A stretch of 64,000 bases of DNA from Albidovulum inexpectatum (lineage in GTDB: Bacteria > Pseudomonadota > Alphaproteobacteria > Rhodobacterales > Rhodobacteraceae), in assembly GCF_002927635.1 (NCBI RefSeq), contig NZ_PRDS01000007.1:62001-126000 (forward strand), written 5' to 3'. Below, one piece after another: positions 1 through 64,000 of this stretch. The notes below the pieces were generated by a model. It ran no database searches. It had not been told where the DNA came from and saw nothing but the letters and a program-made list of their open reading frames with translations. Position numbers and translations under genes: made by a program. Each line of letters begins with the position of its first letter. Position 1 is the first letter of the stretch.

Positions 1-1559
1 CCCGTGCCATCGCCGAGGCGCTGGCCGATCGCCTGCGCGAAGACGACCGCATCGCAACGGCCGAGGTCGCGGGTCCGGGATTCCTGAACATGCGCCTTGT
101 TCCGGGGCTTTGGCATGACGTGGTTCGCGCGGCGCTGGCACAGGGACGTGATTTCGGGCGCTCGACGATCGGTCAGGGCACGCGCGTGAACGTGGAATTC
201 GTTTCGGCCAACCCGACGGGGCCGATGCATGTCGGCCATACCCGCGGCGCGGTCTTCGGCGATGCGCTGGCCAGCCTGCTTGATTTCGCGGGCTATGACG
301 TCACGCGCGAATACTACATCAACGACGCGGGCGCGCAGGTCGATGTGCTCGCGCGCTCGGCCTATGAGCGCTATCGCGAGGCGCACGGGCTGGAGCCGCA
401 GATCAGCGAGGGCCTGTATCCCGGCGACTACCTGATCCCGGTGGGCGAGGCGCTGAAGCAGGAATATGGCGACAGCCTGCTGGACAAACCGGAATCCGAG
501 TGGCTTTCGGTCGTCCGCGACTTCGCCATGGGCCGCATGATGCAGATGATCCGCGAGGACCTTGCCTCGCTGGGCGTGAAGATGGACGTCTACAGCTCCG
601 AGCGCGCGATCACCGAGGCTGGCCGTGTCGAGGAGGCGCTGGAAACCCTGCGCGGCATGGGGCTGATCTATGAAGGCGTGCTGGAGCCGCCGAAGGGCAA
701 GATGCCCGAGGACTGGGAGCCGCGCGAGCAGACCCTGTTCCGTTCGACGGCCTTCGGTGACGACATGGACCGGCCGGTCAAGAAATCCGACGGCAGCTGG
801 ACCTATTTCGCGCCCGACATCGCCTATCACTGGGACAAGGTGCAGCGCGGTTTCGACCAGCTGATCAACGTGTTCGGGGCCGATCATGGCGGCTATGTCA
901 AGCGGCTCAAGGCGGTCGTTCAGGCGCTGACGAACGGGCGCGTGCCGCTGGACATCAAGCTGATCCAGCTGGTCAAGCTGTACAAGAACGGCGAGCCCTT
1001 CAAGATGTCCAAGCGCGCGGGAACCTTCGTTACCCTGCGCGACGTGGTCGAACAGGTCGGCCCGGACGTCACGCGCTTCGTGATGCTGACGCGCAAGAAC
1101 GACGTGGCGCTGGATTTCGATTTCGACAAGGTGCTGGAGCAATCCAAGGACAACCCCGTCTTCTATGTCCAGTATGCGCATGCGCGTGTCTGTTCGGTAT
1201 TGCGCAAGGCGGCCGAGGCAGGCATCCCGGCGGATGACACCGCGCTTGCCGGCGCCGATCTTTCGATCCTGACGCACGAGGCCGAACTTGAACTGGCGCG
1301 CAAGATCGCCGAATGGCCGCGCATCGTCGAAATCGCCGCCCGCGGACACGAGCCGCACCGGATTGCCTTCTACCTGAATGAGCTTGCAGCCGAGCTGCAT
1401 GGCCTGTGGAACCGGGGCAATGACGATGCCGCGTTGCGCTTCATCCAGGACGACAAGGAGGTTTCCCGCGCCAAGATCGCGCTTGCACGGGCCGCAGGCG
1501 TTGTCATTTCGGCCGGGCTTGGTATCCTTGGCGTGACACCGGCGGAAGAAATGCGCTGA
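1..1559 (+). CDS. argS: Arginine--tRNA ligase (5' end outside the window)
   Basis: Class I aminoacyl-tRNA synthetase that charges tRNA-Arg in the cytoplasm. The reading frame is already open at base 3, and 518 codons are visible before the stop, so roughly the first 60 residues of a usual 570-590 residue ArgS are missing. The HIGH-type motif appears as HVGHTRG, and the KMSKS-type loop as FKMSKRAG. The C-terminal part is the helical DALR anticodon-binding domain, with the typical QYAHAR segment. An in-frame ATG at base 90 is internal, because the residues before it continue the N-terminal domain. The next gene is the SPOR protein on the same strand. Confidence 0.96.
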
Positions 1560-1640
1560 CAAGACGCGTCGCCGCCGGGGTGACAGGCAAGAACAACGGG
1601 GGCAGGCGCGACCTGCCGCATCCCGGCGAGCGAGGCAGAA

Positions 1641-2642
1641 ATGGCGGACTGGAACTTCGATGAATTCGATGCCTACGGGCTTGATGAGCCCGACGGGCAG
1701 GGGGGCAATTCGCGCCTGTCGCGCCTGGTCAACACGGCGGGGGCCATCACCTCGGCCGCGCTGATCGTCGGGTTGGGGATGTGGGCCTACAATCTGGCCA
1801 TGCGCGATGTGCGCGGCATTCCGGTCATTCAGGCGCTCGAAGGGCCGGCGCGCGTTGCCCCGGACGACCCGGGCGGTGAACTGGCCGTTCATCAGGGGCT
1901 GGCCGTCAACGAAATCGCCGCGCAGGGCATCGCGGGCGCCCCGGCGGATGAGCTGTTCCTTGCACCCGGCCCCGCGGACCTGGCCGAGGAAGACCTGCCG
2001 ATGGGGGATCTTCAGGCCAGCCTTGCCCAGCCCGCGACCGAATTGCCAGCGCAGCCCCCCATCATCGCGCCCGAGCCCGATTTCACGCAGCCTGTGCCCG
2101 AACGCGCCGCGCGCCCCGATCCCCTGCCGGATGGCCCGGCCGATCCGATCATGGAGCCGCCGATTTCGGCCAGTTCGGCCGAGGTCATGCCCGAAACCGT
2201 GCCGGGTGTCGCGCAATCGCCGCGGCCCCTTGCCCGGCCGGTCGGTCTGGCGATGGCTGCGTCGGGATCGGATGCGGTGGATGACGTCGAAACCGACCCC
2301 TTCGCCGCTGCGGCCGAAGCCGCGCTGATGGAGGCGCTGGCGTCGGACAGCGCGGGCGCGGTCGAGGTCGCACCCTTGGCCTTGGCGCCGGGGACTCAGC
2401 TGGTCCAGATCGGTGCCTTCCCGGATGAATCGCTGGCGCGCCTTGCCTGGGACAGTGCCGCGGCGCGGCTGGGAGGCCTGATGAATGGCAAGCGCCGCGT
2501 GATCGAGCCGACCGAAAGCGGCGGCCGTGCTCTCTATCGGCTGCGAGTCGAAGGCTTTGCCGATCTCGAGGATGCGCGCCAGTTCTGCGCGGCCGTGCGT
2601 GCGCGCAACGGCGAATGCGTACCCGTCAAGGTCCGGGAGTGA
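1641..2642 (+). CDS. SPOR domain protein, single-pass inner membrane
   Basis: A 333-residue protein with an acidic cytoplasmic N-terminus, one predicted transmembrane helix at about residues 34-54, a long Pro/Ala/Glu-rich periplasmic linker, and a C-terminal SPOR domain (about residues 250-330, beginning LVQIGAFPDE). SPOR domains bind denuded peptidoglycan at division sites, so a septal role is likely. It lies between argS and nagZ, and its stop is 11 bases before the chosen nagZ start. The linker is low complexity and carries no other recognisable domain. The family assignment is from the visible SPOR pattern; a specific name such as FtsN is not justified. Confidence 0.88.
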   Translation: MADWNFDEFDAYGLDEPDGQGGNSRLSRLVNTAGAITSAALIVGLGMWAYNLAMRDVRGIPVIQALEGPARVAPDDPGGELAVHQGLAVNEIAAQGIAGAPADELFLAPGPADLAEEDLPMGDLQASLAQPATELPAQPPIIAPEPDFTQPVPERAARPDPLPDGPADPIMEPPISASSAEVMPETVPGVAQSPRPLARPVGLAMAASGSDAVDDVETDPFAAAAEAALMEALASDSAGAVEVAPLALAPGTQLVQIGAFPDESLARLAWDSAAARLGGLMNGKRRVIEPTESGGRALYRLRVEGFADLEDARQFCAAVRARNGECVPVKVRE

Positions 2643-2653
2643 GCGGAGCGGGC

Positions 2654-3685
2654 GTGAGCGAGACCACGACGGCGGCCATACTGGGCCTGGCCGGCACGTC
2701 CCTGTCGCGGGACGAGGCCGCGTTCTTTCGCCAGGCCGATCCCTTCGGCTTCATCCTTTTTGCGCGCAATATCGAATCGCCAGACCAGGTCAGGGCGCTT
2801 GCCCAAGATCTGCGGTCCTGTGTCGGACGAGATGCCCCGATCCTGATCGACCAGGAGGGCGGCCGGGTTCAGCGCATGCGCGCACCTCATTGGCGCGAAT
2901 GGCTGCCACCTTTGGACCATGTGGCAAGGGTTCCACCTGCGTCACGGGCGCGCGCGATGTGGCTGCGCTATCGTCTGATCGCCGAGGAGCTGCACACAAT
3001 CGGAATCGACGTGAATTGCGCGCCGACATCCGACGTGGCCTGCGCCGAAACACATCCGTTTCTGTACAATCGCTGCCTGTCCGAAGAGGCCGATGAAGTG
3101 GGCGTATTGGCGCGCGCGGCGGCAACGGGGCTGATGGCGGGGGGCGTCCTGCCGGTTGTCAAGCACATTCCGGGGCATGGCCGCGCGGTGGCCGACAGTC
3201 ACCTGACACCGCCGCGGGTATCGGCCTCTGTGAACGATCTTCGCGCGCGTGATTTCGTGCCCTTTCGCGCCTTGGCCGACATGCCGATGGGCATGACTGC
3301 GCATGTCATTTTCGAGGCGATCGATTCGGTCCGCCCTGCCACCGTTTCCGAGACCGCAATCGGGCTGATCCGTCACGAGATCGGCTTTGACGGGCTGCTG
3401 ATGACCGACGATCTGGCGATGGAGGCACTGTCGGGCCCGGTCGAGGCACGGGTGGTGGCAGCTCTTGCCGCCGGATGTGACGTGGCGCTGTACTGCCGTG
3501 GAGACATGCGTGGCAACGAGGCTGCCGTAGCGGCGGCAGGCACGCTGCGCGGGCGGGCGCGTGAGCGCGCGCAGGCGACCTTGCAGCGCCGCATTGCGCC
3601 CGATGGCATTGACACAAGGGCGCTTGAGGCCGAACTTGAAGCTCTTCTGGATGGACAGGCCAATGACGGAACCGGAAGGGTTTGA
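2654..3685 (+). CDS. nagZ: Beta-N-acetylhexosaminidase (GH3)
   Basis: Cytoplasmic glycoside hydrolase family 3 enzyme that removes N-acetylglucosamine from anhydro-muropeptides during peptidoglycan recycling. The family signature KHIPGHGRA, with the catalytic His-containing loop, is present, as are the substrate-binding IDQEGGRVQR and the TDDLAMEAL segment near the nucleophile. The GTG at 2654 is chosen because it follows a GAGCGG Shine-Dalgarno-like sequence and gives 343 residues, the normal family length; a longer frame reaches back into the SPOR gene. The 3' end overlaps scpA by 23 bases, suggesting translational coupling. Confidence 0.93.
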   Translation: MSETTTAAILGLAGTSLSRDEAAFFRQADPFGFILFARNIESPDQVRALAQDLRSCVGRDAPILIDQEGGRVQRMRAPHWREWLPPLDHVARVPPASRARAMWLRYRLIAEELHTIGIDVNCAPTSDVACAETHPFLYNRCLSEEADEVGVLARAAATGLMAGGVLPVVKHIPGHGRAVADSHLTPPRVSASVNDLRARDFVPFRALADMPMGMTAHVIFEAIDSVRPATVSETAIGLIRHEIGFDGLLMTDDLAMEALSGPVEARVVAALAAGCDVALYCRGDMRGNEAAVAAAGTLRGRARERAQATLQRRIAPDGIDTRALEAELEALLDGQANDGTGRV

Positions 3686-4451
3686 GCAGGGCGCCGAGAC
3701 CGTTGCCGCGCGTTTGGCGGCCGAGTCTCTGATCGTCGATGTCGACGGGTTCGAGGGGCCTCTCGACCTGTTGCTGACGCTGTCGCGTACGCAGAAGGTT
3801 GATCTGCGCCGCATCTCGATCCTGAAGCTGGCCGAACAATATCTGGCTTTCGTGTCGACGGCGCGCAAGCTGCGGATCGAACTTGCCGCCGATTACCTGG
3901 TCATGGCAGCCTGGCTGGCCTATCTGAAATCCCGCCTGCTGCTTCCGCCCGATCCGGCCGATGAAGGCCCCTCGGGCGAGGAACTGGCCGCGCATCTGGC
4001 CTTCCAGCTGGAACGCCTGCAGGCCATGCGCGAGGCCGCGGCGCGGCTGATGGCGCGTGACCAGCTGGGACGCGACTTCTTTGCCCGCGGCCTTCCCGAA
4101 GAGATGACACGCACCCGGCGCGTGCGCTATACGGCAACGCTGCTGGACCTGATGCAGGCCTATGCCCGCATCCGGACCCGGGACGAATTCCGTCCCTATG
4201 CCTTTGACCGCGACAGCGTCTTCACCATGGAGCAGGCGCTGGAGCGGATGCGCGGGCTGATCAACTTTGCGGGCGACTGGACCGATCTTTCGGTCTATCT
4301 GCCCGAGGAATGGACAGGCGACCCCGTGCGCAGGCGGTCGGCGACGGCGGCGACATTCGCGGCATCGCTGGAGCTGGCCAAACAGGGGCATATCGAACTG
4401 AAACAGAGCGAGACATTCGCGCCCATCGCGATCAGGCGGAAAAAGACGTGA
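3663..4451 (+). CDS. scpA: Segregation and condensation protein A
   Basis: Kleisin subunit of the SMC-ScpAB condensin complex that organises the nucleoid. The N-terminal kleisin signature is clear (FEGPLDLLLTLSR, then LKLAEQYL), followed by a helical middle region and a C-terminal winged-helix part. The start ATG at 3663 gives 262 residues, the usual size; an in-frame ATG at 3651 is the main alternative. The frame overlaps the end of nagZ and shares its last bases with the scpB start codon, so the three genes are probably co-translated. Confidence 0.93.
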   Translation: MTEPEGFEQGAETVAARLAAESLIVDVDGFEGPLDLLLTLSRTQKVDLRRISILKLAEQYLAFVSTARKLRIELAADYLVMAAWLAYLKSRLLLPPDPADEGPSGEELAAHLAFQLERLQAMREAAARLMARDQLGRDFFARGLPEEMTRTRRVRYTATLLDLMQAYARIRTRDEFRPYAFDRDSVFTMEQALERMRGLINFAGDWTDLSVYLPEEWTGDPVRRRSATAATFAASLELAKQGHIELKQSETFAPIAIRRKKT

Positions 4452-5107
4452 CCGAAACCGAGACCGAAGAATCCGGGCATGCGCCCAGCCTTTTCCAGGC
4501 CCCGCCGATGGCCGAGCAGGAACGCATGGTCGAGGCAATCCTGTTCGCCAGTGCCGAGCCCGTCACCGTGGCCGAGCTGGAATCGCGCATGCCCCATGGC
4601 TGCGACCCTGCCGAGGCGCTGGTCCATCTGCGCAAGCGCTATGAGGGGCGCGGGGTGCGTCTGGTCAGGGTGGGCGATGCCTGGGCCTTTCGCACGGCGC
4701 CGGATCTGGGCTTCCTGATGCAGAAGGAAGTCGTCGAGACACGCAAGTTGTCGCGCGCCGCGATCGAGACGCTTGCCATCATCGCCTATCACCAGCCATG
4801 CACGCGCGCCGAGATCGAGGAAATCCGAGGCGTCGCCGTCAGCCGCGGGACGATCGACCAGCTGCTGGAGATGGAATGGATCCGGTTCGGGCGCAGGCGC
4901 ATGACGCCAGGCCGGCCCGTGACCTTCGTGGTGACGCAAACATTTCTTGACCATTTCGGGTTGGAATCGGCGCGTGACCTGCCGGGGCTGCAGGAGCTGC
5001 GCGCGGCGGGTCTGCTGGACAGCCGCCCGATGCCGGGCCGCGACCTGTCGGCCGAGGAGGCAGAGGACGAAGACCAGATCGGCCAGAGCGAGCTGTTCGA
5101 GGATTGA
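4448..5107 (+). CDS. scpB: Segregation and condensation protein B
   Basis: Winged-helix partner of ScpA in the SMC complex. Two tandem winged-helix domains span about residues 20-180 (MVEAILFASAEPV at the start, then AIETLAIIAYHQP and RGTIDQLLE). The start GTG overlaps the scpA stop codon (GTGA). The length of 219 residues is normal. The acidic C-terminal tail is typical of alphaproteobacterial ScpB. Confidence 0.93.
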   Translation: MTETETEESGHAPSLFQAPPMAEQERMVEAILFASAEPVTVAELESRMPHGCDPAEALVHLRKRYEGRGVRLVRVGDAWAFRTAPDLGFLMQKEVVETRKLSRAAIETLAIIAYHQPCTRAEIEEIRGVAVSRGTIDQLLEMEWIRFGRRRMTPGRPVTFVVTQTFLDHFGLESARDLPGLQELRAAGLLDSRPMPGRDLSAEEAEDEDQIGQSELFED

Positions 5108-5130
5108 GGCGACCACAGGGGAGAACGCGC

Positions 5131-5343
5131 ATGAATGTCGAAAGCCTGATCCGGATGGCCGTGAACACGTTCATGCGGGTGGTCATGCGGCGCGGCATCA
5201 ACGCCGGGATCGATCGCATCGAGCGTCGCGGCAAGCCGCCGGAACAGATGACCCCCGAGGAGCGTCGGCGCGCAGGGCAGGCGCGCCGCTCGGCGCAAAG
5301 AATGCGGCAGGCCATCAGGATGATCCGCCGCTTTGGCCGATAG
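5131..5343 (+). CDS. Small arginine-rich hypothetical protein
   Basis: A 70-residue protein starting at ATG 5131 after a GGGGAGAACGC ribosome-binding region. It contains 18 arginines and only one lysine, a hydrophobic/basic N-terminal helix (residues 5-25) and a strongly basic C-terminal half. I do not recognise a domain. It follows scpB by 23 bases and ends 11 bases before the convergent dcd, so it is probably the last gene of the nagZ-scpAB operon. Nucleic-acid or membrane-surface binding would fit its composition, but that is inference only. Confidence 0.6.
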   Translation: MNVESLIRMAVNTFMRVVMRRGINAGIDRIERRGKPPEQMTPEERRRAGQARRSAQRMRQAIRMIRRFGR

Positions 5344-5354
5344 GTCGGCCGTAT

Positions 5355-6440
5355 TCAGGCCGGGCTGCGGAAATGCTTGGACAGCTTGAGGCCCTGCCCT
5401 TGGTAGTTCGAGGCGATTCCCGCGCCATACAGACGCTCGGGGCGGGCGCTCATGCGCTCATAGACCAGCCGGCCGACGACCTGCCCATGTTCCAGCACGA
5501 AGGGCGCTTCGTGACAGCGCACCTCCAACACACCCCGTGACCCCGCGCCACCCGCATCGGCCCAGCCGAACCCGGGATCGAAGAAGCCCGCGTAATGCAC
5601 GCGGAACTCTCCGACCATGGCAAGATAGGGCGCCATCTCGGCGGCGCAGTCCGGCGGGATGGTCACCGCTTCGCGGCTGACGAGGATATAGAACGCGCCG
5701 GGATCGAGGATCAGCTGACCGTCGCGGGTTGTCAGCTCTTCCCAGAAATCGGCAGGGTCATAGTAACCGATCCGATCAAGGTCGATCACGCCGGTATGGG
5801 GTTTGGCGCGATAGCCGACGATACCGCCGTTGGAGGGGCGCAGATCGACGGAAAAGCCAAGCCCGTCGTCGATCAATGCCGGTCCCGAGACAAGCGGCGT
5901 GCTGGCATGCAGGGCGCGCAATTGATCGTCGTCCAGGATCGCCTGACCCTGACGGAAGCGGATCTGGTTCAGGCGCATGCCCGGGCGCACGAGAACCGAA
6001 AATGAGCGTGGGCAGATTTCGGCATAAAGGGGGCCCGAATAGCCCGGTGCGACGCGGTCGAATTCGGTGCAACCATCGGTGATGGTTCGGGTCAGCAGGT
6101 CCAGCCGGCCGGTCGAGCTCTTGGCATTGGCCACGGCGGTGATGCCCGGTGGCAGGTCCAGCCGTTCCATAAGGGGAACGACATAGACGCAGCCCTTTTC
6201 CAGCACGGCGCCTTCGGACAGATCGATGCGATGCATCTCGAATTCCGCAAGCCGGTCCGCCACGCTGCGGTCGCGACCCGCCAGGAATGACGCCCGCACG
6301 CGGTAGGCCACGTTACCCAGGCGCAGATCCAGGCTGGAGGGTTGGACCTGTTGGTCCAAGATCGGCGTTTCGGCGCCGATCTGGCCAATGGCAATCATCT
6401 GGCGGATGGCTGTGTCGGGCAGGACTCCGGGATGGGTCAT
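5355..6440 (-). CDS. dcd: dCTP deaminase, long tandem-domain form
   Basis: Deaminates dCTP to dUTP for dTTP synthesis. The 361-residue protein is about twice the size of the E. coli enzyme and looks like two dUTPase-fold units in one chain. The first half has the recognisable SSTGRLDLLTRTITDG motif with its catalytic neighbourhood. The second half (from about residue 180) repeats the fold with FFDPGFGWADAGG and LEVRCHEAPF. This long form is common in Alphaproteobacteria. A GGAGGAG ribosome-binding site precedes the ATG at 6440. tRNA-Pro lies upstream on the same strand, separated by a perfect inverted repeat. Confidence 0.88.
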   Translation of the reverse strand: MTHPGVLPDTAIRQMIAIGQIGAETPILDQQVQPSSLDLRLGNVAYRVRASFLAGRDRSVADRLAEFEMHRIDLSEGAVLEKGCVYVVPLMERLDLPPGITAVANAKSSTGRLDLLTRTITDGCTEFDRVAPGYSGPLYAEICPRSFSVLVRPGMRLNQIRFRQGQAILDDDQLRALHASTPLVSGPALIDDGLGFSVDLRPSNGGIVGYRAKPHTGVIDLDRIGYYDPADFWEELTTRDGQLILDPGAFYILVSREAVTIPPDCAAEMAPYLAMVGEFRVHYAGFFDPGFGWADAGGAGSRGVLEVRCHEAPFVLEHGQVVGRLVYERMSARPERLYGAGIASNYQGQGLKLSKHFRSPA

Positions 6441-6460
6441 TGTGCTCCTCCGGATACACC

Positions 6461-6490
6461 AACGCCCATCCCGATTTCGGGATGGGCGTT
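6461..6490. terminator. Perfect 14-bp inverted repeat between tRNA-Pro and dcd
   Basis: Arms at 6461-6474 and 6477-6490 are perfectly complementary around a 2-base loop. Read leftward it follows tRNA-Pro but lacks a U-run; read rightward it ends in TTTT but has no rightward gene before it. It probably trims or terminates the tRNA transcript, or protects the dcd message. Confidence 0.55.
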
Positions 6491-6497
6491 TTGGTAA

Positions 6498-6575
6498 TGG
6501 TCGGGCCGGCGAGATTCGAACTCGCGACCTTCCGCCCCCCAGACGGACGCGCTAACCAGGCTGCGCCACGGCCCG
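6498..6575 (-). tRNA. tRNA-Pro (anticodon GGG)
   Basis: The reverse complement folds as a cloverleaf. The acceptor CGGGCCG pairs with CGGCCCG, the D-stem is GCGC/GCGC, the anticodon stem is TCCGT/GCGGA with loop CTGGGGG (GGG at 34-36), and the T-stem is GCGAG/CTCGC with loop TTCGAAT. The CCA end is encoded (6498-6500). It reads proline codons CCC/CCU. Its place next to merR and ihfA is shared with related Rhodobacteraceae. Confidence 0.95.
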
Positions 6576-6664
6576 ACGCGGCGGTGTATAGGCTGAATTC
6601 GGGGGCGGGGGCAAGCGGCAAAACGCATCCGGTTCAGGGAATTGGACATTCTTTGCCTGCCGCG

Positions 6665-7453
6665 TCAGTCGCGCCGTTCGGGCGGGTCCTGATCCAGCCG
6701 GTCGCGCAGGGCCATCAGGCGCCGACAGGCGGTCTGCAGGCCGTCCGCATGCGCTTTCGCACGCATTCGATCCATGGTGCGCAGCATCCGGGCGGCCCGG
6801 CGCAGTTCTGCATGGGCCGAGTCGCGCGGCGCTGCCTTGCCTTCCGGTTCGGACGATTCGGACGCGGGCGGGGGCGTTTCCAGCGACGGCTTCGGGGGGC
6901 GCGGTGCGATCGGCAGCGGCGCGCCGGCTTCCTCGAAGGGCAGGGTGGGGGCATCGTCCCGCGACGATCCGCGCCCCGTGTCGGTGGCGTGCTGATCCCG
7001 GGCCGTCATGTGCTCAGGCTCGGGACTGGGGGACGGTGGCCAGACCGTGTCGTCGGCATCGGGTGGAAGATCGTCGGGCGCGGTCCGCAAGGCCGATGAA
7101 TCGTCCGCGCGGCGTGCCGGGACATCCTGCCAGGTTTCATGGGGGCCCGCGGTTTCGATCGCCTCGTCCCCCAGGGCCACCGAAACCAGCGAAGACACGT
7201 GACGCACACCCTTTTCGCGCAGAACCTTTTGCACGCCGCGAATCGTCAGCCCGTCTTCATGCAGCAGCTTGCGGATCCCCGCGAGCAGCGCGACGTCACT
7301 GGGCCGGTAATAGCGGCGCCCGCCGGCGCGCTTGACGGGCTTTACCTGGGTGAACCGCGTTTCCCAGAAACGCAGCACATGCTGCGGCACCTGAAGGATG
7401 TCTGAGACTTCGCTGATCGTGCGAAATGCCTCCGAGGACTTCCCCATCCGCAT
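6665..7453 (-). CDS. MerR-family regulator with long low-complexity tail
   Basis: The N-terminal MerR helix-turn-helix occupies about residues 8-78 ([19 protein letters not shown], then [13 protein letters not shown]), close to the canonical pattern. There is no metal-binding cysteine cluster; the remaining 180 residues are Pro/Glu/Ser-rich with a basic helical end, as in the MerR-like proteins next to ihfA in Rhodobacteraceae. The effector is unknown. An in-frame ATG two codons later (7447) is an alternative start. It is 11 bases downstream of ihfA, so the two are likely co-transcribed. Confidence 0.85.
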
Positions 7454-7464
7454 GTCCCCCGCGA

Positions 7465-7767
7465 TTAGCGCTTGTTACCGGCCGCAACGCGATCCCGCAT
7501 CAGGTGAGAGGGACGGAAAGACAGGACGCGGCGCGGATGGATCGGAACCTCCTCGCCGGTTTTGGGGTTGCGTCCGATGCGTTCGGATTTCTCGCGAACG
7601 CTGAAGGTTCCGAAGGACGAGATCTTGACGGTTTCACCCCGAACCAGCGCATCGGAAATGTGTTGCAGGACGCTTTCCACCAGCTGCGCGGATTCGTTGC
7701 GCGACAGGCCAACCTCGCGAAAGACGGCCTCGGTCAGGTCCATTCGGGTCAAGGTTTGATTGCTCAT
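7465..7767 (-). CDS. ihfA: Integration host factor subunit alpha
   Basis: A 100-residue DNA-bending nucleoid protein of the HU/IHF family. It has the N-terminal helical dimerisation part and the beta-arm region [12 protein letters not shown] ending in the IHF-alpha style RRVLSFRPS. The partner is IhfB, not in this window. The start at 7767 follows a GGGGGTGAG sequence and matches the usual family length; a longer upstream extension in the frame has no family support. It lies downstream of fabH (103 bases) and upstream of merR. Confidence 0.95.
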
Positions 7768-7870
7768 GAGCTCACCCCCGGCGCAAAACACACCACACGC
7801 CCGCCAGCATGGGGGCGATATATTCACAAGTCAACGTCAATGACTTGGCCCGGGCTTTTCAAGCAGCGTT

Positions 7871-8845
7871 TTACCAGCGCAGGACGACCGAGCCCCAGCT
7901 GAACCCGCCGCCGATCGCTTCGCTGACGATCAGATCGCCGGGCTTGATCTGCCCGCGCTGGCGTCCCACCGACAGGGCAAGGGGAATCGAGGCGGCCGAG
8001 GTGTTGCCGTGATCCTGCACGGTGACGACGACCCGCTCCATGGGGACCTGCATCCGCTGCGCCGTGGCCGAGATGATGCGCAGATTCGCCTGGTGCGGCA
8101 CGATCCAGTCGACATCGCCACTGGCCAGGCCCGCCTTGTCCAGCGCGCTATGCGCGGTCTGGGCGAGCTTCTCGACGGCATGGCGGAAAACCTGGTTTCC
8201 CTGCATGCGTAACTTTCCCGCCGTTCCGGTGGTCGAAACCCCGCCATCGACATACAGCAATTCGCGATAGCGTCCGTCGCTGTGCAGATCGGTCGACAGG
8301 ATGCCGCGATCCGAAGCCTTGCCCTCGCCCTCTTGCGCCTCCAGCACCAGGGCGCCGGCGCCGTCGCCGAACAGAACACAGGTCGAGCGATCGGTGAAGT
8401 CGAGGATTCGGCTGAACGTCTCGGCCCCGATCACCAGGACACGCCGCGCCTGTCCCGACAGGATGAGCGCATTTGCGTTGGACAGCGCAAAGATGAACCC
8501 CGCGCAGACGGCCTGTATGTCGAAGGCAAAGCCAGAGGTCATCTCCAGCTTGGCCTGCACCATCGTCGCAGCCGAAGGAAAGGTATAGTCGGCCGTCGAC
8601 GTGGCCACGATGATCGCGTCGATATCCTGGGGGGTCAGCCCGGCATCGTCCAGCGCGGCGCGTGCGGCCTGTGCGCCAAGATCGGATGTCGTTTCACCCT
8701 CGGCGGCGAAATGGCGACGTTCTATGCCGGTGCGGGAACGGATCCAGTCATCGGAAGTTTCCAGGAACTCCTCAAACCAGGTATTGGGGACCACCCGTTC
8801 GGGCAGGTAATGGCCTACCCCCCGCACAACGGCTCGTATCGTCAT
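7871..8845 (-). CDS. fabH: 3-oxoacyl-ACP synthase III
   Basis: Ketoacyl synthase III that condenses acetyl-CoA (or another acyl-CoA) with malonyl-ACP to begin fatty acid synthesis. The catalytic triad is visible: Cys in AVCAGF, His in VPHQANLRI and Asn in HGNTSAAS. At 324 residues it has the usual family length. Its start codon overlaps the plsX stop by four bases (ATGA), indicating translational coupling in the classic plsX-fabH pair. Confidence 0.96.
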
Positions 8846-9963
8846 GGATTCTGTCCGTCCTGTTCGCGATCAGCGGGCGCATCCTGCCCCGCCTGCGCTG
8901 CATGCGCAACCCGTGCCGCCAGCCTTTCCTGATAGCCAGAGCGCGCCAGCTTGTAGGCCAGTCCGATGGCCGCGGCGACCCCCGTCGCATCCGATGCGCC
9001 ATGGGATTTGACCACGGTGCCATTCAGGCCAAGAAACACCCCGCCATTGACCCGACGCGGGTCGATCCGCGCGCCAAGAGCCTTCAGCGCGCGCATCGCC
9101 AGCAGCGCGCCCAGCCGCGCCATCAGGCCGGAATTCAGGGCCTCGCGCAGGAAATCACCCACCAGCCGGGCCGTGCCCTCGCCGGTCTTGAGCGCGACAT
9201 TGCCGGTGAAACCATCGGTCACGATCACGTCCACGCGGTCGGATGGCAGGTCGCTGCCCTCGACGAAACCGACATGTTCGAAATCCGCATCAGGTGCGGC
9301 CGCCGCAATCAATTCGTTGGCCAGCTTGAGCTCGGCGCGGCCCTTGTGTTCCTCGGTGCCGACGTTCAGCAGGCCAACGCGCGGCCGCTTCAGGCCAAGA
9401 CCGTTGCGCGCATAGCTGACACCCATCAACGCGTATTGCAGAAGATCCTCGGCATCTGCCTTCACGTCGGCGCCGACATCCAGCATCACGTTGAAGCCGC
9501 CCGGATTGCGCGAGGGCCAAAGACAGGCAATCGCGGGCCGGTTGATCCCCGGCAGGCGGCGCAGGCGGATGACCGACAGCGCCATCAGAGCGCCGGTATT
9601 GCCGCAGCTGACGGCAACGCCCGCCTCGCCGGCACGCACGCTTTCCAGCGCCGACCACATCGAGGTGTTCTTGCCGTTTCGCACGACCTGCGACGGCTTG
9701 TCATCCATCGTGACGACACCGTCGGCGTGGCGGAGCGTGCAGCGTCCGGAGAGCTCCGGGTAACGGTCGATCAGGCCCTGCAGGGTATCCTGCGGGCCAT
9801 GAACGATGAACCGGATGTCCGGCGCGTCGGAAACCGACCGGGCCATGCCGCCGATCACGGCTTCAGGCCCCAGGTCGCCCCCCATGGCGTCGATGGAAAT
9901 GACGACACAGCCCGAAGACCCTTGCTTTGCGGCTTCGGGCCGTGAATCGTTCATTGCCGACAT
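8842..9963 (-). CDS. plsX: Phosphate acyltransferase PlsX
   Basis: Converts acyl-ACP to acyl phosphate, the donor for PlsY in phospholipid synthesis. The family signature [15 protein letters not shown] occurs near the N-terminus, with [11 protein letters not shown] and the NVGTEEHKG region further on. The frame gives 373 residues, with an alternative ATG three codons later (9954). It sits 24 bases downstream of rpmF in the conserved rpmF-plsX-fabH order. Confidence 0.95.
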
Positions 9964-9987
9964 TCCGATGACCTGTGAAGGCGTGGC

Positions 9988-10194
9988 TTATGCCGCGTCT
10001 TCGTCCAGGTCGACCTCGGCCGTCTGGGCGACGACTTCGCGGTCATTGTAGTGACCACAGGCGCCGCAGACGTGATGCGGGCGCTTCAGCTCGCCGCAAT
10101 TGGGGCATTCGTTCGGATTGGCAGCAACCAGTGCGTCATGGGCACGGCGCATGTTGCGACGAGAGCGCGTGACTCGGTTCTGAGGGACAGCCAT
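9988..10194 (-). CDS. rpmF: 50S ribosomal protein L32
   Basis: A 68-residue basic ribosomal protein with the diagnostic start [20 protein letters not shown] and a four-cysteine zinc ribbon (CPNC and CGAC). The acidic C-terminal end is normal in Alphaproteobacteria. It is upstream of plsX on the same strand and 173 bases downstream of the yceD-like gene. Confidence 0.97.
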
Positions 10195-10367
10195 GTCTCA
10201 ACCTCGGGTTAGTAGGGCAGGGCCCTGGTTTTCCTCGGGTTTCGGCACGAGGCAGCGACGTAGCGACCGGTGCGAACCCACATTCAAGCGAGGCCGGGAA
10301 CATACTGCGATTTGGGCGGCGTTCAAGTGTTTTCTGTCCGCCCGCGCAAACTTCCCGACGACGCGGC

Positions 10368-10931
10368 TCAATCGGATGAATCGGCGTCCTTTTCGTCCTT
10401 TTTCAGAAGATCCGCAAGACCCGCGAAGGGGCGAAGATCCTCGTCCGTCAGGGGCGTGACGCCGGGGGCGGCGAATTGCGCTTGGCCAAGCTCGGCGCCG
10501 GGGCGGCGCGGATAGTCGGGAAGGGCCAGCGCAAGTGCCTCGACCATGACCGTGCCCAGATCGATCACTTCGGTCAGCCGCTCGGCCGTGTCGTCTTCGG
10601 GCATCTCGACTTCCTCGCCCTCGGGCTCTTGATAGTCGGCCAGGTAGCGGCGGATGACCTGTTCGTCGATGCGCGTCGAAACCGGGTCCAGCGTCACGAC
10701 GCAAGCCTGGCGCACCGTGGCACCCAATTGCGCCGTCAATTCCCAGTCGCCGCGCCCGATCGGGCGCAGCTCGCCCTCGAAGCGCAGCTTGTCCACGCCC
10801 AGAATCCCAAGGGACTGGGCGATTGCCGCGCTGGTTTCGCTGTCGGGTTCCAGACGAAAGCGCGTGGGCTTGCGCGGCGGCAGGTCCGCGACGCGGCGGG
10901 TATCGGACCATGGGGTCGGGGTCTTGGTCAT
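10368..10931 (-). CDS. DUF177 (YceD-like) protein
   Basis: A 187-residue protein of the DUF177/YceD family that commonly precedes rpmF; in other bacteria the family is linked to rRNA metabolism. Visible family features are the CVVTLDPV segment (LTAQLGATVRQACVVTLDP region split here) and an acidic EEVEMPEDD stretch. The ATG at 10931 is chosen because it removes a long upstream frame extension that overlaps the divergent bamE promoter region. The gene is divergent from bamE. Confidence 0.85.
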   Translation of the reverse strand: MTKTPTPWSDTRRVADLPPRKPTRFRLEPDSETSAAIAQSLGILGVDKLRFEGELRPIGRGDWELTAQLGATVRQACVVTLDPVSTRIDEQVIRRYLADYQEPEGEEVEMPEDDTAERLTEVIDLGTVMVEALALALPDYPRRPGAELGQAQFAAPGVTPLTDEDLRPFAGLADLLKKDEKDADSSD

Positions 10932-11062
10932 TCGTTTTCTCCTGCGGTCCCGGGCCGGGATCGGGGCGTCGGGGCCGGGCGCGCCCGCTTCGTCCTTGAA
11001 GCACGGCCCCGGCATGTTGTAAGCCCGATAAAAGTCCGAACGCGGCATGGCAAGGGGAAGGT

Positions 11063-11521
11063 ATGGGTAAGATCGGTTCCGGGCTGCGGCTGGTTGCTGT
11101 CCTGGTCACGGTTGTGGCGCTTTCCGCCTGTGCAGTGCGCTATCGCGATCATGGCTATGTACCGCGCGACGAAGACCTGGCGCGTATCACGGTCGGCGAA
11201 TCGACGCGCGAGGATGTTGCCCGCGCCGTGGGGCGCCCCTCGACGACGGGCCTGCTGACCGGGGGCGCCTGGTATTACGTCGGCAGCCGTTTCCGTCTGT
11301 ATGGCCCGCGTGAACCCGAAGAGATCGACCGTCAGGTCGTTGCGATCAGCTTCGACGATCGCGGCGTGGTCGAGAATGTCGAGCGCTTTGGCCTCGAGGA
11401 CGGCAAGGTCGTGGCCCTGTCGCGCCGCGTTACCGACAGCAACATCAAGGGCGTCGGCATCCTGCGTCAGTTGCTGGGGAACCTGGGCAATGTCAGCGCG
11501 GCGCAGCTGGTGAACGAATAG
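11063..11521 (+). CDS. bamE: Outer membrane assembly lipoprotein BamE
   Basis: SmpA/OmlA-family lipoprotein of the BAM complex for outer membrane beta-barrel insertion. The N-terminal signal peptide ends in the lipobox LSAC (lipidated Cys near residue 23). The folded domain contains the typical ITVGESTREDVARAVGRPS helix and a GGAWYYVGSR strand pair. The 152-residue length is normal. It is divergent from the DUF177 gene and convergent with msrB, with only five bases between the stops. Confidence 0.92.
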   Translation: MGKIGSGLRLVAVLVTVVALSACAVRYRDHGYVPRDEDLARITVGESTREDVARAVGRPSTTGLLTGGAWYYVGSRFRLYGPREPEEIDRQVVAISFDDRGVVENVERFGLEDGKVVALSRRVTDSNIKGVGILRQLLGNLGNVSAAQLVNE

Positions 11522-11526
11522 CGGTC

Positions 11527-11922
11527 TCACCCCTTTGGCCGCCATTCCAGCGCCACGCCGTTGATGCAATAGCGCAGACCCGTCGGCGGCGGGCCGTCCG
11601 GGAAGACATGGCCCAGATGCGCGTCGCAGGCCGAACAATGGACCTCGATCCGTTTCATGAACCAGCTGCGGTCCTCGGATTCCTCGATCGCATCGGCGTC
11701 GATCGGGCGAAAGAAACTGGGCCAGCCGGTGCCGGAATCGAACTTCGCATCGGAATCGAACAGGGCCTGTCCACAGCACACGCAATGATATGTTGCGGGG
11801 CCTTCGGGGAAATCGTCGTGCGTGAAGGCCCGTTCGGTCTTGTGCTGGCGCGTGACGCGATAGGCCAGGTCGGACAGTTGCGCGCTCCATTCCTCGTCGC
11901 TCTTGCGAATCTTCTCGACCAT
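11527..11922 (-). CDS. msrB: Peptide-methionine (R)-S-oxide reductase
   Basis: Reduces methionine-R-sulfoxide in proteins. The 131-residue protein carries both zinc-binding CxxC pairs (CVCC and CSAC) and the catalytic cysteine in [10 protein letters not shown], together with the GTGWPSFF segment. The start ATG at 11922 gives the family length; a long upstream extension is out of line with the family. It is divergent from the OlsB-like gene. Confidence 0.95.
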
Positions 11923-12014
11923 TCTTGCTTCTCCGTTACCGCGTCGACATCTTTGTCGGGCATTTTGGCCCTTGGCAGAGTGTAGGCGCGCCGGGCCTGT
12001 GCGCCAAGGGCGGG

Positions 12015-12761
12015 ATGGGGGTGCGATTGCAGATGGGTTTCGGGCGATATCTGGCATCCGTGGCCGTCGAGCCGCGCGACCGGGCCGCGGCGCTGGACCT
12101 GCGCGCACAGTGTTTTCGCGCCGGGCGGCCGGACGAAGAGCCGCTTGACGCAATATGCGATCATGTCGTGGTGCGCAGGGGGGCGGATGGGCCGGTCGTT
12201 GCCGCCTGTCGCTTGCTGCGCCTGACGCGGCGCGAGGAGCTTGGCCGCAGCTATGCGGCACGGTTTCATGACCTTTCGCCGCTGGCGAATCTACCCATGC
12301 CGATGATCGAGATGGGGCGCTTCTGCGTCGCCCCGTCGGCCGATGGCCCGGACCCTGCCAGGGCCCTGTGGGGGCTGGTCGCGGCGCTTGTTCTGAGGGA
12401 GGGGGTGACGACGCTGTTCGGATGCACGTCCTTTCCCGGCACCGATCCGGAAAGATATGCGGATGCGCTGGCGCTGCTTCATGCGCGCCATCTTGGGCCC
12501 GTGGGGCGGCGCACCGCTTCCCGGGCGCCCTTGGCCTTTCCGCTGAGCGACTGGGCCCTGTCAGCGTATGACGAAGCGCGTGCGCTGCGCCAGATGCCGG
12601 CCCTTCTGCGCGCCTATCTGGCGATGGGGGGGTGGGTTGGCAGCCATGCCGTCATCGACCGCGACCTTGGCACGATCCATGTCCTGACGGCGCTGGACGT
12701 GGCGCGCATTCCGCCACAGCGCGCGCGGCGGCTGCGAAGTCTTGCGGGAGGTGATGGCTGA
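12015..12761 (+). CDS. OlsB-like GNAT N-acyltransferase
   Basis: A 248-residue protein of the acetyltransferase superfamily that resembles OlsB, which transfers a 3-hydroxyacyl group from ACP to ornithine to make lyso-ornithine lipid. Visible features are the [12 protein letters not shown] and EMGRFCVAP segments and a C-terminal [18 protein letters not shown] stretch seen in OlsB/hemolysin-like acyltransferases. The start at 12015 follows AAGGGCGGG; an ATG at 12033 is possible. No OlsA is adjacent, so the second acylation step is encoded elsewhere or the substrate differs. Confidence 0.7.
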
Positions 12762-12767
12762 ACGCGA

Positions 12768-12792
12768 AACAGGCGCTGCAGCAGCGCCTGTT
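12768..12792. terminator. Hairpin between convergent genes
   Basis: A perfect 11-bp inverted repeat (12768-12778 with 12782-12792) and 3-base loop lies just after the OlsB-like stop and before the convergent methyltransferase stop. It probably terminates transcription from either side; the U-tract is weak. Confidence 0.6.
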
Positions 12793-12812
12793 CCGTTTGC
12801 GCGGAGATCCGG

Positions 12813-13772
12813 TCAGCCGCGTGCGCGGCGTCGGCCTTCCCGGCGCCCGCCGCTTGAAGCGGCCTCGCGCGAGGCGGTGGCGAAGTCCTTGCCCTCTTTG
12901 ACGGCATCCAGCACGCGCGAGAAGCGGATCCATTCGCCGCCATTCGGGTCATGATTCATCAGCAGGTTTGCCGCCCGGATGGCCTCCATCTCGACGGCGC
13001 GGACCGGGTTCATGATGGCCGAGGTCATGCCCGAGGCAATAGCCATCGGCAGGAAGGCCGCATTGATCCCGTGCCGGTTGGGCAGGCCAAAGCTGATATT
13101 CGACGCGCCGCAGGTCGTGTTCACGCCCAGCTCCTCGCGCAGGCGCTTGACCAGGGCAAAGACCTGACGGCCGGCCGTTGCCATGGCGCCGACAGGCATG
13201 ACCAGCGGGTCCACCACGATATCGTGGGCGGGAATACCGTAATCGGCCGCGCGCTGAACGATCTTCCTGGCCACTTCGAAACGCACATCCGGATCCTCGG
13301 AAATGCCGGTATCGTCGTTCGAGATGGCCACCACCGGCACGTTGTATTTCTTGACCAGCGGCAGGATCTTTTCCAGCCGCTCTTCCTCGCCGGTGACCGA
13401 GTTCAGCAGCGGCCGACCCTGGGCGGCTTCCAGCCCGGCTTCCAGCGCACCGGGGACCGAGCTGTCGATGCACAGGGGCACATCGACCAGGCCCTGAACC
13501 AGCTCGATCATCTTGCGCATCAGCGGAGGTTCGGTCTCGTTCGGGTTGGGGTTCGAATTGTAGACCACGCCCGCATTGATATCGAGCACCATCGCCCCGC
13601 AGGCGACCTGCTCCAGCGCGTCCTTCTCGACGGTCGAGAAGTCGCCGGCCTCCAGCTCGGCCGCCAGCTTCTTGCGGCCGGTCGGGTTGATGCGCTCGCC
13701 GATCACGCAGAACGGTTCGTCAAAACCGATGACGACGGTTTTCGTTTTTGATTCAATGACGGTACGTGTCAT
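12813..13772 (-). CDS. Pterin-binding methyl-THF:corrinoid methyltransferase
   Basis: A 319-residue protein with a pterin-binding TIM barrel related to dihydropteroate synthase and to the folate domain of MetH. Visible motifs are IGERINPTGRKK at the N-terminus, DINAGVV, CIDSSVPGALEAGL, AISNDDTGISEDPD and GASNISFGLPNR, all typical of methyltetrahydrofolate methyltransferases. The C-terminus is a short basic Arg/Gly tail. It follows metF by 15 bases. With the corrinoid protein at 44915-45616 and the homocysteine methyltransferase at 46892-47902, it likely supplies the folate-binding part of a split methionine synthase. A role in demethylating another methyl donor is possible. Confidence 0.85.
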   Translation of the reverse strand: MTRTVIESKTKTVVIGFDEPFCVIGERINPTGRKKLAAELEAGDFSTVEKDALEQVACGAMVLDINAGVVYNSNPNPNETEPPLMRKMIELVQGLVDVPLCIDSSVPGALEAGLEAAQGRPLLNSVTGEEERLEKILPLVKKYNVPVVAISNDDTGISEDPDVRFEVARKIVQRAADYGIPAHDIVVDPLVMPVGAMATAGRQVFALVKRLREELGVNTTCGASNISFGLPNRHGINAAFLPMAIASGMTSAIMNPVRAVEMEAIRAANLLMNHDPNGGEWIRFSRVLDAVKEGKDFATASREAASSGGRREGRRRARG

Positions 13773-13787
13773 GGTTCACCTTGCTTG

Positions 13788-14711
13788 TCAGGATTGGGCC
13801 GCGGGCCGGGTGGCCGCGCCGCCATGTTCGATGGCCCAGGTCGCATTTGTCTTGATCCCGCCCAGCGGGAAGAAGTGAACCGACTCGATGCCGAAATCGG
13901 GATGTGCCGCCTTGTGCGCGGCCAGCTCGGCCACGAATTCCGTTGGTTCATAGGGCAACAGAAGCTTGGTGACGTCCATCGCGCGCTTCTGCAGCACCTT
14001 CAGCGACGGGCCCACGCCGCAGGCAATGGCGAACTTGATCAGCGTCTGCAGCTTGGCGGGGCCTGCCACGCCGATATGAACCGGAATGTCGATGCCTTCG
14101 GCCTGAAGCCTGTTGACCCAGTCGATGACCGGCCGCGCCTCGAAACAGAACTGCGTGACGATCGCCATCTGCGCGTCGGTGCGCTCGCTGAATTCCTGCT
14201 TCCAGCGCAGGGCTTCCATCACGTTGCGGTCGGATCCGTCAGGGTCGATGTCGCGGTTGCCCTCGGGATGGCCGGCGACGTGCAGGCGCTCGAAACCATC
14301 GAACAGGCCCGTTTCCAGCAATTGCATCGAGCAATGGAACGCGCCATGCGGCTTCGACACCCCGCCGCCCAGCAGCAGGGCCTGTCTGACATCGGCTTCG
14401 GCCTGGTAGCGTGCGATCCAGTCGGCCAGCGTGGCGCGATCCTTGATGATGCGCGCGGGGAAGTGCGGCATGACGGTGAAGCCTTCGCGGGCAAGCCGGG
14501 CGGCGGTGGCGACCATGTCCTCGATCGGGGTGCCGTCGATATGGGCGATGTAGACGCGCGTGCCCGCGGGCAGCAATTCGCGGAAGTCCTCGATCTTTTC
14601 GGCCGTGCGCGGCATGACCTCGATCGAATAGCCCTTCAGAAAGGCTTCCATCTCGGGCGAGGGGCCGGTCTCCGGCGTGACCTCCTTGCGGCGGAAATTC
14701 AGCAATGCCAT
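13788..14711 (-). CDS. metF: Methylenetetrahydrofolate reductase
   Basis: Flavin-dependent TIM-barrel enzyme interconverting 5,10-methylene-THF and 5-methyl-THF. The frame has the MetF-like patterns SIEVMPRTAEK, TVMPHFPARI, QALLLGGGVSK and VTQFCFEA in order. The ATG at 14711 follows an AGGGGG ribosome-binding site and gives 307 residues; the frame is open far upstream but with no family similarity there. It is the middle gene of a three-gene operon with the small PF13769-like protein and the corrinoid methyltransferase, so it probably feeds methyl groups to methionine synthesis. Confidence 0.85.
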   Translation of the reverse strand: MALLNFRRKEVTPETGPSPEMEAFLKGYSIEVMPRTAEKIEDFRELLPAGTRVYIAHIDGTPIEDMVATAARLAREGFTVMPHFPARIIKDRATLADWIARYQAEADVRQALLLGGGVSKPHGAFHCSMQLLETGLFDGFERLHVAGHPEGNRDIDPDGSDRNVMEALRWKQEFSERTDAQMAIVTQFCFEARPVIDWVNRLQAEGIDIPVHIGVAGPAKLQTLIKFAIACGVGPSLKVLQKRAMDVTKLLLPYEPTEFVAELAAHKAAHPDFGIESVHFFPLGGIKTNATWAIEHGGAATRPAAQS

Positions 14712-14737
14712 CTGCACCCCCTGCAGTAGAACGGGCC

Positions 14738-15034
14738 CTAGGCCCAGCCATCGTTTTCGATCAAGGCGCGCAGCCGCGCCGTATCGTATTCGCGGTCGAT
14801 GCGGGCAGCCTCGGCTTCGGCCACGGCTTCGTCCTCGCCCTCGATCGTCACGGGCCCGACCTTGCGCCATTCGGCCAGATAGGCGTCGGTTTCGGACGCC
14901 CCGATCTTCATGGCGCAGCGGTCGATCGCCTGCTCGAACCGTTCGGGCAGCGGCCTCTTGATGCCCCGGCGCCCCTTGCCGACGATCACCTGGGCCGGAA
15001 TGTCCCGCCAATAGACATAGGTGACTTCTGCCAT
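14738..15034 (-). CDS. Small 'virulence factor' family protein (PF13769-like)
   Basis: A 98-residue protein with the pattern VTYVYWRDIPAQVIVGKG and an acidic helical middle, matching the small family labelled 'virulence factor' in Pfam, which is common in Rhodobacteraceae next to metF. The database name says little about function here. The ATG at 15034 follows AAGGGAG. It is the first gene of the operon with metF (26 bases apart) and the corrinoid methyltransferase, so a role in folate or corrinoid methyl transfer is likely by association. Confidence 0.7.
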   Translation of the reverse strand: MAEVTYVYWRDIPAQVIVGKGRRGIKRPLPERFEQAIDRCAMKIGASETDAYLAEWRKVGPVTIEGEDEAVAEAEAARIDREYDTARLRALIENDGWA

Positions 15035-15290
15035 GACGACTCCCTTCGACTGGCTCACTGGATAGCGCCTTGCAGGCCCTGGCCGACGCCGATTTTCGAC
15101 TTAACATGGGGCCATGGCGACCTTTCATGCGGTATTGCGACGGCGTGCGGCAGGGTGACACAACATGCACGACGAGCGAAGAGCCCGGCTTGCTCGAAAT
15201 TTTCATCTTGTTCATGAGCGCCACGACGACTTGCAGCGGGCGGCGTCGGCGACTAACTTGAAGGCAAGCACAGAATGGAGGGCGCGAAGG

Positions 15291-16403
15291 ATGGCGCCCA
15301 GGCGTCCCGAAGGCGCGGGCGCGTTCCCGAAACCGGTCGAGCCGCCCGCCAATGAACGGCCAGATCCCGCGCAGCTTTATGCCGCGCTGGATCTTGGCAC
15401 GAACAGTTGCAGGATGCTGATTGCCCAACCCAAGGGCAATCAGTTCCACGTTGTGGACAGCTTTTCGAAGTCTGTCCAGCTTGGCCATGGGCTGGAGGCG
15501 CATGGCCGACTTTCGCGTGCGTCGATGCATCGTGCCGTCCAGGCATTGCAGATCTGCAGACGCAAGATCGAACGGCACGAGGTGCGCCGGATGCGGCTGG
15601 TCGCGACCGAGGCCTGCCGTCGCGCGACCAATGCGCCGGAATTCCTGTCGATGGTCGAACGCGAAACCGGTCTGAAACTGGAAATCATCACCCCCGAGGA
15701 AGAGGCGAGGCTGGCCGTCGTATCCTGCGCGCCGCTTGTCTCGACGCGGACCGAACAGCTGCTGGTCGTTGATATCGGCGGCGGCTCGACCGAGCTGGTC
15801 TGGATCGATCTTTCCGCGGTGCCCAGGCATGAAAGACCGCGTGCGATCATGCGCTTGCATGCCGGATTTCATCCCCCGGAAAGCCCGTTTCCCGCGGCCA
15901 AGGTCGTGGACTGGATCTCGGTCCCGCTGGGGGTGGCGACACTGAAGGACCAGTTTTCCGATGTTCAGGATGACAGGGCGCGATTCGCTCTGATGAGCTG
16001 GTTCTTCGAAGAGAACCTGTCGGAATTTTCGCCCTATAACGCCGACCAGCCGCGCGAGGGGTTCCAGATCATCGGCACCTCGGGCACGGTCACGACGGTC
16101 GCGGCCAGCCATCTAGGCCTGCGCCGCTATGACCGGACCAAGGTCGATGGGTTGCGCATGACGTCGGACCAGATCGATCGAGTGATCCAGGGATATCTGC
16201 GGCTGGGGCCGGACGGGCGGCGGCAGGACCCGCGCATCGGGCGGGACCGGCATACATTGATCATGTCGGGGGCGGCAATCCTGCAGGCACTGATGCGGGT
16301 ATGGCCGACGGATCGCCTGTCGGTGGCCGATCGGGGGCTGCGCGAAGGGCTGCTGTATGCCCAGATGTGCGCCGATGGCGTGCTGGAGGACGGACCGTAT
16401 TGA
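15291..16403 (+). CDS. Ppx/GppA family exopolyphosphatase
   Basis: A 370-residue actin-fold phosphatase that hydrolyses polyphosphate and/or the pppGpp 5'-phosphate. The two phosphate-binding loops are clear: LDLGTNSCRMLI near residue 30 and DIGGGSTELVW around residue 165; GTSGTVTTVA is the third signature. The start at 15291 follows GGAGGGCGCGAAGG. It is shorter than the two-domain enzymes, lacking the C-terminal HD part. It is upstream of rlmE on the same strand. Confidence 0.9.
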   Translation: MAPRRPEGAGAFPKPVEPPANERPDPAQLYAALDLGTNSCRMLIAQPKGNQFHVVDSFSKSVQLGHGLEAHGRLSRASMHRAVQALQICRRKIERHEVRRMRLVATEACRRATNAPEFLSMVERETGLKLEIITPEEEARLAVVSCAPLVSTRTEQLLVVDIGGGSTELVWIDLSAVPRHERPRAIMRLHAGFHPPESPFPAAKVVDWISVPLGVATLKDQFSDVQDDRARFALMSWFFEENLSEFSPYNADQPREGFQIIGTSGTVTTVAASHLGLRRYDRTKVDGLRMTSDQIDRVIQGYLRLGPDGRRQDPRIGRDRHTLIMSGAAILQALMRVWPTDRLSVADRGLREGLLYAQMCADGVLEDGPY

Positions 16404-16514
16404 TCCGTCGAGGCCGGCGGGGCGTGCGTGCCATTGTGAAGACAACGCGCATGGGCTATGGCCGCCCGTGCAACGTTTCCCCCGGCTTGGGGGCCGGACG
16501 GCAAGGGCAAGGGT

Positions 16515-17237
16515 ATGGCAAAGAAACCGACGGACAAGACCTCGGGGCGCGGCCAGCGCGAGCTGCGCGTGCGCGTGCGTACGGCCAAGGGGCGAAAGCT
16601 GTCGTCAACGCTGTGGCTGGAGCGCCAGCTGAACGATCCCTATGTGCAGCGCGCCCGCCGCGAGGGTTACCGCAGCCGCGCGGCCTACAAGATCATCGAG
16701 CTGGATGACAAGTATCGGTTCCTGGTCCCCGGCGCCCGTGTGGTCGATCTGGGATGCGCGCCGGGCGGCTGGTGCCAGGTGGCGGTCGAGCGTGTGAACG
16801 CCCTTGGCAAGAAATCGGGCAAGAAGGTGGGGCGCGTCGTCGGCGTGGACCTGCAAGAGGTCGAACCCATTCCGGGGGCCGAGCTGCACCAGCTGGATTT
16901 CATGGCCGATGGCGCGGACGATCAGGTCAAGGACTGGCTGGGCGGCAAGGCCGACGTGGTGATGTCGGACATGGCTGCGGCCTCGTCCGGGCACAAGGCC
17001 ACGGATCACCTGCGCATCATGGCTTTGTGCGAGGCCGCGGCCTATTTCGCGTTCGACGTCCTCGACGAAGGCGGGACCTTCGTGGCGAAGGTGTTGGCCG
17101 GCGGCGCCGAAAGCGAGCTGCTGGCGCTGTTGAAGCGCGCCTTCATCAAGGTGGTGAATGTCAAACCGCCGGCCAGCCGCGCGGACAGTTCCGAGAAGTA
17201 CGTGGTGGCGACGGGTTTCCGTGGCCTGCACGAATGA
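16515..17237 (+). CDS. rlmE: 23S rRNA (uridine-2'-O-)-methyltransferase
   Basis: FtsJ/RrmJ enzyme that methylates U2552 of 23S rRNA (E. coli numbering) late in 50S assembly. The catalytic K-D-K-E set is visible as the Lys in RAAYKIIEL, Asp in MSDMAA, Lys in FVAKVLAGG and Glu in SSEKYVVAT; the SAM motif is DLGCAPGGW. The ATG at 16515 yields 240 residues, with a basic N-terminal extension common in this group. It follows the ppx gene by 111 bases. Confidence 0.95.
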
Positions 17238-17254
17238 GACTGACCTGCCCAGAC

Positions 17255-17800
17255 CTATCGTGTCGCGGCAGCCAGGATCGCCCCGTAGAGACAGATCTGG
17301 CCCGGCGCGGCCAGCCGGATCGCGTGATAGCTGACGCCGTGCGTCTGGGAGCGGCGGATTCCTTTCGTCCCGACCAGATCGCGCGCCATGCGGTAATGGT
17401 GCCGGAAGCTTCCCGGCTTGATGCTTACCCTTTGATGGGGCGAGATCATGAGGTCCTGGGTGGGCAAGCCCGCACCAAGGCTTCCCGCGGGGACAAGAAC
17501 GGGCAGGGCGTCCGGCGTAAGCGACAGGAAGTCCGCGTCGAGATGGTAGCTGTCCACCTTGGCGATGCGCGCGGTTTCTCCGCGTATGCCCAGGATGCGG
17601 TCATTGGCGCGCAGGGCTTCGACCGGCACCTCGCCAAATTCCGTGTGGATGCGCATCGTCCCCACGATCCCGGGCAGGGTCCAGACCTTCTTGCGGCGTC
17701 TGCGCGGTCCGGATTCACGGCTGTCGGTCGTTTCGCTCCCCGGTGCTTGAATGTGCCTTTCGCGCGCCTCGATCAGGCCTTGCCGGGGGTGGTGCATCAT
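17255..17800 (-). CDS. Stand-alone Hint-domain protein without the nucleophilic Cys
   Basis: A 181-residue protein whose residues 45-175 match the bacterial Hint domain (Hedgehog/intein fold) frequent in Rhodobacteraceae: the GEVPVEALRANDRILGIRG strand, then ISPHQRVSIKP and a C-terminal ICLYGAIL end. In Hint proteins the Cys precedes a FxxGT-like segment; here the aligned position reads PGIVGT, so the usual nucleophilic cysteine is absent. It has a basic RRRRKK stretch before the domain and no signal peptide. The start has an AAGGACGGT ribosome-binding region; two adjacent ATGs are possible. No partner is evident nearby. Confidence 0.75.
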   Translation of the reverse strand: MMHHPRQGLIEARERHIQAPGSETTDSRESGPRRRRKKVWTLPGIVGTMRIHTEFGEVPVEALRANDRILGIRGETARIAKVDSYHLDADFLSLTPDALPVLVPAGSLGAGLPTQDLMISPHQRVSIKPGSFRHHYRMARDLVGTKGIRRSQTHGVSYHAIRLAAPGQICLYGAILAAATR

Positions 17801-18224
17801 ACCGTCCTTTCGCTTCTTCTTCGGTGGCCCGGTGAACGGGCGACCGTTCGCATTTGCCTTTGCGGCTTGCGCCCAAATGGAGGGTCAAATCTGACAAAGG
17901 TGGGGCCGCAATCTTTCGAAACCGGGGCAGACCCAACCTGTGATTGCGCGCCAAAAGCAAAGAAGTTCTTAATCTTTTGACGTATCTACCATCTGGGAGA
18001 GTTGATTGTTTCGCCCTTGTGGAAGAAGCAAGCCAACCGACGTTGGGCGTTCGCGAATTTATCGCTAACACGTACATTGAGCCCGGCGACAGGGCTGACA
18101 TTTTTTTGCCAAGATCAGTCGCAGGTGCCGGGCAAAACAGTGTTCTTGTTTGGCGAACAATTACGCCAGGGTTGTGCCCGGCCAGGTTGTGACAGCGACC
18201 TGCGCTGGCGATCACGAACGAAAC
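17801..18224. other. Gene-poor, locally AT-rich interval
   Basis: No gene is supported in these 424 bases. The part from about 17940 to 18130 is much richer in A/T than its surroundings and contains a T7 run at 18101-18107 after a short AGCCC/GGGCT stem. It probably holds the promoter of the leftward Hint gene. A rightward 82-codon frame (17944-18192) resembles nothing known. Confidence 0.5.
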
Positions 18225-18250
18225 GGGGCCGCACCGGGAAGTGCGGCCCC
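18225..18250 (-). terminator. Terminator of the polyol operon
   Basis: A perfect 10-bp inverted repeat (18225-18234 with 18241-18250) and a 6-base loop lie 25 bases after the mtlK stop. In the leftward direction it is followed by GTTTCGTT, a moderate U-tract. Confidence 0.75.
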
Positions 18251-18275
18251 ACGGAACTTGATCGAAAGCAGGAAG

Positions 18276-19754
18276 TCAGCCTGCAAGATAGGCGTTCAGA
18301 CTTGCCTCGACGCCCTTGTCATGGATCATGGGTAGCCAGCGCGCAAATGCGTCGGCAAACCGATCGGCCGAGGCAAGATCGCCGTAGATGTGGCGCTGCT
18401 CCAGCCATGCAAGGGGGCGCTCACGCGCCTCGATGGCAATGGCCTGAAGCTTGTCCCAATTGGGATCGTTCGGCTCGACCTTGCTGCCGTCCTCGCGGAT
18501 GCCCGTGCAATAGCGCGCCCACAGGGCCGATACCAGGGCAAGCCCCTCGACCGGAGTCCCGGCCTTCAGGCCGTCGCGGATCGACGGCACCAGGAACCCG
18601 GGATGGCGCGAGGACCCGTCGAACGCGACGCGCCGGGTCGTGTCACCGATCTCGGTATTCGAAAAACGGCGGTCCACGAGTTCGAGATAGGATTGCGGCG
18701 TCATGCCGGGCACCGGCGCCACATGCGGGGCGATCTCGTCCAGCACGACCTTGTGCAGAAGTCGACGGATCCGCGGATGCGCCATTGCGCCCGCGATTGT
18801 CTCGATCCCCAGGATTTCGGCCGGATCGGCGATGACCTGGTGGCCGCCGTTGAGGATGCGGATTTTCATCCGCTCATAGGCGTGGACCTCGTCCGAGAAG
18901 GTGACGCCCGCGCGGTCCCATTCCGGGCGTCCCGCGCAGAAACGGTCCTCGATCACCCATTGACGGAAGTTTTCGTGCGTCACCGGGGCCTTGTCGTCGA
19001 TACCGAAGGACTGGACCAGCGCGATCTCCTTCGGGCCCGTGGCCGGCACGATGCAGTCCACCATCGAGTTGGGGAAGGTGCAGTTCGCGTCGATCCAGTC
19101 GGCCAGATCCGGGTCGGACATGCGGGCCAGTGACAGGATCGTCTGGCGCAGGATCTTGCCGTTGCCCTGCAGGTTGTCACAGCTCATGCCCGTGAACGGT
19201 CCGGCGCCGGCCTCGCGCCGACGTTTCAGGGCCGCGATCATCGCTCCGAACGCGGTTCGCGGCCGGTCCGGATTGGCCGCGTCATGCACGATGTCGGGAT
19301 GCCCGGCGTCGAAACCGCCGGTCGCGGGATCAAGGAAGTAGCCGCCTTCGGTGACGGTCATCGCGACGATGCGGATCGCCGGGTCCGCCATCGCGTCGAT
19401 CAGCGGCCCGTTGTCCGGCGCGACCGGCACGAAATCGATCATCGAGCCAGAGATCTCGGCCGATTTTCCGGCGGGGTCCAGTTCGATCAGAGTCGTCAGC
19501 CAGTCCTGTGCCTGCAGCTTGTCGCGCATGACGCTGTCAGAGGGGCGGACACCGGCGCCGACGATCGCCCAGTCATGCCCAAGGCCCTGCTGCATCAGCC
19601 GGTGCAGATACCATGCCTGATGGGCGCGGTGAAAATTGCCCAGTCCGATATGCACGATGCCGCGGGTCAGTCGGGCACGGTCATATCGGGGGACCGCGAC
19701 GCCCTCGGGCATGCGCGGCAGATTGGCCTGATTCAGGGGGATCAGCTCATCCAT
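18276..19754 (-). CDS. mtlK: Mannitol 2-dehydrogenase family protein
   Basis: A 492-residue NAD-dependent polyol dehydrogenase of the mannitol dehydrogenase family, oxidising D-mannitol (or D-arabinitol) to the ketose. The N-terminal nucleotide-binding segment GLGNFHRAHQAWYLHRL and the catalytic-region KIRILNGGHQ are present, and the size fits the long-chain family. It is the last gene of the leftward operon; its start overlaps smoS by 13 bases. In Rhodobacter sphaeroides the homologous mtlK is in the same polyol operon. Confidence 0.9.
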   Translation of the reverse strand: MDELIPLNQANLPRMPEGVAVPRYDRARLTRGIVHIGLGNFHRAHQAWYLHRLMQQGLGHDWAIVGAGVRPSDSVMRDKLQAQDWLTTLIELDPAGKSAEISGSMIDFVPVAPDNGPLIDAMADPAIRIVAMTVTEGGYFLDPATGGFDAGHPDIVHDAANPDRPRTAFGAMIAALKRRREAGAGPFTGMSCDNLQGNGKILRQTILSLARMSDPDLADWIDANCTFPNSMVDCIVPATGPKEIALVQSFGIDDKAPVTHENFRQWVIEDRFCAGRPEWDRAGVTFSDEVHAYERMKIRILNGGHQVIADPAEILGIETIAGAMAHPRIRRLLHKVVLDEIAPHVAPVPGMTPQSYLELVDRRFSNTEIGDTTRRVAFDGSSRHPGFLVPSIRDGLKAGTPVEGLALVSALWARYCTGIREDGSKVEPNDPNWDKLQAIAIEARERPLAWLEQRHIYGDLASADRFADAFARWLPMIHDKGVEASLNAYLAG

Positions 19755-20511
19755 TGGCCGCCATCCACATTATAGGTTTGCGCAACGATGTAGTCGGCCT
19801 CGTCCGTGGCCAGGAAGATGGCCATGCCGGTCAGATCCTCGGCCTTGCCCATCCGGCCATAGGGCACGCCCGCGCCGACCTCGCGCTTCTTCTGGCCGGG
19901 CGCCTTGCCTTCATATTTGGCGAAGAAAGCGTCAACGCCGTCCCAATGTTCGCCGTCGACCACGCCGGGCGAGATCGCGTTCACGTTGATCCCGTGCCGG
20001 ATCAGGTTCAGCCCCGCCGACTGGGTCAGCGAAATGACGGCCGCCTTGCTGGCGCAATAGACGGCGACCAGAGGTTCGCCACGCCGGCCTGCCTGACTGG
20101 CCATGTTGATTATCTTGCCCTTGATGCCCCGGTCGATCATGTGGCGCGCGACGGCTTGCATCATGAACAACGTACCCGAGACATTGACCGCGAAGACGCG
20201 TTCGTAATCCTCGCGCCGGATCTCGACGATCGGGGCGGCCGTGAAGATCGCGGCGTTGTTGATCAGGATGTCGATCTGGCCGAGCGCATCGACCGTCGTT
20301 GCCACGGCTGCGTCGATGCTGGATTGATCGGTGACATCCAGATGGACGGCGATCGCCGCGTCGCCAAGTTCCGCGGCGGCCGCGCGGGCGCGATCGATGT
20401 CGATATCGGCGATGGCGACCCGCGCGCCCTCCTGCACATAGGCCCGCGCAAAGGCCAGGCCGATTCCGCGCGCCGCCCCGGTGATCAGGGCGTTCTTTCC
20501 GGCAAGGCGGT

Positions 20512-20515
<4 letters not shown>
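19742..20515 (-). CDS. smoS: Sorbitol dehydrogenase, short-chain type
   Basis: A 257-residue SDR enzyme that oxidises sorbitol (glucitol) or galactitol-type polyols with NAD. The cofactor motif TGAARGIG near residue 12, the NNAA segment and the catalytic YCASK motif (Ser-Tyr-Lys set with MASQAG) are visible. Its start overlaps the smoK stop by four bases, and its end overlaps mtlK, so the operon is tightly coupled. The context with SmoEFGK and MtlK supports the sorbitol assignment. Confidence 0.88.
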
Positions 20516-21516
<1,001 letters not shown>

Positions 21517-21528
21517 GTGTCGTATTCC

Positions 21529-22359
21529 CTATTTCACGGCGCCGAAGGTCAGGCCGCGGACAAGCTGTTTCTGGCTGAACCAGCCAAGGATCAGGATGGG
21601 CGCGATCGCCATGACGGATGCCGCGCTGAGTTTGGCATAGAAGAGGCCTTCGGGGCTGGAATAGCTGGCAATGAAGGCCGTGAGCGGTGCGGCGGTCGCC
21701 GCGGTCAGGTTCAGCGTCCAGAACGCCTCGTTCCAGGCAAGGATGACGTTCAGCAGGACGGTCGAGGCGATGCCGGGCACCGCCATGGGCGTCAGCACGT
21801 ACAGGATTTCCTCACGCAGACCTGCGCCATCCATCCGTGCGGCCTCGAGGATCTCTCCGGGGATCTCGCGGAAATAGGTGTAGAGCATCCACACGATGAT
21901 CGGCAGGTTGATCAGCATCAGGACGATCGTCAGGCCCAGCCGCGAGTCCAGAAGGCCCATGCGGATGAACAGCAGATAGATCGGATACAGCACCCCCACC
22001 GCGGGCAGCATCTTGGTGGACAGCATCCACATCAGGATGTCCTTGGTCCGCTTCGAGGGCACGAAGGCCATCGACCAGGCGGCGGGCACCGCGACCAGAA
22101 GACCCAGGAAGGTCGAACCGACCGACAGGATCACCGAGTTCCAGAAATGCTTCAGATAGTTCGAGCGTTCCTGCACGGTGGCATAGCTTTCCAGCGTCCA
22201 GGGGGCGGTCAGAACCTCGATCGGGGTGCGGATCGCGTCACCCTCTGACTTGAACGAAAGAACCGTGATCCACAGGATCGGAAAGAAGATGATCAGGCCG
22301 ACGCCCCATGCGAGCACGGTGTTGATCGTCTTGCGGCGGGTGGAAACCATACGGGCCAT
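21529..22359 (-). CDS. smoG: Polyol ABC transporter permease, MalG type
   Basis: A 276-residue inner-membrane permease with six predicted helices (the first near residues 10-32). The EAA loop that contacts the ATPase reads EAARMDGAGLREEIL, the family signature. The ATG follows a GGAGACAGCAC site. It pairs with smoF, 12 bases upstream, to form the channel for sorbitol/mannitol uptake. Confidence 0.92.
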   Translation of the reverse strand: MARMVSTRRKTINTVLAWGVGLIIFFPILWITVLSFKSEGDAIRTPIEVLTAPWTLESYATVQERSNYLKHFWNSVILSVGSTFLGLLVAVPAAWSMAFVPSKRTKDILMWMLSTKMLPAVGVLYPIYLLFIRMGLLDSRLGLTIVLMLINLPIIVWMLYTYFREIPGEILEAARMDGAGLREEILYVLTPMAVPGIASTVLLNVILAWNEAFWTLNLTAATAAPLTAFIASYSSPEGLFYAKLSAASVMAIAPILILGWFSQKQLVRGLTFGAVK

Positions 22360-22371
22360 TGTGCTGTCTCC

Positions 22372-23238
22372 TCAGGCGTCCAGGTTCTTGCCGACGATGC
22401 GCATCAGGAAGATGGCAACGATGTTGGCCAGAATGATTGCATAGACACCGCCCGCGGACCCAAGGCCCACATTCTGGCTTTCCAGAACGCGCTGGTAGAT
22501 CAGGTAGGTCAGCGTCCGGGTTCCAAAGGCCCCGCCCGTGGTCACGAAGATCTCGGCAAAGATCGACAGAAGGAAGATGGTCTGGATCAGGATCACGACC
22601 GTGATCGCGCGGCCAAGATGGGGCAGGGTGATGAAGCCGAAACGGGCGAGCGGGCCGGCGCCGTCCATCTCGGCGGCCTCCATCTGCTCGCTGTCAAGCG
22701 ATTGCAGGGCGGTAAGAAGGATCAGGGTCGCGAAGGGCAGCCATTCCCACGACACGATCAGGATGATCGATCCCATGGATGCCTGGCTCAGCCAGTCGAT
22801 CGGCTGCAGGCCGACCGCGCGCCACAGATGGCCCAGGAATCCGTTGTTCGGGTCCATCATGATGTTCTTCCACACCAGTGCCGAGACGGTGGGCATCACG
22901 AAGAAGGGCGCAATGACAAGGATGCGAACGATGCCCTGGCCCCACATCGGCTGGTCAAGCAGAAGCGCCAGAAGGACGCCCACGACCAGCGTGATGGCCA
23001 GAACGCCGACGACAAGCGTCAGGGTGACCTGAACCGATGGCCAGAAAGCCGAGGATCTGATGAAGCTTGCATAATTGTCGAAGCCGACCCAGCCGAGATC
23101 GCCGCCGCGCAAGGGCAGATACTTGCGGAACGAAAACCACAGAGTCATCACGAGCGGGACGAGCATCCAGCCCAGAAGCAGCACCACGGCTGGCGCCATC
23201 ATCAGTCGGGCAGCAGAGCGGGAATGACGAGTAGCCAT
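22372..23238 (-). CDS. smoF: Polyol ABC transporter permease, MalF type
   Basis: A 288-residue membrane protein with six predicted helices; the EAA loop is EAAEMDGAGPLARFGFITLP. The ATG at 23238 is preferred over the GTG three codons upstream because AGGTG lies at normal distance before it. A stable hairpin separates it from the smoE gene upstream. Confidence 0.92.
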   Translation of the reverse strand: MATRHSRSAARLMMAPAVVLLLGWMLVPLVMTLWFSFRKYLPLRGGDLGWVGFDNYASFIRSSAFWPSVQVTLTLVVGVLAITLVVGVLLALLLDQPMWGQGIVRILVIAPFFVMPTVSALVWKNIMMDPNNGFLGHLWRAVGLQPIDWLSQASMGSIILIVSWEWLPFATLILLTALQSLDSEQMEAAEMDGAGPLARFGFITLPHLGRAITVVILIQTIFLLSIFAEIFVTTGGAFGTRTLTYLIYQRVLESQNVGLGSAGGVYAIILANIVAIFLMRIVGKNLDA

Positions 23239-23314
23239 CGGGGACACCTGAATGGTCTAAGGTTGGCCGGAACGCGGCGAAGCAATGGTGATCGCCGGGT
23301 TGGTCCGGGAAAGG

Positions 23315-23341
23315 TCAGGGGGCGGACGCACCGCCCCCTGA
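23315..23341 (-). terminator. Hairpin after smoE, probable processing or attenuation site
   Basis: A perfect 11-bp inverted repeat (23315-23325 with 23331-23341) and a 5-base loop begin 15 bases downstream of the smoE stop within the operon. The U-tract is poor, so partial termination or 3'-end protection of the smoE message is more likely than full termination. Confidence 0.6.
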
Positions 23342-23356
23342 AGAAGGTTCACGCGA

Positions 23357-24664
23357 TCAGCGGTAGCCAGCGGCTTCCATCGCGTCGTTCGTGATCTCCT
23401 GCGCCTTGGCAAGAGCTTCGTCGATCGACTGCTGGCCAGCATAGACGGCCGAGAATTCCTGGCTCACCTCGGTGGCGATGCCGGCGAATTCGGGGATCGC
23501 CACGAACTGGATGCCAGTGTAGGGCACGGGCTTTTCGCAGCAATTGGTCGGATCCGCGGCCAGGATCGACTTCAGGGTCATCTGAGCGAACGGGATGCTG
23601 GCGTATTCCGGGTTGTCATACAGCGACTGACGGGTGCCCGGCGGAACGTTCGCCCAACCTTCTTTCGAAGCCACGAGCTCGAGATACTCTTTCGAGGTCG
23701 CCCATTCGACGAACTTCTTGGCGGCCTCTTCCTTCTGGGTGCCAGCCGGGATGCCCAGCGCCCACGCCCACAGCCAGTTGGCCTTCTTCGAGATGCCATC
23801 CTTGTGCGGCGCCATCGCGAAGCCAACCTTGTCGGCGACGGTCGATTCCTTGGGGTTGGTCACGAAGCTGGCCGCGACGGTTGCGTCCATCCACATGCCG
23901 CACTTGCCCTGCTGGAACAGCGACAGGTTTTCGTTGAACCCGTTGGTCGCGTAGTTGTCCGGACCGTAGTCGTTCATCAGGTTGACGTAGAAGGTCAGTG
24001 CTTCCTTCCACTCGGGCGTGTCGAACTGGGCGTTCCATTCCTCGTCGAACCAGCGGGCGCCGAACGAGTTGGCAACGACCGTGATCAGCGCGCCGCCTTC
24101 ACCCCAGCCGGCCTTGCCGCGCAGGCAGATGCCGTTGATGCCGTTTTCGGGGTCGTCCATCGCGGCCGCGGCCTCGCGGATGAATTCCCAGGTGGGCTCT
24201 TCCGGCATCGTCAGTCCGGCCTTTTCCATCAGGTCGGTGCGATACATCAGCATCGAGCTTTCGCCGTAGAACGGCGCGGCATACAGCGTGCCGTCGGCGC
24301 TGAGACCGTCGCGCATCGCCGGCAGGATGTCATTGACATCATATTCGGCCGACAGATCGTTCAGCGGCACCAGCCAGCCGTTCTTGCCCCAGATCGGCGC
24401 TTCGTACATGCCGATCGTCATGATGTCGAACTGACCACCCTTGGTGGTGATGTCCGTCGTCACGCGCTGACGCAGGACGTTTTCTTCCAGCGTGACCCAC
24501 TCGACATCGATGCCGGTCTTCTTGGTGAACTCGTCCGTCAGGCCCTGCATCCGGATCATGTCACCGTTGTTCACGGTCGCGATGGTGATCGTTTCCGCAT
24601 TGGCCGCCGCGCCCGAGATCAGCGCAAGAGCCGTGGCTGCACGAAGTGCATATTTCAATTTCAT
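23357..24664 (-). CDS. smoE: Polyol-binding periplasmic protein
   Basis: A 435-residue extracellular solute-binding protein (family 1). The N-terminal signal peptide has the basic start MKLKYALR, a hydrophobic core and an AANAE cleavage site near residue 23. The mature protein follows the usual ABC sugar-binding pattern, with GAPLWG-type and CGMWMDATVAAS segments. The ATG at 24664 follows GGGAGGAC. It is the first structural gene after the LacI regulator and the two operators at 24717-24752. Confidence 0.9.
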   Translation of the reverse strand: MKLKYALRAATALALISGAAANAETITIATVNNGDMIRMQGLTDEFTKKTGIDVEWVTLEENVLRQRVTTDITTKGGQFDIMTIGMYEAPIWGKNGWLVPLNDLSAEYDVNDILPAMRDGLSADGTLYAAPFYGESSMLMYRTDLMEKAGLTMPEEPTWEFIREAAAAMDDPENGINGICLRGKAGWGEGGALITVVANSFGARWFDEEWNAQFDTPEWKEALTFYVNLMNDYGPDNYATNGFNENLSLFQQGKCGMWMDATVAASFVTNPKESTVADKVGFAMAPHKDGISKKANWLWAWALGIPAGTQKEEAAKKFVEWATSKEYLELVASKEGWANVPPGTRQSLYDNPEYASIPFAQMTLKSILAADPTNCCEKPVPYTGIQFVAIPEFAGIATEVSQEFSAVYAGQQSIDEALAKAQEITNDAMEAAGYR

Positions 24665-24716
24665 GAAGTCCTCCCATGGTGAGCTAACTTGCCCAAGCGG
24701 AAGGTTGATCAATTCC

Positions 24717-24752
24717 TTGCCGCGCGTCAATAAAAATTTTACGCGCGCAAAA
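24717..24752 (-). promoter_or_regulatory. Two LacI-type operators before smoE
   Basis: TTGCCGCGCGTCAA at 24717-24730 and TTTTACGCGCGCAAAA at 24737-24752 share the core CGCGCGT (on one strand or the other) with A/T-rich flanks. They occupy the gap between the LacI gene and smoE, and a matching site lies before the LacI gene, so they are likely operators for that regulator. Confidence 0.7.
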
Positions 24753-24764
24753 AACTCAGTCAGA

Positions 24765-25796
24765 TCAAGCAGAGCCACGCAGGATGAGCCGGGCGGGATA
24801 AAGCACCTCGAGACGCTCGTCGAGCTTGCCGCCTGATTCGATCAGCTCGAACAGCGTACGCACCGCGCGTTCCGAAACCGCTTCGTAGTCATGCGCGGCG
24901 GTGGTCAGCGGCGGACAGGTGAAGCGCGAGAAGGGGTGATCGTCATGCGACGCCACGCGCAGGTCGCAATCGGGCCCGATTCCGACGCGTACCGAGGATT
25001 CGCAACAGGCCGAAAGGAACCCGATCGCCAGGCGGTCGTTGCTGCACAGCACGGTATTCGTTGGCAATGCCTTTCTTTCAAGGACGTCGAGCCCGCCCTT
25101 GCGGCCGATCTCCTCGAATGCCCAGCCGGTACCATCGACGCTGATGACATGCGGCTGAAAGCCCAGTTCCTCCATCCTGCGAAGATAGGCCAGCCTGCGC
25201 TTGTTCGCGTTCGGGTTGGCGGGGTTCTTCATCTCGAAGAAACAGGGGGGTGAGCCACTGCGCACCAGGTAATCCACCGTCTGGTTGACGAAACTGGCAT
25301 TGTCCGACCCTATGAAGGCCGCCCCCATTCCTTCGATGTTGCTGTCGAAGAGAACCGTCGGCACGTCGCGGCAGAAGGATTCGATCTCGGACTTGACCGA
25401 AGCGCGCCCCAGGGGCGCCAGCAATACGCCCGCCGGTTTCAGCGAGCGCAGGCCGTCCAGGATATCGACCTCGAGATCGGGGCGGCCATGCGCGCTGTAC
25501 AGGGCAGGACGATAGCCGGCCTCGATGATGCGTTGCTCGATGTTTCGCGCAATCTCGGCAAAGAACGGATCGGCCAGATAGGGGACGACGATTCCGACCG
25601 TCTTGGTCAGGCGCCGGTTCTGGTTCATGGCATAGAGATTGGGCCGAAAGTCGTATTGTTCCAGCGCCTGCTCGATCCGCGCCCGTGAGCTTGGCCGCAC
25701 GCTGTTCGGGTCATTGAAGTATTTGGACAGGGTTGGCCGCGACACGCCACTGAGGCGTGCGAATTCGTCCATGTTGCGGACCTTGGTCGGGTTCAT
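24765..25796 (-). CDS. LacI-family regulator of the polyol operon
   Basis: A 343-residue repressor with a LacI helix-turn-helix at residues 8-55 (MDEFARLSGVSRPTLSKYFN) followed by a periplasmic-binding-protein-like effector domain (VGIVVPYLADPFFAEIAR, then TVLFDSNIEGM). The ATG at 25796 is the usual LacI-type start; the frame extends upstream without similarity. It is the first gene of the leftward operon and likely senses mannitol, sorbitol or a derivative. Matching palindromes before it (25845-25860) and before smoE suggest autoregulation. Confidence 0.9.
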   Translation of the reverse strand: MNPTKVRNMDEFARLSGVSRPTLSKYFNDPNSVRPSSRARIEQALEQYDFRPNLYAMNQNRRLTKTVGIVVPYLADPFFAEIARNIEQRIIEAGYRPALYSAHGRPDLEVDILDGLRSLKPAGVLLAPLGRASVKSEIESFCRDVPTVLFDSNIEGMGAAFIGSDNASFVNQTVDYLVRSGSPPCFFEMKNPANPNANKRRLAYLRRMEELGFQPHVISVDGTGWAFEEIGRKGGLDVLERKALPTNTVLCSNDRLAIGFLSACCESSVRVGIGPDCDLRVASHDDHPFSRFTCPPLTTAAHDYEAVSERAVRTLFELIESGGKLDERLEVLYPARLILRGSA

Positions 25797-25831
25797 CGGC
25801 CGTCTCCCTGCGGCGGGGTTGATCCCGCACC

Positions 25832-25860
25832 CTTGCCGCGCCTGTTTTACGCGCGGCAAG
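25832..25860 (-). promoter_or_regulatory. LacI-type operator before the regulator
   Basis: TTTTACGCGCGGCAAG at 25845-25860 matches the smoE operators (14 of 16 positions with the 24716-24731 site on the opposite strand). It is also one arm of a 10-bp inverted repeat (25832-25841 with 25851-25860). The position, 36-64 bases upstream of the start, fits autoregulation. Confidence 0.65.
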
Positions 25861-26011
25861 ATTTGAAAAGGACAGTAGTGAAGATTCGCCGTCCGGGTCA
25901 AGCAAGGTGGCGAACGCGGCATGTCGGGTCACCTTGCGCTCTGTCAAATCAGGGCTCTCGATTGCGCGGTAAGCTTGTTCAAGTGGCGCGCGGGACATGA
26001 CGGAGGAGGGC

Positions 26012-28669
26012 ATGGTCATGGCCAGTCCAGGGTTCCAGTTCAAGGATCGTGAAGATGCCGGGCGGCGGCTGGCCGCCGAATTGTTGAAGCGGGAATTGGA
26101 CAATCCGGTGGTTCTGGCGCTGCCGCGCGGGGGTGTCCCGGTCGCGGCCGAAGTGGCCGAGGCCTTGGGTGCGCCGCTGGATCTTGTCCTGGTGCGCAAG
26201 ATCGGCGTGCCCGCCAATCCCGAGGTGGCGCTGGCCGCGATCGTCGAGGGCGATCCGCCCGAAATGGTGCTGAACGAACAGGTCATGCGCCATTCGGGCG
26301 CCGATCAGGCTTATCTGCAACGCGAGCGCGACAGGCAGCTGGCCGAGATGCAGCGCCGCAGGCGCAGGTATCTGGGCGATCGTCCCCATGCCGACATCCG
26401 GGGCAAGACGGCAATTCTTGTGGATGACGGTCTGGCCACCGGGGCTACGATGAAGGCCGCCCTGATCGCTGCCCGGCGCTGGGGCGCGGGGCGGGTGATC
26501 GTTGCGGTTCCGGTCGCGCCGGCCTCCGAGATCCCCGAGATCGAACGGCTGGCCGATGAGGTGGTCTGCCTGCATCCCGATCCCTGGTTCCGTGGGGTAG
26601 GGGGTGCCTATGCCGATTTCCACCAGCTGAGCGATGAAGAGACGGTGGGCTATCTGCGCCGGGTGTGGACCATCGCCGACCGCACCGCATCGGGTGTTGC
26701 TCTGGGCCGGGAAGTACGGATTCCGCCGCTTGGGCTGCAGGGGGATCTGGTGGTGCCCACCGATCCCCGCGGTGTGATCCTGTTCGCCCATGGCAGCGGG
26801 TCCAGCCGGCTGAGCCTCCGGAACCGTCAGGTTGCGGAACGGCTCAATGAGCTGGGCTTTGCCACGTTGCTGCTGGACCTGCTGACCGAGGAAGAGGCCG
26901 CCAACCGGCGCAATGTCTTTGACATCCCGCTGCTGGCCGAAAGGCTGTTGCAGGCCGAGCTGTGGATCACGGCCGAGCCGGAACTCGCGGATTTGCCCCT
27001 GGGCCTGTTCGGGGCAAGCACGGGGGCGGGGGCGGCCCTCTTGGCGGCGGCCGAGCTGGGCGACCGTATTGGGGCCGTGGTGTCGCGCGGGGGGCGTCCG
27101 GATCTGGCCGGGCCACGGCTTGCCGATGTGACCGCGCCCACCTTGCTGATCGTGGGCGGCAATGACCAGACGGTGCTGGATCTGAATCGCCGGGCGCTGG
27201 AGCAGCTGCGCTGCGAAAAGCTGCTGCGGATCGTTCCGGGCGCGGGGCACCTGTTCGAGGGGCCCGGTGAGCTGGAAATCGTCACCGACATGGCCGGCGC
27301 CTGGTTCCAGCATTACCTGGCACGCTCCGAAGTGCCGCTCAGCCCGCCGCCCGAGGTTGCCAAGGCGCCTCTCACACCGGCCGAGGCGGTCCGCGCGGCG
27401 GCCGAGCCATTGCCCGATCCCGACGATCCGGAGTTCGGGGTGGCATTCGACCGATATGGCGATGCCCGCGTCGTGTTGCTGGGCGAGGCGTCGCACGGCA
27501 CGTCGGATTTCTATCGCGCCCGTGCCGCCATTACCCGCCGTCTGATCGAAAGGCATGGTTTCAATATCGTCGCGATCGAAGGCGACTGGCCCGATGCGGC
27601 GGTGATCGATCGCCATGTGCGTGGTCTGCCGCAGCGGCGCCGCAATGTGCCGGTCTTTTCCCGCTTTCCGACCTGGATGTGGCGCAACCGCGATGTGGAC
27701 GATTTCGTGAAATGGTTACATCGGCACAACTCTGCGCGACCAGCCGGGGAACGGGTAAGATTCCAGGGTCTCGACATCTACAGCATGTTCAATTCGATCG
27801 CCGAGGTCCTTGCCTATCTCGACAGGCATGACCCCGAAGCAGCGGCCATGGCCCGCAGGCGCTATGCCTGTCTTGCGCCCTGGTCACGCGAGCCCGCCGC
27901 CTATGGGCGCGAGTCGCTGAGCCGGGGGTATGCGATGTGCGAAGAACCGGTGACACGGGTGCTGGTCGATCTGTTGACGCGCGAACTGGCCCTGGCCCGC
28001 CGCGATGGCGACGAATTCTTCGATGCGGTGCAGAATGCGCGGGTTGTGGCCGGCGCCGAGAAATACTACCGCGTGATGTATTACGGCTCGGCCGAAAGCT
28101 GGAACCTGCGTGACGGCCACATGTTCGACACGCTCAAGCGGATCATGGATCACGTGGGACCCGGCGCCAAGGCCGTGGTCTGGGCGCATAATTCCCATAT
28201 CGGCGATGCCCGCGTGACGGATATGGGCGTGAACAGGGGCGAGCTGAATATCGGACAGCTTTGCCGCGAGGAATGGGGCGAGGACGCCCGGCTGATCGGC
28301 TTTGGCACGCATTCGGGCACGGTCGCCTGTGCTTCGGACTGGGACGGCCCGATGGAGATCAAGGCGGTTCGCCCGTCGCGTCCGGATAGCCACGAAGCCG
28401 TGTGCCACGAAGCCGGGATTGAACGGTTCTTGCTGGATCTGCGTCCAGGCGTGAACCCCGAGGCGCGTGCAGCCATGGCCGCGCCGCGGCTGGAACGCCA
28501 TATCGGCGTCATCTATCGTCCCGAGACCGAGCGATGGAGCCATTACAGCCACGCAATCCTTTCGGCCCAGTATGACGGTTTTGTCTGGCTGGATCAGACC
28601 CGGGCCGTTGTGCCGTTGCCCGCGGAAACGGCGGCCGGCGAGGATGAAACCTATCCCTTCGGTCTGTGA
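26012..28669 (+). CDS. Three-domain fusion: phosphoribosyltransferase, alpha/beta hydrolase, erythromycin-esterase-like
   Basis: An 885-residue protein. Residues about 10-215 form a type I phosphoribosyltransferase, with the PRPP loop ILVDDGLATGATM. Residues about 225-435 form a dienelactone-hydrolase-like alpha/beta hydrolase, with LFAHGSGSS, the nucleophile motif GASTGAGA and a late GAGHLFEG histidine. Residues about 460-870 match the erythromycin esterase (EreA/EreB) family, with LLGEASHGTSDFY, AIEGDWPDA and VWAHNSHIGDA. GGAGGAGGG lies before the ATGs at 26012 and 26018. The gene is divergent from the LacI gene. The family resemblance does not prove macrolide hydrolysis; the substrate is unknown. 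Confidence 0.85.
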   Translation: MVMASPGFQFKDREDAGRRLAAELLKRELDNPVVLALPRGGVPVAAEVAEALGAPLDLVLVRKIGVPANPEVALAAIVEGDPPEMVLNEQVMRHSGADQAYLQRERDRQLAEMQRRRRRYLGDRPHADIRGKTAILVDDGLATGATMKAALIAARRWGAGRVIVAVPVAPASEIPEIERLADEVVCLHPDPWFRGVGGAYADFHQLSDEETVGYLRRVWTIADRTASGVALGREVRIPPLGLQGDLVVPTDPRGVILFAHGSGSSRLSLRNRQVAERLNELGFATLLLDLLTEEEAANRRNVFDIPLLAERLLQAELWITAEPELADLPLGLFGASTGAGAALLAAAELGDRIGAVVSRGGRPDLAGPRLADVTAPTLLIVGGNDQTVLDLNRRALEQLRCEKLLRIVPGAGHLFEGPGELEIVTDMAGAWFQHYLARSEVPLSPPPEVAKAPLTPAEAVRAAAEPLPDPDDPEFGVAFDRYGDARVVLLGEASHGTSDFYRARAAITRRLIERHGFNIVAIEGDWPDAAVIDRHVRGLPQRRRNVPVFSRFPTWMWRNRDVDDFVKWLHRHNSARPAGERVRFQGLDIYSMFNSIAEVLAYLDRHDPEAAAMARRRYACLAPWSREPAAYGRESLSRGYAMCEEPVTRVLVDLLTRELALARRDGDEFFDAVQNARVVAGAEKYYRVMYYGSAESWNLRDGHMFDTLKRIMDHVGPGAKAVVWAHNSHIGDARVTDMGVNRGELNIGQLCREEWGEDARLIGFGTHSGTVACASDWDGPMEIKAVRPSRPDSHEAVCHEAGIERFLLDLRPGVNPEARAAMAAPRLERHIGVIYRPETERWSHYSHAILSAQYDGFVWLDQTRAVVPLPAETAAGEDETYPFGL

Positions 28670-28965
28670 TCTCGGACGGTGGGCGCACCGACTGATTTGT
28701 CGCGTCGTGATGCTCGGGGCCCGGCAGTTTTCGTTCCGGAATGCCTATTGGAGCGCGATCGTCATTCCTGCACCATTCGCTTGTGCAGAGGCGGAGTGCT
28801 TTGACCGTTGCGATGCTTCAGCTTTCCTGAACGCAGGGGTCATTTGCTGTTCTTCCTGTCACGCCGTTTCGGGCCAGGGATTCTGGGAAAGCCGTCAACG
28901 ATGCTTTGAATTCGCGGATGTTTTCTGCAGGATAGAACCGGTAGCAGCGGAGGCGCGAACAGGCC

Positions 28966-30150
28966 ATGGCAGATACTTTGCGCGGCGGTATCGTCATCAA
29001 CGAGATGCTGGTCGATCCGAATGGCGGCGCCTTCAATTTCGACGCCGATGGGAACGGAACAGCAGCAGCCACGGACGAGTTCGTCGAGCTGGCGAATATT
29101 TCGAACACGCCAATCGATATCGGCGGGCTCGAACTCTGGGATGCCGGGGTTGGGAAGTGGTTTACCTTTCCCGCAGGGACGATCCTGCAGCCTGGCGCCC
29201 ATGCGCTTGTCATGACGGGCCTTCAGCCCGGCGGCAGTCTTCCCCAGGGTGGCCCCAACGATCTGGCCTTTGATGCAGGGCGCGGATCGGCATTGATCAA
29301 CAATGGCGGCGACAACGCCGTCGTCTATGACCCGGTTGCCGACGCGTATATCCAGGCGACCTTCAACGGCGACGCGCTGGATGATCCACCGACGCAATAT
29401 CCCGGCTTTTCGTCCACGGCGACCCGCGTTGGCGCGGGCGAAGACATGGGCAACGACACCGATGGTCAGTCGGTGCAGCGTTACAACGATACCGCAGACA
29501 CGTTTGTCACGGGTACGCCGACACCGGCAGACCACAATATCTGCTTTGTGGTCGGGACGCTGATCGCCACGCCGGATGGTCAGCGAAAGGTCGAGGAGCT
29601 TCGCCCCGGCGATCTGGTGTGCACGATCGACCATGGCGCGCAGCCCGTCATCTGGGCCTGGTCCACTCAGCTGAGCGTAAAGGCAATGTGTGACGATCCG
29701 CGCCAGGCTCCGTTGCGTATTGCAGCGGGTGCTTTCGGCGCCGGGTTTCCACGCCGGGATTTGTGGGTTTCGCGCCAGCATCGCGTCATTATGGCCGGTC
29801 CGATCGTCAGGCGCATGTATGGTGTCGACGAAGTCCTGGTCGCGGCGCACCGACTGACGGCTCTGCCCGGTATCGTGGCCGAGACTCCGGCAAAGCCGGT
29901 CAACTATGTGCATATTCTCTTGAGACGTCATGAAATCCTGCTGGCCGAAGGGTTGCCTGTCGAAAGCCTGTATCTGGGCGACGAGGCTCGGGCCGCGATT
30001 CCATTGAGAGACCGCATGGAGATTCAGAAGAGGCTCGGGTCGCCCTTGGATACATGCTGGCAGCCAGCCCGCCCCCTTGCCGAGGGACGGCGGGCGAAAA
30101 ACCTTGTCATGCGCCATCTGGTCAATCGAAAAATGCCTGTCTGCGTGTGA
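28966..30150 (+). CDS. Lamin-tail domain and Hint domain protein
   Basis: A 394-residue protein. The N-terminal part (about residues 5-140) matches a lamin tail domain (IVINEMLVDPNGG, FVELANISNTPIDIGGLELWD), a beta-sandwich often found on extracellular proteins. The rest is a Hint domain starting at Cys193 (CFVVGTLIATPDG, then VEELRPGDLV and SRQHRVIM). No Sec signal peptide is seen, but Gly/Asp-rich repeats such as DADGNG suggest type I secretion without proof. The first 296 bases upstream (28670-28965) contain no other recognised gene. Codon use is like its neighbours. Confidence 0.85.
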   Translation: MADTLRGGIVINEMLVDPNGGAFNFDADGNGTAAATDEFVELANISNTPIDIGGLELWDAGVGKWFTFPAGTILQPGAHALVMTGLQPGGSLPQGGPNDLAFDAGRGSALINNGGDNAVVYDPVADAYIQATFNGDALDDPPTQYPGFSSTATRVGAGEDMGNDTDGQSVQRYNDTADTFVTGTPTPADHNICFVVGTLIATPDGQRKVEELRPGDLVCTIDHGAQPVIWAWSTQLSVKAMCDDPRQAPLRIAAGAFGAGFPRRDLWVSRQHRVIMAGPIVRRMYGVDEVLVAAHRLTALPGIVAETPAKPVNYVHILLRRHEILLAEGLPVESLYLGDEARAAIPLRDRMEIQKRLGSPLDTCWQPARPLAEGRRAKNLVMRHLVNRKMPVCV

Positions 30151-30365
30151 CGCGTCCCGGATTGGGGCTTGCACCGGGCATGGAACTTTGTGCCGGGTCG
30201 ATCCACGACGGGTCGGCCCTTCTCGTCGAGCCCGGCCCTGCCCATGACAAACGGTTGCCTGAAGCCGGTCCCTGCAGGCGGATATGTCCCCGCGGCGCGG
30301 AGCATCCAGCCGCGCCAGAGCCCACGAAAGAGGATGGAAAGCAAACGCGCGAGGGATGATGGAAA

Positions 30366-30455
30366 TGGCGGAGAGACAGGGATTCGAACCCTGGGACCCC
30401 GTGAAGGGTCAACGGTTTTCGAGACCGCCCCGTTCGACCACTCCGGCACCTCTCC
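30366..30455 (-). tRNA. tRNA-Ser (anticodon CGA)
   Basis: The reverse complement has acceptor GGAGAGG pairing with TCTCTCC (with one G-U pair), discriminator G, an encoded CCA end (30366-30368), anticodon loop CTCGAAA (CGA at 34-36) and the long variable arm of class II tRNAs. It decodes UCG. It is transcribed leftward between two rightward genes. Confidence 0.95.
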
Positions 30456-30615
30456 GCGTGAAGGGTCGTTGTGAGGCGGGATTTAGCCATCCTTGCCGGC
30501 TTCCGCAACCCCCGATTTTCGCTTTTTCTTCCTGATGATCGGGTGCGCCCCTTCATGCGCTTGGACTTTGGGGGGCATGGGGATAGAAGTCATGAAAGGA
30601 ACAGGAGGATCCGCC

Positions 30616-31482
30616 ATGAATCCAGTCACCAGCCGCCTTCCCATTACCCGTCTCCTGCGCGGCATCGTCATCGTGATCGGGCTGGTTCTGGTTTCGGCGA
30701 CAGCCTCGCCTGCAGGGGATGAACGTGTCGCCCGGCTGGCGCAGGCCATGCGGATGGACGAGGTCTTTGCCGTCATGGCGAAGGAGGGCGAGGATTACGG
30801 GCGGCAGCTCGAGGAAGAGATGTTCCCCGCCCGTGGGGGTGCCCGCTGGCAAGAGGCCGTGCGTGGAATCTATGCGCCCGATCGGCTGCTGGCCGGTTTC
30901 ATGCCGGCATTCGAATCTGCCTTGGCCCAACCGAATGTCGATATCGATGCAATGATCGACTTCTTCGAATCCGACCTGGGTCAGCGAATTGTCACGCTGG
31001 AAATTTCGGCGCGGCGTGCCTTGCTGGATCCGGCAGTCGATGACGCGGCCCGCCTCAAGCTGTCCGAAATGCGCGAGATGTCGGATCCGCGGATGATGCT
31101 GATCGAGGAATTCGTCTCGGCCAATGATCTGGTCGAGGCCAACGTGATCGGCGCCATGAATGCCAGCTATGCCTTCTACCAGGGGCTTGCCGAATCTGGT
31201 GCCCTGCCGCCAGACATGGATGAAGGGCAGATCCTGTCGGAAATCTGGGGGCAGGAGGACGATATCCGCGCCGAAATGGATGACTGGATCCATTCCTACC
31301 TGCTGATGGCCTATGCGCCCCTGTCGGACGAGGATATTCGCCGCTACACCGAATTGTCGCGCTCACGCGCCGGACAGGACCTGAACCGGGCGCTTTTTGC
31401 GGGCTTCGATGCCGTCTTTGTCGAGGTTTCGCGTCAGCTTGGCCGCGCGGCCGGCGCGATCCTGACAGGTCAGGATCTCTAG
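30616..31482 (+). CDS. DUF2059-like secreted protein
   Basis: A 288-residue protein with an N-terminal signal peptide (hydrophobic core IVIVIGLVLVSATASPA, cleavage near residue 34). The later FFESDLGQRIVTLEISARR segment resembles DUF2059, a helical domain of unknown function. The ATG at 30616 follows GGAGGATCC. It precedes the hydrolase and P450 genes on the same strand (18 bases), so it may belong to their operon. The pathway is not known. Confidence 0.75.
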   Translation: MNPVTSRLPITRLLRGIVIVIGLVLVSATASPAGDERVARLAQAMRMDEVFAVMAKEGEDYGRQLEEEMFPARGGARWQEAVRGIYAPDRLLAGFMPAFESALAQPNVDIDAMIDFFESDLGQRIVTLEISARRALLDPAVDDAARLKLSEMREMSDPRMMLIEEFVSANDLVEANVIGAMNASYAFYQGLAESGALPPDMDEGQILSEIWGQEDDIRAEMDDWIHSYLLMAYAPLSDEDIRRYTELSRSRAGQDLNRALFAGFDAVFVEVSRQLGRAAGAILTGQDL

Positions 31483-31500
31483 GCGCATGAAGGCCAGCGG

Positions 31501-32736
31501 ATGGGCCTGGACGGGATGACTTGGTCGGGGAATGCGCGGGCGACGGTTCGTCGGCGAAAGGTATTCTATGTTCCCGGCTACGATCCCTTTCCGCCAAGAC
31601 GCTACCGCGAGCTTTACCGGCGCGAGGCGGCCGAGCAGGCGCGCCTGTCGGGCTTTTCGATCGATCTTCGGGCGGGGCAGGGCGGCCGCGAAAGCTGGCA
31701 GGTTCATGCCTGCATCGATGAGCAGGATGTCGAGTCCGACTTCGAGGTTCTCGTCTGGTCCGACATCGTTCAGGCCTCGATGTCCAGGGGGATCCTGGCA
31801 ACCTATTGGCAGCTGGTTCGCACTGCCTGGATTTACGTTCGCTCCGGGGCGCTGTGGAGGTTGATGCGGCTGCGCAAGGGCCCGATGATCGCCGCCCTCT
31901 ATCCGATCGGGCTCCTGCTGCTGCAACTGGTTCTGGCCGTGCTGGCCGGATGGGCGGTCGGGCGCGGTGTCGCGGCGATGACCGGGATTCCCTTGCTTGG
32001 CTGGGCCGTTGCAGTTTGCGTCGCCTGGGGCGTTCTGGCCGGATTCCGGGCGATCGATCGACGATTGTATGCCTATTACCTGATGCACGATTACGCATTC
32101 ACGGCCCGCGATGGCGGTGCCTATCCGCCCGAGATGGAGGCCCGGATTGCGAGTTTTGCCGAAAGGATCGCCAAGGCGCTGTCTGCGGATTGGGACGAAG
32201 TGCTGGTGGTCGGTCATTCCTCGGGCGCGCATGTGGCAATTTCGGTGGTCGCGGATCTGGTGCGCTCGGGGCACGTCGCGAAGGGCAGGGGGCCTGCGCT
32301 GGCGCTTCTGACCCTTGGGCAGGTGGTGCCCATGGTGTCATTCCTGCCGCGCGCGAAACGCCTGCGTGCGGATCTGGTCTGTCTTTCGACATGCGAGGAG
32401 ATCGCCTGGGTCGATATCTCGGCCCCCGGAGACGGATGCGCCTTTGCGCTGTGCGACCCCGTCGCCGTCAGCGGCGTGGGCACGGCACGGCAGCGCTGGC
32501 CTCTTGTCCTGTCGGCGGCCTTCACCCAGACATTGTCGCCCGAGCGCTGGCGCGCCTTGCGCTGGCGCTTTTTCCGGCTGCATTTCCAGTATCTGTGCGC
32601 TTTTGACCGGCCCGGTGTCTATGACTACTTTCGGGTGACCGCCGGACCGGTTCTTCTGCGTGACCGCTTTGCCGGGCGGCAGCCGTCGCGCAGCCGGATC
32701 ATCGCGCCCCTCAGCCCCCACAGGGACGTCGCATGA
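31501..32736 (+). CDS. Membrane-anchored alpha/beta hydrolase-like protein
   Basis: A 411-residue protein starting FYVPGYDPFPPRRYR. Two hydrophobic stretches at about residues 130-155 and 162-183 are likely membrane helices. A serine-hydrolase elbow GHSSGAH occurs at about residue 240. The C-terminal third has GRQPSRSR and no further known domain. The stop overlaps the P450 start by four bases (ATGA), so the two proteins are translationally coupled. A lipid or hydrophobic substrate would fit a membrane hydrolase with a P450, but this is inference. Confidence 0.7.
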   Translation: MGLDGMTWSGNARATVRRRKVFYVPGYDPFPPRRYRELYRREAAEQARLSGFSIDLRAGQGGRESWQVHACIDEQDVESDFEVLVWSDIVQASMSRGILATYWQLVRTAWIYVRSGALWRLMRLRKGPMIAALYPIGLLLLQLVLAVLAGWAVGRGVAAMTGIPLLGWAVAVCVAWGVLAGFRAIDRRLYAYYLMHDYAFTARDGGAYPPEMEARIASFAERIAKALSADWDEVLVVGHSSGAHVAISVVADLVRSGHVAKGRGPALALLTLGQVVPMVSFLPRAKRLRADLVCLSTCEEIAWVDISAPGDGCAFALCDPVAVSGVGTARQRWPLVLSAAFTQTLSPERWRALRWRFFRLHFQYLCAFDRPGVYDYFRVTAGPVLLRDRFAGRQPSRSRIIAPLSPHRDVA

Positions 32737-34094
32737 TCCCGCCCAAGCCGAAACCGCGGGCCGATCGGATCTCGCTGTGGCAACATTTGCGCATGTTTCG
32801 CGCGGACATTCTTTCGGCTCAACCCGCGCGGCTGTACCGCGCCTGGATGGCCGAGTTCCGAACGCCCTTCTTCCGGTCCTACCTGTGCAACGATCCGGAC
32901 CTGATCGAGACCGTCCTGAAGCGCCGCCCCGAGGATTTTCCAAAATCCGACAGGGTCAGAGAGGGTCTGGCCCCGCTTCTCGGTCGTTCCGTCTTTGTCA
33001 CGAATGGCGCCGAATGGGCGCGCCAGAGGCGTATCATCGACCCGGCCTTTGGTGGGGGACGGCTGCATGAAACCTTTCCGGCCATGTGTGCGGCCGCCTT
33101 TGCCGCGCGCGATCGTCTGGCCGCACGCGCGGGGCAGGTGGTCGAGATCGAGGAAGAGTCCAGCCATGCCGCCGCCGATGTGATCTTTCGGACGCTCTTT
33201 TCCATTCCGATCGACCATCACATTGCCCGGGCGACATTTCACGCTTTTCGCAGCTATCAGAAGGCTCAGCCGCTGCTCAATCCCGGCGCCTTCCTTCCGC
33301 TGCCGTCCTGGGTGCCACGGTTTCACCGCCGCGAGGTTCGCCGTTCGGCGCGCCAGATCCGAAACCTGATCCGGCAATTGACCGCGCAGAGACTGGACCA
33401 GATCGCGGCCGGGAACGCACCCGATGATCTTGCGACCAAGATCCTGACGACTCCCGATCCTGAAACCGGGCAGCGTTTCGAGCTGGAGGAAATGGTCGAT
33501 CAGGTGGCGATCTTCTTCCTTGCGGGGCACGAGACATCGGCGGCCGCGATTGGCTGGGCGCTGTATCTTCTGGCCTCTGCGCCGGATTGGCAGGAAAGGT
33601 TGGCACGCGAGGCGCGGGACCACCTGTCCGATCCGCCCGACTTTTCCGACATGGCGCGAATGAAGCTGACCCGAGACGTGTTTCGCGAAACCCTTCGGCT
33701 GTATCCGCCCGTGCCGATGATGGTCCGGCAGGCGCGCTGCCCGGTGACGTTCCGGGGCCGTGACGTGGCGCCGGGCAGCCAGATCGTGCTGAGCCCCTGG
33801 CATGTGCACCGGCACGAACGGCTGTGGTGCGACCCTGACGCCTTCAACCCCGAACGCTGGCAGGGACCCGAGGGCAGGGAGGTTGCGCGCCGGGCATGGC
33901 TTCCCTTTTCGGCAGGCCCGAGGGTCTGTCCCGGAGCAGGCTTCGCGATGATCGAAGGGGTTCTGATGCTGTCCGTCCTGCTGCGTGACCTGCAATTCCA
34001 TGAGGTCGAAGGCAAGCGGCCCCAGCCCGTTGCTCATCTGACCGTGCGTTCGCGCGATGGTATCTGGTTGCGAATCGAGCGGCGGGAAAAGTGA
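32733..34094 (+). CDS. Cytochrome P450
   Basis: A 453-residue heme monooxygenase. The heme-ligating cysteine is Cys399 in FSAGPRVCPGAG, the I-helix oxygen-binding motif is FFLAGHETSAAA, and the K-helix ExxR appears as ETLRLYPP. No N-terminal membrane anchor is seen, so it is probably soluble. It is coupled to the hydrolase gene upstream. No redox partner (ferredoxin or reductase) is adjacent; these may be shared. The substrate cannot be read from the sequence. Confidence 0.93.
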   Translation: MIPPKPKPRADRISLWQHLRMFRADILSAQPARLYRAWMAEFRTPFFRSYLCNDPDLIETVLKRRPEDFPKSDRVREGLAPLLGRSVFVTNGAEWARQRRIIDPAFGGGRLHETFPAMCAAAFAARDRLAARAGQVVEIEEESSHAAADVIFRTLFSIPIDHHIARATFHAFRSYQKAQPLLNPGAFLPLPSWVPRFHRREVRRSARQIRNLIRQLTAQRLDQIAAGNAPDDLATKILTTPDPETGQRFELEEMVDQVAIFFLAGHETSAAAIGWALYLLASAPDWQERLAREARDHLSDPPDFSDMARMKLTRDVFRETLRLYPPVPMMVRQARCPVTFRGRDVAPGSQIVLSPWHVHRHERLWCDPDAFNPERWQGPEGREVARRAWLPFSAGPRVCPGAGFAMIEGVLMLSVLLRDLQFHEVEGKRPQPVAHLTVRSRDGIWLRIERREK

Positions 34095-34383
34095 ACTGAA
34101 CGGTTTGAAATTGGTTGAAAAAGCCAGGGAAGCGCGAAAATATCGGTCAGCGATTCCAACCCATTTGCCCGACCTGATGCCGCTTCCGGCTTCGGGCTAT
34201 TGTCGTGACGTGACGTCAGAAATCGATCTTCGCGTATTTGGATAACCATTTGTGCTATGACCTCCGCAAGGTCGTGCGATCTCCGTTGCACCCGACCTGA
34301 TCGCTCGGGCGGCCATGTGCCTGATCGAGTGATCCGTGCGAGTAATCATTTGTGGGCGGGGTCGGATATTGGTTGAGTGGTTC
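34095..34383. promoter_or_regulatory. Intergenic region with a palindromic element
   Basis: No gene here is well supported. GACCTCCGCAAGGTC at 34259-34273 is an imperfect palindrome with GACCT and AGGTC ends. A close copy, GACCTCTGCAAGGTGA, lies at 34793-34808 before the second small ORF. The copies suggest a regulator site or a duplicated leader. Confidence 0.45.
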
Positions 34384-34581
34384 ATGAAAGTCATTGGCAA
34401 TCCGGCCCCGACCCCGCGTATCCCAAGGGTGCGAATCGCATGGCCTGCAACCTGGACGCCGACAGCGCGAAGCCTGGCTGCAAGCCCGCAGGCGCAAGGG
34501 CTTTCGCGCGAGGAAGTCGCCGCCCTTTTCCGTGACGAGATGGACGCCGCACTGCGTTCGACGGCCGCGTCGAGCAATTGA
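34384..34581 (+). CDS. Small hypothetical protein (paralogue 1)
   Basis: A 65-residue frame from ATG 34384 (a GTG at 34336 would lengthen it). Its second half, with the segments RIAWPATW and GLSREEVAALFRDEM, resembles the protein encoded at 34833-35090, which has RIAIPSW and NVSREEIQNLFGHEL at the same spacing. No known domain is recognised. The ribosome-binding site is weak, so translation is uncertain. Confidence 0.45.
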   Translation: MKVIGNPAPTPRIPRVRIAWPATWTPTARSLAASPQAQGLSREEVAALFRDEMDAALRSTAASSN

Positions 34582-34792
34582 TCGGGCTGGCCCTGGCGCG
34601 TCAGGCAGGCGGCGATCACGCGCCGGAACACGCTTTATTCGGCCAACACTGGTCGTGAAACTCAACCTTCCGGCTGCTTCGCTACGGTTGATGGTGAAAT
34701 TGTGCCCGACAACCTGTACAAACAGGCAGATCGAATCGTCTGCCACGGGAATTCGCGGGGCAGATCGCGCATTTGCACGTTTCTTCGGTTAC

Positions 34793-34808
34793 GACCTCTG
34801 CAAGGTGA
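34793..34808 (+). promoter_or_regulatory. Second copy of the palindromic element before the small ORF
   Basis: GACCTCTGCAAGGTGA matches the element at 34259-34273 in 13 of 15 bases. A further inverted repeat, CCTGT-ACAA-ACAGG, lies upstream at 34712-34725. Confidence 0.4.
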
Positions 34809-34832
34809 TCCGCGCTTGGCTGGGAGACAGCG

Positions 34833-35090
34833 ATGGACGAAGGATCGGACGACGACGCCACGGGGTGGGCCGATCTGATCCCCAGCCGTGCCAGTCTGCT
34901 GCGGATCGCCATTCCTTCCTGGCGATTTCTGGGGGTCAGGATCGAACGCCAGGAACCGGTCGAGAACGTCTCTCGCGAGGAGATCCAGAACCTTTTCGGC
35001 CATGAACTGTCTTCTGCCCGCGAAACGCTAGCACGCAAGCCGGCCTCGGTCAGGGCGGCGCGTGGAGCCTATCGATCCTCGTCGGACTGA
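34833..35090 (+). CDS. Small hypothetical protein (paralogue 2)
   Basis: An 85-residue protein with a good GGGAGACAGCG ribosome-binding site. It shares RIAxPxW and SREE(V/I)xxLF motifs with the upstream paralogue, in the same order and with nearly the same spacing. It ends in an Arg/Ala/Ser-rich tail. The last 22 bases overlap the convergent RHH gene. No function is recognised. Confidence 0.55.
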   Translation: MDEGSDDDATGWADLIPSRASLLRIAIPSWRFLGVRIERQEPVENVSREEIQNLFGHELSSARETLARKPASVRAARGAYRSSSD

Positions 35091-35320
35091 AGCTGTGCGC
35101 GCGCCAGGCGTTCCTGCAGATCACGCAAGACCGCCAGGCGGATCGCGGTGGCCAGCCCGTGCCTGGTCCCGCGCTCCGTATCGATTTCTGCCGCCAGGGC
35201 ATTGATCGCCACGCCGCGCCGCCGTGCCATCTCACGGAAAGCGTGCCAGAATTCTGGCTCGAGCGATACGCTGGTCCGGTGGCCGTTCAGGGTCAGCGAG
35301 TGCTTCACGGGGCGGGCCAT
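35069..35320 (-). CDS. Ribbon-helix-helix domain protein
   Basis: An 83-residue protein with the RHH_4-type pattern SLTLNGHRTSVSLEPEFW followed by a helical half (INALAAEIDTERG). This is a likely DNA-binding or antitoxin-type fold. The start at 35320 is 5 bases after the DUF4169 stop with GAAGGCC before it, so the two are co-translated. It is common downstream of fumC in Rhodobacteraceae. No toxin gene is adjacent. Confidence 0.8.
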   Translation of the reverse strand: MARPVKHSLTLNGHRTSVSLEPEFWHAFREMARRRGVAINALAAEIDTERGTRHGLATAIRLAVLRDLQERLARAQLQSDEDR

Positions 35321-35325
35321 GGCCT

Positions 35326-35505
35326 TCAATCGTCGTCCCGTCGATGTGCGTCCAGCCGTCGCCTTGAAAGCTCGGCGCGTGTCTCTTCAAGCGTTTTCTG
35401 GGCCTTCGTTCGGCCAAAGCGGGCCGCGTTCTCGGCGGCCCGCTTCGTGTCTTCCTCGCGCGCACGGCGTTTGCGGATCGTACGCAGGTTGACGATCTTC
35501 GCCAT
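35326..35505 (-). CDS. DUF4169 family protein
   Basis: A 59-residue, strongly charged protein (MAKIVNLRTIRKRRAREED at the start) matching DUF4169, a short helical family of unknown function next to fumC and the RHH gene in related bacteria. It is too small for most automatic ORF cut-offs. It lies 11 bases downstream of fumC. Confidence 0.75.
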   Translation of the reverse strand: MAKIVNLRTIRKRRAREEDTKRAAENAARFGRTKAQKTLEETRAELSRRRLDAHRRDDD

Positions 35506-35516
35506 GCGTGCGCCCC

Positions 35517-36911
35517 TTATTCCTCGGGGCCGACCATGCGCTCGGGGCGCACGATACGGTCAAAGGTCTCTTCATCGACAAAGCCCAGGCGCACGGCTTC
35601 TTCGCGCAGGGTCGTGCCATTCTGATGGGCCGTCTTGGCGACCTTTGCGGCGTTGTCATAGCCGATATGGGGCGCCAGTGCCGTGACCAGCATCAGGCTT
35701 TCGCGCATCAGCTTCTCGATCCGCTCGATATTGGCCTTGATACCCACAACCATGCGGTCGGTGAAGGAAGCCGCCGCATCGCCCAGCAGCTGCATCGATT
35801 GCAGCACGTTGTAGGCCATCATCGGGTTGAAGACGTTCAGCTCGAAATGGCCCTGGCTGCCGGCAAAGCCCACGGCGGCGTCGTTGCCCATGACATGGGC
35901 GCAGACCATGGTCAGCGCTTCGGCCTGAGTCGGGTTCACCTTGCCCGGCATGATCGACGAGCCGGGCTCGTTTTCCGGCAGGATGAGTTCGCCCAGACCC
36001 GAGCGCGGACCCGAACCGAGGAAGCGGATATCGTTGGCGATCTTGAACAGGCTGGCCGCAACGGTCTTCAGCGCGCCCGAGAACATGACCATCGCATCAT
36101 GCGCGGCCAGCGCCTCGAACTTGTTCGGAGCCGTGACGAAGGGCAGGCCGGTGATCTCGGCGATCTTGGCGGCGATCGCGGTATCCCAGCCCTTTTTCGT
36201 GTTCAGCCCCGTGCCCACGGCCGTGCCGCCCTGGGCAAGCTCGTAGATATGCGGCAGGCACATCTCGACCCGCTTGATGCCCATGGCCACCTGGTGCGCG
36301 TAGCCCGAGAATTCCTGCCCCAGGGTCAGCGGCGTGGCGTCCTGGGTGTGGGTGCGGCCGATCTTGATGATGTCCTTGAATTCCTCCGACTTCGCGGCCA
36401 GCGCGGCGTGAAGGTGCTTCAGGCCGGGCAGCAGGACATCGCGCGCCATCATCGCGATCGCGACATGCATCGCGGTGGGGTAGGTGTCGTTCGAGCTTTG
36501 CCCCATGTTGACGTGGTCGTTGGGGTGAACCGGCTTTTTCGATCCGATCTCGCCGCCCAGGATCTCGATCGCGCGATTGGCGATGACCTCGTTGGCGTTC
36601 ATGTTGGTCTGGGTGCCGGACCCTGTCTGCCAGACGACCAGGGGGAAGTGATCGTCGAACTTGCCGGCAACGACTTCGGACGCCGCCTGGACGATTGCCT
36701 TGCCAATGGTCGGGTCCAGCCGGCCCTGCGCCATGTTCACTTCGGCCGCTGCCTGCTTGATGACGCCCAGGGCGCGGATGATCGCAATGGGCTGGCGCTC
36801 CCACCCGATCGGGAAGTTCTGGATGGATCGCTGGGTCTGGGCGCCCCAGTATTTGTCAGCGGGGACCTCGATTGGGCCGAAGCTGTCGGTTTCGATACGC
36901 GTCTTTGCCAT
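35517..36911 (-). CDS. fumC: Fumarate hydratase, class II
   Basis: A 464-residue iron-free fumarase of the TCA cycle, converting fumarate to malate. The family signature [11 protein letters not shown] with the catalytic serine loop, and the GSGTQTNMN and SSNDTYPTA motifs, are present. The ATG at 36911 matches the normal start [15 protein letters not shown]4169 and the RHH gene follow, and sspB precedes it by 98 bases. Confidence 0.97.
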
Positions 36912-37009
36912 CGGTCACGTCCGTTTTGTGAAATGCCGCGCCCTAGCTATGCGATTTCGGGGCGCGGGCCAAGGACGTATGGGACGGCGTTTGCGCTAAC
37001 CCGGCCGCA

Positions 37010-37468
37010 CTACTTGCGAAAACGGTCAAGCGAAACGATTTCGGCCTCGTGTCGCGGAGCATCGGCATCCGTTTCCATGGGGGCGTCTTCGTCGGTGTCG
37101 TCGTCGGCATCGTGTTCGGCCGACTCGAAGCGCAGCCCGAATTCGACCGCCGGGTCGACGAAGGTGCGGATCGAATCAAGCGGGACGTAAAGCGTTTCTG
37201 GCACATTGCCGAAATTCAGCGTGACCGAGAAGCCATCGGAATCGACCTTCAGACCATCGAACCAGTGCTGCATGACGATCGTCATCTCGTCGGGATAGCG
37301 CTCGCGCAGCCAGTCGGCCAGCTGGGCCCGGGGATGACGGGTATCGAAGGTGATGAAGAAATGGTGATCGCCGGGCAGGCCCTCGCGCTCGACCTGTTTC
37401 AATACATCGACGATAAGCCCCCGCATCGCGCGGTGCATCAGCGTTCCGTAGTCGATCGTCTTTTTCAT
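37010..37468 (-). CDS. sspB: ClpXP adaptor SspB, alpha type
   Basis: A 152-residue stringent starvation protein B homologue, which brings ssrA-tagged proteins to ClpXP. The core (residues 5-110) has HHFFITFDTRHP and ETLYVPLDSIRTFVDP, typical of the alphaproteobacterial branch. The acidic linker (EHDADDDTDED) and the C-terminal EIVSLDRFRK XB-type motif fit ClpX binding. The ssrA gene itself is at 38942-39256, about 1.5 kb away. Confidence 0.93.
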   Translation of the reverse strand: MKKTIDYGTLMHRAMRGLIVDVLKQVEREGLPGDHHFFITFDTRHPRAQLADWLRERYPDEMTIVMQHWFDGLKVDSDGFSVTLNFGNVPETLYVPLDSIRTFVDPAVEFGLRFESAEHDADDDTDEDAPMETDADAPRHEAEIVSLDRFRK

Positions 37469-37654
37469 CTCGTCATTTCCGATGCATTCCTCGCGTCAAG
37501 CATAGAGCATTCGTGGTCGAAGGGAAGTCCGATCGGGTGCCACCCGTTGCGGCCGCGATCCTTTGCGTGCGGGCAGACGGCCCGCTGCCTGAAGCCTGGA
37601 GGCGTGGCCCGTCGCGGTCCGGGCAATGCGCGGAACTTGCCCGCCCCAAGGGGG

Positions 37655-38329
37655 TCAGCCCGTTGGCCGCGTGATCTCGCGCAGGATCTTGTCGCGGATC
37701 GCGCGCGGATAGTCGCTCAGGCCCCGGGCCGTCACGACGAAGCCATCGGGACTTGTGACGTGACGCGCGTAATATGTGCTGATCGGGGTTGCGCGGCCCA
37801 TGTCTTCGATGGCGATGGCGTTGATCTGGGCCCGGCTGCGCAGGGCAGCCATCCGGCCCAGATCAAGCGGCATTCCTGCGTTCTGCGGCCCGTCTCCCGA
37901 GATGTCGATGACCCGCCTGCGACAATCCGGCGCGCTGGAAAACAAGGCGGCCGCAAAAGCCAGCGCCTCGCCCACGGCGGTGTCAGAGGCTTCGAACGCG
38001 CGCGGCATCGCCCGGGCGCGCGCCGCAAATTCGGCAACCGTCGCCGCGCTGTTCATCCTTTGCCAGCTCAGGGTCACGGTCTGCTGGCCGGCACCCGACC
38101 ATTGCAGGACGGAAAGGGCCGCCTGTGTCGCGACAAGCGCGTCGATCAGCTCGGGATCCTCAAGCGCCCGCGCCAGCCCTTCGGTCTGCAGGCGGTATTC
38201 GGCCCGGTCGATGGACCCCGAGACGTCGATGGCCAGAACCAGGGCGACCTCGCAGGCATGCACGCGAACGGCCGAACCGGCCATCGCGGCAAGCAGGATC
38301 AGAACACGGCTCAGGGATGCAGACGACAT
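37655..38329 (-). CDS. DUF1194 family von Willebrand-like protein
   Basis: A 224-residue protein with an N-terminal signal peptide (residues 1-25) and a vWA-type domain with MIDAS start LAIDVSGSID and DISGDGPQNAG, as in DUF1194 proteins. The ATG at 38329 removes an unsupported N-terminal extension. The secreted vWA domain suggests metal-dependent protein binding. It is downstream of the SnoaL-like gene. Confidence 0.75.
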   Translation of the reverse strand: MSSASLSRVLILLAAMAGSAVRVHACEVALVLAIDVSGSIDRAEYRLQTEGLARALEDPELIDALVATQAALSVLQWSGAGQQTVTLSWQRMNSAATVAEFAARARAMPRAFEASDTAVGEALAFAAALFSSAPDCRRRVIDISGDGPQNAGMPLDLGRMAALRSRAQINAIAIEDMGRATPISTYYARHVTSPDGFVVTARGLSDYPRAIRDKILREITRPTG

Positions 38330-38369
38330 GCCCACATGATGCCGGTCGAACCTGCCTGCGGCAAGCCGG

Positions 38370-38804
38370 TCACCCAAGCCGTTCGCTCGACAACAAGAGC
38401 AGGAATGCGTCCTTGGGCAGCAGGCCCGCCTGTTCGAAGAATGTTATGAAATCGAAGCAGTTGTAGGCTTCGACGATCTTGCCTGCGCTGATGCGAACCA
38501 TGACCTGTCCATGGGCACGAATCGGGTTGTCGGATGTCGCGGATCGCCCGGTCGCCACGATCTGGGCCCACAGCCAATCGTCGCTTTCGACGCTTTTCAC
38601 GACTTCGATCCGCAGGTCGCGCACCAGTGCCAGCAAGGCCGGAACAAGGGCACGGAAATCCTCGGCCCCGACCTGGCCATCGGGCATCAGCCCGTCCGCG
38701 GCCGCCTGGGGCGCGAAATAGTCATCTATCGCGTCAAGATCCGCCTCGATCCACACACGGCGGTACCATTCCCGCAGAAGTTCCAGCTTGTCGCTTGTCG
38801 GCAT
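38370..38804 (-). CDS. SnoaL-like ester cyclase family protein
   Basis: A 144-residue protein of the SnoaL/NTF2-like fold, with LREWYRRVWIEADLDAIDDYFAP at its start and the internal HGQVMVRISAGKIVEAYNCFDF pattern. NTF2-like proteins of this size are often ligand-binding or cyclase-like. The ATG at 38804 is chosen over a longer frame. The pathway is unclear. Confidence 0.75.
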   Translation of the reverse strand: MPTSDKLELLREWYRRVWIEADLDAIDDYFAPQAAADGLMPDGQVGAEDFRALVPALLALVRDLRIEVVKSVESDDWLWAQIVATGRSATSDNPIRAHGQVMVRISAGKIVEAYNCFDFITFFEQAGLLPKDAFLLLLSSERLG

Positions 38805-38908
38805 CGTTTCAATCCCGGATTGCATCTTGGGGCCAAGCTAGTGCGGCACGGTTGACGAAAAATGAATCCCGGGGCCTTGCTTCGGGCTTTTTCCGGGTGG
38901 GTCGAAAG

Positions 38909-38941
38909 CACAAAGGCCCGGGGCAAGCCCGGGCCTTTGTG
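38909..38941 (-). terminator. Terminator of ssrA
   Basis: A perfect 14-bp inverted repeat (38909-38922 with 38928-38941) and 5-base loop, with flanking A and T bases, just beyond the 3' end of the tmRNA coding piece. Confidence 0.75.
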
Positions 38942-39256
38942 AAGGTGCAGGCTTCTGTTGCCAGGTGCCTGCGAACCCCGCCCTACGCGGCTAGGCGCAG
39001 GGACTTATGTTTCGGTCTGTCGAGCTGCTTACGCAGCCAGAGCGACCGGAGCACGATTGTCGTTGGCAATTGTGCGTCTTGGACCGATAACGGTGGTACC
39101 TCACCGGGGCAAAGCCACTCCTTTACACGTTCGTCGATCCTGTTTCGGCCCCATGGTCCCCAACGAGGGTATCTGGTGGAGCCGCCGGGTACCGCCCCCG
39201 GGTCCGATCCGCTTATTACGAGCGCGTTTATGCCCATAGTCCGACTTGCGCCGGAC
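38942..39256 (-). ncRNA. ssrA: Two-piece permuted tmRNA (ssrA)
   Basis: The gene is read leftward in the permuted order of Alphaproteobacteria. The acceptor piece comes first: a T-arm CCGGG-GGCGGTA-CCCGG, then CGGCTCC-A-CCA ending at 39174. An intervening 21-base segment (39153-39173) follows, then the coding piece starting GGGGCCG at 39152, which pairs with CGGCTCC. The tag frame is at 39029-39067: ANDNRAPVALAA then a stop. This rescues stalled ribosomes with SmpB and feeds ClpXP via SspB. The pre-tmRNA 5' end near 39256 is inferred from the promoter; the mature ends are approximate. Confidence 0.93.
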
Positions 39257-39262
39257 AAGCGG

Positions 39263-39291
39263 AATATAGGAACCGCAATCGATCCGTGCAA
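39263..39291 (-). promoter_or_regulatory. Sigma-70-type promoter of ssrA
   Basis: Read leftward, TTGCAC (39286-39291) and TATATT (39263-39268) are separated by exactly 17 bases, an almost consensus promoter ending about 7 bases before the inferred pre-tmRNA start. Confidence 0.75.
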
Positions 39292-39405
39292 GTGGGTTGG
39301 GCCGGCTTACGTGCCGATGGCGCGGCGTCCTCTTGCCGCATCCGGTGCCCTTGCTAAGGGAAGCGCCGGAAACTAGGTTCGCGCGCGACAGTGACGGAGG
39401 GGCGG

Positions 39406-40563
39406 ATGGCTGCCAATCGCAAGATCTTCGAAGACGTCTTGGACAATGCCCGCCGCGAGGCCGCGCCGAAGGGAGGGCTTATCGATTCCGGCCGAACGGG
39501 CTCGCGTCGCGCCGTCAGCATCTGGCTGGGCATCCTGTTCGCACTGGTTGTCGCGATGATCGCCGTCGGCGGGCTGACCCGGCTGACGGATAGCGGTCTG
39601 TCCATCACCGAATGGCGCCCCGTGACCGGCGCGCTGCCCCCGATGAACGAGGCGGACTGGCAGGCCGAGTTCGAGAAGTATCAGCGCATCCCGGAATACC
39701 AGCTGCAGAACCGGCACATGACGGTCGAGGATTTCAAGTTCATCTATTGGTGGGAATGGGGCCATCGCCAGCTTGGTCGCTTCATCGGGCTTGTCTGGGC
39801 AGTCGGTATTGCCGGGCTCTGGCTGACCCGGAAGATCCCCGCGGGATGGACGGGCAGGCTGCTTGGCCTTGGCGCGCTGGGCGGGCTGCAGGGGGCGATC
39901 GGCTGGTGGATGGTGTCGTCCGGGCTCAGTGGGCGGATGGTCGATGTGGCCTCGTATCGGCTGGCCACGCATCTTGGCATTGCCTTCGTCATTCTTGGTC
40001 TGATCGCGTGGTACATGATGGATCTGGCCCGCAGCGAGCCTGAGCTGCTGCAGGCCCGCCGCTCGCGCGATCGTCGCGCGGTCGCGCTGGGCACAGGGCT
40101 GATGCACCTGGCCTTCGTGCAAATCCTGCTTGGCGCGCTGGTCGCGGGGATCGATGCCGGGCGGGCCTTCCCGACCTGGCCGCTGATGGGTGACAGCTTC
40201 TTCCCCGCCGATGCCTTCTATCTGCCCGAAGGGGGGCCGGCGGTGCTGGCCTTTTTCGAGAATCCGGGCCTGGTGCAATTCGTTCATCGCATGGTGGGCT
40301 ATGCCCTGTTTTTCCTTGCGGTGTTTGCATGGTTCCGGACCCGGCGTTCGCCCCATGCGGCGACGCGCGGGGCCTTTGCCCTTGCGGCTGTACTGGTCGT
40401 CGTGCAGGTGATCCTTGGAATTGTGACGGTTGTGCATGCCGCCCCGCTGTCGCTGGGCCTGATCCACCAGCTTGGTGCGGTTGCGGTCTGGGTTGCCATC
40501 CTGCGCGCCCGGCACCGCGCCACCTATCCCTTCGGATCGGCCATTCGCGGAGGTGCGGCATGA
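39406..40563 (+). CDS. ctaA: Heme A synthase
   Basis: COX15/CtaA-family membrane enzyme that oxidises heme O to heme A for aa3-type oxidase. Residues 30-385 show eight hydrophobic segments, with the IEWWWEWGHR-like EYQLQNRHMTVEDFK and WWEWGHRQLGRF conserved histidine region. The ATG at 39406 follows GGAGGGGCGG; an upstream GTG is less likely. Its stop overlaps the peptidase start by four bases. Confidence 0.92.
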   Translation: MAANRKIFEDVLDNARREAAPKGGLIDSGRTGSRRAVSIWLGILFALVVAMIAVGGLTRLTDSGLSITEWRPVTGALPPMNEADWQAEFEKYQRIPEYQLQNRHMTVEDFKFIYWWEWGHRQLGRFIGLVWAVGIAGLWLTRKIPAGWTGRLLGLGALGGLQGAIGWWMVSSGLSGRMVDVASYRLATHLGIAFVILGLIAWYMMDLARSEPELLQARRSRDRRAVALGTGLMHLAFVQILLGALVAGIDAGRAFPTWPLMGDSFFPADAFYLPEGGPAVLAFFENPGLVQFVHRMVGYALFFLAVFAWFRTRRSPHAATRGAFALAAVLVVVQVILGIVTVVHAAPLSLGLIHQLGAVAVWVAILRARHRATYPFGSAIRGGAA

Positions 40564-42041
40564 CGGCATTCGATGAACTGATGGCCTACCAGCGCCAGAC
40601 CGAGGCGCTTGCCCAGATCGCGGGGCGCCTTGGCTGGGACCAGGAAACCGTGATGCCGCGCGGGGCCGCCGAACAGCGGGCCGAGGAACTGGCCGCCATT
40701 GAATCGGTCCTGCATGCGCGGCGCACGGACCCGCGGATCGCGGAATGGCTCTCGCACGCCGAGGCACCCGACGAGATCGGCGCCCGCGCCCTTGAGCTGA
40801 TCGCGCGCAGCTATCATCGCAACGCCGCCGTTCCCGCCGAGCTGGCGGCCGAGATTGCGCGCGCGACCAGTCGCGCGCAGGGAATCTGGGCCGAGGCGCG
40901 GGCCACGGAAGATGTCGGTCATTTCCTGCCGATCCTGACGCGGGTGATCGATCTCATTCGTCAGAAAGGACAGGCGCTCGCGCAGGCCGGTTTCGGGGCG
41001 GGCGATCCATATGACGCCTTGCTGGACGACTATGAGCCCGAAGCGACGGCAGCCACGATCGGTGCCATGTTCGACCGCATGCGCCCGCGCCTTGTGGCCC
41101 TGCGCGAACGGATTCTTTCGCGGCCCGCGCCGGACGTTCTGACGGGACATTTCCCGCGCGAGACGCAGCTGCGGATGGCGCGGACGCTGGCCGGGGCCTT
41201 TGGCTATGACTGGGACCGCGGGCGGCTGGATCTTGCCGTGCATCCGTTCTCGTCCGGGTCGGGCAATGACGTGCGCATCACGACCCGGGTGGACGAATCT
41301 GATCCGTTCAACTGCTTCTATTCGACGATTCACGAGGTCGGCCATGCGGCCTATGAACAGGCGATCCGGCAGGATTTCCTGCTGACACCGCTGGGCGCCG
41401 GGGTCTCGATGGGCGTTCACGAAAGCCAGAGCCGCATCTACGAGAACCAGCTGGCGCGCAGCGCTCCCTTCACGGGCTGGCTTCATGGCCAGATGCGGGC
41501 GGCCTTCGGCGATTTCGGCGTGGACAATGCGGACAGGTTCCATGCCGTGGTGAATGCGGTTCGCCCGGGCTTCATCCGGACCGAGTCCGACGAGGTTCAG
41601 TACAACCTGCATATCATGATGCGCTTCGATCTCGAACGCGACCTGATCGCGGGGCGGCTGGACCCGGCCGATCTCGAGGAGGCGTGGAATGCCCGCTTCC
41701 TTGCCGATTTCGGGCAGGCGGTCGAAAAGCCGTCGGATGGCGTTCTTCAGGACGTCCATTGGTCGGTCGGGTTGTTCGGCTATTTCCCGACCTATGCGCT
41801 GGGCAATGTCTATGCCGGATGTCTTCATCGCGCCTTGCGCGCCGACATTCCGGAGCTTGACGCAGCCCTGGGCAGGGGCGAGGCCCATGTCGCCACCGCA
41901 TGGCTGGCCGAGAAGGTGCAGCGCCATGGCGGCCTGTATCCGCCCGCACGGCTCATCCGTCAGGTCTGCGGCTTCGATCCCGACGAATCGCCGCTCCTGG
42001 ACTATCTGGAGGACAAGTTCGGCGCGCTCTACGATCTCTAG
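40560..42041 (+). CDS. Carboxypeptidase M32
   Basis: A 493-residue metallocarboxypeptidase of the Taq family. The zinc-binding HExxH motif is HEVGHAAYEQ, preceded by FNCFYSTI and followed by GVHESQSRIYEN, with the second glutamate region. It releases C-terminal amino acids from peptides. It is coupled to ctaA (ATGA overlap). Confidence 0.93.
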   Translation: MTAFDELMAYQRQTEALAQIAGRLGWDQETVMPRGAAEQRAEELAAIESVLHARRTDPRIAEWLSHAEAPDEIGARALELIARSYHRNAAVPAELAAEIARATSRAQGIWAEARATEDVGHFLPILTRVIDLIRQKGQALAQAGFGAGDPYDALLDDYEPEATAATIGAMFDRMRPRLVALRERILSRPAPDVLTGHFPRETQLRMARTLAGAFGYDWDRGRLDLAVHPFSSGSGNDVRITTRVDESDPFNCFYSTIHEVGHAAYEQAIRQDFLLTPLGAGVSMGVHESQSRIYENQLARSAPFTGWLHGQMRAAFGDFGVDNADRFHAVVNAVRPGFIRTESDEVQYNLHIMMRFDLERDLIAGRLDPADLEEAWNARFLADFGQAVEKPSDGVLQDVHWSVGLFGYFPTYALGNVYAGCLHRALRADIPELDAALGRGEAHVATAWLAEKVQRHGGLYPPARLIRQVCGFDPDESPLLDYLEDKFGALYDL

Positions 42042-42053
42042 GCTGAAGGCCGA

Positions 42054-42845
42054 TCATTCGGCCCAGTCGGGCCTGCGCTTGTTCAGGAAGGCGTCGATGC
42101 CTTCATTGGTGTCACGCCACAGCATGTTCTCGACCATGACGCGGGCGGCGTGGTCATAGGCGTCTGCAAGCGACATCTGGGCCTGTTCGTAGAATGTGCG
42201 CTTGCCGATCCGCACGGCCGCGGTCAGCTTCGACGCTACCTGCCGCGCAAGCGCCAGGGTTTCGTCCTGCAGCGATTCGGCTGGCACCACGCGATTGACC
42301 AGGCCGATCTCGGCGGCCCGGCGGGCGTCCACGAATTGGCCGGTCGTCAGCATCTCGAACGCGATCTTGCGCGGCACGTTCCGGGTAAGCGCGACCATGG
42401 GTGTCGAGCAGAACAGGCCGATATTGACGCCGTTGACGCCAAAGCGCGTTCCTTCGGCCGCGACGGCCATGTCGCAGCTGGCAACCAGCTGGCAGCCCGC
42501 GGCAGTGGCTATTCCATGCACCTGCGCGATGACGGGTTGGGGCAGGGCGGGAATCATCTGCATGACCTCAGCGCAGCGTGCGAATAGATCCGCGAAATAG
42601 GCCCGCCCCCCGTCCGGTGCCGCGCGGCCGGCCTGCATCTCCTTCAGGTCATGACCCGCGCAGAAGGCCTTGCCCGCGCCGCGCAGGATCACGACGCGTA
42701 TGTCCCGGCTGTCGGCCAGCACGTTCAGTACATCGCGCAGCGCGGCCAGCATGGCGTCGGACAGCGCGTTCAGATTGCCCGGAGAGTTCAGGGTCAGAAC
42801 GGCGATCGGCCCCTGATCCTCGCGCAGCAGGATCGCTTCGCTCAT
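42054..42845 (-). CDS. Enoyl-CoA hydratase/isomerase family protein
   Basis: A 263-residue crotonase. The oxyanion-hole segment is FCAGHDLKEMQAG, and the second motif ANIGLF-type region reads VNIGLFCSTP, both typical. The exact substrate is not readable. It is divergent from the thioesterase gene. Confidence 0.85.
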   Translation of the reverse strand: MSEAILLREDQGPIAVLTLNSPGNLNALSDAMLAALRDVLNVLADSRDIRVVILRGAGKAFCAGHDLKEMQAGRAAPDGGRAYFADLFARCAEVMQMIPALPQPVIAQVHGIATAAGCQLVASCDMAVAAEGTRFGVNGVNIGLFCSTPMVALTRNVPRKIAFEMLTTGQFVDARRAAEIGLVNRVVPAESLQDETLALARQVASKLTAAVRIGKRTFYEQAQMSLADAYDHAARVMVENMLWRDTNEGIDAFLNKRRPDWAE

Positions 42846-42902
42846 CTTGTATCTCCTCCCGTTTCCGGGCCAAGTCTAGGCCGATGGGCAAAGGGAGGAA
42901 AG

Positions 42903-43346
42903 ATGGACGATCTGATCGCACCGAAGATGTCCGAGCAGGAACTGGCCGAGTTCCTGACCCGGGAATTCCCCCAGGTCGCCGGGGATTTCACGATCGAGCG
43001 ACTGACGCCGCAAGGCGTGGATCTGCGCCTCAGGGTTGCCGAACGGCACTTGCGCCCCGGCGGTACGGTGTCGGGGCCCAGCATGTTCGCCTTGGCCGAT
43101 CTTGGGGTCTACCTGGCGGTGCTGTCGCGGATCGGGCCGGTCGCTTTGGCGGTGACAACGAATGCCGCGATCGACTTTCTGCGCAAACCCGAAGCGGAAC
43201 GGGACCTGTTGGCCGAGGTGCGCCTGTTGAAGCTTGGCCGAAATCTGGCCGTGGGCGACGTGCTGGTCCGGTCCGATGGCATGGCGGCACCTGTCGCGCG
43301 CGCCAACCTGACCTATTCCATACCGCCGCGGCGCGACCGGGGCTAG
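42903..43346 (+). CDS. PaaI-family thioesterase
   Basis: A 147-residue hotdog-fold protein with LRVAERHLRPGGTVSGPSMFALAD (split here) and TNAAIDFLRKP, the pattern of PaaI-like acyl-CoA thioesterases. GGGAGGAAAG precedes the ATG. It overlaps the convergent zinc-motif gene by four bases. Confidence 0.85.
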   Translation: MDDLIAPKMSEQELAEFLTREFPQVAGDFTIERLTPQGVDLRLRVAERHLRPGGTVSGPSMFALADLGVYLAVLSRIGPVALAVTTNAAIDFLRKPEAERDLLAEVRLLKLGRNLAVGDVLVRSDGMAAPVARANLTYSIPPRRDRG

Positions 43347-43564
43347 ATGGCGACGAAGCCCTCACCGCCGCAATGGGAACAGCGCGTGTGCTTCAGACCC
43401 ATGCAGCCGGTGCAGCGCCCGAAGCGCGGTCGCCCCTGGCCATCGGTGCCCACCATGACTTCCCCCTTGCCGGCGCAGATGCGGCAGGGCGCACGCCCTG
43501 ATCCGTGACAGCGATGACAGCGCCGCCTGGTCGGCGCGCCTTTCTGGCCATGTCCGTGACTCAC
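43343..43564 (-). CDS. Four-CxxC zinc-finger-like small protein
   Basis: A 73-residue protein with four CxxC motifs: CHRC, CRIC, CTGC and CSHC, several followed by Gly, as in the DnaJ cysteine-rich domain (CxxCxGxG). It probably binds two zinc ions. It lacks a J-domain. The function is unknown. Tail-to-tail overlap with the thioesterase. Confidence 0.75.
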   Translation of the reverse strand: MSHGHGQKGAPTRRRCHRCHGSGRAPCRICAGKGEVMVGTDGQGRPRFGRCTGCMGLKHTRCSHCGGEGFVAI

Positions 43565-43809
43565 GCCTTGTCTCCGTTTCGGTCTGACGACTCAAGTCAA
43601 GCACAAGTCCGTGCGGTCTGTCACCGATTGTCTTGCAGCGGGTCGGGAAATGTGGGGTAAAATGATACCCAAATTGCAAGCGATTGAATATACGTTGAAA
43701 TCTGGAATGACGGGATCTTGACGTGACGCACGAATTCGCGGATAAGCCCGCATCGGAATACGCGCGGCGCAAGCCGCCATTCACAGATCCCGAACTCGAA
43801 GGGCTGACA

Positions 43810-44274
43810 ATGAAGACCTACACCGCAAAACCGGCGGATATCGAGAAGAAGTGGATCCTGATCGACGCGGAAGGCGTCGTTCTGGGCCGTCTCGCCTCGA
43901 TCATCGCCACCCGGCTGCGTGGCAAGCACAAGCCGACCTTCACCCCGCATATGGACATGGGCGACAACGTGATCGTCATCAACGCCGACAAGGTGCAGAT
44001 GACGGGCAACAAGCGCTCGGACAAGCGGTATTACTGGCACACGGGCTATCCCGGCGGCATCAAGTTCCGCACCGCCGAACAGATCCTCGACAGCAAGCAC
44101 CCCGAGCGTGTCGTGATCAAGGCCGTCGAGCGCATGATCAGCCGCAACAAGCTGGGTCGCCAGCAGATGCGCAACCTGCGCGTCTATGCCGGCTCCGAGC
44201 ATCCGCATGAAGCGCAGAAGCCCGAAGTGCTCGACGTCAAGTCGATGAACCCGAAGAACACCCGGAGCGCGTAA
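43810..44274 (+). CDS. rplM: 50S ribosomal protein L13
   Basis: A 154-residue ribosomal protein with the usual start [19 protein letters not shown] and the conserved [11 protein letters not shown] and HTGYPGG segments. GAAGGG lies before the ATG; an upstream frame extension from 43723 has no family support. It is the first gene of the rplM-rpsI pair (one base between genes). Confidence 0.97.
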
Positions 44275-44275
44275 G

Positions 44276-44767
44276 ATGGCCGAAGAAATCAAGACCCTTG
44301 ACGATCTGAAGTCGGTCGTCTCCGGTGAAGCCGCCGCCACCACCGCGACCGAAGAGCCGCGTGAGCCCGTCCGTGACGAGCTGGGCCGTTCCTATGCCAC
44401 CGGCAAGCGCAAGGATGCGGTTGCACGGGTCTGGATCAAGCCCGGCTCGGGTAAGGTCATCGTGAACGGCAAGGAAATGTCGCAGTACTTCGCGCGCCCC
44501 GTTCTGCAGATGATCCTGCGCCAGCCCTTCCAGGTTGCCAATGTCGAGGGCCAGTTCGACGTCATGGCCACCGTCAAGGGCGGCGGGCTGTCGGGCCAGG
44601 CCGGTGCGGTCAAGCACGGCATCTCGAAGGCGCTGCAGCTGTACGATCCCGCTCTGCGTCCGGCGCTGAAGGCCGCCGGTTTCCTGACCCGCGACAGCCG
44701 CGTCGTGGAACGGAAGAAATACGGCAAGCGCAAGGCGCGCCGCAGCTTCCAGTTCTCGAAGCGCTGA
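44276..44767 (+). CDS. rpsI: 30S ribosomal protein S9
   Basis: A 163-residue S9. The conserved C-terminal half ends [14 protein letters not shown]; the rRNA-contacting tail is intact. It has an acidic N-terminal extension of about 35 residues compared with the 130-residue E. coli S9, normal in many Rhodobacteraceae. A hairpin terminator follows. Confidence 0.97.
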
Positions 44768-44792
44768 TCCGGTCGGATTGCGGAACGATCGC

Positions 44793-44825
44793 GGGCGCGG
44801 CCAAGGCCGCGCCCCTTTCTTGTTT
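44793..44825 (+). terminator. Terminator of rplM-rpsI
   Basis: A perfect 10-bp inverted repeat (44793-44802 with 44805-44814) is followed by CTTTCTTGTTT, a good intrinsic terminator. Confidence 0.85.
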
Positions 44826-44862
44826 CGGACAACGGGCCGGACCGCGCCGGATGGCAGAAAGA

Positions 44863-44895
44863 AGAAGGCCCCGCACGAAGGGCGCGGGGCCTTCT
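44863..44895 (-). terminator. Terminator of the corrinoid gene
   Basis: A perfect 12-bp inverted repeat (44863-44874 with 44884-44895), 9-base loop, followed leftward by TTCTTTCT. Confidence 0.8.
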
Positions 44896-44914
44896 GTTTC
44901 CGCCGTGGCAGAGA

Positions 44915-45616
44915 TCAGCCTGCCTGCATCTTGTTGTGCTTGCGCGCAATGAAGTCCTTGGCCGTCTGAACGGCCACGGCGGCGTCACGGCAATAGGCAT
45001 CGGCGCCGATCGCCCGGCCGAATTCCTCGTTCAGCGGCGCACCACCAACCAGGATGATATAGTCGTCGCGCATGCCCTTTTCCTTCAACGTGTCGATCAC
45101 GACCTTCATGTAGGGCATCGTCGTGGTCAGCAGCGCGGACATGCCAAGGATATCGGCCTTTTCGCGCTCCAGCGCTTCGATATAGTTCTCGACCGGGTTG
45201 TTGATGCCGATGTCGACGACCTCGAAGCCCGCGCCTTCCATCATCATGGCGACCAGGTTCTTGCCGATGTCGTGGATGTCGCCCTTGACCGTTCCGATGA
45301 CCATCTTGCCGACCTTCGGCGCTCCGGTCTCGGCCAGCAGGGGCTTCAGGATCGCCATGCCTGCCTTCATCGCATTGGCCGACATCAGCACCTCGGGGAC
45401 GAAGAGGATGCCGTCGCGGAAGTCGTCGCCGACGATCTTCATTCCTGCCACCAGGGCTTCGGTCAGGATGCGATAGGGCTCCCACCCACGTTCCAGCAGG
45501 ATGTTGACGCCTTCCTCGATTTCCTCCTTCAAGCCGTCATAGAGGTCGTCATGCATCTGCAGGATGAGTTCCTCGTCGCTCAGTTCAGAGAGGATGATTT
45601 CTTCTTCGTCGGCCAT
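44915..45616 (-). CDS. Corrinoid (B12-binding) methyltransferase protein
   Basis: A 233-residue protein with a helical cap domain (residues 15-95) and a Rossmann B12-binding domain with the histidine ligand motif GDIHDIGKN. It matches the MtbC/MetH-B12 module family and lacks folate and homocysteine domains. Together with the folate-binding protein (12813-13772) and the BHMT-like protein (46892-47902) it fits the middle subunit of a split methionine synthase. It is divergent from the radical SAM gene. Confidence 0.9.
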   Translation of the reverse strand: MADEEEIILSELSDEELILQMHDDLYDGLKEEIEEGVNILLERGWEPYRILTEALVAGMKIVGDDFRDGILFVPEVLMSANAMKAGMAILKPLLAETGAPKVGKMVIGTVKGDIHDIGKNLVAMMMEGAGFEVVDIGINNPVENYIEALEREKADILGMSALLTTTMPYMKVVIDTLKEKGMRDDYIILVGGAPLNEEFGRAIGADAYCRDAAVAVQTAKDFIARKHNKMQAG

Positions 45617-45780
45617 TGCGTGTCTCCTGGCGGTTCTTGAGCCCCGTATGGGGCCAATGGTGGCAGATCACTTGGCAAATAGCGACATGCGTCGCATCTT
45701 TGGCGACCGCTGCAGCTGCGGCATTGCCGCCTGTCGCCGGTATCTTGCGTTGTGTTCTTGTTGTGTTCTATGTTTTCGCG

Positions 45781-46878
45781 ATGAAGCTTCCGCCACCCGA
45801 TCCGTCTGTCCGCTTGCGCGCGCGGGGCGCCACGGCCAATCCCGATGGCCGGTTCGAAACCCTGCGGCGCGAGATCGATCCCGATGCGTGGTCCGATTGC
45901 GCCCCCGTGCCCGAGGATCAGCGCCTGCTGCGCACCGAGGTAAGGATCGAAAGGCCAAGAACGATCCTCAATCGCGTTTCCTCGCCCGATCTGGGGTTCG
46001 ATCGCACGATCAACCCATATCGGGGGTGCGAACATGGCTGTGTCTATTGCTTCGCCCGGCCGGGTCATTCCTATCTGGGGATGTCGCCCGGGCTGGATTT
46101 CGAGACGAAGCTGATCGCCCGGCCGGATGCGCCCAAGATTCTCGAGCGGGAGCTGGGCCGTCGGGGCTATCGCGTGGCGCCCGTGGCGATCGGTACGAAT
46201 ACCGACCCTTATCAGCCGATCGAACATCACCACCGCGTCATGCGTGGCATCCTTCAGGTCCTGTCCGACTGGAACCACCCGGTCAGCATCGTCACCCGCG
46301 GCACGTTGATCGAACGCGATCTGGACATCCTTTCGGACATGGCCGGCCGGGGGCTGGTGCATGTCGGTCTGTCCGTGACGACACTGGATGCCGCGCTTGC
46401 CCGCCGAATGGAGCCGCGCGCGCCCACGCCCGCGCGCAGGCTTGCGATCGTCCGCACGCTTGCACAGGCGGGCATCCCGGTGCGCGTCATGGTCGCCCCG
46501 GTGATCCCGGGCCTGACCGATCACGAGATGGAAACCATCCTGAAATCCGCCGCCGAGGCTGGCGCGCGCGCCGCAAGCTGGATCCTGCTGCGCCTTCCGC
46601 ACGAAGTGGCTGACCTGTTTTCCGACTGGCTTGAACGCGCCGAGCCCCTGCGCGCGCGCAAGGTGATGGACCGACTGCGGCAGATGCATGGCGGCCAGGA
46701 CTACGATCCGCGTTTCGGCCACAGGATGCGGGGGCAGGGGGTGCATGCCGATCTTCTGTCCCATCGGTTTCGTATCGCTGTCCGGCGGCTGGGGCTGGAT
46801 GGCGATCTGCCGGCGCTCGATTGCTCGCGGTTCCGTCGGCCGCCGCGCAAGGGCGACCAGCTGTCGCTGTTCGAGTGA
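45781..46878 (+). CDS. Radical SAM protein (PA0069 family)
   Basis: A 365-residue protein with the iron-sulfur-binding CEHGCVYCFA motif (CxxxCxxC), AIGTNTDPYQPIE and a C-terminal QLSLFE end typical of this uncharacterised family. The start at 45781 is chosen from the beginning of similarity. Its function is unknown; DNA-related roles are often suggested for the wider family (spore photoproduct lyase-like). Confidence 0.85.
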   Translation: MKLPPPDPSVRLRARGATANPDGRFETLRREIDPDAWSDCAPVPEDQRLLRTEVRIERPRTILNRVSSPDLGFDRTINPYRGCEHGCVYCFARPGHSYLGMSPGLDFETKLIARPDAPKILERELGRRGYRVAPVAIGTNTDPYQPIEHHHRVMRGILQVLSDWNHPVSIVTRGTLIERDLDILSDMAGRGLVHVGLSVTTLDAALARRMEPRAPTPARRLAIVRTLAQAGIPVRVMVAPVIPGLTDHEMETILKSAAEAGARAASWILLRLPHEVADLFSDWLERAEPLRARKVMDRLRQMHGGQDYDPRFGHRMRGQGVHADLLSHRFRIAVRRLGLDGDLPALDCSRFRRPPRKGDQLSLFE

Positions 46879-46891
46879 TCCCCGCCGGACC

Positions 46892-47902
46892 TCAGCCGCG
46901 CCGCCGCCCGCGCCGCTCGCGCGCCGGTCCGGCTTCGCCGCTGCCGTCCGAGGCAGACGAATAGCCGCCCATCTTCTCGGCGATCAGTTCCAGCGTTGGC
47001 CGTTCGCCCCGCGGGCGTTCTTCCAGCGCCTTGCGCATCGCGGCCAGATGGTCGGGCGTGGTGCCACAGCACCCGCCGATGATCCTGGCGCCAGCATCGC
47101 GGGCCAGCACCGCATATTCGGCCATCAGTTCGGGCGTCCCGTCATAGTGGATGTGCCCGTCGTGGTATTTCGGTATCCCCGCATTGCCCTTGGCGATGAT
47201 CGGCCGTTCGGCCCCGGCCGTCACAAAGCCCAGCACCGTGCGCAGCAGGTCCGACGCGCCGACGCCGCAATTGGCGCCAAAGGCCACGGGCGGGTGGGAC
47301 AGGCGATCGACCAGCGATACCATCTGCGCCGCGGTCACGCCCATCATCGTGCGTCCCGCCGTGTCGAAGCTCATCGTGCCGCACCAGGGCATTCCGGCAC
47401 GGGCACAGGCCTCGGCCGCGGCGGCGTATTCCTCGGCCGCGCTGATGGTTTCGACCCAGAGCACGTCCACGCCGCCTTCCTTCAGGCCCTCGGCCTGTTC
47501 GTGGAAGATCTCGACGGCGATCTCGTGGGTCAGGGTCCCCATCGGGGCCATGATCTCGCCGGTCGGCCCGATCGATCCCGCCACGATCACGTCGCGGCCC
47601 GCGGCATCCGCAACTTCGCGCGCAAGCTCGGCGCCGACGCGGTTCAGCTCACGCGTCCGTGCCTGCGCATCGTGCAGTTTCAGACGGCTGGCATTGGCGC
47701 CGAAGGTGTTGGTCAGGAAGATGTCCGATCCGGCCTCGACCGCCGAGCGGTACAGCTTGCGGATATTGTCGGGCTTGTCGGTGTTCCACAATTCCGGGGC
47801 GTCTCCCGCCGTCAGCCCCATGTTGAACAGGTTGGTTCCGGTCGCGCCATCGGCCAGCAGCCAGTCGCGTGTCTCAAGCAGGCGGGAAAGCGGGTCGGTC
47901 AT
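46892..47902 (-). CDS. bmt: Homocysteine S-methyltransferase (BHMT-like)
   Basis: A 336-residue zinc-dependent methyltransferase. The zinc ligands appear in GANCGVG and GGCCGTTP, and the N-terminal LLADGATGTNLFNMG is typical. BHMT-type enzymes take methyl groups from betaine, but a stand-alone MetH homocysteine module looks the same. The corrinoid protein 1.3 kb away supports the latter. The ATG at 47902 gives the family start MTDPLSRLLET. Confidence 0.85.
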   Translation of the reverse strand: MTDPLSRLLETRDWLLADGATGTNLFNMGLTAGDAPELWNTDKPDNIRKLYRSAVEAGSDIFLTNTFGANASRLKLHDAQARTRELNRVGAELAREVADAAGRDVIVAGSIGPTGEIMAPMGTLTHEIAVEIFHEQAEGLKEGGVDVLWVETISAAEEYAAAAEACARAGMPWCGTMSFDTAGRTMMGVTAAQMVSLVDRLSHPPVAFGANCGVGASDLLRTVLGFVTAGAERPIIAKGNAGIPKYHDGHIHYDGTPELMAEYAVLARDAGARIIGGCCGTTPDHLAAMRKALEERPRGERPTLELIAEKMGGYSSASDGSGEAGPARERRGRRRG

Positions 47903-47941
47903 CCTGTGGCCTTTCAGAAAATCGTGGTGATTGAATCGATA

Positions 47942-47969
47942 CACCCGTGGCGCGCATTTGCCACGGGTG
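47942..47969 (-). terminator. Hairpin between the zeta gene and bmt
   Basis: A perfect 10-bp inverted repeat (47942-47951 with 47960-47969) and an 8-base loop lie upstream of bmt and downstream of the DUF1476 gene. It may end the DUF1476 transcript or lie in the bmt leader; the U-tract is weak. Confidence 0.5.
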
Positions 47970-48042
47970 CAGTGTTTCAGGCAAATGGAACATGATCATG
48001 AAGATCATGAGGCGCGTTCATGCCGCGGCGGCTGTGACGGCC

Positions 48043-48357
48043 TCAGGTCTCGTTCATGATCTGCTTCTTGGCCTCTTCGAGAAGCTCGACCATCCTGGTA
48101 CGGATGGTTGTCTCGTCGACCTTGTCGCCAAGATCGCCCGCGACCTTGCGATAGACGTCTTCGTCGCCGGCTTCCTCGAGATCGGCCATCACCACGGTCT
48201 TGGCATATTCCTCGGCCTCGTCGCCGGTCTTGCCCAGAATTCCGGCCGCCCAAAGGCCCAGAAGCTTGTTGCGCCGCGCGATGGCGCGGAATCGCAGCTC
48301 TTCGTCATGGGCGAACTTGGATTCGAATGCGCGTTCGCGGTCGTCGAAAGTGGTCAT
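48043..48357 (-). CDS. F1-ATPase inhibitor subunit zeta (DUF1476)
   Basis: A 104-residue protein matching the zeta subunit first found in Paracoccus denitrificans, which inhibits ATP hydrolysis by F1 through its N-terminal inhibitory helix. The start [20 protein letters not shown] is the inhibitory region, and the four-helix body follows ([12 protein letters not shown]). The ATG at 48357 is chosen from family length. It is divergent from purC. Confidence 0.92.
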
Positions 48358-48532
48358 GACTGGCCCCTTGTGGTGTCTGTTGCCCCTGATATGCCCGCCG
48401 GATGCCTGTCGCGCAAGCCCCGAGCGGCGCGTTTCGTGCCGCATGCGCGGCTTGCGGCGCTGCGGGGTTTGGCCTATAGCGTCGCTCGAGCAGGGGCGGC
48501 GCCCGAGGCCGCGCCCGACCAACGGAGCTTGC

Positions 48533-49294
48533 ATGGCACGTCGCAAGAAGATCTACGAAGGCAAGGCCAAGATCCTTTACGAAGGCCCCGAACCCGGCAC
48601 GCTGATCCAGTATTTCAAGGATGATGCGACCGCGTTCAACGCGCAGAAAAAGGCCACGATCGAAGGCAAGGGTGTGCTGAACAACCGCCTGTCGGAATTC
48701 TTCATGACGGGCCTGACGAATATCGGCATCCCCAACCATTTCATCCGCCGGATCAACATGCGCGAACAGCTGATCCGCCAGTGCGAGATCATCCCGCTGG
48801 AAGTGATCGTGCGCAACTTCGCGGCCGGGTCGATCGCCAAGCGGCTTGGGCTGGACGAAGGGACGCCGCTGCCGCGGCCGGTCGTCGAATACAGCTACAA
48901 GAACGATGCGCTTGGCGATCCCATGGTGTCCGAGGAATACATTCTGGCTTTCGGCTGGGCCAGCCAGCAGGACCTCGACGACATCGTGTCGCTGGCGCTT
49001 CGCGTGAACGACTTCCTGTCGGGTGTGTTCTATGCGGTCGGAATCAAGCTGGTCGATTTCAAGATCGAGATTGGCCGGATCTGGGATGGCGACTTCATGC
49101 GCCTGATCGTGGCCGACGAAATCAGCCCCGATTCCTGCCGTCTGTGGGACATCCGCACGGGTCAGAAGCTCGACAAGGACGTGTTCCGCAACGACCTGGG
49201 CAACCTGACCGAGGCCTATACCGAGGTCGCGCGTCGTCTGGGCGTCTTGCCGACGCAGGCGACGCATGTGAACAAACCGACGCTGATCAACTGA
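48533..49294 (+). CDS. purC: Phosphoribosylaminoimidazole-succinocarboxamide synthase
   Basis: A 253-residue SAICAR synthetase of purine synthesis. The start [18 protein letters not shown] is typical; the [13 protein letters not shown] and [11 protein letters not shown]-like segments (here [12 protein letters not shown]) are family motifs. It precedes purS by 13 bases. Confidence 0.96.
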
Positions 49295-49307
49295 AGGGGG
49301 CGCCACG

Positions 49308-49559
49308 ATGACCGCCAGGATCAAGGCCCGCGTGCATGTCATGCTGAAGGACGGGGTCCTGGACCCACAGGGCGAGGCCGTGCGCCATGCCCTGGGGACG
49401 CTGGGCTTCTCCGGTGTCCAGTCGGTGCGGCAGGGCAAGGTGATTGAACTGGAACTCGACGCCGACGGCCCCGATCAGGCGCGCGACGAGGTCAAGGCCA
49501 TGTGCGAGAAGCTTCTGGCCAACACGGTGATCGAGAAATACGATATCGAGATCCTGTGA
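49308..49559 (+). CDS. purS: FGAM synthase subunit PurS
   Basis: An 83-residue small subunit of the three-part FGAM synthetase (PurS-PurQ-PurL). The pattern VMLKDGVLDPQGEAVRHALG is diagnostic. A GAAGGGGGCG site precedes the ATG. It is followed by purQ after 104 bases. Confidence 0.95.
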   Translation: MTARIKARVHVMLKDGVLDPQGEAVRHALGTLGFSGVQSVRQGKVIELELDADGPDQARDEVKAMCEKLLANTVIEKYDIEIL

Positions 49560-49663
49560 TGCAGACCTGCCCGGGTGTGGCCGTCGGCCGGGGCGGGGTC
49601 CTTGAGTGATTGCAGGCGGCGAGGCGCGACAGGCGCGTTGAGACGGACATTTCGGGGGCGCCC

Positions 49664-50332
49664 ATGAAGGCCGCGATCATCACCTTTCCGGGTTCGAACT
49701 GTGACCGGGACCTTGCCGTGGCCTTCGAGAAGGCCGGTGCCCAGGTCGTGCGGGTCTGGCACAAGGATACCGAGCTGCCGCAGGGCACCGATGTCGTCGG
49801 CGTGCCCGGGGGCTTTTCCTTCGGAGACTACCTGCGCTGTGGCGCGATCGCGGCCCAGTCTCCGATCGCCCGCGCCGTGCGGGATTTTGCGCACAAGGGC
49901 GGCTATGTCCTCGGTATCTGCAACGGCTTTCAGATCCTGACGGAAACCGGCCTGCTGCCCGGCGCGCTGTTGCGCAATGTCGGCCTGACCTATGTCTGCA
50001 AGACGGTCGAGCTGCGGGTCGAGACGACGGACTCGGCCTTCACCTCGGGATATGGCCGCGGCCAGGTGATCCGCATCCCGATCGCGCATCACGACGGAAA
50101 CTACAATATCGACGAAGACGGCCTGAAACTCCTGCGGGATCAGGACCGCATCGCTTTTACCTATGTCGACAATCCGAACGGTTCGGTGGCCGATATCGCC
50201 GGTGTGCTGTCGGAAAACCGGCGGGTTCTGGGCATGATGCCGCATCCGGAACGCATGTGCGAACCGGTCCATGGCGGCACGGATGGATCGGTGCTTTTCC
50301 GCTCGCTGATCGGCATGATGGCGCTTGGCTGA
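49664..50332 (+). CDS. purQ: FGAM synthase subunit PurQ
   Basis: A 222-residue class I glutamine amidotransferase subunit. The nucleophile Cys is in LGICNGFQILTE, and the C-terminal MPHPERM contains the catalytic His and Glu. It provides ammonia to PurL, not present in the window. The ATG at 49664 matches the family start MKAAIITFPGSNCDRD. Confidence 0.96.
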   Translation: MKAAIITFPGSNCDRDLAVAFEKAGAQVVRVWHKDTELPQGTDVVGVPGGFSFGDYLRCGAIAAQSPIARAVRDFAHKGGYVLGICNGFQILTETGLLPGALLRNVGLTYVCKTVELRVETTDSAFTSGYGRGQVIRIPIAHHDGNYNIDEDGLKLLRDQDRIAFTYVDNPNGSVADIAGVLSENRRVLGMMPHPERMCEPVHGGTDGSVLFRSLIGMMALG

Positions 50333-50389
50333 CGGGTCGCCTTTCCGCCCGCGCTTGAGGCCGGCTGCGCTGCTGCCTAGAATTGCGCA

Positions 50390-52192
50390 ATGAGCCGCGA
50401 AACACATCTTGACGACCGGACCGGGTCCGGGGCCACGCGCACGGGCGCTGGGTCCTCTGGCGAGACGGACCAGGGCAGGCGCGGTCTTGCCCGGCTTTAC
50501 ATGGCGGCCTTTGCGATCCTGGCGATCGCGGTCGTCTGGATGACCAATTCCTATCTGTCCGAGCGGCTTGTCGAATCCACGCGCAATCGCGCGCAGATCC
50601 GGCTTGCGCTTTATACCGGCCATGTCCTGTCCGAGTTGCAGCGTACATCCGTGGTGCCCTTGTTGCTCGCCCGCGATCCGGCGCTTGCCTCGGCGCTGAG
50701 TTCCGGCCAGTTCGAGCTGACCTCGCAAAAGCTGATCGCGGCACAGCAGGAAATCGGCGCGGCGTGGATCCTGCTTCTGGAGTCCAGCGGACGCGCGGTG
50801 GCGGCAACCGACCGGACCCGGATCGGATCGAACCATGGCAATGAACCCTATTTCGTCAGCGCGCTGCGCGCCTCCGATACCGTGTTCACGGTGGCCGAAC
50901 GGCAATCGGGCGGATACGACTTCACCTATGCGCGGGCCGTTGTCTCGGACGGGCGCATCCTGGGCGTGATCGTCGTGGGGGTGGATCTGACAAAGTTCGA
51001 ACGGGTCTGGGCCGGCATCTCGGACGCCGTCGCCGTCGTCAACAGCGAAAACCGTGTCCTGCTGTCGACCGAGCCGCGCTGGCGCGGTCTTCCCCTGGAC
51101 CAGGCGCTTGCGGTCCGCCCCCCCATGACGGCAATCGAACGGGCCGTGCAGGTGACGGCGGACTGGGCCAAGACGCCGCCTGATGCCTATGTTCGGGGCG
51201 AGGCCGTGATGCGCAACGAGGCCCGGATCCCCTTCCGCGGCTGGCGTCTGGTCAGCTTCACGACCTATGATTCCGTGCGCGAGCGCGTGAATGCGGTGCT
51301 TGCGCTCGAGGTCATGGGATTTGCCGTCCTGATGGCCCTGGGCTTTTATCTCTCGACCCTTCGCACCCGCCGGCAATTCATCGATGCGCGCAGGGAATCG
51401 GCGGAATTGCGGCGCCTGAATGCGCGCTTGCAGCAGGTAATCGCGGAACGCGAAAAGGTGCGAAAGGATCTGGAGGTCGCCGAGCAGACGCTTGCGCAAT
51501 CCTCCAAGCTGGCCGCCCTGGGCGAAATGTCCGCCGCCATCAGCCATGAGCTGAACCAGCCTCTGGCCGCGATGAAGACCTACCTGGCCGGGGCACGGCT
51601 GTTGCTGCAGCGTCAGCGCACCGAAGAGGCGCTGGCCTCGTTCCAGCGCATCGACGATCTGATCGAACGGATGGGGGCGATCACGCGCCAGCTGAAAAGC
51701 TATGCCCGCAAGGGTGGCGAGGCGTTCGAGCCCGTGGACATGCGCGAGTGCATTTCCTCGGCCCTGTCGATGATGGAGCCGACCTTGCGAAACCGGTCCG
51801 TCCGCATCAATCGGGTGATCGCGCGCGATCCGGTCATGGTCATGGCCGATCGCGTGCGGCTTGAACAGGTCATCATCAACCTGCTGCGCAATGCCGTGGA
51901 CGCCACCCGCGATGTTCCCGACCCCGAGATCGAGATCATCCTGACCGCGGGGGAAACCGTCACGCTGGCCGTGCGCGACAATGGCCCGGGCATTGCCGAA
52001 CTGGATCGCCTGTTCGAACCCTTCTACACGACCAAGAAGCCCGGAGAGGGGGTCGGTCTGGGGCTGGCCATTTCGTCGGGGATCGTGCGCGATCTGGGCG
52101 GCAGACTGACGGCGCGCAATGCGCCGGACGGGGGGGCTGTATTCGAGGTGCAGCTTCCCATATTGAAGGACAAGACACAGGCAGCCGAATGA
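50390..52192 (+). CDS. dctB: DctB-like sensor histidine kinase
   Basis: A 600-residue membrane kinase. One membrane helix at about residues 30-50, a periplasmic double-PDC-like domain (about 52-295), a second helix near 305-325, then a coiled coil (to about residue 380). The phosphoacceptor is His386 in AAISHELNQPL, followed by the ATPase domain (VRDNGPGI, GVGLGLAIS). The organisation matches DctB, which senses C4-dicarboxylates. No TRAP transporter genes are nearby. It is 10 bases upstream of dctD. Confidence 0.85.
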   Translation: MSRETHLDDRTGSGATRTGAGSSGETDQGRRGLARLYMAAFAILAIAVVWMTNSYLSERLVESTRNRAQIRLALYTGHVLSELQRTSVVPLLLARDPALASALSSGQFELTSQKLIAAQQEIGAAWILLLESSGRAVAATDRTRIGSNHGNEPYFVSALRASDTVFTVAERQSGGYDFTYARAVVSDGRILGVIVVGVDLTKFERVWAGISDAVAVVNSENRVLLSTEPRWRGLPLDQALAVRPPMTAIERAVQVTADWAKTPPDAYVRGEAVMRNEARIPFRGWRLVSFTTYDSVRERVNAVLALEVMGFAVLMALGFYLSTLRTRRQFIDARRESAELRRLNARLQQVIAEREKVRKDLEVAEQTLAQSSKLAALGEMSAAISHELNQPLAAMKTYLAGARLLLQRQRTEEALASFQRIDDLIERMGAITRQLKSYARKGGEAFEPVDMRECISSALSMMEPTLRNRSVRINRVIARDPVMVMADRVRLEQVIINLLRNAVDATRDVPDPEIEIILTAGETVTLAVRDNGPGIAELDRLFEPFYTTKKPGEGVGLGLAISSGIVRDLGGRLTARNAPDGGAVFEVQLPILKDKTQAAE

Positions 52193-52202
52193 AGAGGGTT
52201 TC

Positions 52203-53534
52203 ATGGCACGCGCAATGAAGGTGGCGGTGGTCGACGACGAACAGGACATGCGTCAGTCGATTGGCCAGTGGCTTGCGCTGTCCGGCTTCGACGCGCAGAC
52301 CTTTGCCAGCGCCGAAGAGGCGTTGAAGGAAATCGGTCCCGACTGGCCCGGAGTCGTCGTCAGCGACATCAAGATGCCCGGCATGGACGGCATGGCCTTC
52401 CTGAAAAAGCTGATGAGCATCGATTCGGGCCTGCCGGTCATCATGATCACGGGCCATGGCGACGTTCCCATGGCGGTCGAGGCGATGCGTGTCGGCGCCT
52501 ATGACTTCCTGGAAAAGCCCTTCAACCCCGACCGCATGACCGCGCTGGTCAAGAAGGCGGGGCAGGCGCGGCGCATGACGCTGGACAACCGCGCCCTGCG
52601 CAAGGAATTGTCGGACGGCTCGACGATCATGAAGAAGCTGATCGGGGCATCGCCCGCGATGCAGCGGCTGCGCGAGGATATTCTTGATCTGGGCCAGGCC
52701 GACAGCCACGTCCTGATCGATGGCGAAACGGGGACAGGCAAGACGCTTGTTGCTCATGCCCTGCATGCCGTCGGTCCACGTGCCGCGCGGCGTTTCGCCC
52801 TGATCTCTTGCGCGGCCTGGTCCGAAGATCAGCTTGCGGCGCGGCTTTTCGGCCCGATCGAAGAGGGCGGCCAGATTCCCCTGGTCGAGGAGGCACGCGG
52901 CGGCACGATCGTGCTGGAGGATATCGAGGCTCTCAGCCAGCCGCTGCAGGCGCGCCTGCTGACCTTCATCAACGATCAGGGCACCCCGCCGGAAACCCGC
53001 ATCATTGCCATCTGCAACAATCATCAGCAGGGCATGACCGTCGAGGACGTGCTGCGCCCCGACCTGTATTTCCGACTTGCCGCGCTCAAGATCACCGTGC
53101 CGCCGCTGCGCGCGCGGGGCGAGGATATCCTGACCCTGTTCACGCGCATGACGGAAACCTTTGCCGAGGAATATGGCTGCGAAGCGCCCCAGATCACGGC
53201 GCGAGAGGCTGCCCAGCTTCTGCAGGCGCCATGGCCGGGCAATGTGCGCCAGCTGATCAACGTCGCCGAACGGGCCGTCCTGCAGAACCGGCGCGGATCG
53301 GGGTCGATCGCCTCGCTTCTGATGGCCGACAACGAGGAAACCGGCCCGACGATCACGACCGAAGGCAAACCGCTGAAGGAATATGTCGAAAGTTTCGAAA
53401 AGATGCTGATCGACAATGCAATGCGCCGCCACAAGGGGTCGATCGCCGCGGTGATGGAGGAGTTGTGCCTGCCACGCCGCACATTGAACGAAAAGATGGC
53501 CAAATACGGCTTGCAGCGGGCGGACTACCTCTGA
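52203..53534 (+). CDS. dctD: DctD-like response regulator lacking the GAFTGA loop
   Basis: A 443-residue NtrC-family regulator. The receiver domain has phosphoacceptor Asp55 (VVSDIKMPG). The AAA+ domain has Walker A GETGTGKT at residues 174-181. The next segment, where sigma-54 activators carry GAFTGA, reads RLFGPIEEGGQIPLVEEA (residues 214-231), with no such loop; Walker B, normally LFLDE, is IVLED. A Fis-type HTH closes the protein (MEELCLPRRTLNEKMAKYGL). It probably works with the upstream DctB-like kinase but may not activate sigma-54 promoters in the standard way. Rhodobacter capsulatus NtrC lacks the same loop and works with sigma-70. Confidence 0.88.
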   Translation: MARAMKVAVVDDEQDMRQSIGQWLALSGFDAQTFASAEEALKEIGPDWPGVVVSDIKMPGMDGMAFLKKLMSIDSGLPVIMITGHGDVPMAVEAMRVGAYDFLEKPFNPDRMTALVKKAGQARRMTLDNRALRKELSDGSTIMKKLIGASPAMQRLREDILDLGQADSHVLIDGETGTGKTLVAHALHAVGPRAARRFALISCAAWSEDQLAARLFGPIEEGGQIPLVEEARGGTIVLEDIEALSQPLQARLLTFINDQGTPPETRIIAICNNHQQGMTVEDVLRPDLYFRLAALKITVPPLRARGEDILTLFTRMTETFAEEYGCEAPQITAREAAQLLQAPWPGNVRQLINVAERAVLQNRRGSGSIASLLMADNEETGPTITTEGKPLKEYVESFEKMLIDNAMRRHKGSIAAVMEELCLPRRTLNEKMAKYGLQRADYL

Positions 53535-53986
53535 AGCGCGCCTTTTCCGGGTCTGGCGTTTCGGCGCAATGCTTCGGCGATCCGTGCGTCGGAATGAAAA
53601 TTCCGATTGTATTTGGCGTGTCTTACCCGCTAATGTCACGAAACATCGGGAACTGTCCGCCTTTGGATGCGGATGGTCCGATCCAGCGAATTTGCCGCCT
53701 TCCCGACAGCCGGGCCCGAATGTCCCGGCAGGGGTTGTGCAGGCCGATAGGCCGCAAGGCCAAACATTCGCCCCGCAGCCCGTTTCGGCCGGGGCCAGAG
53801 TTGGGCGCCGCAAGGCGTCTGGGAACGAACCGCGATGAGACGCGAGAGGACCACTGAGCGATCGTCAGGCTGCCCATCGGGCGCCAACGGTCTTCTGTCC
53901 TCCGCGCCATTCGCCTCACGGAATGAACGCCAGACGCCCGCCCCGGCCAGACCGGCCCGGCGGGTTTCGGCATTCGGAAAGATTAC
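53535..53986 (+). other. Long leader of the RNase E gene
   Basis: No gene is supported in these 452 bases. TTGTAT (53607-53612) and TAATGT (53631-53636), 18 bases apart, are a plausible promoter, which would give a 5' untranslated region of about 350 bases. RNase E genes are often autoregulated through such leaders, but this is inference. Confidence 0.4.
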
Positions 53987-56905
53987 ATGGCCAAGAAAAT
54001 GCTCATCGATGCCACCCACCCGGAAGAGACCCGGGTCGTGGTGGTTGACGGAAACAAGGTCGAGGAATTCGACTTCGAAACCGCAAACAAGCGCCAGATT
54101 GCTGGCAATATCTATCTTGCAAAGGTAACGCGCGTCGAACCGTCGCTGCAGGCCGCCTTTGTCGACTACGGGGGAAACCGCCACGGTTTCCTGGCATTCT
54201 CGGAAATCCACCCCGATTACTACCAGATCCCCGTCGCCGACCGTCAGGCCTTGCTGGCCGAAGAGCGCGCCGCAGTACGCGAAAGCGATGACGAGGACAG
54301 CAGCCGCGCGCGCCGCAAGGCCGAGCCGAAGGCAGAATCGGCAGGAGCGGAGCAGGCTGCAACGACGGCCCAGGAAATCCCCGGAATGGCCGTTGTCGAT
54401 CTGGCGGATGAAGAGGATGCCGATAGCGGGCCGATCCCCGTGCCCGGCGCCGAGCAAGAGCCCGCGCCCTATGTCGCGGCCGATCATGCCACCGAAACGG
54501 ACCCCGAGATCGAATCGGTGGCCGATGAGGACGTGGCCGAGGAAATCCGCCCGCCGCGTCGCCCGCGTCCGCGCCGCTACAAGATCCAGGAAGTCATCAA
54601 GGTCCGGCAGATCATGCTGGTCCAGGTGGTCAAGGAAGAGCGCGGCAACAAGGGGGCGGCGCTGACGACCTATCTGTCGCTTGCGGGCCGCTATTGCGTT
54701 CTGATGCCCAATACCGCGCGCGGTGGCGGCATCAGCCGCAAGATCACCAATGCCGCCGATCGCAAGCGCCTGAAGCAGATTGCGTCCGAGCTGGATGTGC
54801 CCGAAGGGGCGGGTCTGATCATCCGCACGGCCGGCAGCGAACGCACGAAGGCCGAGATCAAGCGCGACTACGAATACCTGCTGCGCCTGTGGGAGAAGAT
54901 CCGCGAGCTGACGCTGAAATCGATCGCGCCCGCGCCGATCTACGAGGAAGGCGACCTGATCAAGCGCGCCATCCGCGACTATTACTCGCGCGATATCGAT
55001 GAGGTCCTGGTCGAGGGAGAGCAGGGCTATCGGACGGCCAAGGACTTCATGAAGATGATCATGCCGTCCCATGCCAAGAACGTGAAGCTGTACAACGAAT
55101 CCCAGCCCCTGTTCGCGCGCTACCAGGTGGAAAGCTACCTGGCCAGCATGTTCAACCCCGTCGTCCAGCTTCCCTCGGGTGGCTATATCGTGATCGATGC
55201 GACCGAGGCCCTGGTCGCGATCGACGTCAACTCGGGCAAGGCGACCAAGAAGGGCTCGGTCGAGGAGACGGCCCTGCAGACGAACCTCGAAGCGGCCGAG
55301 GAAATTGCCCGCCAGTTGCGCCTGCGCGATCTTGCCGGTCTGATCGTGATCGACTTCATCGACATGGAGGAGCGCAAGAACAACGCGGCCGTCGAGAAAC
55401 GCCTGAAGGAAAAACTGAAAAGCGACCGCGCCCGTATCCAGGTCGGCCGGATCTCGGGCTTCGGCCTGCTGGAGATGAGCCGCCAGCGTCTGCGCCCCGG
55501 CATGGTGGAATCGACCACCGCGCCTTGTCCGCATTGCCATGGCACGGGCATCATCCGCTCGGATGACAGTGTGGCGCTGCAGATCATTCGGCAGATCGAG
55601 GAAGAGGGCACCCGCAAGCGTTCGCGCGAGGTGCTGGTGCGGGCGCCGGTTCCGGTCATGAACTACCTGATCAACAACAAGCGCGAACATCTTGCGCAGA
55701 TCGAGGCGCGCTATGGCATGTCGGTCAGGATCGAGGCCGACCCGACCATGATCAGCCCCGATTACTCGGTCGAGAAGTTCAAGACCGCGACGCGCAATGT
55801 TCCCGAGTTCCACCACCAGGTGGTCAAGGTGGATGTCCTTGCCGAGGATGACGATGTCGTCGAGGACGAGGGGATCGAGGATCAGGCGCCCGACAGCGTC
55901 GAGGCTTCGACGGCCGAAGGCGAGGCACCGAAGAAGAAAAAGCGCCGTCGCCGTCGGCGCCGGAAGGGCAATGGCGCATCGTCGGACGTGGCTTCGCCCT
56001 CGACGGAAGCGTCGGGTGAATCCGAGTCCGATGCCGCCGATGCGTCCTCCACGGAGAGCGCGGCAGAGATGCCGGATGCCAATGAGGACGCTCAGGCGGC
56101 AAGTTCCGCGCCGGCCGAAGCACCCGAGATCGAAGCGGCGGCCGAACCCGCCAAGGTCGAGGAGAAGCCCAAGCGCACGCGCACACGTGGCGGACGCAAG
56201 TCGGCCAAGACCAAGGCTGCCGAGGCTGGAGACGATGCCGCCGCGCCGTCCGTTGCCGCACAGGTCAGTGACGCCGAATCTGCTTCGGATGAAGCCTCTG
56301 CAGGCGAAACCGAAGAGCCGGCCAGAAAGACGACCCGCAAACGCAGCTCGCGTTCGCGCAGCAAGGCGGCCGAGGCGACCGATGCTGCCGGTGCGGATCA
56401 GGCAGAGGAAACCCCGAAGCCAAAGACGCGATCGCGCAGCAAGCGAAAGAAAGAGGCAGACGCGGCCCCGGCCGAAACGGTCGAAACGACTGAAGCCCCG
56501 GTGGTTGCAGAGCCGACAGATACGACAGCAATGTCCGAAAGCGTCCAAGCCGAGGCAGAGCCGGAAGCGCAGGCAGAAATGCGGGATCAACCCGGTCCCG
56601 AAAATCAGGCGCCTGCACCGGCGGCCGAACCGGCTGGATCTTCCGGCCCGGCCCAGAGCAATGGCGAAGCCTCGCTTGTCACGGAACATGCTGGGGTCGA
56701 AAGCGGTCTCGACAGGCACGAAGATACGGTCGAGTCTCAGGCCACCGGCTCTGCGCCGATCGGATCTGCCGAGCAGGCCGAGACCCCATCAGAATCGCAA
56801 TCCCCGGAGCCTCGGTCGTCGGAACCGCAGGCCCAGCAACAGGCCGCGGCGACCGAGGAATCCGGCAAGCCGCGCCGGCGTGGCTGGTGGTCTCTGGGCC
56901 GCTGA
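53987..56905 (+). CDS. rne: Ribonuclease E
   Basis: A 972-residue endoribonuclease central to mRNA decay and rRNA/tRNA processing. An S1-like part (residues 35-75) and an acidic insertion (about 85-185) come first, then the catalytic domain with IVIDATEALVAIDVNSGKA (here split) and MEERKNNAAVEKRL, the Zn-link CPHCHGTG and EVLVRAPVPVMNYL. The C-terminal third is Ala/Glu/Ser/Pro-rich with basic KKKKRRRRRRRKG patches, a natively disordered degradosome scaffold. The ATG at 53987 starts MAKKMLIDATHPEETRVVV. Confidence 0.95.
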   Translation: MAKKMLIDATHPEETRVVVVDGNKVEEFDFETANKRQIAGNIYLAKVTRVEPSLQAAFVDYGGNRHGFLAFSEIHPDYYQIPVADRQALLAEERAAVRESDDEDSSRARRKAEPKAESAGAEQAATTAQEIPGMAVVDLADEEDADSGPIPVPGAEQEPAPYVAADHATETDPEIESVADEDVAEEIRPPRRPRPRRYKIQEVIKVRQIMLVQVVKEERGNKGAALTTYLSLAGRYCVLMPNTARGGGISRKITNAADRKRLKQIASELDVPEGAGLIIRTAGSERTKAEIKRDYEYLLRLWEKIRELTLKSIAPAPIYEEGDLIKRAIRDYYSRDIDEVLVEGEQGYRTAKDFMKMIMPSHAKNVKLYNESQPLFARYQVESYLASMFNPVVQLPSGGYIVIDATEALVAIDVNSGKATKKGSVEETALQTNLEAAEEIARQLRLRDLAGLIVIDFIDMEERKNNAAVEKRLKEKLKSDRARIQVGRISGFGLLEMSRQRLRPGMVESTTAPCPHCHGTGIIRSDDSVALQIIRQIEEEGTRKRSREVLVRAPVPVMNYLINNKREHLAQIEARYGMSVRIEADPTMISPDYSVEKFKTATRNVPEFHHQVVKVDVLAEDDDVVEDEGIEDQAPDSVEASTAEGEAPKKKKRRRRRRRKGNGASSDVASPSTEASGESESDAADASSTESAAEMPDANEDAQAASSAPAEAPEIEAAAEPAKVEEKPKRTRTRGGRKSAKTKAAEAGDDAAAPSVAAQVSDAESASDEASAGETEEPARKTTRKRSSRSRSKAAEATDAAGADQAEETPKPKTRSRSKRKKEADAAPAETVETTEAPVVAEPTDTTAMSESVQAEAEPEAQAEMRDQPGPENQAPAPAAEPAGSSGPAQSNGEASLVTEHAGVESGLDRHEDTVESQATGSAPIGSAEQAETPSESQSPEPRSSEPQAQQQAAATEESGKPRRRGWWSLGR

Positions 56906-56924
56906 TTGCCATGTAACAACAGGG

Positions 56925-56951
56925 AAATGCCGGGCGCACTGCCCGGCATTT
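56925..56951 (+). terminator. Terminator after rne
   Basis: A perfect 11-bp inverted repeat (56925-56935 with 56941-56951), 5-base loop, A/T-rich flanks, just after the rne stop. Confidence 0.8.
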
Positions 56952-56970
56952 TCACTTGGCCATCCGCCAT

Positions 56971-57003
56971 CTGGATATATCGCGTTGCCCAAACTGGCCC
57001 TAC
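56971..57003 (+). promoter_or_regulatory. Candidate TauR site 1 before tpa
   Basis: Two direct repeats, CTGGATATAT (56971-56980) and CTGGCCCTAC (56994-57003), are spaced 23 bases start to start, 91 bases upstream of the tpa start. The same period recurs at the other two sites. Confidence 0.75.
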
Positions 57004-57093
57004 GCGCCGCGTTGGTTCCGTGGTGACCTAAGGCAGAAGGTCACGGCCGCGGCGCGCGTGACATGATGACATGCCCCATTTCAGGTGATCGCG

Positions 57094-58485
57094 ATGATCG
57101 ATACTGTCCATGCGAACGATCCTTCGGCCGTGATCGAGGCCGACCGTGCTCATGTCTGGCACCATCTGACCCAGCACAAGCCCTTTGAAACCGTCGATCC
57201 CCGCATCATCGTCGAGGGCCGCGGCATGCGTGTCTGGGACATCAAGGGCAAGGAATATCTGGATGCCGTTTCGGGCGGCGTCTGGACGGTCAATGTCGGC
57301 TATGGGCGCGAATCCATCGTCCGGGCCATAGCGGACCAGCTGATGAAGCTGAACTACTTCGCCCAGTCGGCGGGGTCGATCCCCGGATCGATCTTTGCCC
57401 AGCGCCTGATCGACAAGATGCCGGGGATGAGCCGGGTCTATTACTGCAATTCGGGGTCCGAGGCGAACGAAAAGGCGTTCAAGATGATCCGCCAGATCGC
57501 GTACAAGCGTTATGGCGGCAAGAAATACAAGATCCTGTATCGCGAGCGCGACTATCACGGCAGCACGCTGGCGGCCATGTCGGCGGGCGGTCAGGACGAA
57601 CGCAACGTGCAATACGGACCCTTTGCGCCGGGTTTCGTGCGTGTGCCGCATTGCCTGGAATATCGCCGCCACGAACAGGAAGGTGCCCCGTCCGAGCATT
57701 ATGGCGAATGGGCGGCCGATCAGATCGAGCAGGTCATCCTGCGCGAAGGCCCCGATACGGTGGGCGGCCTCTGCCTGGAACCCGTTACCGCCGGTGGTGG
57801 TGTGATCACCCCGCCTGACGGCTATTGGGAAAAGGTGCAGGAGATCTGTCGCAAATACGATATCCTGCTGCATATCGACGAAGTCGTCTGCGGCCTTGGC
57901 CGCACCGGAACGTGGTTCGGCTATCAGCATTACGGCATCCAGCCCGATTTCGTGACGATGGCCAAGGGCGTTGCATCGGGATATGCCGCCATTGCCTGCT
58001 GCGTGACGACCGAGGCCGTCTTCGAGATGTTCAAGGACGACCCCTCGGACAAGCTGGGCTATTTCCGCGACATCTCGACCTTTGGCGGCTGCACGGCGGG
58101 GCCGGCCGCCGCGATCGAGAACATGCGCATCATCGAAGACGAAAATCTGCTGGAAAACACCCGGAAGATGGGCGAGCGGCTGATGAACAACCTGCATGAG
58201 CTGATGTCGCGTCACCGGGTGATCGGTGATGTGCGCGGCAAGGGGCTGTTCTGCGGTGCAGAGCTTGTGGCGGACCGAAGCACCAAGGAGCCGGTCGAAG
58301 AAGCCAAAGTTGCCGCGGTCGTGGCCGAATGTGCCGCGCAGGGTGTCATCATCGGGGCATCGAACCGCTCGGTTCCGGGGCGCAACAACGTGTTGTGTCT
58401 CAGCCCGGCGCTGATCGCCACGCCGGACGATATCGACGAGATCACCACGGCGATGGACCGCGCGCTGACCAAGGTCTTTTCCTGA
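57094..58485 (+). CDS. tpa: Taurine--pyruvate aminotransferase
   Basis: A 463-residue class III PLP aminotransferase that converts taurine and pyruvate to sulfoacetaldehyde and alanine. The PLP lysine segment reads TMAKGVASGY and the cofactor region IDEVVCGLGRTG. The start MIDTVHANDPS (ATG 57094) follows AGGTGATCG; a GTG at 57085 is possible. The identity rests on the neighbours TauR and Xsc and the overall match. The sites at 56971-57003 precede it. Confidence 0.9.
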   Translation: MIDTVHANDPSAVIEADRAHVWHHLTQHKPFETVDPRIIVEGRGMRVWDIKGKEYLDAVSGGVWTVNVGYGRESIVRAIADQLMKLNYFAQSAGSIPGSIFAQRLIDKMPGMSRVYYCNSGSEANEKAFKMIRQIAYKRYGGKKYKILYRERDYHGSTLAAMSAGGQDERNVQYGPFAPGFVRVPHCLEYRRHEQEGAPSEHYGEWAADQIEQVILREGPDTVGGLCLEPVTAGGGVITPPDGYWEKVQEICRKYDILLHIDEVVCGLGRTGTWFGYQHYGIQPDFVTMAKGVASGYAAIACCVTTEAVFEMFKDDPSDKLGYFRDISTFGGCTAGPAAAIENMRIIEDENLLENTRKMGERLMNNLHELMSRHRVIGDVRGKGLFCGAELVADRSTKEPVEEAKVAAVVAECAAQGVIIGASNRSVPGRNNVLCLSPALIATPDDIDEITTAMDRALTKVFS

Positions 58486-58512
58486 CGCGCAGCAAATCCG
58501 GGCTTGACCCAA

Positions 58513-58567
58513 GGACCGATCGGGGCACTCTGCTGTAAGTCCAGTTTGCGTCACCCGATCGGTCCAG
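58513..58567 (-). promoter_or_regulatory. Candidate TauR site 2 before tauR
   Basis: On the reverse strand, CTGGACCGAT (58558-58567) and CTGGACTTAC (58535-58544) are again 23 bases apart, ending just before the tauR start codon. A perfect 12-bp inverted repeat (58513-58524 with 58554-58565) flanks the pair. This suggests autoregulation. Confidence 0.75.
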
Positions 58568-58569
58568 CC

Positions 58570-60027
58570 ATGCCCGTCGCCGCCGAAGGCTTCTTTCTTG
58601 ACCCCGGCTACAGGGGCACGCTGCAACAGCAGATCCAGGAGATGGTGCTGGAAGGCATCCGCGCCGGGCGCTTGCGGGCGGGGGACAGGATGCCATCCTC
58701 GCGCGCGCTTGCGCGCCATCTTGGGGTCAGCCGCATCACCGTGACGCTGGCCTATACCGAACTGGTCGCGAATGACGTGCTGGAGGCAAGGGGGCGTTCG
58801 GGCTACTTCGTCTCGGCCGCGGCGCCGGCCCTTCCGCCCGCGCGGTCGGCCCCGCCCGAACTGGATACGGGCATCGACTGGGCCGCGCGTATCGGCACGC
58901 GCCATTCGGACCACGGCATGCCGCCACGCATTCAGGATTGGCACGCCTATCCCTATCCCTTCATCTACGGTCAGGCCGATCCGACATTGTTCGATCACCA
59001 GAACTGGCGCAAATGCGCCCTGATGGCCCTGGGACGAAGGGACTTTGATGTCCTGTCGCACGACTTCTATGAACGCGACGATCCGATGCTGGTCGATTAC
59101 ATCCTGCGCGCCATTCTGCCGCGACGCGGCATCACGGCGCGACCAGACCAGATCCTGTTGACGATGGGGGCGCAGAATGCGCTTTGGATCGCGGCTCATG
59201 TCCTGCTGCGCCCGGGCCAATCCGCCGCGATCGAGGAACCGGGCTTTCATGGGTTTCGCACCATCCTGAACCAGCATGGCGTGGCCATCCATCCCGTCGC
59301 CGTGGACGAAGGCGGAATGCCCCCCGAGGCGATACCCAGGGGCGTGTCCACGATCTTTGTCACACCCAGCCACCATTTCCCGACCAATGCCACGATGCCC
59401 GCCATCCGGCGCGCGGCGCTTCTGGATCTGGCTCGGCGCAGGGATTTCCTGATCATCGAGGATGATTATGAATTCGAAACATCGTTTCTGCGCCCGGCAC
59501 AGCCCGCGTTGAAATCCCTGGATCGCACGGGCAGGGTGATCCATGTGGGATCCTTCTCGAAATCCCTGTTTCCGGGTTTGCGTCTGGGCTATCTGGTTGG
59601 CGCCGCGCCCTTCATCCGCGAGGCGCGTGCCCTGCGCGTGGCAATGCTGCGCCACCCGCCGGGGCATATCCAGCGTACCCTGGCCCACTTTCTTGCGCTT
59701 GGCCATTATGACGCACTGATCAACCGCATGAACACGGCATGGCGCCGACGCCGTCAGGCCATGAGCGAGGCCATCGCGCAGCATGGGTTGAACGTGGCCG
59801 GATCGGGGGACTTCGGCGGCTCCAGCTTCTGGATGCGGGCGCCCGATGGCGTCGATACCGAAGAGCTGGCCGCCCGGCTGCGACAGGACGGGGTGCTGAT
59901 CGAGCCGGGCCATGTGCACTTTACCCGACAGCCGGCGCCGCGAAACCTGTATCGGCTGGCCTATTCCTCGATCCCGCAGGCGCGGATCGCCGAAGGCATC
60001 GCGCGGATCGCGCGGGCGATCGGCTGA
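58570..60027 (+). CDS. tauR: MocR/GabR-family regulator TauR
   Basis: A 485-residue regulator with a GntR-type helix-turn-helix (about residues 15-80; SSRALARHLGVSRITVTLAY) fused to an aminotransferase-like domain with a PLP-lysine region GSFSKSLFPGLRLGYL. TauR of this family activates taurine genes in Rhodobacter capsulatus. The ATG at 58570 gives the family start; its Shine-Dalgarno is weak. It sits between tpa and xsc on the same strand, unlike the divergent arrangement of some relatives. Confidence 0.9.
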   Translation: MPVAAEGFFLDPGYRGTLQQQIQEMVLEGIRAGRLRAGDRMPSSRALARHLGVSRITVTLAYTELVANDVLEARGRSGYFVSAAAPALPPARSAPPELDTGIDWAARIGTRHSDHGMPPRIQDWHAYPYPFIYGQADPTLFDHQNWRKCALMALGRRDFDVLSHDFYERDDPMLVDYILRAILPRRGITARPDQILLTMGAQNALWIAAHVLLRPGQSAAIEEPGFHGFRTILNQHGVAIHPVAVDEGGMPPEAIPRGVSTIFVTPSHHFPTNATMPAIRRAALLDLARRRDFLIIEDDYEFETSFLRPAQPALKSLDRTGRVIHVGSFSKSLFPGLRLGYLVGAAPFIREARALRVAMLRHPPGHIQRTLAHFLALGHYDALINRMNTAWRRRRQAMSEAIAQHGLNVAGSGDFGGSSFWMRAPDGVDTEELAARLRQDGVLIEPGHVHFTRQPAPRNLYRLAYSSIPQARIAEGIARIARAIG

Positions 60028-60028
60028 T

Positions 60029-60061
60029 CTGGCTATATGACCAGACGAAAACTGGCCCTAC
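60029..60061 (+). promoter_or_regulatory. Candidate TauR site 3 before xsc
   Basis: CTGGCTATAT (60029-60038) and CTGGCCCTAC (60052-60061), 23 bases apart, differ from site 1 only at one base of the twenty. It begins 2 bases after the tauR stop and is 80 bases upstream of xsc. Confidence 0.75.
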
Positions 60062-60140
60062 AGGGCGCCGCAAGGCTGGGCCTAGATCAAGCAGCCACAT
60101 CCGTAACGGGTCGCGGCCAGACATGTTCAGGGAGGAAGCC

Positions 60141-61916
60141 ATGCGGATGACGACCGAGGAAGCCTTCGTCAAGGTCCTGCAACGTCACGGAATCGAGCAC
60201 GCTTTCGGTATCATCGGTTCGGCCTTCATGCCGATATCCGATCTCTTCCCCAAAGCGGGCATCAGGTTCTGGGACGTCGCACACGAATGCAACGGCGGCT
60301 ACATGGCCGATGGATTTACCCGCACGACGGGCAAGATGGCGATGATCATTGCCCAGAACGGACCCGGGATCACGAATTTCGTCACCGCGGTCAAGACCGC
60401 CTACTGGAACCATACGCCGATGCTGTTGGTGACGCCGCAGGCCGCCAACAAGACGATCGGGCAGGGCGGCTTTCAGGAAGTCGAGCAGATGCGCGCCTTT
60501 GCCGACATGGTGGCCTATCAGGAAGAGGTCCGCGATCCCTCGCGCATCGCCGAGGTGCTCAATCGCGTGATCTCGAAGGGCAAGCGGCTGTCTGCGCCGG
60601 TGCAGATCAACGTTCCGCGCGATTACTGGACGCAGGTGATCGATATCGAGCTGCCCGAAATCGTCGAGTTCGAGCGCCCCTCGGGTGGGGAAGAGGCAAT
60701 CGCTCAGGCCGCGCGCCTGCTGACCGAGGCGCGCTTTCCGGTCATCCTGAACGGTGCGGGCGTGGTGCTTTCGGGCGCGATCGAGGCAAGCCGCGCCCTG
60801 GCCGAAAGGCTGGATGCGCCGGTCTGCTGCAATTACCAGCACAACGATGCCTTCCCGGGCTCGCATCCCTTGTCGGTCGGACCGCTTGGCTACAATGGCT
60901 CGAAGGCCGCGATGCAGCTGATCGCGAAGGCGGATGTGGTGCTGGCGTTGGGTACCCGCCTGAACCCGTTTTCGACCCTTCCCGGCTATGGCATCGATTA
61001 TTGGCCGCGTGAGGCCAAGCTGATCCAGGTCGATATCAACCCCGACCGGATCGGGCTGACCAAGCCCGTTGCGGTCGGCATCGTCGGAGATTCCCGCAAG
61101 GTGGCCGAGGCGATCCTTGCGCGGCTGGGCGATGGCGCGGGCGATGCGGGGCGCGAGGAGCGCCGGGCGCTGATCGCGCAGACCAAGTCGGCCTGGGCGC
61201 AGGAGCTCTCCTCGATGGATCACGAAGCCGACGATCCGGGGACCGACTGGAACGAACGCGCGCGCAAGGCCAAGCCCGACTGGATGAGTCCGCGCATGGC
61301 CTGGCGCGCGATCACGTCCGCATTGCCGAAGGATGCGATCATCTCGTCCGATATCGGCAACAACTGTGCGATCGGCAATGCCTATCCGACATTCGAGGCA
61401 GGGCGGAAATACCTGGCGCCGGGTCTCTTCGGCCCCTGCGGCTATGGCTTTCCCGCCATCATCGGCGCCAAGATCGGCAATCCGGACGTGCCTGTCGTGG
61501 GTTTCGCGGGCGACGGCGCCTTTGGCATTTCCATGAACGAGATGGTTTCGCTGGGTCGGCCGGACTGGCCCGCAATCACCATGGTGATCTTCCGTAACTA
61601 CCAATGGGGCGCGGAAAAGCGCAACACGACCCTTTGGTACAACGACAATTTCGTCGGCACCGAGCTGAGCGAGCGCGTAAGTTACGCCGGCATCGCGCAG
61701 GCATGCGGGCTGAAGGGCGTTCAGGTGCGCACGATGGACGAACTGACCGACGCACTGGCCCAGGCCGTGCGCGACCAGAAGCAAGGCGTGACGACCTTCA
61801 TCGAAGCCCTGATCAACCAGGAGCTGGGCGAGCCGTTCCGTCGCGATGCGATGAAGGCGCCTGTCGAGGTCGCCGGCATTGACCCGGCCGACATGCGGCC
61901 GCAAAGGGGCGCATGA
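60141..61916 (+). CDS. xsc: Sulfoacetaldehyde acetyltransferase
   Basis: A 591-residue thiamine-diphosphate enzyme that converts sulfoacetaldehyde and phosphate to acetyl phosphate and sulfite. The start MRMTTEEAFVKVLQRHGIEH is the family pattern; the ThDP-binding GDGAFGISMNEMVSLGR and RNYQWGAEKRNTT (part) are clear. GGAGGAAGCC precedes the ATG. It overlaps tauE by four bases. Confidence 0.95.
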   Translation: MRMTTEEAFVKVLQRHGIEHAFGIIGSAFMPISDLFPKAGIRFWDVAHECNGGYMADGFTRTTGKMAMIIAQNGPGITNFVTAVKTAYWNHTPMLLVTPQAANKTIGQGGFQEVEQMRAFADMVAYQEEVRDPSRIAEVLNRVISKGKRLSAPVQINVPRDYWTQVIDIELPEIVEFERPSGGEEAIAQAARLLTEARFPVILNGAGVVLSGAIEASRALAERLDAPVCCNYQHNDAFPGSHPLSVGPLGYNGSKAAMQLIAKADVVLALGTRLNPFSTLPGYGIDYWPREAKLIQVDINPDRIGLTKPVAVGIVGDSRKVAEAILARLGDGAGDAGREERRALIAQTKSAWAQELSSMDHEADDPGTDWNERARKAKPDWMSPRMAWRAITSALPKDAIISSDIGNNCAIGNAYPTFEAGRKYLAPGLFGPCGYGFPAIIGAKIGNPDVPVVGFAGDGAFGISMNEMVSLGRPDWPAITMVIFRNYQWGAEKRNTTLWYNDNFVGTELSERVSYAGIAQACGLKGVQVRTMDELTDALAQAVRDQKQGVTTFIEALINQELGEPFRRDAMKAPVEVAGIDPADMRPQRGA

Positions 61917-62671
61917 TGGATCTGCCCCTGGGTCTTGGCGCGCCGGGGGCAGCCTTTCTGCTGGTCGCCGTGCTGGGCGCGGCAATCGTGCGGGGTTTCG
62001 CGGGGTTCGGCTTTTCGGCGCTTGTCGTTTCTGCCGCGGGGTTTGTGGGTGACCCGATGCGTGCCGTGCCGGTCGTGTTGTTCTGCGAGGTCGTCATGAC
62101 GCTGCAGGTCGCGCGCGGCATTGTGGCGGACATCGATTGGGTCCGCGTTGGCTGTCTGCTGATTGGCGCCCTGATCGGGCTGCCAATCGGGCTGAGCTTT
62201 CTGCTGGCGATTGGCGTCGATGGGGCGCGCGCTGCGATTTCGGTCTTCATTCTTGGCATTTGCATCCTGCTCGTGTCCGGCTGGCGCTTGCGCCGTGCCC
62301 TTGGGGCCCTGGGAAATGTCGGGCTTGGCCTTGTCTCGGGCGTTGCCAATGGCGCGGCCATGGCAGGACTGCCGGTGGCCGCGGCGATGAGCGCACAGCC
62401 GATCCCGCCGCGGGTCTTTCGGGCCACGCTGATTGTCTATTTCGCCGCGCTTGACCTTCTGTCGCTGCCGGTCATGTGGCGGGCTGGACTGATCGGGCGT
62501 GACACGGTGCTGGCCGCCCTTGCCACGATGCCTGTTCTTCTGCTGGGCAATGGGCTCGGTCAGTGGGGTTTTGCGCGGTCGCGTCCGGCCGGTTTTCGGT
62601 TGATCGCGGTCGCATTGCTGGCAAGTCTGGCCTCGATGGGGCTTGGCAAGGCGGTGCTTGGGCATGTCTGA
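61913..62671 (+). CDS. tauE: TauE/SafE-type sulfite/sulfonate exporter
   Basis: A 252-residue TSUP-family membrane protein with seven to eight hydrophobic segments and the GFAGFGFSALVVSAAGF repeat characteristic of the family. In taurine clusters it exports sulfite from Xsc. It overlaps xsc (ATGA) and the start of ackA. Confidence 0.85.
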   Translation: MMDLPLGLGAPGAAFLLVAVLGAAIVRGFAGFGFSALVVSAAGFVGDPMRAVPVVLFCEVVMTLQVARGIVADIDWVRVGCLLIGALIGLPIGLSFLLAIGVDGARAAISVFILGICILLVSGWRLRRALGALGNVGLGLVSGVANGAAMAGLPVAAAMSAQPIPPRVFRATLIVYFAALDLLSLPVMWRAGLIGRDTVLAALATMPVLLLGNGLGQWGFARSRPAGFRLIAVALLASLASMGLGKAVLGHV

Positions 62672-63800
62672 ACACACCATCCTGGTCATCAATGCCGGGT
62701 CGTCCTCGATCAAGGCCGCGCTGTTCGATGCCGGGCTTGACGTGATGATGCGCGCCAGCGTGACCGAAATCGGCGGGGCATCGCGGCTGGAAATCGGCAC
62801 GGAAGTGGGCCCCTGCAGCGCGCCGACGCATCAGGCCGCGCTGCGCCAAGTGCTGGCGGCCCTGGCCCGGAACGGCTATCCGCTTGACCGGATTCGCGCT
62901 GCGGGACATCGCGTGGTGCATGGCGGCCAGAATTTCACCCGGCCCGCGCGCGTCGATCCGGCGGTTCTGGCGGGGATCGAGGCCTGCATCCCGCTGGCGC
63001 CTCTGCATAACCCACACAACCTGGCCGCCATCCGTGCCCTCGGCGATCTTGCGCCAGATCTTCCTCAGGTCGCGGTGTTCGACACGGCCTTTCACGCAAC
63101 GGTCCCCGAAATTGCCGCGCGTTATGCAATCCCCGACGGCGAGAATGCGCGCGGAATTCGCCGATACGGGTTTCACGGCATCTCCTATGCCTCGCTGGTC
63201 GAACGGTTGCCCGATGCGCTGGACGGCAGGCTTCCGGGCCGGGTCCTGGCGCTGCATCTTGGCAATGGCGCGTCGATCTGCGCGATCAGGGAAGGCAGGT
63301 CGGTGGCCACGACCATGGGCTATTCGCCGCTATCGGGCCTGACGATGGGGACGCGCGCCGGGGATATCGATGGCAATGCCGTCCTGCGACTGGCCGAGAT
63401 ACACGGGATCGAAGCAGCCGCGCGCATTCTGAACCGCGAAAGCGGCCTGGTCGCCCTGGGCGGGGCGTCGGACATGCGCGTATTGCATTCAAGGGCGGAT
63501 GCCGCGGCAAGATTTGCAATCGAGCATTTTTGCTATTGGGCTGCGCGCCATTCGGGGTCCATGATTGTCGCCATGGGAGGATTGGATGCGATCGTGTTCA
63601 CCGGCGGTATCGGTGAGAACGACGCCGAGGCGCGCGGTCGCATCTGCGCGCATCTGGCGTGGCTTGGTGTCGAAATCGACCCGGCGCGCAATGAACGAAA
63701 CGAGGCGCGGATCGATTCCGGTGGTCTGCCGGTGCTGATCCTGCCGGCTGCCGAAGAAAAACACATTGCGCAGCAGACTCGACAGGTGCTGGGGGACTGA
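62664..63800 (+). CDS. ackA: Acetate kinase
   Basis: A 378-residue kinase of the acetokinase family with the phosphate loop VINAGSSSIKAALFD at its start, ALHLGNGASICAI and the C-terminal GGIGENDAEAR motif. It interconverts acetyl phosphate plus ADP with acetate plus ATP. The ATG overlaps the end of tauE. In most Xsc clusters a phosphate acetyltransferase is found in this position; here it is AckA. Confidence 0.92.
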   Translation: MSEHTILVINAGSSSIKAALFDAGLDVMMRASVTEIGGASRLEIGTEVGPCSAPTHQAALRQVLAALARNGYPLDRIRAAGHRVVHGGQNFTRPARVDPAVLAGIEACIPLAPLHNPHNLAAIRALGDLAPDLPQVAVFDTAFHATVPEIAARYAIPDGENARGIRRYGFHGISYASLVERLPDALDGRLPGRVLALHLGNGASICAIREGRSVATTMGYSPLSGLTMGTRAGDIDGNAVLRLAEIHGIEAAARILNRESGLVALGGASDMRVLHSRADAAARFAIEHFCYWAARHSGSMIVAMGGLDAIVFTGGIGENDAEARGRICAHLAWLGVEIDPARNERNEARIDSGGLPVLILPAAEEKHIAQQTRQVLGD

Positions 63801-63828
63801 ACCCGGCCCGAAAGGGGGGAAGAAAGAA

Positions 63829-64000
63829 ATGACGCACCAAGCGCCACAGCCGGAATTGTCGCCGCGCATTGCTGACGAGGTGCGGCAAACCACCTGCTAC
63901 ATGTGTGCCTGTCGCTGCGGCATCAACGTGCATCTGAAATCGGGCCGTGTCGTTTATATCGACGGCAATCGCGACCATCCGGTCAACCGGGGCGTTCTGT
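63829..64000 (+). CDS. soeA: Molybdopterin oxidoreductase, likely sulfite dehydrogenase subunit SoeA (3' end outside)
   Basis: The first 57 residues show an N-terminal [4Fe-4S] motif (Cys23, Cys26 and Cys30) followed by GINVHLKSGRVVYIDGNRDHPVNRG, typical of the DMSO-reductase family. The position after xsc and tauE suggests cytoplasmic sulfite oxidation of the SoeABC type, reported in taurine-degrading roseobacters. The 5' end follows AAGGGGGGAAG. The rest is outside the window, so the exact family is inferred. Confidence 0.65.
   Translation, partial: MTHQAPQPELSPRIADEVRQTTCYMCACRCGINVHLKSGRVVYIDGNRDHPVNRGVL

Follow-up and report, generated by a model that had tools for sequence, protein, structure and literature searches.

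Do the three pairs of CTGG-initiated repeats upstream of tpa, tauR and xsc in Albidovulum inexpectatum serve as operators for the regulator encoded between tpa and xsc, and do they all act in the same way? We addressed this in a stretch of 64,000 nucleotides (called here the window; positions refer to it), by examining the genes of the locus, the repeats themselves and their counterparts in related loci.

A taurine degradation locus with its own regulator

All the genes concerned lie on the forward strand. A class-III aminotransferase gene (57094..58485, PF00202; alternative start GTG at 57085) was annotated as tpa, taurine--pyruvate aminotransferase, from its domain and the xsc context, and its homologues (68 to 85% identical) adjoin tauR/xsc in relatives. 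It is followed by tauR (58570..60027), coding for a MocR-type regulator of 485 aa, by xsc (60141..61916), a sulfoacetaldehyde acetyltransferase gene (TIGR03457, 940.6 bits for a cut-off of 676.4), and by genes for a tauE-type sulfite exporter (61913..62671, PF01925) and an ackA-type acetate kinase (62667..63800, TIGR00016 over its cut-off and PF00871). According to published work (PMC5320631), no TauR regulon includes both Pta and AckA, a rule that the acetate kinase gene of the window fits.

The regulator has the domain architecture of the MocR family, with a GntR domain (PF00392) at residues 18-81 and a class I aminotransferase domain (PF00155) at 189-480, both over their cut-offs. It matches GabR in the PDB along residues 18-420 (E about 1e-40) and contains the stretch SFSKSLFPGLRLGY, a candidate for the PLP-lysine region. 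With the TauR of S. meliloti, encoded on pSymB beside the divergent tauABC and the nearest relative of proven function that was found, it shares 52.6% identity over 96% of the sequence, which indicates orthology to this functionally proven protein. The gene context agrees, with tpa, xsc, tauE and ackA all adjoining tauR. Nevertheless, automatic annotation may call the protein PdxR, as it scores 342.8 bits with the NCBIfam model PLP_TF_PdxR (NF052282), the cut-off being 320. On that score it would be a MocR of the PdxR type, in charge of vitamin B6 genes, with the repeats as its sites. However, no operators were found at PLP biosynthesis or salvage genes, the motif sites of the genome being all at taurine genes; the tpa/xsc context is common to most related loci, and the box agrees with the published TauR box. 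We therefore regard the PdxR reading as highly improbable and the model score, on its own, as misleading; context and operators point to TauR.

Taurine uptake may fall outside this TauR regulon. The same genome has a gene for a TauA-like binding protein (contig C4, 283171-284037, L113; 298.8 bits, slightly under the cut-off of 304.25), and a TauR site at this distant gene was rejected, since the best pair there scores just 14.9 and has the wrong pitch.

Three repeat pairs with the same pitch in the window

The putative TauR operator of tpa (56971..57003, forward strand) consists of the boxes CTGGATATAT (56971-56980) and CTGGCCCTAC (56994-57003), and the ATG of tpa is located 90 bp 3' of the end of the inner box. 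That of xsc (60029..60061, forward strand) begins directly past the tauR stop codon and combines CTGGCTATAT (60029-60038) with, again, CTGGCCCTAC (60052-60061). The putative operator of tauR (58535..58567) is on the reverse strand, i.e., reversed relative to the gene, with boxes CTGGACCGAT (58567-58558) and CTGGACTTAC (58544-58535), and the tauR ATG is 2 bp beyond its end. In all three pairs the boxes are separated by N13, giving a pitch of 23 bp, so that both the positions and the identical start-to-start period described in the first-pass annotation of this DNA are borne out. Its consensus for the outer repeat (“CTGGMTATAT-like”) does not fit the outer box of tauR, CTGGACCGAT. Overall, the boxes of the window can be written as CTGGMCYTAC, CTGGMTATAT and CTGGACCGAT. 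Compared to the published TauR box, CTGGACYTAA, the CTGG start is common to all and the CYTA core to the inner boxes, while the final base is C instead of A.

The simplest alternative is that these are chance CTGG pairs in GC-rich DNA. Bare pairs at 23 bp (CTGG-N19-CTGG) are found seven times in the window, in unrelated places among others, for 2.4 expected (none of 100 shuffles reached seven), and on their own such pairs are unremarkable. The full consensus pair, in contrast, was found three times for 0.05 expected, and the pattern CTGG-N19-CTGGNCNTA retrieved only the tpa, tauR and xsc sites from the 3.0-Mb genome. A relaxed pattern gave no further match with fewer than two mismatches in the whole genome, the extra matches all carrying two. 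Moreover, the pitch has been kept in relatives while the spacers diverged (see below). Shuffles, genome uniqueness and conservation together rule out chance pairs, to which we give a negligible probability.

A third box-like word, CTGGGCCTA (60076-60084, within an element at 60076..60088 of the forward strand), is located 24 bp further downstream at xsc and overlaps a -10-like word, TAGATC (60083-60088). Its function is doubtful. As a conserved element it was rejected, since a box near that distance was found only in the window and in one relative. A further CTGGCCTTA-like box is present 44 bp past the inner xsc box in some Tabrizicola/Rhodobacter relatives (loci L063, L067, L090, L092, L099 and L112; 23 bp in L063).

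Conservation of the tpa and xsc sites

We compared 80 loci carrying a TauR relative, which are of common ancestry and do not represent independent events, using a box matrix trained on their tpa and xsc sites. With this matrix, 31 of the 32 regions upstream of tpa (window included) and 62 of the 64 upstream of xsc were found to carry a strong coding-strand pair, against only 3 of 875 shuffled regions. The pitch was 23 bp in all 31 strong tpa sites and in 58 of the 62 strong xsc sites (22 bp in the remaining four), although these counts lean to 23 because the training boxes came from pitch-23 pairs; tauR regions were outside the training. An earlier count, with the inner box alone fixed, also peaked at 23 (25 tpa and 48 xsc sites, five or fewer at any other distance). 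As in the window, the tpa and xsc pairs of relatives point toward the gene, and the tpa pairs also occupy the corresponding place. Identity within the boxes is 0.74-0.96 (0.89-0.96 for the inner ones), against 0.28-0.34 in the spacers. A scan of 149 genomes of the family with the bare pattern was uninformative, since the reversed-pattern control matched about equally often, and for this reason the case for conservation rests on the regions upstream of tpa, tauR and xsc. The repeats and their 23-bp pitch are kept at tpa and xsc in related tauR loci, and the geometry of the TauR operator is tightly maintained across the Rhodobacteraceae. The lack of conservation that the first-pass annotation had named as grounds for discarding its proposal is therefore not observed.

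With a box that matches the published one, taurine genes on both sides and sites conserved in relatives, the proposal of the first-pass annotation that TauR binds here gains support. Judging from these sequence comparisons, the tpa and xsc repeat pairs are very probably TauR operators (probability of about 0.9).

Position of the operators relative to the promoter

When the sites are aligned on the inner box, 34 of 89 have a TAnnnT word exactly 30 bp downstream of it, with three or fewer at any other offset. This fixed distance predicts the position of the contact with the polymerase and suggests class-II-like activation. Given the usual 17-bp spacer, the inner box would fall at the -35 position or immediately before it (about -42 to -34), as it does with class-II activators. 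Both -10 words of the window are poor matches: tpa has TGACCT, and xsc has TAGATC one base further on. No sigma-70 promoter was found there by a consensus scan.

A plausible scheme can be drawn from these data. TauR, a PLP-dependent regulator of the MocR type, would bind all three pairs as a head-to-tail dimer, with one winged helix per CTGG box. The signal would be taurine, bound to TauR as an aldimine, by homology to the proteins of R. capsulatus and S. meliloti. At tpa and xsc, taurine-bound TauR would recruit the polymerase as a class-II activator, turning on both genes and, by read-through, tauE and ackA. That the TauR of the window binds these sites, which way it acts on each gene and that it senses taurine are inferred.

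Relationship to known TauR systems

The TauR of R. capsulatus binds direct repeats CTGGACYTAA (Wiethaus et al. 2008, cited in PMC5320631). The TauR regulons of alpha-, beta- and gammaproteobacteria, reconstructed by genome comparison, likewise show a conserved motif (Suvorova & Rodionov 2016; PMC5320631). As far as these systems are described there, the window resembles them in the type of regulator, in tpa, xsc, tauE and ackA, and in the CTGGACYTAA box, the difference being that its inner boxes at tpa and xsc are both CTGGCCCTAC. By their sequence, then, the operators of the window represent a further case of the already known TauR switch. The candidate regulon “code” proposed for them is upheld as far as TauR is concerned, but it is not a new discovery, because box and regulons had already been published (PMC5320631). 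What has been gained is the confirmation, from sequence alone and in a further genome, of a known switch of sulfonate degradation.

In S. meliloti, taurine-dependent activation of PtauA by TauR has been demonstrated (PMC4254191). Both systems have paired CTGG boxes before a controlled gene, besides the similarity of the two regulators. However, in S. meliloti tauR and tauABC are divergent, with a single reversed 22-bp site between them, while in the window tpa, tauR and xsc are arranged in tandem, with three sites.

A reversed site in front of tauR

The site at tauR belongs to a class separate from those of tpa and xsc. Strong pairs were found upstream of tauR in 47 of 79 loci, always on the strand opposite to the gene and never on the plus strand, and the other 32 lack a strong reverse site. 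Their pitch is 22 bp in 32 of the 47 and 23 bp in only eight. Within the window's own genus, the xsc pairs have a pitch of 23 bp. At tauR, 22 bp prevails, with 21 or 24 in some cases, and the window is exceptional in having 23 there. The initial description of three matching operators is correct for the 23-bp pitch in the window, but the tauR site is unlike the other two, being reversed and overlapping or adjoining the tauR promoter and start. Slight variation of box distances within regulogs has been mentioned (PMC5320631); a reversed tauR site, mostly of 22 bp in relatives, is undescribed in the TauR-regulon literature that we compared.

Two layouts can be distinguished. In the far class (28 loci), the proximal box is mostly 13-16 bp from the tauR ATG, and half of the loci (14) contain TTG-N20-TA, a core with 17 bp of spacer in which TA falls at -12 from the ATG, for a null mean of 0.03 and a maximum of 2 in 2000. 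Here the boxes straddle the core, flanking it and filling the -35/-10 interval, and the tauR mRNA is possibly leaderless or nearly so. In the near class (32 loci, window included), the operator reaches the tauR start codon or comes very close to it. In 21 of the 32, TTGAC precedes the operator by 26-34 bp, a count in which some genomes were sampled twice. For the window, we propose a candidate core promoter at 58504..58531 (forward strand), made of TTGACC (58504-58509), 16 bp and a weak, putative -10, CACTCT (58526-58531), from which transcription is predicted to begin near position 58538, within the distal box. Whether by overlap or by abutment with the promoter, both layouts suggest that bound TauR would hinder transcription of tauR. 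Thus, the reversed pair would make TauR a repressor of its own gene, a reading of the sequence that we favor with some reservation. No report of TauR autorepression was found in the literature searched. Direct autorepression is known from GabR of B. subtilis, the best-studied MocR, which activates catabolic genes as well; GabR shares with TauR the MocR fold, direct-repeat operators and sequence likeness over most of the chain, but its ligand is GABA and its box is different.

The reversed site might instead go back to an ancestor in which tauR and tauABC were divergent, either as a remnant or as an activator site that is still in use. The pair of S. meliloti, located between tauR and tauA with a TauR-dependent PtauA, would fit such an origin, as would several loci in which a divergent conserved ORF is found upstream of tauR. 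Yet tandem and divergent loci do not differ in the orientation of the site, and it is retained in tandem loci where no divergent gene was detected (about 20 of the 34 tandem loci). Besides, its position across the tauR core promoter is constant in many loci, and the tandem loci have no -10 word at activation distance on that strand. An antisense promoter served by the reversed site was rejected, with a -10 at that distance in none of the tandem and in 1 of 11 divergent loci. On balance, we consider the ancestral arrangement an unlikely explanation and autorepression the better one.

How one MocR dimer could activate some promoters and repress another is the question posed by this flipped, usually 22-bp site. 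One tentative answer, to which we give somewhat less than even odds, is a geometry code with two classes, in which forward 23-bp pairs mean activation and reversed, mostly 22-bp pairs at the tauR promoter mean autorepression, with a leaderless tauR in some lineages. If so, the direction in which one and the same dimer acts would be set by a one-base change in pitch together with the flip, and the window, where the tauR site has 23 bp, would rely on the flip and the position alone.

Two other structures were noticed around the operators. A 12-bp inverted repeat, GGACCGATCGGG / CCCGATCGGTCC (58514..58566), absent from the consensus of relatives, encloses the distal TauR box of tauR, and the tpa-tauR read-through RNA that contains it is predicted to fold strongly (-37.5 kcal/mol, z -3.1). 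Finally, a stem-loop, AAATGCCGGGCGCACTGCCCGGCATTT (56925-56951), is found downstream of the large ORF at 53987-56905 and ahead of the tpa operator, and it is possible that it acts as a terminator insulating tpa.
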